Assembly (NCBI GenBank): GCA_902774205.1
Contig: CACYHL010000005.1
Span: forward strand, 1-34,956
DNA length: 34,956 nt
Direction: 5' to 3'
Source of the DNA: an uncultured Bacteroidota bacterium
GTDB taxonomy: Bacteria; Bacteroidota; Bacteroidia; Bacteroidales; WCHB1-69
The notes below the pieces were generated by a model. It saw only the letters and a program-made list of their open reading frames with translations. It made no database searches and was not told where the DNA came from. The position numbers and the translations under genes are program-made. Shown here in pieces: positions 1-34,956 of this stretch (position 1 is its first letter; each line of letters begins with the position of its first letter).

Positions 1-108
1 GGGCTCGGTAGCGGAGAAGGACACCCAGGGCTTCACCATGCCGACTACGACTTTCCTGATGCCATCATCGAACCGGCAATCAAAATGTTTATCTCATTGC
101 TGAAATAA
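1..108 (+). CDS. M20-family amidohydrolase/peptidase, C-terminal end (5' partial)
   Basis: The first frame is open from the window edge to a TAA at 106-108 and encodes 35 residues. The stretch GxGxxEGHPGLHHADYDF followed by a short helix ending in SLLK resembles the C-terminus of M20/M40 amidohydrolases (aminoacylase or carboxypeptidase type), where a G-GHHxxxYD segment carries a late metal or substrate-contacting His before the last helix. These enzymes hydrolyse N-acyl or peptide bonds with a two-zinc centre. Only the tail is visible, so substrate and full length cannot be judged. A clean promoter for the next gene starts about 37 bases downstream, so this gene probably ends its own transcript. 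Confidence 0.6.
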   Translation, partial: GLGSGEGHPGLHHADYDFPDAIIEPAIKMFISLLK

Positions 109-144
109 TATTACGGGAAATTTTTATTTTATCGCCTCAATTTT

Positions 145-176
145 TTTGCTTCATCGTTTAAAAAATATTACTTTTG
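145..176 (+). promoter_or_regulatory. Bacteroidetes-type promoter for the FAH-family gene
   Basis: A -33 TTTG at 145-148 and a -7 box TACTTTTG at 169-176 (consensus TANNTTTG), followed by C, are separated by 20 bases. This matches the primary sigma factor promoter described for Bacteroidetes. The start codon lies 18 bases beyond the -7 box, so the leader is short. Confidence 0.7.
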
Positions 177-193
177 CAGTTTAAAATCGTGAA

Positions 194-805
194 ATGAAAA
201 TAATCTGCGTAGGCAAGAATTATATCGGGCATGTGAAAGAGTTCGGCGGAACCGTTCCGACTGCACCGCTTTTCTTCCTGAAGCCAGACACCGCGCTTAC
301 AGTGCGCAACCGCCCGTTCTTCCTTCCCGACCATCTCGGCCGTGTGGACTATGAGGTGGAAATCCTTATCAGAATCTGCAAAGTCGGGAAGTGCATACAG
401 GAGCGTTTCGCGCACACATATTACGATTCAATAGGTTTGGGCATCGACTTTACAGCGCGTGACGTGCAGTCGCGGTGCCGCGAAAAGGGCGAGCCATGGG
501 AGATTTGCAAGGGCTTTGACGGCTCCGCAGCGGTGAGCAAATTTGTTCCGAAAACACATTTCACAGATATTAACAACTTGAATTTCAGCCTTTTGCTAAA
601 TGGAGAGACGGTTCAGCAGGGTAACACAGCAGATATGGTTTTCAATTTCGACAAGATAATATCCCACATCTCACAGTTTATCACACTGAAAATGGGCGAT
701 ATAATCTTCACAGGCACGCCAGCTGGAATCGGTGCGGTGAACATTAACGACCGGTTGCAGGGCTTTATAGAAGATGAGAAATTTTTGGATTTCAGAATAA
801 AATAA
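194..805 (+). CDS. Fumarylacetoacetate hydrolase (FAH) family protein
   Basis: This 203-residue protein is a single-domain FAH-fold enzyme of the FAHD1/YcgM type, which act as acylpyruvate hydrolases, oxaloacetate decarboxylases or 2-hydroxyhepta-diene-dioate isomerases. Visible signatures are the N-terminal GKNY, the metal ligands E54 and E56 in DYEVE and D85 in GIDFTARD (the E-x-E plus 29-residue spacing of FAHD1), and the C-terminal GDIIFTGTPAGIG loop. The length matches the compact bacterial versions. It follows its own promoter and is 30 bases from the MFS gene, so they may be co-transcribed. The exact substrate cannot be told from sequence. Confidence 0.88.
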   Translation: MKIICVGKNYIGHVKEFGGTVPTAPLFFLKPDTALTVRNRPFFLPDHLGRVDYEVEILIRICKVGKCIQERFAHTYYDSIGLGIDFTARDVQSRCREKGEPWEICKGFDGSAAVSKFVPKTHFTDINNLNFSLLLNGETVQQGNTADMVFNFDKIISHISQFITLKMGDIIFTGTPAGIGAVNINDRLQGFIEDEKFLDFRIK

Positions 806-835
806 TTAATCTAACAATAACAAAACCAATAAATT

Positions 836-2119
836 ATGAAACTGAAAATAAGATTAATCGTAATGAATTTTCTCCAGTATGCAGTCTGGGGCGCCTATTT
901 GACATGTATGGGCAAATATTTGGGAAAATGCGGCTTGGGCGGCGACATCGGCTGGTTTTACGCCATGCAGGGTATCGTCTCCATTTTCATGCCAGCTCTT
1001 ATGGGCATTGTCGCCGACCGTTGGATTCAGGCGCAGCGCACACTCGGCTTGTGCCACGCCATCGCCGGCGCGTGCATGGTCGCCGCCTGCTTCTACGGAT
1101 TGTCAACACCAGAACCAAGTTTCGCACTTCTGTTCACAATCTATTCTGTGAGTGTCGCCTTCTACATGCCGACTATCGCGCTCTCCAACTCAGTGGCTTA
1201 CATCGCTTTGGAGAAAGGCGGATTGGACACAATCAAAGACTTCCCGCCAATCCGCGTTTTCGGCACTATCGGCTTCATCTGCGCTATGTGGGCTGTTGAC
1301 CTCGTCCACATTTCCGATACACCTTATCAGTTTTTGTTGAGCGGTATCCTCGGCATTGCCCTTGGAATTTATTCGTTCACACTACCTGAGTGCCCAACCA
1401 GCAAATCTGATGAGAAAAAATCATTTGTTGACGCTTTCGGCTTGAGAGCTTTCGCTCTTTTCAAAGAGAAAAAGATGGCTATTTTCTTCATCTTCTCAAT
1501 GCTTTTGGGCGCGGCGCTGCAAATCACAAACGGTTTCGCCACCCCATTCATCTCATCTTTCGCCGCTTATCCGGAATTTGCTGACACATTCGGTGTGAAA
1601 TATTCTGTCATTATCTATTCTATCTCTCAAATAGCTGAGACACTCTGCATCCTGTTGATACCTTTCTTCCTGAAACGTTTCGGAATCAAGAAAGTCATGC
1701 TTATGGCTATGATTGCGTGGTTCTTCCGTTTCGGCCTCTTCGGTATCGGTGACACAGGCAGCGGCGTGTGGGCTATCATCCTTTCGATGATTGTTTACGG
1801 TTTCGCTTTCGATTTCTATAACATTTCCGGTTCACTGTTCGTCAATCAGGAGACGGCTCCAGAAATCCGTTCCTCAGCCCAAGGTCTTTTCATGCTGATG
1901 ACCAACGGCTTAGGTGCTACAATCGGCACGTTGAGCGCGCAGGCTGTGGTTAACCAATTCTGTCATTGGAACGAAGCGGGACTGCTTGTCGGGAACACTC
2001 CTGAGGGTTGGCAAATAACATGGTTCATCTTCGCGGCATACGCTTTGGTGGTGGCTATCATGTTCGCTATCTTCTTCAAATACAAACATGTACCTGAGAA
2101 AACTCTTAAGGCAGAATAA
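836..2119 (+). CDS. MFS permease, nucleoside:H+ symporter (NupG/XapB) type
   Basis: The protein has 427 residues, about 12 hydrophobic segments, and a charged central loop near residue 190 that separates two six-helix halves. The N-terminus (MNFLQYAVWGAYLTCMGKYL) and the early loop GIVADRW are typical of the nucleoside H+ symporter family, represented by E. coli NupG and common in Bacteroidales. It would import nucleosides across the inner membrane using the proton gradient. It starts 30 bases after the FAH-family gene and ends 18 bases before lolA. No salvage enzyme is adjacent, so the nucleoside substrate is inferred from family only. Confidence 0.82.
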   Translation: MKLKIRLIVMNFLQYAVWGAYLTCMGKYLGKCGLGGDIGWFYAMQGIVSIFMPALMGIVADRWIQAQRTLGLCHAIAGACMVAACFYGLSTPEPSFALLFTIYSVSVAFYMPTIALSNSVAYIALEKGGLDTIKDFPPIRVFGTIGFICAMWAVDLVHISDTPYQFLLSGILGIALGIYSFTLPECPTSKSDEKKSFVDAFGLRAFALFKEKKMAIFFIFSMLLGAALQITNGFATPFISSFAAYPEFADTFGVKYSVIIYSISQIAETLCILLIPFFLKRFGIKKVMLMAMIAWFFRFGLFGIGDTGSGVWAIILSMIVYGFAFDFYNISGSLFVNQETAPEIRSSAQGLFMLMTNGLGATIGTLSAQAVVNQFCHWNEAGLLVGNTPEGWQITWFIFAAYALVVAIMFAIFFKYKHVPEKTLKAE

Positions 2120-2137
2120 TTTGAACGCTAATAAAAG

Positions 2138-2773
2138 ATGAGATTCAGGATCACTTTTTTGATTATTATGGTTTTCGGGTTTGCGCAAGCGCAGCCCGAA
2201 AATTTTAAGCTGATGACCGCTGCGCAAAAGAGCACGGCGGCAAGCAGCATTGCCAAAACATCACAGTCTCTGAAAAGCCTGCAATGCAACTTCACGCAGG
2301 AACGCAGCTCCTCCCTGCTTACTGAAACGGAAAAATCTTCTGGCAAAATGCTTTACAAACAGCCTAAAAAATTGAAATGGGAATTCACAAAGCCCAAACC
2401 AGTGGTGTTCATTATCAATGGCGACAAGATCACTTTTAAGGCTGATGGCAAGACCAAGGATTTCAATACCGGCAGAAGTAAGGCTTTCAAATCGCTGATT
2501 GAGATGATTGTGGGCTTTATTAATGGCAGCGAGGTTCAGGACAGCGAGCATTTCACCAACGCCTATTATTCTAATGGGAAGCAGATTATGGTGAAAATGA
2601 CACCTGTGACAAGGGAGTTGAAAAAGATATATTCCTCTATAGAAATGTATTTTAACGCGGAATCTTTTCTTGCTGAAAAAATAGTGATGAAAGAGAGCTC
2701 GGGCGACATCTCAAAACTGTTTTTTACAGACACGAAGACAAATATCCAGATTTCTGACAAATCTTTTGAATGA
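2138..2773 (+). CDS. LolA-like outer-membrane lipoprotein carrier protein
   Basis: The 211-residue precursor has a signal peptide (hydrophobic core at residues 5-15, probable cleavage after AQA near residue 18) and then a LolA-like region: the SLKSLQCNFTQERSS opening, KMLYKQPKKLKWEFTKPKP, and a later ISKLFFTDTKTN strand pair. LolA proteins are periplasmic half-barrels that ferry acylated cargo to the outer membrane. The stop overlaps the start of the hotdog dehydratase gene by four bases (ATGA), and a glycosyltransferase follows. A LolA/dehydratase/GT2 string is characteristic of aryl-polyene and flexirubin-like lipid clusters rather than of the housekeeping lolA locus. This copy may therefore serve an unusual lipid. 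Confidence 0.82.
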   Translation: MRFRITFLIIMVFGFAQAQPENFKLMTAAQKSTAASSIAKTSQSLKSLQCNFTQERSSSLLTETEKSSGKMLYKQPKKLKWEFTKPKPVVFIINGDKITFKADGKTKDFNTGRSKAFKSLIEMIVGFINGSEVQDSEHFTNAYYSNGKQIMVKMTPVTRELKKIYSSIEMYFNAESFLAEKIVMKESSGDISKLFFTDTKTNIQISDKSFE

Positions 2774-3120
2774 AAAATAACACCATATATAATATTGTAA
2801 GTTTTTCAGAGAAATCAGCGGTCGTGCGCTTCGATGCCCGCTCCAAGATTTTGGGCGCGCATTTCCCCGAACGCGCGATTGTTCCCGGCTCTTGCCTCAT
2901 TGAAATGGCACGGGAATTAGTTGGAAAAATCTTAAACAAATCTTTGATTATCAAAGAGATAAAAAGTGTAAAATTTGTCAGTGTGATAGAACCGGCAGTG
3001 ACACCTGAAGTGATTTTTGATTTTGAAAATGATGGTGATGTATTGCTCTGGCGCGTGAATGTGCGTGACGGACAAAAGAGTTTCGCCAAAATGAAAATTG
3101 AGTTTTCGTATGAGCAGTAG
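2770..3120 (+). CDS. FabZ/FabA-like hotdog 3-hydroxyacyl-ACP dehydratase
   Basis: This 116-residue protein is a short hotdog-fold protein. The motif HFPxRxxVPGxxLIEMA at residues 31-47 carries the catalytic His31 and Glu45 with the 14-residue spacing seen in FabZ, so dehydratase chemistry on a 3-hydroxyacyl thioester is plausible. It is shorter than housekeeping FabZ (about 145 residues) and resembles the accessory dehydratases of aryl-polyene clusters. The start overlaps the lolA stop, and the downstream GT2 start (ATG 3110) overlaps its stop, so the three genes were built to be translated together. No ketosynthase or acyltransferase lies next to it in this window. Confidence 0.75.
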   Translation: MKNNTIYNIVSFSEKSAVVRFDARSKILGAHFPERAIVPGSCLIEMARELVGKILNKSLIIKEIKSVKFVSVIEPAVTPEVIFDFENDGDVLLWRVNVRDGQKSFAKMKIEFSYEQ

Positions 3121-3794
3121 CGATTTTTGTGTCATAGTCCCGACTTACAACAATGTCAAGACGCTTTCTGCGGTGATTGACAGCATTTTACCATACACTT
3201 CAAAGCTGATTGTGGTAAACGACGGTTCGACAGACGGAGCGGAACAGGGGAAAGTGGCACGCCATTTCGAAAGGACTTCGCGCCGCCGCCGCGAAGTTCA
3301 GATACGCAATCACGATGGACTCTGACGGACAGCACTTTGCGAGCGACATTCCGGAGTTTGTCGCGGCGGCGGCGGCGCACCCCGACACAGTTATTGTCGG
3401 AAGCCGCGTGCTGAAAACCAATAATGACGTTCCGCAGAAGAACATCGCCGCAAACAAGTTCTCAAATTTCTGGTTCCACGCCCAGACTTTCATCAATCTC
3501 CCCGACACACAATCGGGATTCCGGCTATACCCTGTCGAAAAAATCAACGCAATACACATTATCTCAGGACGTTACGAGGCAGAATTGGAGGTGCTTGTGC
3601 GGGCGGCATGGCGGTTCATTCCCGTCATGGCAATCCCCATTTCTGTCTATTATGCCCCTGAAAACGATCGAGTTTCCCACTTCCGCCCATTCACAGATTT
3701 CATGCGTATTTCGCTGCTGAACACATTCCTGACACTGGCGGCGGTTATTTGGTTTTATCCGCGTAAAATTTGGCGTAAAATCCACACCCTGTAG
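3110..3794 (+). pseudogene. Family 2 glycosyltransferase broken by an internal deletion and frameshift
   Basis: From ATG 3110 the frame encodes a GT-A start (FCVIVPTYNN and VVNDGSTDGA), then runs into an alien sequence and a TGA near 3325. The next frame resumes GT2 sequence upstream of that stop: NRGKWHAISKGLRAAAA from about 3243, the metal-binding MDSDGQH at 3315, and a C-terminal membrane-proximal segment ending at TAG 3792-3794. Family members have roughly 16-20 residues between DGSTDG and NxGK, and here they are missing. The lesion is thus a non-triplet deletion near 3237-3246 and not just one lost base. It may be a real loss of function or an assembly error. The TAG stop is supplied by a palindromic repeat. 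The last gene of the lolA/dehydratase trio is affected. Confidence 0.78.
3275..3297. repeat. GC-rich hairpin inside the broken GT2
   Basis: The arms ACTTCGCG (3275-3282) and CGCGAAGT (3290-3297) are perfectly complementary around a 7-base CCGCCGC loop. A second GCG-triplet tract at about 3362-3377, of opposite complementarity, lies 70 bases on. Such structure can cause polymerase skipping, and it sits 30-40 bases downstream of the frameshift in the GT2 gene. Confidence 0.6.
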
Positions 3795-3818
3795 AGACGT
3801 TCCATGGAACGTCACCAC
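3790..3818. repeat. Dispersed palindromic repeat, copy 1 (one arm degraded)
   Basis: The left part, TGTAGAGACGTTCCATGGAA, is identical to the two perfect copies at 18450 and 25709. The last bases of the right arm read CACCAC instead of CTCTAC. It lies between the convergent GT2 and yidD genes and supplies the TAG stop of the GT2 (3792-3794). Confidence 0.9.
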
Positions 3819-3822
3819 AATA

Positions 3823-4062
3823 TCACGGCACAGGGTCGTAGCCGCTGCCGCCCCACGGGTTGCACGACAGAATCCGTTTGAACGTGAGCCAGCCGCCGCG
3901 CCACGGACCGTGTTTCCTGATGGCTTCTATACCATAGTGCGAGCATGTCGGCGTGTAACGACACTGCCGCCCGATGAGCGGCGAAAGCGTTAACTGATAG
4001 ACCTTTATAAGGAATATCATCACTGCGCCAATGGATTTGTTTATGATGTGTATGATTTTCAC
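3823..4062 (-). CDS. yidD: Membrane protein insertion efficiency factor YidD
   Basis: The 79-residue protein has the YidD pattern: an amphipathic N-terminal segment ([14 protein letters not shown]), then [19 protein letters not shown] with its Cys pair, and the C-terminal [16 protein letters not shown]. YidD is a small inner-membrane-associated protein that helps YidC/Sec insertion. It is usually found beside rnpA or yidC; here it lies downstream of rsmD (26-base gap) as the last gene of the sppA-5AR-DUF4153-rsmD-yidD run. The length is typical. Confidence 0.95.
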
Positions 4063-4088
4063 GCTTCCCTCTCTGCCCGCGAATGCGG

Positions 4089-4655
4089 CTATTTTTCCTC
4101 CTCCTCTTCCGGCTTGAAATCCCCGTTCACGAAAAATGTGAAGTTCAGTTTACCATATTTGCGGTGCTGGTAGAACTGCGGGTGCTCCGAAAAGTCGTAA
4201 ACCTTTGAGTGTTCGAGCACCAGCCAGCCCTCTTTTTTCAGCAGTCCTTTCCCGAACACGAGTTCCGGCAGTTTCTCAATGCCTTCAAGGTCGTATGGCG
4301 GGTCGGCGAAGATGATGTCATACTGCTGGCGGCTCTTTTCGAGGAACGCGAAAGCGTCGCTTTTGATGACGGAGAGGTTGTCGTATTTCAGTGTCGCCGC
4401 CATTTTCCTGATAAAGTCGGTGCAGCCTTGGAAGTTATCGACAGAAGTTACGGAGACCGCCTCCCGCGAAGCGAACTCAAGCGAGATATTGCCCGTGCCC
4501 GCGAAGAGGTCGAGGACGGTGATTCTGTCGAAGTAGAAATAGTTGTTCAGAATGTTGAAAAGACTCTCTTTGCCGAGGTCTGTGGTTGGGCGCACTGGCA
4601 GGTTCGCCGGCGCAACTATCTTCCTGCCTTTGTTTTTCCCGCTAATGATTCTCAT
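4089..4655 (-). CDS. rsmD: 16S rRNA (guanine(966)-N2)-methyltransferase RsmD
   Basis: The 188-residue SAM-dependent methyltransferase begins with [13 protein letters not shown] and has [15 protein letters not shown], motif [14 protein letters not shown] (residues 48-60) and the amino-methylase motif ADPPYDL (117-123). RsmD methylates N2 of G966 in 16S rRNA on assembled 30S subunits. The length matches the family. The C-terminus ends in an acidic tail (EEEEEK). It lies between the DUF4153 gene (33-base gap) and yidD. Confidence 0.93.
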
Positions 4656-4688
4656 AGTCTGTCTTATCCTTTGGTTTATTTTTTTACA

Positions 4689-6533
4689 TTATTTTATCTT
4701 TATATATCCCTCAAAGTGAATGCTTTCTATATCTGTTGCCCCGGAATCTTTTTCTATACGGATACTGTTGATGTCAAGCAGAAGTTTTACTTTGGCGTCT
4801 TCATGGCGGATTTCGCTGTTCTGTAAAGGAATATAGTAATTATTCGCTTCTTGGATTTTGTCAAGGAGACGCAGCGAGTCAATAGGATTAATAGAAAATG
4901 TGTGTTTGCCTAGTTTGAAGATAATATAGGGAGTTTCCTCGAAATTTGTCTTGATGATTAACTCTGTTCCTCCTGTTTTATACAGATGGTCTGTTGCATG
5001 GGATACGTGTTCTTTTAATGATAACGCATAGTCATACCCGGTGATTACACTCATCTTTTGGCTGTGAGAGTCGCTTTTTGTGAAGTAGTAACTTAGAGCT
5101 TCTTCGATAACCCCTTCCCCATCTTCGGCCGGTTCGCGACGTTCCCACTCGTCAAGGTATTCACCATTCATTTCGGCCATCAATTTATCGCTATATGAAT
5201 ATTTCACAATGGAATCTTCAGGTATGGAAAAATATTCTTCCACAAATTTGTATTGGTAAGGGCTGTAGTAGAAAAAGTCAATGGATTGGCTCAGGGCAGC
5301 ATTCTGCTCAAAAGTCAAAGGTTCGGTGGGCTTTTCTATTTTGCCGTTTACAAGAATATTGTATTCTGTCGCTATCTTTTCAAAATGACGTGCCTGCATG
5401 GTGTAAGGGAAAGAGAATATGCTCCATGGCCCGAACATTGAAAGGAAGGATATGATTATGAGTGCGATAAGCGGAGGCGTTATCTTTCTTGATTTTTTGA
5501 AAAGCGCATATATTGATATTATTGCAAACCAGCAGGCAATAATGAGTACGATGTAGCGGTTCGTGGTAAAGCCATAATCGCTTATACGGCGGTGGAGCCC
5601 AACAAAGAGCAGGCCTAACAGTGGGAGCAGCGAGCCGAAGAAGCCGCGCTCAAAAATACGGGCGGGACGCTTCTCTTCAGAATAGTAAACCGGCATGAGA
5701 AGATACCATATTAATGTGCCTATTATTGCGTATGACAATACCAAGTATGCGACACTGCCTTCTGGCAACTGCCAATTTATCAATATTTTGCAGCCATAAA
5801 CATATATTATGACACTTTCAATGCATATAAGCGGTAGCAGAATGTAGAGAGCAAGTATTTTAGTCGGTTTTGTGTATTTCAGGGGCTTGTCGTATTCGCT
5901 TTCTTCTGTTGGCATCAACGACATTGCGCAGCAGGGGGCGAAGAATGCAAATATGAAAATATAAAATGAGCTGTGTTGTATTTCATAAAAGTCAAAATCG
6001 AAAAGGAAACAAAAAGATGCGAGGATTAGGTTGACACTCAATGCAATGACGGAAGAAAACCCAATTGATACGAGACAGGAATATACTAATTTGGCATGAT
6101 AGTTCCATATTTGTTCAGGGCGTTTCCCAATCATCGGCAGCACTGCTAATGTGAGCAATGCTATGAAAACAATTGTGTAAATGTTGTACAAGGCATAGTC
6201 ATTGTCAATAGTTATAGCAAGGATGATAGCACTTGCTACAGAAAACAATGATGCGGTGCAATAGCCGGCAATGCGGTGCCATTTTTTTGTATTATGTGTT
6301 TGTAGGAATAAAGCGAAGGCAAAAAGCAGAACTGCTGCAACAGCGCACCCGAAAATGACAGCAGAAGCAAAAAGTGTCATGTTATAATCCATGAAATCTG
6401 TCTTTTCATAAATGGTAATAACAGACCATATTATTGACATTATCAATAATAAACCGCAGGGGAGGGGAAACCTGACAAAAACTTGTTTGAGATTTCCAAT
6501 AAGGCTTTTAAGCCAATTCTTGAAATTGCCCAT
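4689..6533 (-). CDS. DUF4153-like polytopic membrane protein
   Basis: The protein has 614 residues from the ATG at 6533 (MGNFKNWLKSLIGN). The frame stays open further upstream, but that extension lies antisense to the C-terminus of the preceding gene's region, lacks membrane character and is Arg/Pro-rich, so it was rejected. The first 400 residues hold about 11 hydrophobic segments; the remaining 200 form a soluble, probably extracytoplasmic region. The opening (phosphate-free basic stretch, then FVRFPLPCGLLL) and layout fit the DUF4153 proteins of Bacteroidales. Function is unknown. The gene starts 11 bases after the 5-alpha-reductase-like gene, so the two are probably co-transcribed. The base composition is somewhat more AT-rich than rsmD. 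Confidence 0.65.
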   Translation of the reverse strand: MGNFKNWLKSLIGNLKQVFVRFPLPCGLLLIMSIIWSVITIYEKTDFMDYNMTLFASAVIFGCAVAAVLLFAFALFLQTHNTKKWHRIAGYCTASLFSVASAIILAITIDNDYALYNIYTIVFIALLTLAVLPMIGKRPEQIWNYHAKLVYSCLVSIGFSSVIALSVNLILASFCFLFDFDFYEIQHSSFYIFIFAFFAPCCAMSLMPTEESEYDKPLKYTKPTKILALYILLPLICIESVIIYVYGCKILINWQLPEGSVAYLVLSYAIIGTLIWYLLMPVYYSEEKRPARIFERGFFGSLLPLLGLLFVGLHRRISDYGFTTNRYIVLIIACWFAIISIYALFKKSRKITPPLIALIIISFLSMFGPWSIFSFPYTMQARHFEKIATEYNILVNGKIEKPTEPLTFEQNAALSQSIDFFYYSPYQYKFVEEYFSIPEDSIVKYSYSDKLMAEMNGEYLDEWERREPAEDGEGVIEEALSYYFTKSDSHSQKMSVITGYDYALSLKEHVSHATDHLYKTGGTELIIKTNFEETPYIIFKLGKHTFSINPIDSLRLLDKIQEANNYYIPLQNSEIRHEDAKVKLLLDINSIRIEKDSGATDIESIHFEGYIKIK

Positions 6534-6544
6534 TATTGTATGAA

Positions 6545-7309
6545 TTAATATATAAACGGTATCACCCGTTTGATGTGCTGGTCTTGCATTTCGGCCCCAA
6601 ACTCGTTGCGGTATTTCTTGTAGAGGGCGTTGGCGCGGGGGACGAGGTTTGCGAATGTCCAGATGAAGAAGACGAAGCCCGCCAACGACCATGTGAGTAT
6701 CGCGAATCCGAGCCATTCCATCAACTCTCCAAAGTAGTTCGCGCTGGTGACATAATGGAACATCCCGCCCTGCGGCAGATAGTGTTTGGTGTCGTCCGCC
6801 GATTTCCGCAAATGGCGTATTATGTAGTCAGAATGTATGTTGATGTACATTCCCGTGAAAAATATCACCGTGCCTATAATGAACTGCGGCGTGGTGAGCC
6901 ATGCCAAATTGTACATCTCCGCCGGCGACTCGAAAAATATCCAGTAGCCCTGCATTGCTGAGTTCAACACGTTAAAAGACATTCCCATAAACATTATTGC
7001 CAATGGCATTTTCCCGTTCCCTTTTATAAGGAAAGGAAAGATGAACACTCTTTGGAAATAATGTATCTCAAAGATAATCAGGAAGATGACACGCACAATA
7101 TCGTATGTTCTGTCAGAAACGAGCCAAATGATTATCATGCTGACGAAAATAGGGAATTCCATCAAAAACCACGCGAGTTTGTTGTTTATGCTTTTTCCCC
7201 ATTTTGGCGATGTTGCGAATCCGTAACCAGCATTTACAAAATGCAATGCGATGTACACACACACCGCGATGAAAATCATCACATAAAGATAGATATTGAA
7301 AGCTGTCAT
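6545..7309 (-). CDS. 3-oxo-5-alpha-steroid 4-dehydrogenase (steroid 5-alpha-reductase) family protein
   Basis: This 254-residue protein has about six membrane segments and the C-terminal block of the SRD5A family: NIHSDYIIRHLRK, then GGMFHYVTSANYFGELMEWLGFAI, then a KYRNEF segment and the final RVIPFIY. Members reduce the C4-C5 double bond of 3-oxo steroids or related polyprenoid substrates with NADPH. Homologues occur in many gut Bacteroidetes, some of which reduce steroid hormones. It sits 15 bases downstream of sppA and 11 bases upstream of the DUF4153 gene. The native substrate cannot be read from sequence, and a polyprenol or other lipid enone is possible. Confidence 0.85.
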   Translation of the reverse strand: MTAFNIYLYVMIFIAVCVYIALHFVNAGYGFATSPKWGKSINNKLAWFLMEFPIFVSMIIIWLVSDRTYDIVRVIFLIIFEIHYFQRVFIFPFLIKGNGKMPLAIMFMGMSFNVLNSAMQGYWIFFESPAEMYNLAWLTTPQFIIGTVIFFTGMYINIHSDYIIRHLRKSADDTKHYLPQGGMFHYVTSANYFGELMEWLGFAILTWSLAGFVFFIWTFANLVPRANALYKKYRNEFGAEMQDQHIKRVIPFIY

Positions 7310-7324
7310 CTGTTGAAAGTCTTT

Positions 7325-9121
7325 TTATTCTATGATAAGTTCCATTGGCATACGCGCCTGTATTCCCTTGGCTTCCACTATGTTGCGCAGTGCTGTGTAA
7401 GGCTCGTAGAGGTCGCCGAGTTCGCGCTGAAGTATTTGGGCGCTCTTGTCGTCAGTGTCTAAAATATTCTCGAACCAGCTTTTCTGTTTGGGATATGTAA
7501 CCACGGAATAGTCGGTGAGTTTTGCCATTTTTGCGGCCGCAGTCAAGGCGTCGTCAATATGTCCGAGCTTGTCAACCAAGCCGAGACGCAGGGCGTCTTT
7601 TCCTGTCCACACACGTCCTTGTCCGATTTCGTCAACTGCCTCCACAGTCATTTTTCTGCCCGCTGCGACACGTCCAGTGAAAGTGGCGTAGCACTCCTCA
7701 ACTGTGGCTTGCAGTTTCGCTGTCTCAACGGCGTCAAGTTTTCTCATTCCAGTATAGCTGTCGGCATGGGCGTTCGACTTCACCACATCAACGGTGATGC
7801 CGAGCTTGTCTTTCAGGAAGTTCTGGACATTCGGCAGCATTCCGAATACACCGATTGAGCCGGTGAGGGTATTAGGTTCCGCAAAAATAAGGTCAGAGTT
7901 GCAGGAGATGTAGTACCCGCCCGATGCGGCATAGTCACCCATTGATGTAACGACAATCTTACCCGCAGCCTTCGCGGTCTCTATCTCACGCCAGATGATT
8001 TCTGAAGCTAACGCGCTACCGCCAGGGGAGTTGACACGCAAGACGATTGCCTTCACGTCTTTGTCCTGATAAGCGTCACGTATGGCTTTGCAGAACGTCT
8101 CCGAACCGATGACCTCATCGCCGCCCTTGCCGTCTTTTATCTCACCGACAGCATACAGGACCGCAATTTTGTCACTTCCTTTAACCTTTTCAGCAGGACA
8201 ATTTTTCGCATATTCTGAAAGAGAAATTGATTTTATATCTTTGTCAGCCTCAATATTCAGAAGATTTCTAAGCGTATCTTCAAAATCTCTTGAATAGAGA
8301 ATGCCATCTACAAAACCATAATTCAAAGCATCTTGAGCATTAAATGGAATGAGATTGTCAGCATAATAGTTGAGAGAGTCAATATCTATACCTCTTGCTT
8401 CTGCCAAATTCCCTGACATTGTTTCCCACAGCGAGTTGCACAATGTCTCCATCTGGAGGCGGTTGGCTTCGCTCATCTTGTCAAGGATATACGGCTCGAC
8501 CGCACTTTTGAACTGCCCATGACGAATCACCTGCATCTCCACACCGAGCTTGTCGAGCAGTCCTTTGTAGAACATCACCTGCATTGCCAGACCTCTGAAG
8601 TCCATCTCTCCTTTTTCGTGCAGAAAGACTTTGTCGGCGGCAGTGGCAAGATAATAACCTCTCTGTGAATATCCTTCGCAATAAGCATATACAAATTTAC
8701 CTGATTCTCTGAACTTTATGATTGCGTTTCGGATTTCCTCCACTGTGGCGAACGCGGCTGGAACATCGTAAACGTTGAGGTAGATTCCCGAAATTCTGTC
8801 ATCGGTGGCGGCGGCTTTAAGAGCCTTCAGTATGTCGTTCAATCCTATTGATGTGGTGTTGTACGCTCCCAAGTTCATGCTCTCGAACGGATTGTCGGCG
8901 GTGCGCTCGGTAATGTCGCAGTCTAATTTTATTTTCAAAACCGTATTTTTATCTATCACCGTGGAACTTGTCCCCGATGACACAGCCGCCACAATGCCAA
9001 TCATGAAGAAAATTGACATGATGGAGACTATAATTGAAGAGAAGAATAGCCCGACCATTGTGCCGAACACTATGCGCCAGAATTTTTTTGCGCCGCTTTC
9101 CTGTTTTGTTTCGTATGCCAT
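7325..9121 (-). CDS. sppA: Signal peptide peptidase SppA, 67-kDa (tandem-domain) type
   Basis: The 598-residue protein has one N-terminal membrane anchor (residues about 17-43) and two tandem ClpP-fold domains, as in E. coli SppA. The catalytic lysine is in FKSAVEPY of the first domain, and the catalytic serine is in DYAASGGYYIS of the second, preceded by RVNSPGGSALASE. It degrades signal peptides left in the inner membrane after cleavage. It is the first gene of the minus-strand run that continues to yidD. A TAAGTTTG box (-7 consensus) lies 41 bases upstream. Confidence 0.95.
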   Translation of the reverse strand: MAYETKQESGAKKFWRIVFGTMVGLFFSSIIVSIMSIFFMIGIVAAVSSGTSSTVIDKNTVLKIKLDCDITERTADNPFESMNLGAYNTTSIGLNDILKALKAAATDDRISGIYLNVYDVPAAFATVEEIRNAIIKFRESGKFVYAYCEGYSQRGYYLATAADKVFLHEKGEMDFRGLAMQVMFYKGLLDKLGVEMQVIRHGQFKSAVEPYILDKMSEANRLQMETLCNSLWETMSGNLAEARGIDIDSLNYYADNLIPFNAQDALNYGFVDGILYSRDFEDTLRNLLNIEADKDIKSISLSEYAKNCPAEKVKGSDKIAVLYAVGEIKDGKGGDEVIGSETFCKAIRDAYQDKDVKAIVLRVNSPGGSALASEIIWREIETAKAAGKIVVTSMGDYAASGGYYISCNSDLIFAEPNTLTGSIGVFGMLPNVQNFLKDKLGITVDVVKSNAHADSYTGMRKLDAVETAKLQATVEECYATFTGRVAAGRKMTVEAVDEIGQGRVWTGKDALRLGLVDKLGHIDDALTAAAKMAKLTDYSVVTYPKQKSWFENILDTDDKSAQILQRELGDLYEPYTALRNIVEAKGIQARMPMELIIE

Positions 9122-9161
9122 AATAATATTATTGTATGTTAAAATTTGAAAAACAAGATTG

Positions 9162-9169
9162 CAAACTTA
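9162..9169 (-). promoter_or_regulatory. -7 promoter box for sppA
   Basis: On the minus strand the bases read TAAGTTTG followed by C, matching TANNTTTG. No clear TTG is seen at the -33 position. Confidence 0.45.
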
Positions 9170-9217
9170 CATAAAAATTTTGGATTATAATATGGTGCAG
9201 TATCAAAAATAAAATAG

Positions 9218-9225
9218 TATCTTTG
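9218..9225 (+). promoter_or_regulatory. -7 promoter box for the DUF6089-uppS pair
   Basis: TATCTTTG followed by CC lies 32 bases before the start codon and matches the Bacteroidetes -7 consensus. A -33 TTG at proper spacing is not evident. Confidence 0.55.
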
Positions 9226-9257
9226 CCGTTATTATTGATGATTCATCATTTTATGAA

Positions 9258-10106
9258 ATGATACGGAGGAGTTTAATAAGCATATTAATAATTTTTGCGG
9301 CGTTGTGCGGTTATGCGCAGCGCTCAGAAATCGGGGCGTTTGGCGGCGCATCTTTCTACCTTGGTGAGCTGAACCCGAATGTGCCGTTCGCAATGTCGCG
9401 CCCTGCGGGTGGCATTGTTTACAGATACAACATCACGCCACGTTGGGCGGTGCGTGCCAATATCAATTTCGCCGAAGTCACTGCCAGCGATGCGAAGACA
9501 AACAAGAAAGACCCGCGCAACCTGAGTTTTAAGTCGCCAATAACCGAGATTTCGGCAACGGTGGAGCTTAACTTCCTGAGAATTTACACTGAAACGGGGG
9601 CGAACCACTTCGCACCTTACATTTTTGCCGGTATCGGGGTCTTCTCTTTCAACCCGCAGGCAGAACTTGACGGCAAAACATACGCTTTGCAGCACCTCGG
9701 CACAGAAGGCCAAGGACTCGCGGGACAAAAGAAGTTCTATTCCCTTGCCAATGTGGCGATTCCATTTGGTATTGGGTTCAAATACAATGTCACAAAATGG
9801 ATGACATTGGGCATAGAATGGGGTATGCGCTACACCTTCACCGATTATCTTGATGATGTGAGCGGTAACTACTTCGACAACCAGACTTTGTTAGAGGAGC
9901 GCGGCACCATAGTCGCAGCGTTGGCAGACCGCTCGGAAGTGTTGCACGAGGCGGGTAGCGGGCGCGGCAATGTGAAGACAAAAGACTGGTATTCTCTTGT
10001 CGGACTGACACTTACGTTCAGAATTGGCAATGAGGACAAGACTTGTAATGTTGACTACGCCCCACGCAGGACAAACCGGAAAATGGGGCATAAAGGCAAA
10101 AAGTAA
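9258..10106 (+). CDS. DUF6089-family outer-membrane beta-barrel protein
   Basis: The 282-residue precursor has a signal peptide (MIRRSLISILIIFAALCGYAQ, cleavage near 20). The mature part opens with EIGAFGGASFYLGELNP, a beta-barrel entry strand typical of DUF6089, followed by alternating amphipathic strands (GIVYRYNITPRWAVRANI, GIGFKYNVTKWMTLGIEWGMRYTF) and a late strand WYSLVGLTLTFRIG. It ends in a basic tail rich in Arg and Lys. Proteins of this family sit beside uppS, and usually bamA, in Bacteroidetes. Function is unknown; an envelope-assembly role is suggested only by neighbourhood. uppS starts about 12 bases downstream. Confidence 0.88.
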   Translation: MIRRSLISILIIFAALCGYAQRSEIGAFGGASFYLGELNPNVPFAMSRPAGGIVYRYNITPRWAVRANINFAEVTASDAKTNKKDPRNLSFKSPITEISATVELNFLRIYTETGANHFAPYIFAGIGVFSFNPQAELDGKTYALQHLGTEGQGLAGQKKFYSLANVAIPFGIGFKYNVTKWMTLGIEWGMRYTFTDYLDDVSGNYFDNQTLLEERGTIVAALADRSEVLHEAGSGRGNVKTKDWYSLVGLTLTFRIGNEDKTCNVDYAPRRTNRKMGHKGKK

Positions 10107-10118
10107 CAATCGTTGAAT

Positions 10119-10856
10119 ATGCTTGACATAGACAGAAGTAATGTCCCAGCCCACATCGCCATAATAATGGACGGCAACGGGCGTTGGGCGAAAAAGCAAG
10201 GTCAGGAGCGCGTTTTCGGGCACCGGCACGGAGTTGAGGCGGTGCGAAGCGTGATAGAGGGAGCTGGCGAAATCGGTGTGAAATACCTCACATTATACGC
10301 TTTTTCCACAGAAAACTGGAACCGTCCCAAAGCCGAGGTGGATGCTCTGATGAACTTGCTTGTTCAAGCCATAAACAATGAGTTAGATGGCCTTATGAAG
10401 AATCAGGTGCGCTTGCGTGTCATCGGAGATATGGGGAGCCTTCCGGAGAAATGCAGGACCGGACTTCAGTACGCCATTGGGAAGACGAGCGGCAACAAAG
10501 GGCTGTGCCTTGTTTTGGCGATAAGCTACAGCTCAAAATGGGAATGTGTGGAGATGGTGAAGAAGATAAGTAAATCTGTGAAAGATAATGTTTTAGATAT
10601 TGATAAAATAACTGCTGAAACCATTTCTGACAATATGTCCACGGCGGGCATTCCCGACCCCGACATACTGATACGCACCGGCGGCGAGTGCAGGGTTAGC
10701 AATTTCCTTTTGTGGCAGCTCGCCTACACCGAACTCTTTTTTTCTCCGATAATGTGGCCTGATTTCCGCAAGCAGGACTTGTGGGAGATAATCTCAAATT
10801 TCCAAAACCGGGAGCGGCGTTTCGGCAAAACTGGCGAGCAGGTAAAAAAGAAATAA
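10119..10856 (+). CDS. uppS: Isoprenyl transferase (undecaprenyl diphosphate synthase)
   Basis: The 245-residue cis-prenyltransferase condenses isopentenyl diphosphate units onto farnesyl diphosphate to make the lipid carrier precursor for peptidoglycan and O-antigen. Signatures: HIAIIMDGNGRWAKKQG (catalytic Asp18), YLTLYAFSTENWNRP, and the C-terminal PDILIRTGGECRVSNFLLWQ, where the common GGEQR reads GGECR. I place the start at ATG 10119; a TTG six bases upstream is in frame but gives no extra conserved sequence. The neighbour DUF6089 is the usual partner, but bamA, the usual next gene, is replaced here by the convergent xerD. Confidence 0.94.
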   Translation: MLDIDRSNVPAHIAIIMDGNGRWAKKQGQERVFGHRHGVEAVRSVIEGAGEIGVKYLTLYAFSTENWNRPKAEVDALMNLLVQAINNELDGLMKNQVRLRVIGDMGSLPEKCRTGLQYAIGKTSGNKGLCLVLAISYSSKWECVEMVKKISKSVKDNVLDIDKITAETISDNMSTAGIPDPDILIRTGGECRVSNFLLWQLAYTELFFSPIMWPDFRKQDLWEIISNFQNRERRFGKTGEQVKKK

Positions 10857-10910
10857 AGATAATCACTTCATTTTCTGCGCAAATCAGCGCAATCTGCGGG
10901 CACCCTACCC

Positions 10911-11837
10911 TCACTTGTACCTTGGGTGAAACAGCTGCATGGTCTCACGGATATAATCTTTGTTGAGGTGAGTGTAAATCTCTGTGGTAGTGATACTTTC
11001 GTGACCAAGCATCTCCTGCACGGCGCGCAGGTCGGCGCCGCCGTCAACCAAATGCGATGCGAAGGAGTGACGGAATGTGTGCGGACTGACATTTTTTTTG
11101 ATGCCTGCCGCCGCCACCAATTTCTTTATAATGATGAAAATCATCTCACGCGAGAGTTTTCCGCCCCTCCTGTTCAGGAAAAGAATATCCTCGCAACCTT
11201 TTTTCGGAATGATTTTGTCGCGGTCTTCCATATAGAAACCGATTGCTTTCCGCGCCGACTGCCCAATTGGCACAATACGCTCCTTGTCGCCCTTGCCGAT
11301 AACAGAAATCAGCTCCTCGTTGAAATGCAGACACGATATTTTGAGGTTCACGAGCTCGCTGACACGGAGTCCGCAGCCGTATAACACCTCTATTATCGCT
11401 TTGTTACGGTGCCCTTCGTCTGAACTTAAATCTATCGCACCGATGATGGCTTCGATTTCCGGTATCGAAAGCACGTCAGGCAGGTGCATTCCGAGTTTCG
11501 GGCCGTCAAGCAACTCGGTTGGGGACTTTGTTATCTTTCCTTCAAACAACAAAAAATCATAAAACGCCTTCAAACCTGATACAATTCTCGCCTGCGAGCG
11601 CACATCAACTTTTTTGTCGTAAAGCTCTGCCATAAACTCCTGCAAATCCTCCAAAGTAACATCGCACAAACCCTTTCCATTTTGCTTTTTCAGAAAAATA
11701 AAAAAGTTCACAATATCTGAATTATAGGCAAGAATACTATTCGGAGAAAGAGATTTCTCCAAGCGCAGATAATCCCTAAAACTTCTTATCAGCGGCTCGT
11801 TTTCCGCATCTTTAACCTCTTGGGATTTCCGTTTCAT
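10911..11837 (-). CDS. xerD: Site-specific tyrosine recombinase XerD
   Basis: The 308-residue protein has an N-terminal SAM-like core-binding domain (residues about 12-105) and a tyrosine recombinase domain with all active-site residues: Arg158 (GCGLRVSEL), Lys182 (GKGDKER), His253 and Arg256 (SPHTFRHSFA), His279 (LGHES) and Tyr288. XerD with XerC resolves chromosome dimers at dif. The length is that of housekeeping XerD rather than of a mobile integrase. The start codon overlaps the stop of the upstream pspC-like gene by one base (TAATG), so translation is probably coupled. Confidence 0.92.
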   Translation of the reverse strand: MKRKSQEVKDAENEPLIRSFRDYLRLEKSLSPNSILAYNSDIVNFFIFLKKQNGKGLCDVTLEDLQEFMAELYDKKVDVRSQARIVSGLKAFYDFLLFEGKITKSPTELLDGPKLGMHLPDVLSIPEIEAIIGAIDLSSDEGHRNKAIIEVLYGCGLRVSELVNLKISCLHFNEELISVIGKGDKERIVPIGQSARKAIGFYMEDRDKIIPKKGCEDILFLNRRGGKLSREMIFIIIKKLVAAAGIKKNVSPHTFRHSFASHLVDGGADLRAVQEMLGHESITTTEIYTHLNKDYIRETMQLFHPRYK

Positions 11838-12034
11838 TATGGCATCAGGACATTGTCTTTAGGCATTACTATCCAGCAGATTAAGTATAGCAAACCGCCA
11901 CAACATCCTAAAAGCAACGCTGCCAAAAAAGCAATTCTTATCGGGGTTGAGTCGCAGCCGAAATATGCCGCTATGCCACCACAAACGCCTGCAATTTTGC
12001 AGTCGGTGGAGCTTCGTGTCAATTTTTTGTTCAT
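11837..12034 (-). CDS. PspC domain-containing small membrane protein
   Basis: The 65-residue protein is a single PspC domain: KLTRSSTDCKIAGVCGGIAAYFGCDSTPIRIAF, then one hydrophobic segment with a Gly/Cys cluster (LLLGCCGGLLYLICWIVMP). PspC domains belong to envelope-stress (phage shock) modules, but stand-alone short versions are common in Bacteroidetes and have no firm role. The stop overlaps the xerD start by one base. A TATTTTTG box lies 37 bases upstream. Confidence 0.88.
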   Translation of the reverse strand: MNKKLTRSSTDCKIAGVCGGIAAYFGCDSTPIRIAFLAALLLGCCGGLLYLICWIVMPKDNVLMP

Positions 12035-12070
12035 AATATTATAATGTTATAGTAGTATATATTGTTAATG

Positions 12071-12078
12071 CAAAAATA
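12071..12078 (-). promoter_or_regulatory. -7 promoter box for pspC-xerD
   Basis: The minus strand reads TATTTTTG followed by C, a match to TANNTTTG, 37 bases before the start codon of the PspC gene. No clear -33 element. Confidence 0.5.
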
Positions 12079-12155
12079 GCAAAAATCTTTAATGCGACTT
12101 TTGAATAAATTCAAAAAAAATTACGCTGACCTGATTTCGGAATGAAAAAAAATTG

Positions 12156-12163
12156 TATTTTTG
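12156..12163 (+). promoter_or_regulatory. -7 promoter box for the tRNA gene
   Basis: TATTTTTG followed by C lies 18 bases before the first tRNA base. It matches the -7 consensus. The -33 region has only TTTC. Confidence 0.5.
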
Positions 12164-12181
12164 CACCGCTTTAAAAGAGCA

Positions 12182-12255
12182 GGCTCCTTAGCTCAGTTGG
12201 TTAGAGCACCTGACTCATAATCAGGGAGTCCTTGGTTCGAGCCCAAGAGGAGCCA
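12182..12255 (+). tRNA. tRNA with anticodon CAT (elongator Met, or Ile2 read via lysidine)
   Basis: The 74 bases fold into a standard cloverleaf: acceptor GGCTCCT/AGGAGCC, D stem GCTC/GAGC with an AGTTGGTTA loop, anticodon stem CCTGA/TCAGG with loop CTCATAA, variable loop GAGTC, and T stem CTTGG/CCAAG with TTCGAGC. The discriminator is A and CCA is not encoded. The 1-72 pair is G-C and the anticodon stem lacks the three G-C pairs of initiator tRNA, so it is not the initiator. CAT can be elongator Met or Ile2 (after TilS modification of C34), and the sequence alone does not decide. Confidence 0.95.
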
Positions 12256-12256
12256 C

Positions 12257-12288
12257 AAAAAAAGGCGCTTGTATGAGCGCATTTTTTG
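12257..12288. terminator. Bidirectional intrinsic terminator between the tRNA and the SAM hydrolase gene
   Basis: A stem GCGCT (12265-12269) / AGCGC (12276-12280) has a 6-base loop, a poly-A run on its left and a poly-T run on its right. It gives a hairpin plus U-tract in both directions and sits between the tRNA (+) and a minus-strand gene ending at 12334. Confidence 0.75.
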
Positions 12289-12333
12289 TTTCAAATTTTT
12301 CAGAGACAATCTTTTGAATGTGTCCGTCCAATT

Positions 12334-13104
12334 CTACAATGATATTGTAACTTTGTCCCCAACCTGTATGTCTCCGAGAATCGCTATGTGGGCACGGAAC
12401 ATCGTCAGCTCCAAAAATCCGAACTGGTTGGCGACAAAATAGACCTCATCACCAGAGTTCCTGTAATAGTCGTAATATTTGGTTATGGTTATGTATTGCG
12501 ATGCTGAAACGGTTGCTTGAAATGGCTTGCCGCCTGTGAATTCCTTGAACATCGTCACGGGGATGTCTGTTACAGCATTACAGAACGAGTCTATGTAAGC
12601 GATGTGACCTGTGAGCTTTTTCGCGGCTGTGTCTATTTGCGGCTCCTGCCTCAAAACCGGTTTGAAATCATCGTGAGGCGTGGTGTTCTTCTCTATTTTT
12701 CCGCTGAAATGCCAGACAACCATTTTAATGACTTTATCAATAAATGATCCCGCTGGTGTTTTATTGTCGTATTGCCGTGCCACAACATCGTCCTCAATTC
12801 CAAAAAGAAGAGAGAAAATCCCGTTATCTGTACCGATGAAATAGTGATTCCCGCATTTCACCCACACTGGCATTATGTCGGGGTCGTTGACAGCTCCGGT
12901 AAGAATTATGTGAAGCGTTCCATCTGGAAATGAAGGGTAACTCCATTTAAGCAGAAAAGCGGTCTGGCTGATGTCGCAAAGCGGAACGGCATGTGATATG
13001 TCTATAAAATTCACATCTTCTATCTCTTTCAATATCAAGCCTTTGAATATAGCTATATACGGGTCTCTTAATTTCCAGTCGCTGATAAGGGTGATGTTTT
13101 TCAT
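12334..13104 (-). CDS. S-adenosyl-L-methionine hydrolase (adenosine-forming), DUF62 family
   Basis: The 256-residue protein belongs to the DUF62/SAM hydroxide adenosyltransferase family, which splits SAM to adenosine and methionine. The N-terminal block ITLISDWKLRDPYIAIFKGLI...VNFIDISHAVPLCDISQTAFLL is the family pattern in its Bacteroidetes form (SDW replacing TDFG). HYFIGTDNGIFSLLFG carries the D-N-G substrate segment, and the rest is a beta-barrel-like C-terminal domain. The length is typical. It is a lone gene with its own TACCTTTG box and a shared terminator with the tRNA. A halogenase activity is not suggested. Confidence 0.85.
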   Translation of the reverse strand: MKNITLISDWKLRDPYIAIFKGLILKEIEDVNFIDISHAVPLCDISQTAFLLKWSYPSFPDGTLHIILTGAVNDPDIMPVWVKCGNHYFIGTDNGIFSLLFGIEDDVVARQYDNKTPAGSFIDKVIKMVVWHFSGKIEKNTTPHDDFKPVLRQEPQIDTAAKKLTGHIAYIDSFCNAVTDIPVTMFKEFTGGKPFQATVSASQYITITKYYDYYRNSGDEVYFVANQFGFLELTMFRAHIAILGDIQVGDKVTISL

Positions 13105-13165
13105 ACGCAGGACAGATTAATTTGACGATAAAAGTACCATTTATTTTTCGTACAGATTAAGCAGG

Positions 13166-13173
13166 CAAAGGTA
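13166..13173 (-). promoter_or_regulatory. -7 promoter box for the SAM hydrolase gene
   Basis: The minus strand reads TACCTTTG followed by C, a match to TANNTTTG about 62 bases before the start codon. No clear -33. Confidence 0.5.
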
Positions 13174-13285
13174 AAAAAAATATCGGAATGGAATATGATG
13201 ATTTTTTCAAGACAGACAATTAATTTCAATATTTTGTAACATTTTTCACAGAGAGGCGTATTAACAAGCGCAATTTAAAACCGGA

Positions 13286-13891
13286 ATGGAGGCAATATAC
13301 AACAAAGAAATATACCAGCTTATAAAACAATACTTTACGTATATTGAAGATGTACATCCCGATAGTGATTCATACTATGATGATCATTTCTGCATAACAT
13401 CATTATCCATTGAGAAAGAGATTCTGAAGGGCTTTGCGCTGCCGCAGTCTCCGAAGTACCACCTGTACCTGACGCGCACCGCCAACATGCTGTGTAACCG
13501 GCCAGCCAATGCCGAGACCCTTTACTATGAGTTATGTATCAAGGCGGAAGAGTATCTGTCGAAAAACAAAGAGAGCATTCACAATCTGATAGACGCCGCC
13601 CGCAAATACCACCAGACACCGTTTGACGTGCTGCCGGAAATGTTGGTGCACATCAACAGCTACACGCTTTTCATTTACAATGAGATAATGATGAAAGGAA
13701 AAGACACCGACAAAAACATCATTGACGAATTTGAGCGTATCGGCATGCTGAACTGTCTTCCTGAGATTTACATGCTCTGCTTCGACAAGGAGTACACCAA
13801 GAATCCGTTGTACGATGAGTTGCGCGGGCGCGGGCTGCAATACCTGCCGGCGTACCTGAAATGGTATCATTCACGCAGAGCGATAGCGTAA
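13286..13891 (+). CDS. Hypothetical protein, 201 residues
   Basis: I do not recognise this protein. It begins MEAIYNKEIYQLIKQYFTYIEDV, has no signal peptide or membrane segment, and looks mainly alpha-helical (long amphipathic stretches at residues 80-150). It is rich in Tyr, His and Asp, ends in a basic segment (WYHSRRAIA) and has four or five scattered Cys without a metal-binding pattern. Codon use in the middle is GC-rich like the neighbours, so it looks like a real gene. It lies alone between the divergent SAM hydrolase and the convergent corA, which ends 20 bases away. No function is proposed. Confidence 0.75.
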   Translation: MEAIYNKEIYQLIKQYFTYIEDVHPDSDSYYDDHFCITSLSIEKEILKGFALPQSPKYHLYLTRTANMLCNRPANAETLYYELCIKAEEYLSKNKESIHNLIDAARKYHQTPFDVLPEMLVHINSYTLFIYNEIMMKGKDTDKNIIDEFERIGMLNCLPEIYMLCFDKEYTKNPLYDELRGRGLQYLPAYLKWYHSRRAIA

Positions 13892-13910
13892 AGATATTTT
13901 CCGCTTGTTG

Positions 13911-14822
13911 TCACATCCACCTCTTCTTCTTGAAGAAAATCATCAATACGATGACAACTACAGCACAAATGCCTATCAACAGCCAGAAAGCGGCACTGTT
14001 GTTTGCGAAGGGCAGCACCACATTCATTCCGTAAAGTCCTGATATAAAGGTTAATGGGAGTACTATTGTGGAGATTATGGTGAGCATTCGCATTATCTCG
14101 TTGGTCTTGTTGGCCTGCAAAGAGTCGAACGTGCTCGAAAGCCCCGCGACCAACTCGCCGTAGTCCTCAATCATATCCCACATCTTCTGGTAGAAGTCGA
14201 GGATATTTCCCCAGTAATCTTCCATGTCTTCCGCAAAGCCTTTCACCTCGCCGGATTCGAAAGTGTGGAAAAGTCGCAGCTGCGGACGGAAAATTGTATT
14301 TAATTGAATGATATTCTTCCTGTATCGCGAAATCTGTTCAATTATCCGCTCCGACTTCTGCTCGAACAGCTCGCGGCTGATAATGTCAATTTCGCTTCCA
14401 AGGCGTTCTATGAGGAGGAATGTCTCTTTCATCATTCTGTACATCACCTTATAAAGAATTGAGTCACTGGATATTGCAAGCTCATCTTCTTCTATTTCCT
14501 CCGGATCTATTTTTGTGAGGTTGAAAAGGTCTTGCACCACATAATGCGAATTTCCGACAGTGATGAGATAGTCGTGCCCCCAAAAAATCTTGGTCTCTTC
14601 AGTTTTAACCAAATTCGTGCGCTTGTCGAGAAGCGGGAAATGAAGGACCATGAAATAATAGTCGTTGTATGTGTCAATTTTCGGACGTTGCACAAAACTC
14701 GAACAGTCGTCTATGTCCAAAGGATGGAAATGGAAATTATCTCTTAAAAAATCCAGATCATCTACCGTAGGATTGGTGATGTGATGCCACTTGAGCTTCC
14801 CGAATGATATGGTATCGACCAC
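13911..14822 (-). CDS. corA: CorA-family magnesium/cobalt transporter
   Basis: The 303-residue protein has a large N-terminal cytoplasmic domain (about residues 1-240), a long stalk helix, and two C-terminal membrane helices. The first ends in the signature YGMN (in LTFISGLYGMNVVLPF), which forms the selectivity ring of the pentameric channel. The last residues are basic (KKKRW), as usual. It would import Mg2+ across the inner membrane. The gene stands alone, with a TATCTTTG box 70 bases upstream and a divergent DUF3276-parAB operon beyond it. Confidence 0.93.
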   Translation of the reverse strand: MVDTISFGKLKWHHITNPTVDDLDFLRDNFHFHPLDIDDCSSFVQRPKIDTYNDYYFMVLHFPLLDKRTNLVKTEETKIFWGHDYLITVGNSHYVVQDLFNLTKIDPEEIEEDELAISSDSILYKVMYRMMKETFLLIERLGSEIDIISRELFEQKSERIIEQISRYRKNIIQLNTIFRPQLRLFHTFESGEVKGFAEDMEDYWGNILDFYQKMWDMIEDYGELVAGLSSTFDSLQANKTNEIMRMLTIISTIVLPLTFISGLYGMNVVLPFANNSAAFWLLIGICAVVVIVLMIFFKKKRWM

Positions 14823-14891
14823 GATAACCTCCTTCCTTTTAATGAGTGTAACTTTCTACATTCCGATAATTGTTATTTTCAAATTGACCTG

Positions 14892-14899
14892 CAAAGATA
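14892..14899 (-). promoter_or_regulatory. -7 promoter box for corA
   Basis: The minus strand reads TATCTTTG followed by C. A CAA (TTG on the minus strand) lies 22 bases beyond it, slightly long for a -33 element. It is back-to-back with the promoter of the DUF3276 gene. Confidence 0.55.
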
Positions 14900-14945
14900 C
14901 AAGAAAATATTTTTCAAAGCGCAATTTTTTTTATTAAACCCACTA

Positions 14946-14975
14946 TTGAAAATCACCTCAAATTTTATATCTTTG
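14946..14975 (+). promoter_or_regulatory. Promoter for the DUF3276-parA-parB operon
   Basis: TTG at 14946-14948, 19 bases, then TATCTTTG (14968-14975) followed by C: both elements of the Bacteroidetes promoter at proper spacing. The leader to the ATG at 15015 is about 35 bases. Confidence 0.72.
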
Positions 14976-15014
14976 CAAGTTCAAATATAATATTAACCTT
15001 AAAAAAGTAGATTG

Positions 15015-15338
15015 ATGGAAAATTTAGAAAAAAATGAAGTGTTATCGAGAGCAGTCAGAGCGGGAAAACGGACATACTTTTTTGACGTGAAGACGACCAA
15101 GAATGAAGAGAAGTATTTGACAATCACTGAAAGCAAGCGCAAATTCGATGCCGACAACGGCTCATTCTTTTACGAGAAACATAAATTATTCCTTTACAAA
15201 GAAGATTTCACTAAATTCCAAAATGCCTTGGGCGCTGTTTTGGATTTCATTGAGACCGGCAAAGTTCCTGATGACTCATTGTTTGACAATGGTGGTGCGA
15301 AAGACGATTTTGATGATTTGAATTTTGGAGATTTATAA
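15015..15338 (+). CDS. DUF3276 (PUR-alpha-like) nucleic-acid-binding protein
   Basis: The 107-residue protein is a single PUR-type repeat: [26 protein letters not shown] followed by [28 protein letters not shown], a beta-sheet plus helix pattern seen in the DUF3276 proteins of Bacteroidetes and in Borrelia BpuR. Such proteins bind single-stranded DNA or RNA. The tail is acidic ([11 protein letters not shown]). The start is taken at ATG 15015; the TTG three bases upstream would only add one Met. It stops 4 bases before parA, so it is probably translated with the partition genes. Confidence 0.88.
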
Positions 15339-15342
15339 TCTG

Positions 15343-16116
15343 ATGGGAAAAATTATTGCAATAGCGAACCAGAAAGGCGGCGTGGGCAAGACGACCACGG
15401 CGGTCAATCTTGCGGCTTCGTTGGCAGTGTTGGAGCACAAGACTCTACTCGTTGACGCCGACCCGCAAGCCAACGCCACATCAGGGGTCGGGTTTGAAAA
15501 GAGCGACGTCTCTTACAGCGTTTACGACTATCTCTTGGGAAACGCCTCAGCGAAAGACGGGATCCTCACAACAAAAACCCCGAACTTGGATTTGTTGCCC
15601 GCTGTTGATGACCTCGCCGGCGCCGAAGTGGAGATGATCTCGCTTGAAAGACGCGAATTCCGCCTACGCGAATCTATCAGACCGCTGAAAGAGGACTATG
15701 AGTTCATAATTATCGACTGCGCGCCGTCGTTGGGACTGATAACGATAAACTCGCTCGTGGCTGCCGACTCTGTCATCATCCCCGTACAATGCGAATATTT
15801 CGCGCTCGAGGGACTTGGAAAACTGCTGAACACGGTGCGCCTCATACAGCAGGGCATGAACCCCGACCTGAACATAGAGGGCATTCTGCTCACCATGTAC
15901 GACTCGCGCCTCAAGTTGGCGAACGCTGTCGTGGAGGACGTGCGACAGCACTGCCGCGGTATCGTTTTCGACACCATAATCTCCAGAAACACAAGGATTA
16001 GCGAGGCGCCAAGCCACGGCAAACCGATAATACTTTACGATGTGCAGTCACGCGGAACCACCAACCACCTCAATCTCGCCCGCGAGATTTTGCAGAACAA
16101 CGGATACGCATTTTAA
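15343..16116 (+). CDS. parA: Chromosome partition ATPase ParA (Soj)
   Basis: The 257-residue protein has the deviant Walker A motif KGGVGKTTT at residues 11-19 after [10 protein letters not shown], the DADPQANAT box, a Walker B-like [11 protein letters not shown], and the usual length. ParA binds nucleoid DNA as an ATP dimer and moves ParB-parS complexes. I use ATG 15343, which places [10 protein letters not shown] at the N-terminus as in orthologues; an upstream TTG would overlap the DUF3276 gene. parB starts 14 bases downstream. Confidence 0.94.
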
Positions 16117-16130
16117 CGATTTTTCGCTTT

Positions 16131-17024
16131 ATGGAAAAAGATAAAAATAATGTCAAAAAGTTAGGAAAAGGCTTGGGTGCGTTGCTTGGCAATGCGGAGT
16201 ACTCCGTCATTTCTCCAAATTCGGTGGCGCGAATCAAAACTGAATCAAACAGTTACATACGTGTTGACCTCATCGAGGCGAACCCATTCCAGCCGCGTAC
16301 TGAGTTTGAACAGGCAGCGTTGGACGAATTGGCGCAGTCGATAAAATCATACGGACTGATTCAGCCGGTGACGGTGCGCCCGCTCGAAAACGGCAAGTAC
16401 CAGCTCATCTCCGGTGAACGACGCCTCCGCGCCGCAAAACTTGCCGGACTTACACAAATCCCTGCTTTTGTCCGCACCGCCGATGACCTCCAATCCATTC
16501 AGATGGCTTTGGTGGAAAACATTCAGCGTGAGGATCTTAACGCTATTGAAATTGCAGTCTCATACCAGCGCCTTATTGACGAGTGCAACCTCAAACAGGA
16601 CGAACTGAGCGAAAAAGTTGGCAAGAACAGGGCCACAATTTCAAATTATCTCCGTCTTCTGAAACTTTCGACAAATTCGCAAATCGCTGTCCGCGACAAC
16701 AAAATCTCAATGGGGCACGCCCGCGCTTTGGTCGGAATTGATGAGGAACTTCAAGAGAAAATTGTCAACGAAATATTGAAAAACGGCCTTTCGGTCAGAC
16801 AGACTGAAACACTCGTCAAGAAATATTCTTCAGAAAATCCTTCAGCGAAAAAGAAAATAAAAGTGGCATTATCCTCGCAAATCACTGATTTTCAATCAAC
16901 TTTCTCAAAGAAATTAAAAACGAAAGTCAGCATAACAAAAGACACTAACGGAAAAGGCAAAATTTCAATACCATTCTCTTCTGATGAGGATTTGATGAGA
17001 TTAGTAAACCTTTTGGGCGAGTAA
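16131..17024 (+). CDS. parB: Chromosome partition protein ParB (Spo0J), CTPase
   Basis: The 297-residue protein opens with the KLGKGLGALLGN segment that contacts ParA. It then has the N-terminal ParB/sulfiredoxin-like domain (IEANPFQPR, LAQSIKSYGLIQPVTVRP, the CTP-binding SGERRLRAAKLAG) and NIQREDLNAIEIAVSYQRLI. A helix-turn-helix follows (KVGKNRATISNYLRLLKL), then a linker and a C-terminal dimerisation region. It would load at parS sites; I saw no parS in the window. Gene order parA-parB-DUF5683 is usual in the phylum. Confidence 0.93.
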   Translation: MEKDKNNVKKLGKGLGALLGNAEYSVISPNSVARIKTESNSYIRVDLIEANPFQPRTEFEQAALDELAQSIKSYGLIQPVTVRPLENGKYQLISGERRLRAAKLAGLTQIPAFVRTADDLQSIQMALVENIQREDLNAIEIAVSYQRLIDECNLKQDELSEKVGKNRATISNYLRLLKLSTNSQIAVRDNKISMGHARALVGIDEELQEKIVNEILKNGLSVRQTETLVKKYSSENPSAKKKIKVALSSQITDFQSTFSKKLKTKVSITKDTNGKGKISIPFSSDEDLMRLVNLLGE

Positions 17025-17029
17025 TTAAT

Positions 17030-17737
17030 ATGAAAAAATATCACTATCTTATTGACAAACAGGGATTTGTAACAAAATTCTTGTTTCTTTTTATGATAGT
17101 GCTCATAGGTTTCAGGTTTGATGTTTCAGCGCAGGCTGACAGTTCTGCGGTGCCGGCAGAAAACGCCGTCCCCGTGAAGTCAAACGACAGGATGCGGCGT
17201 GGGCAGAAAGATGCGGGCCCCATAATAAAATCTGACAACGGCAAAGTTGTGCGTGTTCACACCACCGACTCGGCGATGCAGAAAAAACACAGCCCCAAAA
17301 TCGCCACCGCACTCTCTGCTGTGATACCGGGCGCAGGACAGATTTACAACCGCAAATGGTGGAAGGTGCCTATTGTTTACGCGGGGCTCGGCGCATCCGG
17401 CTACTTCATTTATTACTACGCCGTCCAAACAAAATCGTACCAAACCGAATACCGGCATCGCGCGAATGGTGAGACCAACATGCTGAATCCGCAGTACGCC
17501 AATTTCTCAGACGAGAACGTACTCGCCCTTAAAAACAACTACAGGCGAAGCATGGAAATCGCAATCGCGGCTGCAGTGATAATATACGCACTGAACATTT
17601 TAGACGCGACAGTTGACGCCCACCTTTTCTATTTTGATGTCTCTGATGACCTTTCACTTTCTGTCCAGCCATTTGTGAGACAGAACCAATTTGTACGGAC
17701 AACAGAAAGTGGTGTGGGCTTCAAACTCCGTTTTTAG
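17030..17737 (+). CDS. DUF5683 domain-containing membrane protein
   Basis: The 235-residue protein has an N-terminal signal or anchor segment (residues 14-32, FLFLFMIVLIGFRFDVSAQ). After a charged low-complexity linker comes the DUF5683 domain: HSPKIATALSAVIPGAGQIYNRKWWKVPIVYAGLGASGYFIYYYA, a long polar stretch, and another membrane helix (AAAVIIYALNILDATVDAHLF). The end, a short amphipathic strand GVGFKLRF, resembles an outer-membrane-type C-terminus. It follows parB by 5 bases, its standard position in Bacteroidetes. Function unknown. Confidence 0.87.
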   Translation: MKKYHYLIDKQGFVTKFLFLFMIVLIGFRFDVSAQADSSAVPAENAVPVKSNDRMRRGQKDAGPIIKSDNGKVVRVHTTDSAMQKKHSPKIATALSAVIPGAGQIYNRKWWKVPIVYAGLGASGYFIYYYAVQTKSYQTEYRHRANGETNMLNPQYANFSDENVLALKNNYRRSMEIAIAAAVIIYALNILDATVDAHLFYFDVSDDLSLSVQPFVRQNQFVRTTESGVGFKLRF

Positions 17738-17773
17738 ATAATTCTATTTCAAAACTCTCATAAACAGATAGAT

Positions 17774-18439
17774 ATGATAAATCCAAAAATTGAGGAAACT
17801 TGGAAAAATGTTCTTTATGAGGAGTTTAACTCGCCGTATTTCGAGCAGCTGAAACAATTCCTGATTGATGAAAAGCGGCATTATGTGGTGTTTCCTCCGG
17901 GCGGGCTCATATTCAATGCTTTCAATCTCACACCTTTCAACGAAGTGAATGTTGTTATTATAGGTCAGGACCCGTATCCGAATGAAGGTCAGGCGGAAGG
18001 GCTCTGTTTTTCGGTCCCTGATGGCATTGAACTGCCTCGCTCGTTAGTTAATATTTATCAGGAAATCGCTGATGACCTGCATATTACGCCGCCGCGTAGC
18101 GGAAGTTTGGCGCGGTGGGCAAAACAGGGTGTGCTGCTTTTGAACGCCACGCTCACAGTGCGCGCCCACGCCATCGGCTCGCACCAGAACAAGGGCTGGG
18201 AACGGTTCACCGACAGAGCTATCAGTGAGCTTTCGCGGCAACGCGACCATGTGGTTTTTCTTTTGTGGGGCAACTACGCAAAGCAGAAAGCAACGCTAAT
18301 CGATTCCACGAAGCACGCGATACTCACCGCCGCACACCCGTCACCGCTTTCCGCTGCGAAAGGTTTCTTCGGCTGCCGCCACTTCTCAAAAACAAATGAG
18401 ATATTGCATCAGTGGGGCAAAAAGGAAATTGTGTGGTGA
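17774..18439 (+). CDS. ung: Uracil-DNA glycosylase, family 1
   Basis: The 221-residue base-excision repair enzyme removes uracil from DNA. The water-activating motif reads GQDPYP (residues 64-69, catalytic Asp66), where most family-1 enzymes have GQDPYH. It continues NEGQAEGLCFSVP, LLLNATLTV, and the minor-groove loop HPSPLSAAKGFFGCRHFS with the second catalytic His. The His-to-Pro change is outside the two catalytic residues. The gene ends 11 bases before a perfect palindromic repeat that separates it from the convergent GHKL ATPase gene. Confidence 0.94.
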   Translation: MINPKIEETWKNVLYEEFNSPYFEQLKQFLIDEKRHYVVFPPGGLIFNAFNLTPFNEVNVVIIGQDPYPNEGQAEGLCFSVPDGIELPRSLVNIYQEIADDLHITPPRSGSLARWAKQGVLLLNATLTVRAHAIGSHQNKGWERFTDRAISELSRQRDHVVFLLWGNYAKQKATLIDSTKHAILTAAHPSPLSAAKGFFGCRHFSKTNEILHQWGKKEIVW

Positions 18440-18449
18440 ATGTCCCCCG

Positions 18450-18479
18450 TGTAGAGACGTTCCATGGAACGTCTCTACA
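18450..18479. repeat. Dispersed palindromic repeat, copy 2 (perfect 30-bp palindrome)
   Basis: Each arm is TGTAGAGACGTTCCA, meeting at the central CCATGG. It lies between the convergent ung and GHKL ATPase genes. On the minus strand it provides the TAG stop of the ATPase gene (18475-18477), just as copy 1 provides the GT2 stop. It could act as a hairpin at both transcript ends, but there is no U-tract. Confidence 0.95.
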
Positions 18480-19005
18480 TTATATTTTCCTCTATCATCT
18501 CTTTCAGATAGGATATTATTTCAGGATTTTGGATTGAGACGCCATCCAAAGCCTCGTTAACCTCGTCTGTATCTAACACAAAATCAATATTTTGTTTTTT
18601 ATAATGGAATACGAATCTGATGTCGGGGTAAGAGGTCATCGTTAGCACCACCGCACCGGCGAGGTCACCCATCGGCTTGCGGTCGATGTGCGAAAGCCCG
18701 AAAGTAGCCGTGACAGTCGTGCCCTTGCCAAGTTGTGAACTGATATTGAAAGTGCCGCCCGTCAGCTCGGCGTTCTGTTTGAGCAGCGGCAACCCCAACC
18801 CTACTTTCCGTGTCGTGCGGGTTGTGACAAACGGGTCGGCGACACGCTGCGCCATCTCTTCGTCCATACCGCAGCCATCGTCCTTGAATTGCAACGTAAG
18901 TATATCTTTTTCAACATCTTCCTCCACAAGCAGCTCTATATTCTTCGCTTTTGCGCGTGTGGAGTTTTGCAGAATATCAATAATATGCATCGAAAGATCT
19001 TTCAT
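18475..19005 (-). CDS. GHKL ATP-binding protein (histidine-kinase-like, no H-box)
   Basis: The 176-residue protein has a complete GHKL ATPase fold: N box MHIIDILQNSTRAKA, G1 DDGCGMDEEM, G2 TRKVGLGLPLLKQNA and the final GKGTTVTATFG (residues about 4-113), followed by about 60 residues of alpha/beta tail. There is no phosphoacceptor His domain and no sensor, so it resembles anti-sigma-type kinases or the ATPase that precedes the NuoE-like subunit in [FeFe]-hydrogenase operons. It is the last gene of the six-gene minus-strand operon, 21 bases after the PHP gene, and its stop codon is made by the palindromic repeat. Confidence 0.87.
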   Translation of the reverse strand: MKDLSMHIIDILQNSTRAKAKNIELLVEEDVEKDILTLQFKDDGCGMDEEMAQRVADPFVTTRTTRKVGLGLPLLKQNAELTGGTFNISSQLGKGTTVTATFGLSHIDRKPMGDLAGAVVLTMTSYPDIRFVFHYKKQNIDFVLDTDEVNEALDGVSIQNPEIISYLKEMIEENIM

Positions 19006-19026
19006 GACATTTTCCGTTTTTAGTTT

Positions 19027-19767
19027 CTATTCCAATTTGACCGAGCGACCGCCCTCGCCGTGAAGCGCCATCGCAATCTCATCAAACGAGCGTGTCTCCA
19101 TTTCAAAAATGGCGGTTGAAGTGCCGACAAGATTCGGGAAATGCGCGTCCGAGCTCCGTATGAAACTCTTACCTTTGAGGTACGGGTGCTCCGCCAATAT
19201 CTTCTCCTTGTCACCATGCTTCGACAGCTCCACCGCGTCATAATCCAAATCGAACGGTATGAATCCGAGTTGCGATATGACACTGTTTTTCGGCTTGTCG
19301 ATATGCGCTGGAATGAAAAGCCCGCCAAGTGACTTCACTTTTTTGTTAATCTCCTCTATTGAGACATCAAGACCTGATATTAAAAGTTTTGGCTCCTCGT
19401 AAACGATATTGTCCTCCTCATCAATCTGCACTTGGTCTCCAAAGACATCAGGCGAATTGGGAATGTTCGGCAAATGCTCGTCCAAATAGGCTTGAAACTC
19501 ATCTAACAATTCGTGAGTCTTGAAAAAAGCAAGGCAGTGCGCCTCCTCTTTCGTTGTGACCTCGGCTCCACAAAGGACAAAAATATCCCGTTTTGAAGAG
19601 TAATGCTCCGCAAGTCTGCAATGCCGCGTGGCGTTGTGGTCGGTGATACCGATAATGTCAACGCCTTTTTGCAAAGCCAATTCGATTATATACTCCGGGG
19701 TCATATCCAAGTCGCCGCATGGTGAAAGCAGCGTATGGGTATGCAAATCGGCCTTAAATCGGAACAT
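19027..19767 (-). CDS. PHP domain phosphoesterase-like protein
   Basis: The protein has 246 residues from ATG 19767 (MFRFKADLHTHTLLSPCGDL); the frame extends upstream over the preceding gene, but that sequence is not PHP-like. Metal-binding motifs: DLHTHT (residues 7-12), the second motif GITDHN, an Glu in LCGAEVT, and a later HIDKPKN plus SSDAHF. PHP proteins hydrolyse phosphoesters, but the substrate here is unknown. It sits between a DRTGG protein (10 bases upstream) and a GHKL ATPase. The same four families occur together next to [FeFe]-hydrogenases in Clostridia, so a signalling or maturation role is likely. Confidence 0.87.
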   Translation of the reverse strand: MFRFKADLHTHTLLSPCGDLDMTPEYIIELALQKGVDIIGITDHNATRHCRLAEHYSSKRDIFVLCGAEVTTKEEAHCLAFFKTHELLDEFQAYLDEHLPNIPNSPDVFGDQVQIDEEDNIVYEEPKLLISGLDVSIEEINKKVKSLGGLFIPAHIDKPKNSVISQLGFIPFDLDYDAVELSKHGDKEKILAEHPYLKGKSFIRSSDAHFPNLVGTSTAIFEMETRSFDEIAMALHGEGGRSVKLE

Positions 19768-19777
19768 TATCTGTAAC

Positions 19778-20113
19778 TTACTGGTTAATATGCATATACA
19801 CCTTGCCAGCTGTTTCGAAAGTCTGGTCGGTAGTGCCCAACATCGGGATTTCCTCCTCAATAGCGTGCTGCAATGTGTCTTCATCGGGCTTGAAGCCTTT
19901 TACCAAGATAATGCATGACAGCTCTTTGAGAGAGCCAATGGCAGCCACATTCTTATGGGTCTGCAAAGTAATCCATGCCATACCTGATTTTGTCGAGCCC
20001 ATTACATCGCTCAGCAAATCAGAAACATAGCAACCGGTAATTTCCTTGTCAAGGTTATCAGCCCCACAGAAAACCGTCAAATTCATTTTTTCTACCAATT
20101 CTTTGACTGTCAT
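19778..20113 (-). CDS. DRTGG-domain protein, second copy
   Basis: The 111-residue protein is a single DRTGG-like domain: MTVKELVEKMNLTVFCGADNLDKEITGCYVSDLLSDVMG, then AWITLQTHKNVAAIGSLKELSCIILVKG and a C-terminal IPMLGTTDQTFETAGKVY. DRTGG domains are small nucleotide- or ligand-sensing modules related to the N-terminus of HPr kinase and a region of phosphotransacetylase. It is a paralogue of the protein encoded at 21953-22300, sharing the ASDLMSDV/VSDLLSDV block and the SYSMYKVAGILY/DQTFETAGKVY end. It starts 33 bases after the hydrogenase-like gene. Confidence 0.85.
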   Translation of the reverse strand: MTVKELVEKMNLTVFCGADNLDKEITGCYVSDLLSDVMGSTKSGMAWITLQTHKNVAAIGSLKELSCIILVKGFKPDEDTLQHAIEEEIPMLGTTDQTFETAGKVYMHINQ

Positions 20114-20146
20114 AATAAATCTATTAATCTATTAATATGTATGTTT

Positions 20147-21529
20147 TTACAATAAATCGTCAGGAATATTGTTAATATCCAACTTCTGCACGCCCCAAGT
20201 TTTCTTTGCGAGTTCGGCGCGCTCATCAGCTGATATGCCATTATTTTCATTCAGAAGGCGTTGCACGAAAATGCAGCTTTTCAATCCTATCACCCCATTC
20301 GTGACCGCGAAAGAGAACTCCTTACACGTCTGATAACCGCAGATACGGCAGTCAACTTGCGGCAGGAACTTATTGATTTTGAACGCTTTCTCCATCTTCT
20401 GCATCGCCACTGCCCTGTCGTTGTCGAGCTTGTCCATCGAGCGGGGCTGCACCTTACCAACCTTACTGTTATCCGCTAAATAATCAAAATTTTGGATTAG
20501 CTCATTAAATTTTTTGGACACACGCACGGGACTATGTGCGGCGCGCTGTTTCTGTCGCTCAACTGTAAGGAATCTGTTATTAGCGCATAAAATCCCCCCC
20601 GCACAGCTCTGGTCACAGGCGCGCACTTCAAGGAAGTCTATATTGTCAATATCCTCATTCTCAATCTTTTCCAAAAACGCCGACACATTATGCACCTCAT
20701 CGATGGCAAGGTTACGACCTTCTTTCAGCAATGCAATCTCGCCCCCACTAAGCGCCCACAACAGGTTTCTACGTGTCATCACATTACGATGGTCATTCTG
20801 TAAAGCCGGAAGTTCAGTACCCTGTTTTATAATCCGTAAAACCTTATTATACAGATAGTTCATATTTATGACACCTGTAACAGAAGATTTATCCTCCCCT
20901 ACCGGACTTTTGATTGCGGCAATTTTCGCGGGACACGGCGCGACATAAAATATGCCAATCTCCTCATTCAGAATCCCGCAATTCTCAACAAGATGCTTCT
21001 TGATATGCAATGAGGTCAAATCAAGAGGCGGTTTAACAAGCATGATATTATTCACGAGAGACGGGAACTTCACCTGAATCAGGCGGACAATCGCAGGACA
21101 AAACGAAGAAATCACGGGCTTGTCGCAATCCCCATTCATAAGTTTCTCATTCATAATATGTTTCAGCACCCCCACACTTTCTTCAACTTCATAAACGAAT
21201 TTGAAGCCGAGATAATGCAATGCTGCCAAGATAGAGTCATGTTCTATTTTTTCGGGGAACTGCGCGAAAAAAATAGTTGGGACGAGCGCGACAGGAGTCT
21301 TATAGTCATAAATCGTCTGGAAGTCGTCCTGCTCGACATAGATAGCCGAGACGGGGCAAGCGGAATAGCAGCGGCCGCAGTCGATGCATCTGTTAGGGTT
21401 CAGCACCGGCAGTCCGCCCTCGATATGGATTGCCGCAGTCGGACATATTTCGGTACAATGAGCGCAACCTATACAGAGGTCATACTGAAACTTAAGAGCA
21501 TGGTGAAAATTTTCCTGATGTGTATCCAT
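20147..21529 (-). CDS. [FeFe]-hydrogenase-like iron-sulfur protein (probable redox/H2 sensor)
   Basis: The 460-residue protein has three parts. First are two [4Fe-4S] motifs, CIGCAHCTEIC (Cys19-29) and CIDCGRCYSAC (Cys48-58). Next is a hydrogenase H domain (about 78-320) with the four H-cluster cysteines: Cys144 in SSFCP, Cys199 in APCPAK, Cys305 and Cys309 in VRACDQSCAGG. Last is a C-terminal FeS domain with Cys394, 397, 402 and 419 (CRICGYQTC...KSC). Against catalytic enzymes the proton-relay Cys is Phe143 (TSCCP to SSFCP), the Glu after PCxxK is Ala, and MAC is RAC. That suggests a sensory or slow enzyme, as in HsfB-type proteins. It abuts the RsbT-like gene with no gap. Confidence 0.88.
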   Translation of the reverse strand: MDTHQENFHHALKFQYDLCIGCAHCTEICPTAAIHIEGGLPVLNPNRCIDCGRCYSACPVSAIYVEQDDFQTIYDYKTPVALVPTIFFAQFPEKIEHDSILAALHYLGFKFVYEVEESVGVLKHIMNEKLMNGDCDKPVISSFCPAIVRLIQVKFPSLVNNIMLVKPPLDLTSLHIKKHLVENCGILNEEIGIFYVAPCPAKIAAIKSPVGEDKSSVTGVINMNYLYNKVLRIIKQGTELPALQNDHRNVMTRRNLLWALSGGEIALLKEGRNLAIDEVHNVSAFLEKIENEDIDNIDFLEVRACDQSCAGGILCANNRFLTVERQKQRAAHSPVRVSKKFNELIQNFDYLADNSKVGKVQPRSMDKLDNDRAVAMQKMEKAFKINKFLPQVDCRICGYQTCKEFSFAVTNGVIGLKSCIFVQRLLNENNGISADERAELAKKTWGVQKLDINNIPDDLL

Positions 21530-21940
21530 TTAAAAGTTATTAGTTATTTCCACGGTAGTACCCTTGCCGACCACGGAATTCACGTTAAGAATGTCTGAAT
21601 TTGCTTTTATATTTGGCAGTCCCATACCGGCGCCGAAGCCCATTTCGCGCACGGCGACCGAGGCTGTGGAGTAGCCCTCCTGCATGGCTTGGGAAATATC
21701 GGCGATACCGGGCCCCTCATCAGCGAGTTTAATATATATCTTGTCGGGCTGCAAATCCACTGTAATCACGCCACGATAGGCGTGCGCCACTATATTGACC
21801 TCAGCCTCGTATAGTGCGACCACGGTGCGTTTCACCACAGACGAGTCCACACCAAGCTGCCGCATCATTTTCTTCACGTTGCTTGACACGGAGCCGGCAT
21901 TTGTGAAATCGCCACCGTTCACCTGATATTCGAGTAACAT
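21530..21940 (-). CDS. RsbT-like GHKL ATP-binding protein (anti-sigma/switch kinase family)
   Basis: The 136-residue protein is a bare GHKL ATPase of the RsbW/RsbT type: N box ALYEAEVNIVAHAYRG, G1 DEGPGIADI, G2 MGFGAGMGLPNIK and the closing GKGTTVEI. The SVSSNVKKMMRQLGVDSSVVKR segment at residues 17-38 resembles the helix that precedes the N box in RsbT. These proteins phosphorylate STAS antagonists or bind sigma factors. No STAS protein or sigma factor is adjacent, so the partner is elsewhere or the role differs. The gene ends directly against the hydrogenase-like gene and starts 12 bases after the first DRTGG gene. Confidence 0.87.
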   Translation of the reverse strand: MLLEYQVNGGDFTNAGSVSSNVKKMMRQLGVDSSVVKRTVVALYEAEVNIVAHAYRGVITVDLQPDKIYIKLADEGPGIADISQAMQEGYSTASVAVREMGFGAGMGLPNIKANSDILNVNSVVGKGTTVEITNNF

Positions 21941-21952
21941 GTTTTTCCTTTC

Positions 21953-22300
21953 TTAATAAAGTGGTTGAATATTATTTGCGTATAGGATACCGGCGACCTT
22001 ATACATCGAATAGCTGGTTTCCATAAGCACCATGTTGTTGTCCTCCGCGAGTTCCTTCATCTCGTCAGTGACTTTCTTGCCACGGACAAAAAGGACATAG
22101 CGCACCTCGGCCATTTCGCATGTACGGATTGTCTGTGTGTTCGCGAGGCCAGTGATAAGCAGCAGTGATGACGCGTCTTTAATCGTCAGCACGTCGCTCA
22201 TCAAATCAGAAGCAAAAGCTCTTGTAACTTCCTCGTTTTCAGTATTGTTTCCTTCAATTAGTCTTCCGCCGACAAGGGCGATAATTTCATCAATCTTCAT
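21953..22300 (-). CDS. DRTGG-domain protein, first copy
   Basis: The 115-residue protein opens the hydrogenase-like operon. It has the DRTGG-type layout: MKIDEIIALVGGRLIEG, then VTRAFASDLMSDVLTIKDASSLLLITGLANTQTIRTC, AEVRYVLFVRGKKV and a final NNMVLMETSYSMYKVAGILY. It is similar to the 111-residue paralogue downstream, and two DRTGG proteins flanking an RsbT-like ATPase and an Fe-only hydrogenase-like protein is the arrangement known from clostridial hydrogenase operons. The ligand is unknown. A TATCTTTG box lies 30 bases upstream. Confidence 0.85.
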   Translation of the reverse strand: MKIDEIIALVGGRLIEGNNTENEEVTRAFASDLMSDVLTIKDASSLLLITGLANTQTIRTCEMAEVRYVLFVRGKKVTDEMKELAEDNNMVLMETSYSMYKVAGILYANNIQPLY

Positions 22301-22329
22301 TGTTTTTCTGTCATTTTACAATTAATGAA

Positions 22330-22337
22330 CAAAGATA
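22330..22337 (-). promoter_or_regulatory. -7 promoter box for the hydrogenase-like operon
   Basis: The minus strand reads TATCTTTG followed by T, matching TANNTTTG, 30 bases before the first DRTGG start codon. A TTG with correct spacing was not found. Confidence 0.55.
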
Positions 22338-22422
22338 TAAAATAAAATCCAAAGTTGAGCTGTATTGGAGGAAAATTTTGCTGGGAGAATACCGAGAGGG
22401 GGGCAGGTTTCCACCAAAAACA

Positions 22423-22449
22423 GCAAGCGCCGGTGGCACCGGCGCTTGC
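22423..22449 (-). terminator. Strong hairpin terminator after the small-gene operon
   Basis: The 13-base arms GCAAGCGCCGGTG and CACCGGCGCTTGC are perfectly complementary with a one-base centre (so 3-5 loop bases in practice). Reading the minus strand, it is followed by TGTTTTT. It lies 46 bases after the stop of the 33-residue gene. Confidence 0.72.
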
Positions 22450-22495
22450 ACTTGGTAGTCGAAGGACAATTCTGAAATTCCTTTTATAATAACAT

Positions 22496-22597
22496 TTATC
22501 CGCGACAATTGTCGTATTCGTCATTATTGGGATTCAGTTGGTTTGCGTGATTGTCGTAATCAGCATCACAGTGTTCCGCGTCAGGATTCCATGCCAT
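22496..22597 (-). CDS. Small acidic protein, 33 residues
   Basis: The peptide begins MAWNPDAEHCDADYDNHANQ and ends in DNCRG. It is rich in Asp and Asn with two Cys, and has no hydrophobic segment. A near-perfect Shine-Dalgarno AAAGGAGGT on the minus strand lies 9 bases before the ATG, which is unusual for this genome and picks this start; the ATG eight bases upstream touches the SD and is in another frame. The segment NQLNPNNDEY resembles the VKNPTSSEF segment of the 78-residue protein two genes upstream. It is the last gene before a strong terminator. Function unknown. Confidence 0.7.
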   Translation of the reverse strand: MAWNPDAEHCDADYDNHANQLNPNNDEYDNCRG

Positions 22598-22635
22598 ATT
22601 TTCATACCTCCTTTCAAATTGGTTTAAGTGTTGTT

Positions 22636-22725
22636 TTAATTTTTAACCGTGTTATTTTTCCGCTCCTTTTCCGAGGAGTTTTGGGTTGTGTTTTCCCCAT
22701 CACCTTTGCCTTTAATTTTTTCCAT
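22636..22725 (-). CDS. Small hydrophilic protein, 29 residues
   Basis: The peptide begins MEKIKGKGDGEN and is almost entirely charged or polar (Lys, Glu, Asn, Thr), so it is probably disordered. A strong Shine-Dalgarno AAGGAGGTGAAA on the minus strand lies 6-8 bases before the ATG. The start lies inside the last codons of the preceding 78-residue gene (14-base overlap), which suggests translational coupling. It resembles no family I know. The gene is supported by its ribosome binding site and position, not by homology. Confidence 0.6.
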   Translation of the reverse strand: MEKIKGKGDGENTTQNSSEKERKNNTVKN

Positions 22726-22948
22726 GCTTTTCACCTCCTTGTTTTGTGATTAGCTTTTGTCGTTGCAATGCTTTTGAAAGGTCTCGTTGGTGATTTTTCA
22801 TTCTATCCTCTTGTTCAGGTGTTTTGTCTGCAATTTTTTGCATTTGCCTGACAGAATTCTTTTTGTCAACGATAAATTCTGATGAAGTTGGGTTTTTAAC
22901 TGTTGAACGTTGGTCATTTCTTGTCTTGATTTTATTTTTTGTGTTCAT
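22712..22948 (-). CDS. Small basic protein, 78 residues
   Basis: From ATG 22948 (MNTKNKIKTRNDQRS) the protein has 78 residues rich in Lys, Arg, Gln and Asn, with a central helix-prone part (VRQMQKIADKTPEQEDRMKNHQ) and a basic end. The frame is open upstream, but the added residues look like random intergenic translation. No Shine-Dalgarno is seen here, unlike the two genes that follow. Its DQRSTVKNPTSSEFIVDKKN block recalls small Gln/Asn-Pro proteins I associate with Bacteroidetes accessory regions; that link is from memory. It overlaps the next gene by 14 bases. Function unknown; nucleic-acid binding is possible from charge only. Confidence 0.68.
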   Translation of the reverse strand: MNTKNKIKTRNDQRSTVKNPTSSEFIVDKKNSVRQMQKIADKTPEQEDRMKNHQRDLSKALQRQKLITKQGGEKHGKN

Positions 22949-23063
22949 AATATAAAATTTTGTTATGACTAAAATGTTTTTTAAAAGTATTATTCTGGCA
23001 TACATAAAGGGCGGAGCCCTATACTTCCACATTTTACGCTTCCCTAACCTCCCGCACAAATTA

Positions 23064-25469
23064 TCAAATGCTGAAATCAGGTGATCGTCTTATATTAAAA
23101 TTCATAAACCAGTATTTTGATTTAAGCTGCTGGCACAATTCATTGTATTTGTCAAATAGCTTGGCTTCGCTGCAAGTAACCATATAATTATACATTGCAC
23201 ATGGTTCGTATGGCGTTAATTCAAGGACTTTCTCATAGCATTTAGTCGCTCGGTCGTATTGTCTTTCATTTGCATACATATCTGCCAACCTTCTCCAAAG
23301 AGAATCAAATTCAGGACATTTTTCAACCATTGATTCAAGTATTTTTATAGACTCCTGAATTTTTCCGTTTCTTTCCAATTTAAATGCTTTATTAATTTGT
23401 TGTAAATCATCATCATACGACTCTGTCGCTTCAAAAGGCAAGGGAATGTGACAATTTGCCGATTCTGGCAAAAGGAATGGAAGCCCTGTACGTAATTGCG
23501 CCAAATATAATATCATATTCGGGGCTTTTTTTTCACCAACTGATAATTGTGTGTTATTTGCCAAGCAAAACTCATTGAAGATTTTACAATAATTTTTCAA
23601 AGTTTCATCTTCTTCAATATGGTTTATTATTTTCCGCAAATCAGTATATTTTAAACTTAAGACTTCGTTTATCAAATCAAAATAGTTGATTTTCAATATC
23701 CCATCAATCCTTTGCATACATTTCTCGTAAGATGTGGATACAATCCATTTGACAATCTTTTTGTTTTTCGGATTTTGAATTGTAAAGTCATTGAGTTGTC
23801 TTGCCGCTTTTTTATCAACATAAATATAATCGTAATATGCTCCTTCAGACGTTGGTCTCAATTGTGTCCTTTTCAGTTGGATAAGCAGTATCATGTCATC
23901 GCTTTCCACATACACGTCAACATCGCCTTTGTCATTTTCACCTTTTATATTGGATTCCACTTTCCAATTATTATTTTTATTTTTGAAAAGTTCTACAACA
24001 TATTTTTCCATTTCGGTTGAACATTGTTTTTGAAGCTCTTTATTCGAAGGCAATTTTAATTTTAAATTTTCCAAAACGGCGCCTAAAAAAGCGTAAAACC
24101 AATGGTTCCTGCCTAAAAACATGGTAGGACATACCAGCAGGTCGCCAAACTTCAGAAATGGCTTGCGATATACATCAAAACAAGTTTGTCCCCAATGAAA
24201 TGTTTTTTCATCAAATTTATTGCCAGTAAATGTGTACGAAAAGATGTCAATAAACGTTTGAAAAGTCTCTTTAGAAGCACAAGTTCCCTCTTTTACGAAA
24301 GAGTTGTACATCCGATAATATTCATCTGTCGTTTCAATTGTAAAAGGAAGTATTTCACATCCTTCGCAAACAGATTTACGCAACAAATACCACATCTTCT
24401 CAAACCAACTTTTACCGTCGATTTTCTCAAGATTATTTTCATATCTATATGTTTTGTTTGACGAAATACCGCCAAGAGCATCCAATATTTGTCTGTGGGG
24501 AATATCTTTCCCTTTGAATATAAAATTTGGCACCTTTAAATCATCCATTAAGCAGTATGTCGCAACGCTTTCAATGGTCGCCTCTTTATTGAAATCATAC
24601 TCTTCACCAAGACCTGCTATTTTCAATTCGCCTGAAGCAATTTGGCGTTCAATTAAATTACGGGCAATTTGGTTATAGTTAAGTTCATTCATGGCATATC
24701 TTGCCCCGTTCAGTTTCCAAGTATAGAAATCAATTGGTGTTTGGTATAAGAACAAACAGTTATGCACTTCTTTGGGAGTTATGGTGGTATCAAAACAATA
24801 CAAGTCAATAATATCATTCCTGAAACGAATATAGTCCATGACTTTCGGGAAAAGAGTCTGGCTCTTATACCATTCCGCATGTTTGGGATAGATTTTTCCA
24901 AAATATTGCACAAAATGCACTACCATTTTTTCTCTACCATGAAATTGCAATGTCCTGAATCTTTCCTCTCTCAATAACTTTTCAATAAACAATCCGTAAA
25001 ATTTCCCAAGATACTCCATAGTGCTGTCTCTCATGCTCTCGTTTTCACTACGATAGCACTCCATCCAACATATAACATCAAAAAAAGATTTATAGAATGC
25101 CTCCTCAGTATCAGTCGGCAAATTCTTCAGATAAGTTTTGAATTCCCCATCAATTTCTTTTTGTAAATTTTCCTCATAGGTATAAATGCTTTTCCATACC
25201 TTTTTATGTATGGTTAAATCATCTATCAACGGAATTTGTTGAAGGAAATCGTGCCTGTCTGCTCTCAAGAAATATTTTGACACACGAACGGCCTGCACGA
25301 AAGCATCAGGCTGTAATTCTGCCACTTTTTTCTCAAAAGCCCCGTTAAATGAGCCACAACTTTTAAAATGCTTGAGAATATCCTCAAATTTCTGAGGGAA
25401 TGAAAGACCTTTAATGGAGCAAATGCACTGCTCTCCTGTGTGATTTTTGCTTAAATACTTATTTTCCAT
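23064..25469 (-). CDS. Large hypothetical protein with PD-(D/E)xK-like nuclease signature and C-terminal TPRs
   Basis: The protein has 801 residues, no signal peptide and no membrane segment. Residues 1-470 are helical and unrecognised. Residues 483-535 look like a restriction-like fold: EMEKYVVELFKN (Glu488 or Glu493), GDVDVYV (Asp516, Asp518) and LLIQLKRT (Gln531-x-Lys533), i.e. a D-x(n)-QxK active site as in Mrr-like enzymes. Residues 688-757 form two TPR-like units (KIQESIKILESMVEKCP, RQYDRATKCYEKVLELTP). The gene is clearly AT-richer than its neighbours; one sampled 60-base line near 23.95 kb has 14 G+C, against 33 in a line of the kor operon. It is probably horizontally acquired; a defence role is plausible but unproven. 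Confidence 0.72.
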   Translation of the reverse strand: MENKYLSKNHTGEQCICSIKGLSFPQKFEDILKHFKSCGSFNGAFEKKVAELQPDAFVQAVRVSKYFLRADRHDFLQQIPLIDDLTIHKKVWKSIYTYEENLQKEIDGEFKTYLKNLPTDTEEAFYKSFFDVICWMECYRSENESMRDSTMEYLGKFYGLFIEKLLREERFRTLQFHGREKMVVHFVQYFGKIYPKHAEWYKSQTLFPKVMDYIRFRNDIIDLYCFDTTITPKEVHNCLFLYQTPIDFYTWKLNGARYAMNELNYNQIARNLIERQIASGELKIAGLGEEYDFNKEATIESVATYCLMDDLKVPNFIFKGKDIPHRQILDALGGISSNKTYRYENNLEKIDGKSWFEKMWYLLRKSVCEGCEILPFTIETTDEYYRMYNSFVKEGTCASKETFQTFIDIFSYTFTGNKFDEKTFHWGQTCFDVYRKPFLKFGDLLVCPTMFLGRNHWFYAFLGAVLENLKLKLPSNKELQKQCSTEMEKYVVELFKNKNNNWKVESNIKGENDKGDVDVYVESDDMILLIQLKRTQLRPTSEGAYYDYIYVDKKAARQLNDFTIQNPKNKKIVKWIVSTSYEKCMQRIDGILKINYFDLINEVLSLKYTDLRKIINHIEEDETLKNYCKIFNEFCLANNTQLSVGEKKAPNMILYLAQLRTGLPFLLPESANCHIPLPFEATESYDDDLQQINKAFKLERNGKIQESIKILESMVEKCPEFDSLWRRLADMYANERQYDRATKCYEKVLELTPYEPCAMYNYMVTCSEAKLFDKYNELCQQLKSKYWFMNFNIRRSPDFSI

Positions 25470-25526
25470 AATGAACTGTTTAAAAGTTTTACTGATTAAT
25501 TTTCAGTTCAGCTCAAAATGGTGCGA

Positions 25527-25534
25527 CAAAAATA
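25527..25534 (-). promoter_or_regulatory. -7 promoter box for the 801-residue gene
   Basis: The minus strand reads TATTTTTG followed by T, 58 bases before the start codon. It fits TANNTTTG; the -33 element is not clear. Confidence 0.45.
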
Positions 25535-25708
25535 CACTTTTTCTTTCACAACTCACTTCTTGCTGAAAAAATTTTTCTGTTGTAAAAAATCTTCATAGGA
25601 AATGAGTTGATTAATACCATCATTAATGCATTATCACATTCAAAAATTGTGCCAATTTTTCAAAATTGTCCTTTTTTCTTCTTGTTGTCATTTTTGTATT
25701 TCATACCA

Positions 25709-25738
25709 TGTAGAGACGTTCCATGGAACGTCTCTACA
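25709..25738. repeat. Dispersed palindromic repeat, copy 3 (perfect 30-bp palindrome)
   Basis: It is identical base for base to copy 2 at 18450-18479. Unlike the other two copies it does not abut a gene, lying between the AT-rich island and the terminator of the oxidoreductase operon. Confidence 0.95.
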
Positions 25739-25813
25739 AATTATTCCGACAATTTGGCATTGGATTCAAATTCGGCTGTGATGAAGGTGTTCTTCTGATT
25801 GCAGCTGACAAAA

Positions 25814-25843
25814 AAATGCGGCGACCGTACGGTCGCCGCATTT
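25814..25843 (-). terminator. Intrinsic terminator of the 2-oxoacid:ferredoxin oxidoreductase operon
   Basis: The half-site AAATGCGGCGACCGT pairs with its exact inverse to give a 30-base perfect palindrome. On the minus strand it is followed by a continuous T run (7 T, counting stem end). It lies 22 bases beyond the stop of the gamma-subunit gene. Confidence 0.88.
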
Positions 25844-25864
25844 CGCTTATGGTTATATTTTCAA

Positions 25865-26416
25865 TTATAACACATTGTACGGTTTCAGCAAGCCCTTGCC
25901 GATTTCGACCGCCTCCTCATTCTTTGGGATGAGGTGATGGTGGCGCTCAGGCAGGGATTTCTCCAAACCTTTGTGAAGCATTTCGGGGGTCACCAACGGT
26001 TTCACCGCTAAGAAGCCACCAAGCACTATCATGTTGAACAGCTTTGAAATGCCGAGCTCGCTTGCCTTGTCGGCGGCGGCAACCTGATAGATGTTGATGT
26101 CCTTGCGGGTCGGGTGGTGTGTGATGCCGTTGGGGTCGTAAATCAACAACCCGCCGGGTTTCACCGCCGACTCAAACTTGTCCATCGACTGCTGGTTAAG
26201 GATTATTGCCGTGTCGAACTGGTTGAGGTACGGTGAGCAGATACGCTCGTCGCTCAAGATGACGGTTACATTTGATGTGCCGCCGCGCATCTCCGGCCCG
26301 TATGATGGAAGCCAGCTCACTTCCTTGTCTTGCATAATACCGGCGTATGCCAAGATCTTACCCATTGAGAGCACACCCTGACCGCCGAAGCCTGCTATAA
26401 TTATTTCTTCTGTCAT
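25865..26416 (-). CDS. 2-oxoacid:ferredoxin oxidoreductase, gamma subunit (KorC/VorC type)
   Basis: The 183-residue protein is the gamma domain of the pyruvate-ferredoxin oxidoreductase superfamily: IIAGFGGQGVLSMGKILAYAG near the N-terminus (a glycine-rich loop), the PSYGPEMRGGTSNVTVILSDE block, and NMIVLGGF. It helps bind CoA in the assembled complex. It is the last of four genes (delta, alpha, beta, gamma) and is followed by a strong terminator. The gap to the beta gene is 22 bases. Confidence 0.93.
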   Translation of the reverse strand: MTEEIIIAGFGGQGVLSMGKILAYAGIMQDKEVSWLPSYGPEMRGGTSNVTVILSDERICSPYLNQFDTAIILNQQSMDKFESAVKPGGLLIYDPNGITHHPTRKDINIYQVAAADKASELGISKLFNMIVLGGFLAVKPLVTPEMLHKGLEKSLPERHHHLIPKNEEAVEIGKGLLKPYNVL

Positions 26417-26438
26417 TGTTCTTGATTTTAAAAATTAA

Positions 26439-27281
26439 TTACTTGCTTCTCAATGAGAAACGGGTTTCATTGGGTTGGTCAAAAGTGCTGACGCGCTCCA
26501 TGAAGTTAGGCGCGAACTTGCCATCGACTTTCATATCTCCGAGCGGGAAATATTTCAGAGTGTTCTCTTCCATCCATTTGTTGGCCTGTACCGGGGTCAT
26601 CTTCCAACCTGAGTTGCAGTTTGAAGTGATTTCCACGAAAGAGACGCCCTTGTGGAGTTTTTGGTTCTCAAATGCCTGACGGATAGCCTTTTTGCACTTG
26701 CGGGCGAGCACCGGAGTATAGACCGCCTGACGTGTCACATAATATGTGCCGGGCAGCTGTGCGAGCACTTCTGTGAGGCGCATTGTGTGTCCCATCAGTT
26801 CAGGATCACGGCCGTAAGGGCAAGTCACAGTCTCCATACCTTCGAGCGTTGTCGGGGCCATCTGACCGCCAGTCATGCCGTAGATACCGTTGTTGATGAA
26901 TATCATTGTGATGTTCTCGCCGCGGTTGCAGGCGTGCATCACTTCAGCGCAGCCGATTGACGCAAGGTCGCCGTCACCCTGATATGAGAACACGTATGTG
27001 TCGGGGCGGAGACGCTTGATAGCAGAGGCGCACGCTGGAGCGCGTCCGTGCGCAGCTTCCACGAAGTCAACGTCAAAATAGTTATACGCCAATACGGAGC
27101 AGCCGACCGGCGAAATGCCCACCACATTGTCTTGGATGCCCATCTCTTCTATCACTTCGGCGATAATTCTGTGGACGACACCATGACCGCAGCCGGGGCA
27201 ATAGTGCATCACGTTGTCGGTGAGCACCGGCGTGCGTCTGTACACTAAGTTTTCGGGTTTAATTATATCTTCTCTTGTCAT
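26439..27281 (-). CDS. 2-oxoacid:ferredoxin oxidoreductase, beta subunit (TPP-binding)
   Basis: The 280-residue beta subunit binds thiamine diphosphate: FSYQGDGDLASIGCAEVMHACNRG (GDGD motif) followed by FINNGIYGMTGGQMAPTT. The N-terminal HYCPGCGHGVVHRII has the Cys pair that, with a later Cys (ISPVGCS), ligates a [4Fe-4S] cluster in this family. With alpha, gamma and ferredoxin subunits it decarboxylates a 2-oxoacid to the acyl-CoA and reduces ferredoxin. The protein resembles those annotated for 2-oxoglutarate or branched-chain 2-oxoacids in Bacteroidales; substrate cannot be assigned with certainty. Confidence 0.93.
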   Translation of the reverse strand: MTREDIIKPENLVYRRTPVLTDNVMHYCPGCGHGVVHRIIAEVIEEMGIQDNVVGISPVGCSVLAYNYFDVDFVEAAHGRAPACASAIKRLRPDTYVFSYQGDGDLASIGCAEVMHACNRGENITMIFINNGIYGMTGGQMAPTTLEGMETVTCPYGRDPELMGHTMRLTEVLAQLPGTYYVTRQAVYTPVLARKCKKAIRQAFENQKLHKGVSFVEITSNCNSGWKMTPVQANKWMEENTLKYFPLGDMKVDGKFAPNFMERVSTFDQPNETRFSLRSK

Positions 27282-27299
27282 GATTTTTCTGAATTAAAA

Positions 27300-28379
27300 T
27301 TATTTAATCATATTTTTTAAAGCATCGAAAATTTCGACTGGTGTCGGAATCACGCCGCCAAAACGTCCGTAGTGGGTTACAGGGACTTTGCACTCAACAG
27401 CGAGTTTGACATCCTCTATCATCTGTCCGGCGCTCATCTCCACGCATAAGATTTTCTTCATGCGGCCGCCGATTTCAGCGACTGCCTTTTTTGGAAATGG
27501 CCAGAGGGTGATAGGACGAACCAAACCGACCTTGATGCCTTCGGCGCGGGCGAGCTCTACAGCTTTCATGCAGATACGCGCTGCTGAGCCGTATGCCACG
27601 AAGATGAATTCAGCGTCATCGCATTGGATAGCTTCGTAGCGTGCGTCTTCCTCTTCACATTTTCTGTATTTCTCTTGGATTCTCTTGTTAACGCCTTCCT
27701 GTTTGAGGGAGTCGAGTTCAAGAGAGGTGACGATGGTGCTCTTTTTGCCAGCGCGGTGGCCTGTCGCAGCCCACGGGCAATGCTCTTCTATGTACTCGTT
27801 TGTCCAGCGCGGCTTGTAGTCGTCAATCATGACTTTTTCCATCACCTGACCGATAACACCGTCAGAAAGGATAGCGACAGGGTTTCTGTATTTGAAAGCG
27901 AGGTCAAAGCCGAGTTCCACGAAATCGTACATCTCCTGTACTGAAGAAGGTGCGAGTGTTATCAGCCGGTAGTCGCCATGGCCGCCGCCCTTGGTAGTCT
28001 GGAAATAATCTGACTGTGATGGTTGGATAGTTCCGAGGCCTGGGCCTCCGCGAACTACATTGACGCACAATGCCGGCAGCTCAGCGCCCGCGATGTACGA
28101 CAGCCCTTCCTGCATCAGGGAGAATCCCGGAGACGATGATGAGGTCATAACACGTTTTCCTGTGGAGGCGCCCGCATAAACCATGTTTATTGACGCCAAT
28201 TCGCTTTCTGCCTGAAGCACAACCATTCCGGTCTTCAGATATGGTCTTTCTGCCATCAGGTGCTCAAGTACTTCACTTTGAGGGGTGATAGGATAACCGA
28301 AATACCCGTCGCAGCCACAACGTATGGCAGCTTCGGCAATGGCCTGATTACCCTTCATTAATTTTAATTCCTTTGCCAT
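27300..28379 (-). CDS. vorB: 2-oxoacid:ferredoxin oxidoreductase, alpha subunit (VorB/KorA type)
   Basis: The 359-residue alpha subunit has the pyrimidine-binding domain first (KGNQAIAEAAIRCGCDGYFGYPITPQSEV, then SSSPGFSLMQEGLSYIAGAELPALCVNVVRGGPGLG) and the transketolase-C-like domain second (residues about 255-359, VAYGSAARICMKAVELARAEGIKVGLVRPITLWPFP). It matches the VorB-type alpha subunit annotated as 3-methyl-2-oxobutanoate dehydrogenase. That would make isobutyryl- and similar branched acyl-CoAs from amino acids. It lies 55 bases after the ferredoxin gene and 18 bases before the beta subunit. Confidence 0.9.
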   Translation of the reverse strand: MAKELKLMKGNQAIAEAAIRCGCDGYFGYPITPQSEVLEHLMAERPYLKTGMVVLQAESELASINMVYAGASTGKRVMTSSSSPGFSLMQEGLSYIAGAELPALCVNVVRGGPGLGTIQPSQSDYFQTTKGGGHGDYRLITLAPSSVQEMYDFVELGFDLAFKYRNPVAILSDGVIGQVMEKVMIDDYKPRWTNEYIEEHCPWAATGHRAGKKSTIVTSLELDSLKQEGVNKRIQEKYRKCEEEDARYEAIQCDDAEFIFVAYGSAARICMKAVELARAEGIKVGLVRPITLWPFPKKAVAEIGGRMKKILCVEMSAGQMIEDVKLAVECKVPVTHYGRFGGVIPTPVEIFDALKNMIK

Positions 28380-28434
28380 ATTCTATTTTCTTTAATTTGT
28401 TTGTTTAATAATCAGTGAATTGATTTGTAAGATG

Positions 28435-28656
28435 TTATACTTTAGCGCGATAGACTTCTATCACCCCGTCAGGGCAGATGACCGCACAATTGGCGCACCC
28501 GATGCAATCGTCAGGTTTCACCATTTCAAGGTAGTTGTAACCTTTGGAGTTCACCTTCTTTGCGAGGGCGATGACTCCGTTGGGGCAGCCGGTGATACAT
28601 ACCGAACAGCCCTTGCACTTTTCAGTGTCAATGACCAAAGTTCCTTTAAATGCCAT
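28435..28656 (-). CDS. 4Fe-4S ferredoxin-like delta subunit of the oxidoreductase
   Basis: The 73-residue protein carries two classic cluster motifs, CKGCSVCITGCPNGV and CIGCANCAVICPDGV, for two [4Fe-4S] clusters, preceded by GTLVIDTEK. It is the first gene of the operon and would relay electrons from the catalytic core to soluble ferredoxin. The length is normal for separate delta subunits. Confidence 0.93.
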   Translation of the reverse strand: MAFKGTLVIDTEKCKGCSVCITGCPNGVIALAKKVNSKGYNYLEMVKPDDCIGCANCAVICPDGVIEVYRAKV

Positions 28657-28973
28657 ATAATTTTTGTTTTAAGGGTTTATTTATAGTTGCGTTTTTTCAA
28701 AGCAGTTGCAATATTACAATTTTTTATGATACCTTCGGCAGAGTTTTGGAAAAATATTTTGGAAGTATCTCTTTTTGACATGAAAAACGACTTTGACAGA
28801 AATGTTTCCATCAAAGCCGCTATATTTTGTTGAGGTGCATGGTTTTATGCCATGTTCCACAAAGCACTTTTATCCATTATGCCATTATGAATGTATGGCT
28901 CACTTCTTTGCTGACGTGGAGATTTTACAAAAGCCCAACAATTGCCTCATGTCACGTTTTACTCAGCAACAAC
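28657..28973. other. 317-base intergenic region between the oxidoreductase operon and the GT2 gene
   Basis: No gene is supported. An open frame on the plus strand overlaps the end of the GT2 gene and looks spurious. A possible minus-strand terminator for the GT2 gene lies at 28782-28817: stem TCAAAG/CTTTGA followed by CGTTTTT, though it is about 160 bases past the stop. A partial -7 match (TAATATTG on the minus strand, 28709-28716) may belong to the oxidoreductase operon. Neither is strong. Confidence 0.5.
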
Positions 28974-29927
28974 CTACTGTAAAACCTTTTCTATCAGATA
29001 TTTGTTTCTGTCAGCGGAAGAGCGGGATATCAATTCGCCAATAAAACCTGATAGGAATAACTGCATTCCGATTACCATTGCCAACAGCGCCAAATAGAAG
29101 AGCGGCTGGTCGGTGACTTGGCGGAAAATGGCGTTGTTGTGCAGTGCGACAAGCTTTTCAATGATAAGCCACAATGTTATTATTCCTCCTGCAAGGAAGA
29201 ACAATGTGCCCCAAAGTCCGAAAAAGTGCATAGGTTTTTTGCCGAATCTCGATACAAAAGTGATTGTGATGAGGTCAAGGTAACCGTTGATGAACCGGTT
29301 CCAGCCGAATTTCGACTCGCCGTATTTCCGCTTCTGGTGTTTCACCACCTTCTCCCCTATTTTGGTGAATCCTGCCCATTTCGCGATTACAGGTATGTAA
29401 CGGTGCATCTCGCCATAAACCTCAATGGATTTGACAACCTCTTTTCTGTACGCCTTCAAGCCACAGTTGAAATCGTGAAGATATATCTTTGAGATTCTGC
29501 GCGTGGTCCAATTGAAAAACTTCGATGGAATATTCTTTGCTATTTTGGAATCGTATCTCACCTTCTTCCAGCCAGATACCAGATCATAGCCATCTTTGGT
29601 TATCATATTGTAGAGTTCCGGAATCTCATCGGGGCTGTCTTGAAGGTCGGCGTCCATGGTGATGACCACATCGCCCTGCACCTGCTCGAAAGCAGCGTTC
29701 AGCGCCGCCGACTTGCCGTAGTTCCTTCTGAACTTTATACCTTTCACATTGGCGTTCTCTGCCCTGAGCTTTTCAACCACGTCCCAAGAATGGTCGTTTG
29801 AGCCGTCGTCAACTAACATAACCTCGTAAGTGAACGAGTTTTCCTGCATTACCTTGTCAATCCATGCCACGAGTTCCGGCAAAGATTCCTCTTCATTGAA
29901 TAAAGGCACTACTACTGATATGTCCAT
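28974..29927 (-). CDS. Membrane family 2 glycosyltransferase (GtrB/DPM1-like)
   Basis: The 317-residue protein has a GT-A domain (MDISVVVPLFNEEESLPEL, the VDDGSNDHSW loop, the MDADLQDSPDEIPEL DxD motif, residues 1-230) and two C-terminal membrane helices (LWGTLFFLAGGIITLWLII and LFYLALLAMVIGMQLFLSGFIGEL). This is the layout of GtrB/ArnC-type enzymes that load a sugar onto polyprenyl phosphate at the inner face of the membrane. It follows the DUF4199 gene by 3 bases, a pairing seen often in Bacteroidetes. Sugar specificity is unknown. Confidence 0.9.
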   Translation of the reverse strand: MDISVVVPLFNEEESLPELVAWIDKVMQENSFTYEVMLVDDGSNDHSWDVVEKLRAENANVKGIKFRRNYGKSAALNAAFEQVQGDVVITMDADLQDSPDEIPELYNMITKDGYDLVSGWKKVRYDSKIAKNIPSKFFNWTTRRISKIYLHDFNCGLKAYRKEVVKSIEVYGEMHRYIPVIAKWAGFTKIGEKVVKHQKRKYGESKFGWNRFINGYLDLITITFVSRFGKKPMHFFGLWGTLFFLAGGIITLWLIIEKLVALHNNAIFRQVTDQPLFYLALLAMVIGMQLFLSGFIGELISRSSADRNKYLIEKVLQ

Positions 29928-29930
29928 AAT

Positions 29931-30851
29931 CTAATCGTTGGTTATTTCTTGCGGTGTGTCCTCTTCATTTTCAGGTTCTTTATCGTCAGCACCGCAACTG
30001 TATTTTTCTTTTCTGTAAACGTATAATGATGTGAATATGCCGAAGAACAATCCGTACAGAAGTGTTGACACGGAGTTCATCAGGGCAACAGTGAGGCTGT
30101 TATTGTAGCGCGGCACCGAATCTTTCTCGGCTTCAAGGCGCAGTTGTAGCGGGCTCGCGCTGTCGAAACCAGCCGCGGAAGTCAACACGATTTGGCTTAA
30201 AACTGTAGTGCAAATTGTGTCTTCCTGTTCTTCGTTCAACAGCTGCTCAAGCGTGTTGATCCAAACTTTCTGCGCATAACTGTCGAATTTTCCGTAGTGA
30301 TAGTTTGCCGTATCCATTGCCGCACCCTTGCGAAGCCTTTCCGCATAGCAATCCCATAACATCGCCAACCTGTTATCAACAAATGTGTTACAGGCTGTAT
30401 CATCTTTAAGGATTGAAGTTTTGGTTTCTGCGAGAATATTTCCACTATTAATAATATATGTATCAATATCCTCCATTTTCACTGTGTCTTGCGCCAAACG
30501 GGTGCGATATTTCTGTTCAAAAGCCGTGTTTATCCTGTCAATTCCGTCTTTTTCTATAAAAGAGAAATGAATGACGAGATAAATAAGGAAAAAGATGAAA
30601 GCCACGCCAACCGCCCCCGCACTGAGACCGAATGTCTTGCCGAAAGTGATGAAGCCGCCTGCAAAATTGTCGCGATAGTCTTTGGCGCACTTTACAAGCA
30701 CAACAATGATAAGCAGAATCATCATCAAATCGGCGATAGTGCCGAAGGGATAATCCACGCGGCGCGCCATCATTTTAAGCAGTTCGAGCGCGGAAAGCCC
30801 CGCGCCCAAAACTATACCCCATAAAAAAGTTGTCCTAAACCAATTTTTCAT
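29931..30851 (-). CDS. DUF4199 domain-containing membrane protein
   Basis: The 306-residue protein starts with MKNWFRTTFLWGIVLGAGLSALELL and has three hydrophobic segments before residue 100 and a fourth near residues 260-280 (MNSVSTLLYGLFFGIFTSLYVY). A soluble region of about 150 residues lies between the third and fourth. The tail is acidic (EPENEEDTPQEITND). This is the DUF4199 layout, with a longer loop than the smallest members. Function unknown; its place directly before the membrane glycosyltransferase suggests an envelope role. Confidence 0.8.
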   Translation of the reverse strand: MKNWFRTTFLWGIVLGAGLSALELLKMMARRVDYPFGTIADLMMILLIIVVLVKCAKDYRDNFAGGFITFGKTFGLSAGAVGVAFIFFLIYLVIHFSFIEKDGIDRINTAFEQKYRTRLAQDTVKMEDIDTYIINSGNILAETKTSILKDDTACNTFVDNRLAMLWDCYAERLRKGAAMDTANYHYGKFDSYAQKVWINTLEQLLNEEQEDTICTTVLSQIVLTSAAGFDSASPLQLRLEAEKDSVPRYNNSLTVALMNSVSTLLYGLFFGIFTSLYVYRKEKYSCGADDKEPENEEDTPQEITND

Positions 30852-30879
30852 GTTCTGCTTTCAGATGAAAAATCCGCTG

Positions 30880-31590
30880 TTAATATTCCTCCTCTTCTTC
30901 TTCACCGTCTGCGCCCAAACCGAACATGGCTTTAACATCTGCCGGTGCGTTTTCAAACGGTTCCCAACCTGCCGGAAGTATAAAGGACTTCGCGTTGATT
31001 TTCTTGTCCGGCTTGATTTCTGACGCCTCGTTAATCATTGTGAATGAATTTCCGTCATTCTCAATAAAAGTTTCAGTATAAAGCGGATACCCCTTGAGCC
31101 CTGGATATTTTGCGGATTTGTATGTTGACGCGTTCATCAGATCATTGGTGACATAAAGAGTTAGGCTCTGGCTTTCGTCTGTCTCAAGATCAGTGACTGT
31201 AACGACAGCTTTGTGGCATTTATAACCTGCAATCTCTTTTGTGTCAAGCTCATCGTACTCATAGTCGAATTTTGTCGTTTTGTAGTCGGCAGTGTCGGAT
31301 ATAAGATATTTTCCGTATGCCATCTGAGAAAGGTCGATAACGATGTTTGTTATTCCTGTGTTGCCATCGGAGACAACAACGGTTCCAATTCCTTGCTGGC
31401 TGTTAACCATTTTAGTTTTGCTGCCCCAAACAATCATTTCCGCCTCCCCTTGCACCTGCGAGAGAATGTTCGCATCCTCAGTGCCGGTCGCGTATGTTTT
31501 CATTTTGATGATTCCGCCGAAATCTTTCTGTGCATAGCCCAAAACAGCTATTGACATTAACAAGGCTGATAATAAAAAGATCTTTTTCAT
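30880..31590 (-). CDS. Secreted DUF4412-like protein with acidic tail
   Basis: The 236-residue precursor has a signal peptide (MKKIFLLSALLMSIAVLGYAQ). The mature part is beta-rich: FGGIIKMKTYATGTE, then WGSKTKMVNSQQG, VIDLSQMAYGKYLIS, and GYKCHKAVVTVTD, the strand order of DUF4412 (LolA/LolB-like) proteins of Bacteroidetes. The final MFGLGADGEEEEEEY is a run of Glu. It is probably periplasmic or outer-membrane-associated. Function unknown. A TATATTTG box 25 bases upstream suggests its own promoter inside the run. Confidence 0.65.
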   Translation of the reverse strand: MKKIFLLSALLMSIAVLGYAQKDFGGIIKMKTYATGTEDANILSQVQGEAEMIVWGSKTKMVNSQQGIGTVVVSDGNTGITNIVIDLSQMAYGKYLISDTADYKTTKFDYEYDELDTKEIAGYKCHKAVVTVTDLETDESQSLTLYVTNDLMNASTYKSAKYPGLKGYPLYTETFIENDGNSFTMINEASEIKPDKKINAKSFILPAGWEPFENAPADVKAMFGLGADGEEEEEEY

Positions 31591-31614
31591 ATTGATTTTG
31601 CTTTAATTGTTTTT

Positions 31615-31622
31615 CAAATATA
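31615..31622 (-). promoter_or_regulatory. -7 promoter box for the DUF4412-like gene
   Basis: The minus strand reads TATATTTG followed by A, 25 bases before the start codon. It fits the consensus but lacks the final C and a clear -33. Confidence 0.4.
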
Positions 31623-31646
31623 TAAAACTCTATTTTGCAGAAAATA

Positions 31647-32384
31647 TTATGCTGTTTTTCTCTCCCATTTTCTGAACAGGCTTCTCAATTTCAGTCCGAT
31701 GACACCGAAAATAGCTTCCTTGAAAATTCCAGATGACATTTTTGATGTCCCTAAAGTTCTGTCTTTAAATATAATAGAAACTTCTTCTATCTTAAATCCG
31801 AGTTTCCAAACGGTGAATTTCATCTCTATCTGGAATCCGTAGCCGATATGTTTGATTTTGTCGAAGTCGATTGCGCGAAGGGTGTCGGCTTTGTAGCATT
31901 TGAAGCCGGCGGTGGTGTCGCGCACGGGGATTCCGAGAATGAAGCGCACGTACATTGAGCCGCAGTACGACATCAGCAGCCGCGACATCGGCCAGTTGAG
32001 AACGTTAACGCCCTTGCAGTACCGTGACCCGACAGCGAGGTCGGCGCCGTTGACCGCGCAGGCTTCGTACAGACGGGCAAGGTCTTCAGGATTGTGCGAG
32101 AAATCGGCATCCATCTCAAAGACATAATCGTAACCGTGCTCCAACGCCCATTTGAAACCTGTGATGTACGCCGTGCCGAGCCCGAGTTTCCCTTTCCTCT
32201 CAATTATGAAAAGCCTGTCAGGCAATTCCTCCATTAGCCGTTTCACAATGTCGGCAGTGCCGTCCGGCGAATTGTCCTCTATCACAAGAATATGATAATC
32301 GCCCAAAGAAAAGGTTGTTCTGATGATGTTTTCGATATTTTCCTTTTCGTTATATGTAGGGATTATGACTAATTTCTTATCCAT
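31647..32384 (-). CDS. Polyprenol monophosphomannose synthase (DPM1-like GT2)
   Basis: The 245-residue soluble glycosyltransferase has KLVIIPTYNEKENIENII at the start, VIEDNSPDGTADI, the metal-binding MDADFSHNPEDL, GSRYCKGV and the late TTAGFKCYK and SIIFKDRTLGTSKMS blocks. This is the dolichol/polyprenol-phosphate mannosyltransferase pattern without a membrane tail. It transfers a hexose from a nucleotide sugar to polyprenyl phosphate. It starts 2 bases after the nuclease-family gene. A second, membrane-anchored polyprenyl-phosphate GT2 lies 1.7 kb downstream. Confidence 0.92.
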   Translation of the reverse strand: MDKKLVIIPTYNEKENIENIIRTTFSLGDYHILVIEDNSPDGTADIVKRLMEELPDRLFIIERKGKLGLGTAYITGFKWALEHGYDYVFEMDADFSHNPEDLARLYEACAVNGADLAVGSRYCKGVNVLNWPMSRLLMSYCGSMYVRFILGIPVRDTTAGFKCYKADTLRAIDFDKIKHIGYGFQIEMKFTVWKLGFKIEEVSIIFKDRTLGTSKMSSGIFKEAIFGVIGLKLRSLFRKWERKTA

Positions 32385-32386
32385 AA

Positions 32387-33415
32387 TTATTTTTTTACGA
32401 TGATATAAACCGGGAAGTGATCGCTATAGCCGCCTTGGTAAGTTCCACCAGCGTATGTTCTGTAAGGATAATCCTCATACGAGCCAGTCTGTGTTTTCTG
32501 CAAGATTAGCGGATCGTGGAATATCTTGGCCGCCACATACTTGTAAGTTCCGGGGCGCGCATTCACGAGACCGTATGACACAATCGTCTGGTCTATGAGT
32601 CCCCAAGAGTCTCTGTACGCGTAAGAGCCGTATCCCTGTTTGTAGAGTTTGTACATCGGGTTGAAAAGGTCACCGGGCTGTGTGGTAGCCTCAATTTTTT
32701 TCTTTATCTTAAGATTTGTGATAATACTCTTTGAATCAGGATCATCGTTAAAGTCGCCCACGATGACGATTTTCGCGTTGGGGTCTGCGTTCATCAGCGA
32801 GTCGGCGATGCTGCGTGTGAGCTTCGCGGCTGCGGCACGACTGCCAAGGCTCTTTTTTCCTCCGAGTTTTGACGGCCAGTGGTTCACAATCATGTGCATC
32901 GTGTCGGTGCCGTCAAGAATGAAGGAAACCAAAAGCTGGTCACGGGTGCGGAAACTTGTGTCGGCAGTATAGAGACGGAACGACTTGCTGGAAAGCACTT
33001 GTACACGGTCTTTTCTGTAGATGAAGCCGACATCGACACCACGGCGGTCGGGAGAGTCGTAATGAACTATGTCCATATTGAACGGACGGAGGTTGTCGGT
33101 GGCGATAAGGTCCTCAAGCACCTTACGGTTCTCGAGCTCACACAGCCCAATACAAGCCACACCGCCATACTCACGGCCTATCAGCGAAATGACTTTCGAC
33201 ATATTGTCAAGTTTGCGCATGTAGCGTTCTGGCGTCCAGCGGTATGAGCCTTCAGGAAGGAAATCAGCGTCCCTTGTCAACGGATCATCTTCCGTATCGA
33301 ACAGATTCTCAAGATTATAGAAGCCTAAAACTGCGGTATTTTTCTCCTTTTGCGCGAAGAGTCCGTCACATAGAAGCAACCCGAATGCCAATGTTAAAAA
33401 GAAGATTTTTTTCAT
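32387..33415 (-). CDS. Secreted endonuclease/exonuclease/phosphatase (EEP) family protein
   Basis: The 342-residue precursor has a signal peptide (MKKIFFLTLAFGLLLCDGLFAQ). The EEP domain shows GFYNLENLFDTEDDP, LCELENRKVLEDLI (metal Glu), MIVNHWPSKLGG, IVIVGDFNDDPDSKSI and the final GGYSDHFPVYI with the catalytic Asp-His pair. These secreted Bacteroidetes enzymes are annotated as nucleases or phosphodiesterases; the substrate is open. It is the first gene of the minus-strand run that continues to the membrane GT2, with a TATCTTTG box 21 bases upstream. Confidence 0.92.
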   Translation of the reverse strand: MKKIFFLTLAFGLLLCDGLFAQKEKNTAVLGFYNLENLFDTEDDPLTRDADFLPEGSYRWTPERYMRKLDNMSKVISLIGREYGGVACIGLCELENRKVLEDLIATDNLRPFNMDIVHYDSPDRRGVDVGFIYRKDRVQVLSSKSFRLYTADTSFRTRDQLLVSFILDGTDTMHMIVNHWPSKLGGKKSLGSRAAAAKLTRSIADSLMNADPNAKIVIVGDFNDDPDSKSIITNLKIKKKIEATTQPGDLFNPMYKLYKQGYGSYAYRDSWGLIDQTIVSYGLVNARPGTYKYVAAKIFHDPLILQKTQTGSYEDYPYRTYAGGTYQGGYSDHFPVYIIVKK

Positions 33416-33436
33416 TATGCAAAAATTTTAACGTGG

Positions 33437-33444
33437 CAAAGATA
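33437..33444 (-). promoter_or_regulatory. -7 promoter box for the EEP gene
   Basis: The minus strand reads TATCTTTG followed by CC, 21 bases before the start codon. No clear -33. Confidence 0.55.
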
Positions 33445-33502
33445 CAATTTTTTTATAGAAGAAACTCTGTATGCGGCAATTTTATATATGTGACTTTTTA
33501 TA

Positions 33503-33510
33503 TATCTTTG
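33503..33510 (+). promoter_or_regulatory. -7 promoter box for rlmN
   Basis: TATCTTTG followed by CC lies 87 bases before the start codon. It fits the consensus, and the leader would be about 80 bases. Confidence 0.5.
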
Positions 33511-33597
33511 CCAAAAAATCGGGACATATATTTCACCGTTTTTACAATTTTCAAAATGACAAAAACATTAAACTAATTTTTTCGCTAACGAATTGTA

Positions 33598-34641
33598 ATG
33601 AAAGACATTAGAAGAGTAGAGCACGATGATATTCTCGCGTTTTTGGAGAAGAACGGGGAAAAGGGCTTCCGCGCAAAACAGATAGACGAGTGGCTTTGGA
33701 AGAAGGGCTGTTTCTGTTTTGAAGAGATGAGCAACCTGCCCACGACTTTGCGTGAGTTGCTGAAACAGAGCTACGAGTTCGCACATCTTGAGACCGACAC
33801 GGTTGAGCAGAGCGCGGACGGCACCCTCAAATTTCTGTTCCGCCTGCCCGACAATGCGAAGATTGAAGGCGTGCTAATCCCCACTCCGAAGCGTGTCACA
33901 GCGTGTGTGTCGTCTCAGGCGGGCTGCCCGCTGAAATGCGCTTTTTGTGCCACAGGTCAGATGGGCTTCATCCGCAATCTCCATTTCACGGAGATTTTCG
34001 ACCAGTTCCTTATAATGAACCGTGTTGCGGAGGAGAATTTCGGTAAAAGAATCACGAACATCGTATATATGGGCATGGGCGAGCCGCTTCTCAATTACGA
34101 AAATGTGATGAAATCAATCGGACTGCTCACCTCACCAAGCGCGCAAGCCATGTCACCGCAACGTATCACGCTCTCCACGGTTGGCGTTGTCAATGGCATT
34201 CAACGGCTGGCTGACGAAGGGTTCCCTTGCGGGATTGCAATTTCGCTCCACTGCGCAGACGAGCGTAAAAGATTGGAGCTTATTCCTTCCACAAAAACGT
34301 TCCCGTTGCCGGAGATTCGCGAGGCATTGGCATATTTTCATAAAAAAACAGGGGAAAGAATCAGTATTGAATACCTTCTGCTTGACGGAATCACCGACAC
34401 GCGCGCCGATGCAGAAAAACTTTGGGAATTCTGCAAGCCGTTCCCCGCAAAAATAAACCTTATAGAATATAATGACAACAATTTGCAGTTCCGTAAAAGT
34501 CCGGAAAAAAGGGTGAAAGATTTTGTGGCGTATTTGGAATCGAGGAACATGATTGTGACGGTGAGGCACAGCCGAGGAAAGGAAATTGCAGCAGCCTGCG
34601 GGCAACTTCTTGTTAACCAATCAAATAAAAGCAAAAAGTAA
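33598..34641 (+). CDS. rlmN: 23S rRNA (adenine(2503)-C2)-methyltransferase RlmN
   Basis: The 347-residue radical SAM enzyme methylates A2503 of 23S rRNA and A37 of some tRNAs. The cluster motif CPLKCAFC is at residues 110-117 (CxxxCxxC). The two methylating cysteines are visible: Cys103 in TACVSSQ and Cys334 in AAACGQL. VYMGMGEPLLNYENV and the N-terminal KQIDEWLWKKG complete the pattern. The length is normal. It is a lone gene between divergent and same-strand neighbours with their own promoter boxes. Confidence 0.96.
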   Translation: MKDIRRVEHDDILAFLEKNGEKGFRAKQIDEWLWKKGCFCFEEMSNLPTTLRELLKQSYEFAHLETDTVEQSADGTLKFLFRLPDNAKIEGVLIPTPKRVTACVSSQAGCPLKCAFCATGQMGFIRNLHFTEIFDQFLIMNRVAEENFGKRITNIVYMGMGEPLLNYENVMKSIGLLTSPSAQAMSPQRITLSTVGVVNGIQRLADEGFPCGIAISLHCADERKRLELIPSTKTFPLPEIREALAYFHKKTGERISIEYLLLDGITDTRADAEKLWEFCKPFPAKINLIEYNDNNLQFRKSPEKRVKDFVAYLESRNMIVTVRHSRGKEIAAACGQLLVNQSNKSKK

Positions 34642-34670
34642 CATTTATACCCTTATTTAAAAAAATTCGT

Positions 34671-34678
34671 TATCTTTG
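34671..34678 (+). promoter_or_regulatory. -7 promoter box for the butyrate kinase gene
   Basis: TATCTTTG followed by CAG lies 52 bases before the ATG and matches the consensus. No TTG is present at the -33 position. Confidence 0.5.
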
Positions 34679-34730
34679 CAGCATAATCAAATCATTAAAC
34701 CATAAAAAACAAAAGTATTCCCAATCTGAA

Positions 34731-34956
34731 ATGAAAAGACTTATTTTGGCAATCAATCCAGGTTCAACCTCAACAAAAATTGCCGTATTTGAAGAAGAGA
34801 AAAAAAAAAAAAAAAAAAACGTAAAACATTCAGTAGAAGAGTTAGCTAAGTTCCCGACAATAGGCGAACAGTATCAATACAGGAAGGACGCCATTCTTGA
34901 AGAGCTCAAAAGCAACAACATTGAGCTGTCGGATATTAAAATCGTAATTGGGCGCG
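34731..34956 (+). CDS. buk: Butyrate kinase, N-terminal part (3' partial at the window edge)
   Basis: The 75 visible residues start MKRLILAINPGSTSTKIAVFEEE, the phosphate-binding opening of the acetate/butyrate kinase (ASKHA) family. They continue with KHSVEELAKFPTIGEQYQYRKDAILEELK, the pattern that marks butyrate rather than acetate kinases. The enzyme makes ATP and butyrate (or branched acids) from acyl phosphate. The codons for residues 24-29 are six AAA in a row, from a run of 20 A at 34800-34819. Family members usually have a varied hydrophobic segment such as KPLF here. The frame is kept and the residue spacing is as expected. The gene continues beyond the window. Confidence 0.88.
   Translation, partial: MKRLILAINPGSTSTKIAVFEEEKKKKKKNVKHSVEELAKFPTIGEQYQYRKDAILEELKSNNIELSDIKIVIGR
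34800..34819. repeat. Homopolymer of 20 A inside the butyrate kinase gene
   Basis: Twenty consecutive A follow GAAGAAGAG and precede CGTAAA. This is the longest homopolymer I saw in the window. It lies in the first 100 bases of the coding region, where a length change would shift the frame. Confidence 0.95.

Follow-up and report, generated by a model that had tools for sequence, protein, structure and literature searches.

Six co-directed genes of the window (the whole stretch of 34,956 nucleotides that was analysed) are best explained as the regulatory half of a ten-gene electron-bifurcating [FeFe]-hydrogenase operon, detached from a catalytic half (fd-hydB-hydA-hydC) that lies elsewhere in the same genome. 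The hydrogenase-like product HydS would be the Bacteroidales version of the putative sensors of group D, its signal passing through a GHKL ATPase relay to a post-translational control of HydABC; the probability assigned to this reading as a whole is about 0.6. Groups C and D of the sensory [FeFe]-hydrogenases are labelled putative because the destination of their signal is not known. The lasting interest of the present system lies in a cassette that is unlinked yet co-retained and in a rebuilt metal pocket. Most of the named close relatives come from the rumen or the gut, which gives the regulator ecological weight. In these habitats H2 pressure governs fermentation and methane.

Organization of the six-gene operon

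The operon runs from 22300 to 18475 on the minus strand, with intergenic gaps of 12, 0, 33, 10 and 21 bp in the 5' to 3' direction. Pfam identifies its products, in this order, as a DRTGG protein (DRTGG-A), a SpoIIAB-like GHKL ATPase (GHKL-A), the hydrogenase-like protein HydS, a second DRTGG protein (DRTGG-B), a PHP phosphoesterase and a second GHKL ATPase (GHKL-B). The original prediction of six co-directed and almost gapless genes from these families is borne out by the ORF coordinates and by Pfam, the first DRTGG domain being sub-threshold (Table 1). The identical gene order recurs in many independent genomes. Comparison with the sister species shows purifying selection on each of the six genes (dN/dS 0.015–0.056), to a degree similar to ung.

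Table 1. Coordinates and assignments of the operon genes and of the elements that border them
Feature	Coordinates	Strand	Length	Assignment
Terminator-like hairpin with T run	22423..22449	-		Upstream of the operon
TATCTTTG box	22330..22337	-		Putative Bacteroidota-type -7 element (TAnnTTTG), preceding the first gene
DRTGG-domain protein A	21953..22300	-	115 aa	First gene; Pfam DRTGG, 21.6 bits, below the cut-off of 25.2
GHKL ATPase A	21530..21940	-	136 aa	SpoIIAB/RsbW-like; Pfam HATPase_c_2, 45.6 bits
HydS	20147..21529	-	460 aa	Group D (M2e)-like putative sensory [FeFe]-hydrogenase; Pfam, alignments, tree and AlphaFold model
DRTGG-domain protein B	19778..20113	-	111 aa	Pfam DRTGG, 30 bits, above the cut-off
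PHP-family metal-dependent phosphoesterase	19027..19767	-	246 aa	Pfam PHP and PHP_C, above the cut-off
GHKL ATPase B	18475..19005	-	176 aa	Pfam HATPase_c, 60.7 bits
Perfect palindrome	18451..18478		28 bp	Between convergent ghklB and ung; holds the ghklB stop TAG

Conserved motifs are consistent with these assignments. DRTGG-A has a DLMSDVL core that is conserved across 74 relatives. The best NCBIfam match of GHKL-A is to anti-sigma F factor, with a score under the cut-off of that family, and its nearest solved structures are those of SpoIIAB; residues E45, N49, D74xG76xG78 and G101-L108 are conserved in 75 relatives. GHKL-B consists of a histidine-kinase-type ATP-binding domain without the dimerisation/phosphoacceptor domain and features conserved N14, D42xG44xG46, G69xG71 and G95T96. 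The ATP-binding boxes are intact in both ATPases. The candidate metal ligands of the PHP enzyme (D46, H48, H50, D82, H83, E108, H116, H194, D246 and H248, numbered on the 285-aa ORF) are at least 93% conserved among 63 relatives. Note that the start of this longer ORF, at 19884, lies inside the previous gene and that the extension is absent from the relatives. No DNA-binding or receiver domain was matched by Pfam in the six products, as had been anticipated, and no STAS or PP2C gene was identified by Pfam inside the operon.

Several elements at the borders of the operon were delimited. The TATCTTTG box is conserved in the sister species, where it reads TATTTTTG, and belongs to a conserved block ACTTTG(G/A)ATTTTATTTTATAT(C/T)TTTG; the sequence farther upstream is not conserved. 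The spacing from the box to the upstream TTTG is below that of the Bacteroides consensus, and the box is therefore retained as a putative element only. The hairpin that precedes it may separate the operon from the upstream genes, among which positions 23064-25469 encode a protein of 801 aa to which Pfam assigns only TPR repeats, at the carboxyl terminus. At the opposite end, the proposal that a palindrome makes the stop codon of ghklB proved accurate for a perfect 28-mer, a candidate bidirectional terminator. This palindrome is a dispersed repeat with three copies in the window (3791-3818, 18451-18478 and 25710-25737), two exact and one with 2 mismatches, against 0 expected; all are near gene ends. 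No exact match was found among the 150 loci compared. It resembles a repeat dispersed at species level, with a possible role in termination. The upstream hairpin, the TATCTTTG box and the closing palindrome together make co-transcription of the six genes plausible. An assembly break at the operon end is ruled out: the contig runs on through ung, the DUF5683 gene and parB, and the sister genome has ghklB joined to ung as here (L003/L136).

HydS and its metal pocket

HydS matches in Pfam two Fer4 domains, Fe_hyd_lg_C (69 bits, cut-off 22) and FeS. The amino terminus carries two [4Fe-4S] motifs (C19/22/25/29 and C48/51/54/58), the four cysteines that hold the cubane of the H-cluster are all kept (C144, C199, C305 and C309), and the carboxyl terminus, which is the FeS domain in Pfam, has the arrangement Cx2Cx4Cx16C (C394, C397, C402 and C419). 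These sixteen cysteines are invariant in the alignment of 91 Bacteroidales and 22 clostridial relatives, the set to which the residue counts below refer and from which loci L181 and L184 were left out. By sequence HydS would not be a catalytically dead protein, all cluster-ligand cysteines being kept. The original prediction of an [FeFe]-hydrogenase-like protein with three iron-sulfur regions was right as to the families, which Pfam confirms, but missed the full set of H-cluster cysteines; their retention points to a putative H2-sensing hydrogenase rather than to a generic iron-sulfur protein.

HydS groups with the clostridial "group D" (M2e, HydS) putative sensory [FeFe]-hydrogenases. In a maximum-likelihood tree the Bacteroidales proteins form a single clade (100/100) placed within the clostridial HydS, and a 100/100 branch parts the window HydS and clostridial HydS from groups A, B and C; the tree was built without TamHydS itself, the group D protein of Thermoanaerobacter mathranii, so that membership of group D rests on motifs together with the tree. 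Residues S261, E264, D277 and E301 correspond, with identical spacing, to TamHydS S249, E252, D265 and E289, the proposed group D proton path (PMC10407848). The proton-path glutamates E264 and E301 as well as D277 are invariant in 91/91 Bacteroidales proteins, and K202 is found in 87/91. Assignment to group C (M2f) is ruled out by the separate clade in the tree and by the lack of a C-terminal PAS; Pfam detects no PAS domain in the 460 residues. The AlphaFold model has a mean pLDDT of 87 and its best PDB matches are [FeFe]-hydrogenases.

The pocket of the diiron site has undergone a change specific to the Bacteroidales. At CpI C299 all 91 Bacteroidales HydS have Phe or Tyr (Phe143 in the window) and 20 of 22 Clostridia have Ala, that is, the residue is replaced in the window HydS but not by the Ala usual in group D. 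CpI M497 corresponds to Arg in 91/91 (Arg303 in the window) and mostly to Leu in Clostridia. In CpI these two residues form part of the wall of the diiron pocket. Their occupation by Phe/Tyr and Arg throughout the 91 proteins is new here. The L3 loop reads RAC-D-x-S-C and not xACxGGC, the residues between the last two ligands being mostly D-x-S versus x-G-G. At the position of CpI M353 the window protein has Ala and not the Ser/Thr found in 72/91 Bacteroidales HydS; replacement of this Met by Ser/Thr is described as well conserved in group D, and is not stated as a requirement. CpI K358, the lysine contacting a cyanide ligand in CpI, is Ser in the HydS of four related genomes only (L008, L011, L015 and L016).

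Such a pocket could belong to a protein devoid of the [2Fe] subsite, a redox sensor with four [4Fe-4S] clusters comparable to Nar1-type hydrogenase relatives, in which case the cassette would sense intracellular redox state and not H2. The strict Phe/Tyr and Arg substitutions, the altered L3 loop and the change of K358 to Ser in four genomes are consistent with this proposal, the bulky and charged side chains being expected to face the diiron pocket. However, the invariance of the four cubane ligands and of E264, E301 and D277, with the near invariance of K202, would be difficult to account for in the absence of H-cluster chemistry. Furthermore, three genomes with no [FeFe]-hydrogenase homologue found other than HydS (G120, G148 and G153) keep HydG, and TamHydS works despite altered C299, M353 and M497 positions (PMC8163306). 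A cluster-only redox sensor is thus a possible but doubtful explanation, and a retuned pocket is more likely than a lost diiron site. We also consider, tentatively, that the Bacteroidales clade has a rebuilt pocket whose diiron site is either gone or non-turnover, HydS being a pure signal receiver that would control a distant HydABC by post-translational modification via the two GHKL ATPases. The strictness of both substitutions provides a direct handle on the question of whether sensing needs H2 binding at a complete H-cluster.

The detached hydrogenase and break-up of the ten-gene operon

A bifurcating hydrogenase is not part of the window operon, as originally predicted for this locus. The prediction that the regulatory half stands alone fails for the genome, in which a search for hydABC and hydEFG uncovered fd, hydB, hydA and a truncated hydC on a contig of 4,764 bp (C139) and the maturases HydG, HydF and HydE on contigs C145, C11 and C13, respectively, each above its curated cut-off. 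Loss of HydABC from the genome is thereby ruled out. The suggestion of a distant target is the natural reading of a genome where the regulatory half is set apart from the catalytic half. HydA and HydB evolve far more slowly than the regulators between genera: the comparison of C139 (L096) with relative G014 (L102) gives a dN of ~0.04 against 0.13–0.27 for the six genes.

The gene order in deeper Bacteroidales and in Clostridia is drtggA-ghklA-hydS-drtggB-php-ghklB-fd-hydB-hydA without interruption. The small ferredoxin-like gene fd directly follows ghklB in these intact operons, and hydC is found either after hydA or between php and ghklB. HydS is present in 138 of 291 genomes sampled from the class of the Clostridia genome G093. 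Other layouts occur closer to the window. The six genes are adjacent to and divergent from fd-hydB-hydA-hydC in G138, and divergent at a distance of ~5 kb in G014. They are kept together beside ung with HydABC elsewhere in the window genome and its sister G001. In genus g17 drtggA-ghklA-hydS is beside hydBA while drtggB-php-ghklB is elsewhere, and in the genomes read of genus g8 all three modules are apart. Relative G159, which has no HydS, encodes directly downstream of hydA a group-C-like sensory hydrogenase whose carboxyl terminus reads as a histidine kinase (L141, 793-2778).

The prediction that the same families flank HydC, HydB and HydA in other anaerobes is confirmed by the clostridial and deeper Bacteroidales loci and by the literature. 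HydABC adjoins orthologous operons in Clostridia, in deeper Bacteroidales and in some family members but not in all close relatives, and no assembly break accounts for the separation in the window. The ten-gene operon, which close relatives carry intact, divergent or variously split, has been rearranged in several ways; the solitary arrangement is one of these and no new kind of system. The ten-gene arrangement as such is already known and visible in the literature, while no description of the six-gene cassette as one unit was found in the literature searched, nor anything related that links DRTGG proteins to hydrogenases.

The modules are co-retained in spite of this break-up. Among 104 family genomes, 73 encode both HydS and PHP, 20 neither, and 6 and 5 a single one of them; at a completeness of at least 90% the numbers are 45, 10, and 1 and 2. 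In 52 of the 73 genomes, as counted from coordinates, the genes for HydS and PHP lie on separate contigs or, in one genome, ~26 kb apart; some of these contigs are short, and not every case proves separation. HydS and the matching HydB type are, at the same completeness, both present in 43 genomes, both absent in 7 and single in 3 and 5; these counts ignore kinship, so shared ancestry contributes to them, and most of the genomes are metagenome-assembled. Co-retention of modules that are often unlinked argues that the six proteins are one functional unit with HydABC as the likeliest target.

The pairing of HydS with HydABC is not absolute. G120, G148 and G153 (93–98% complete) have HydS, PHP and HydG, and neither HydA nor HydB was detected in them, either because a contig is missing or because these are true sensor-only genomes; conversely, five genomes at least 90% complete have the HydB type without HydS. 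The absence of HydA in ~12 HydS-bearing family genomes was not taken as proof of an orphan system, because hydAB is often found on short contigs or at contig edges (e.g., G008 C75 and C139 of the window genome), but G120, G148 and G153 may be such a case.

Co-occurrence of HydS with HydB, together with a cassette that encodes no transcription output, would also fit a system for HydABC assembly, insertion or repair in which the ATPases are chaperones and no signalling takes place. This role is unlikely: canonical HydE, HydF and HydG are already provided by the genome, some HydA-bearing genomes do without HydS (e.g., G011, G010 and G035), and a hydrogenase-like subunit with a SpoIIAB-like ATPase would be unexpected for a chaperone. 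It nevertheless stands with the pure redox sensor as a serious rival of the detached regulatory half.

Proposed signalling path and closest known systems

The likely target of the cassette is the cell's own HydABC. HydS would report H2 or redox state through its clusters and the two GHKL ATPases would relay this signal by ATP-dependent binding or phosphorylation. The DRTGG proteins may be adaptors or substrates, the PHP enzyme may be the opposing phosphoesterase that reverses the step, and the output would be a post-translational control of HydABC and not of transcription.

A transcriptional output would be expected if the GHKL proteins acted on STAS and PP2C proteins encoded elsewhere, as in classical partner switching. 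GHKL-A does resemble SpoIIAB, and the genome has STAS proteins, whose search had been proposed, next to SpoIIE-like phosphatases on contigs C157 and C167 (L114 and L113). Yet these two partner-switching-type modules, which hold two of the STAS genes found, are unlinked to the operon and come with their own GHKL protein or domain, which is separate in one of them and fused to the phosphatase in the other; the STAS-based route is for this reason unlikely. In addition, neither gene type is found in the window operon, the homology maps of relatives, which searched the operon's own families only, show no STAS/PP2C slot, and GHKL-B has an ATP-binding domain of histidine-kinase type. Partner switching is accordingly rated as improbable. 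A functionless leftover of a decayed hydrogenase operon, for which only the separation from hydABC would speak, is refuted by the purifying selection (dN/dS 0.015–0.056) and the intact catalytic motifs, in a genome where HydABC is present.

The known systems resemble different parts of the cassette. GHKL-A shares its ATP-binding boxes with the SpoIIAB/RsbW anti-sigma kinases, whose STAS antagonist, PP2C phosphatase and sigma factor have no counterpart in the window operon. In the hydC-E-D-B-A1 operon of Acetobacterium woodii (PMC3315566), HydE is ATP-binding-domain-like and occupies the slot of GHKL-B, and hydD that of fd; this operon is described as having five genes and is without HydS, DRTGG and PHP. 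PMC3561251 places group D M2e genes upstream of trimeric bifurcating hydrogenases, from which kinase genes separate them. In Table 6 of that source the M2e genes of Caldicellulosiruptor, Thermoanaerobacter and Clostridium are about five loci away from HydABC (e.g., Athe_1292 versus Athe_1297-1299) and are linked to it, unlike that of the window.

For HydS itself the closest system is TamHydS (PMC8163306, PMC10407848, PMC13104023), which has the same layout of two N-terminal [4Fe-4S] motifs, four cubane cysteines and Cx2Cx4Cx16C without PAS. At the positions of CpI C299, M353 and M497 the window protein has Phe, Ala and Arg where TamHydS has Ala137, Ser and Leu, respectively; it also differs in its L3 loop, RACDQSC, and in having Ser for D403. 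TamHydS is flanked by an AraC regulator, while the window HydS lacks HydABC on its operon. For the whole cassette the comparison is with Halsa_1862-1871 of Halanaerobium hydrogeniformans (PMC4237134), ten genes in the order of the clostridial loci when the annotations of that paper are equated with the families defined here. Unlike the window operon, it is an intact operon with HydABC in a Bacillota-type host.
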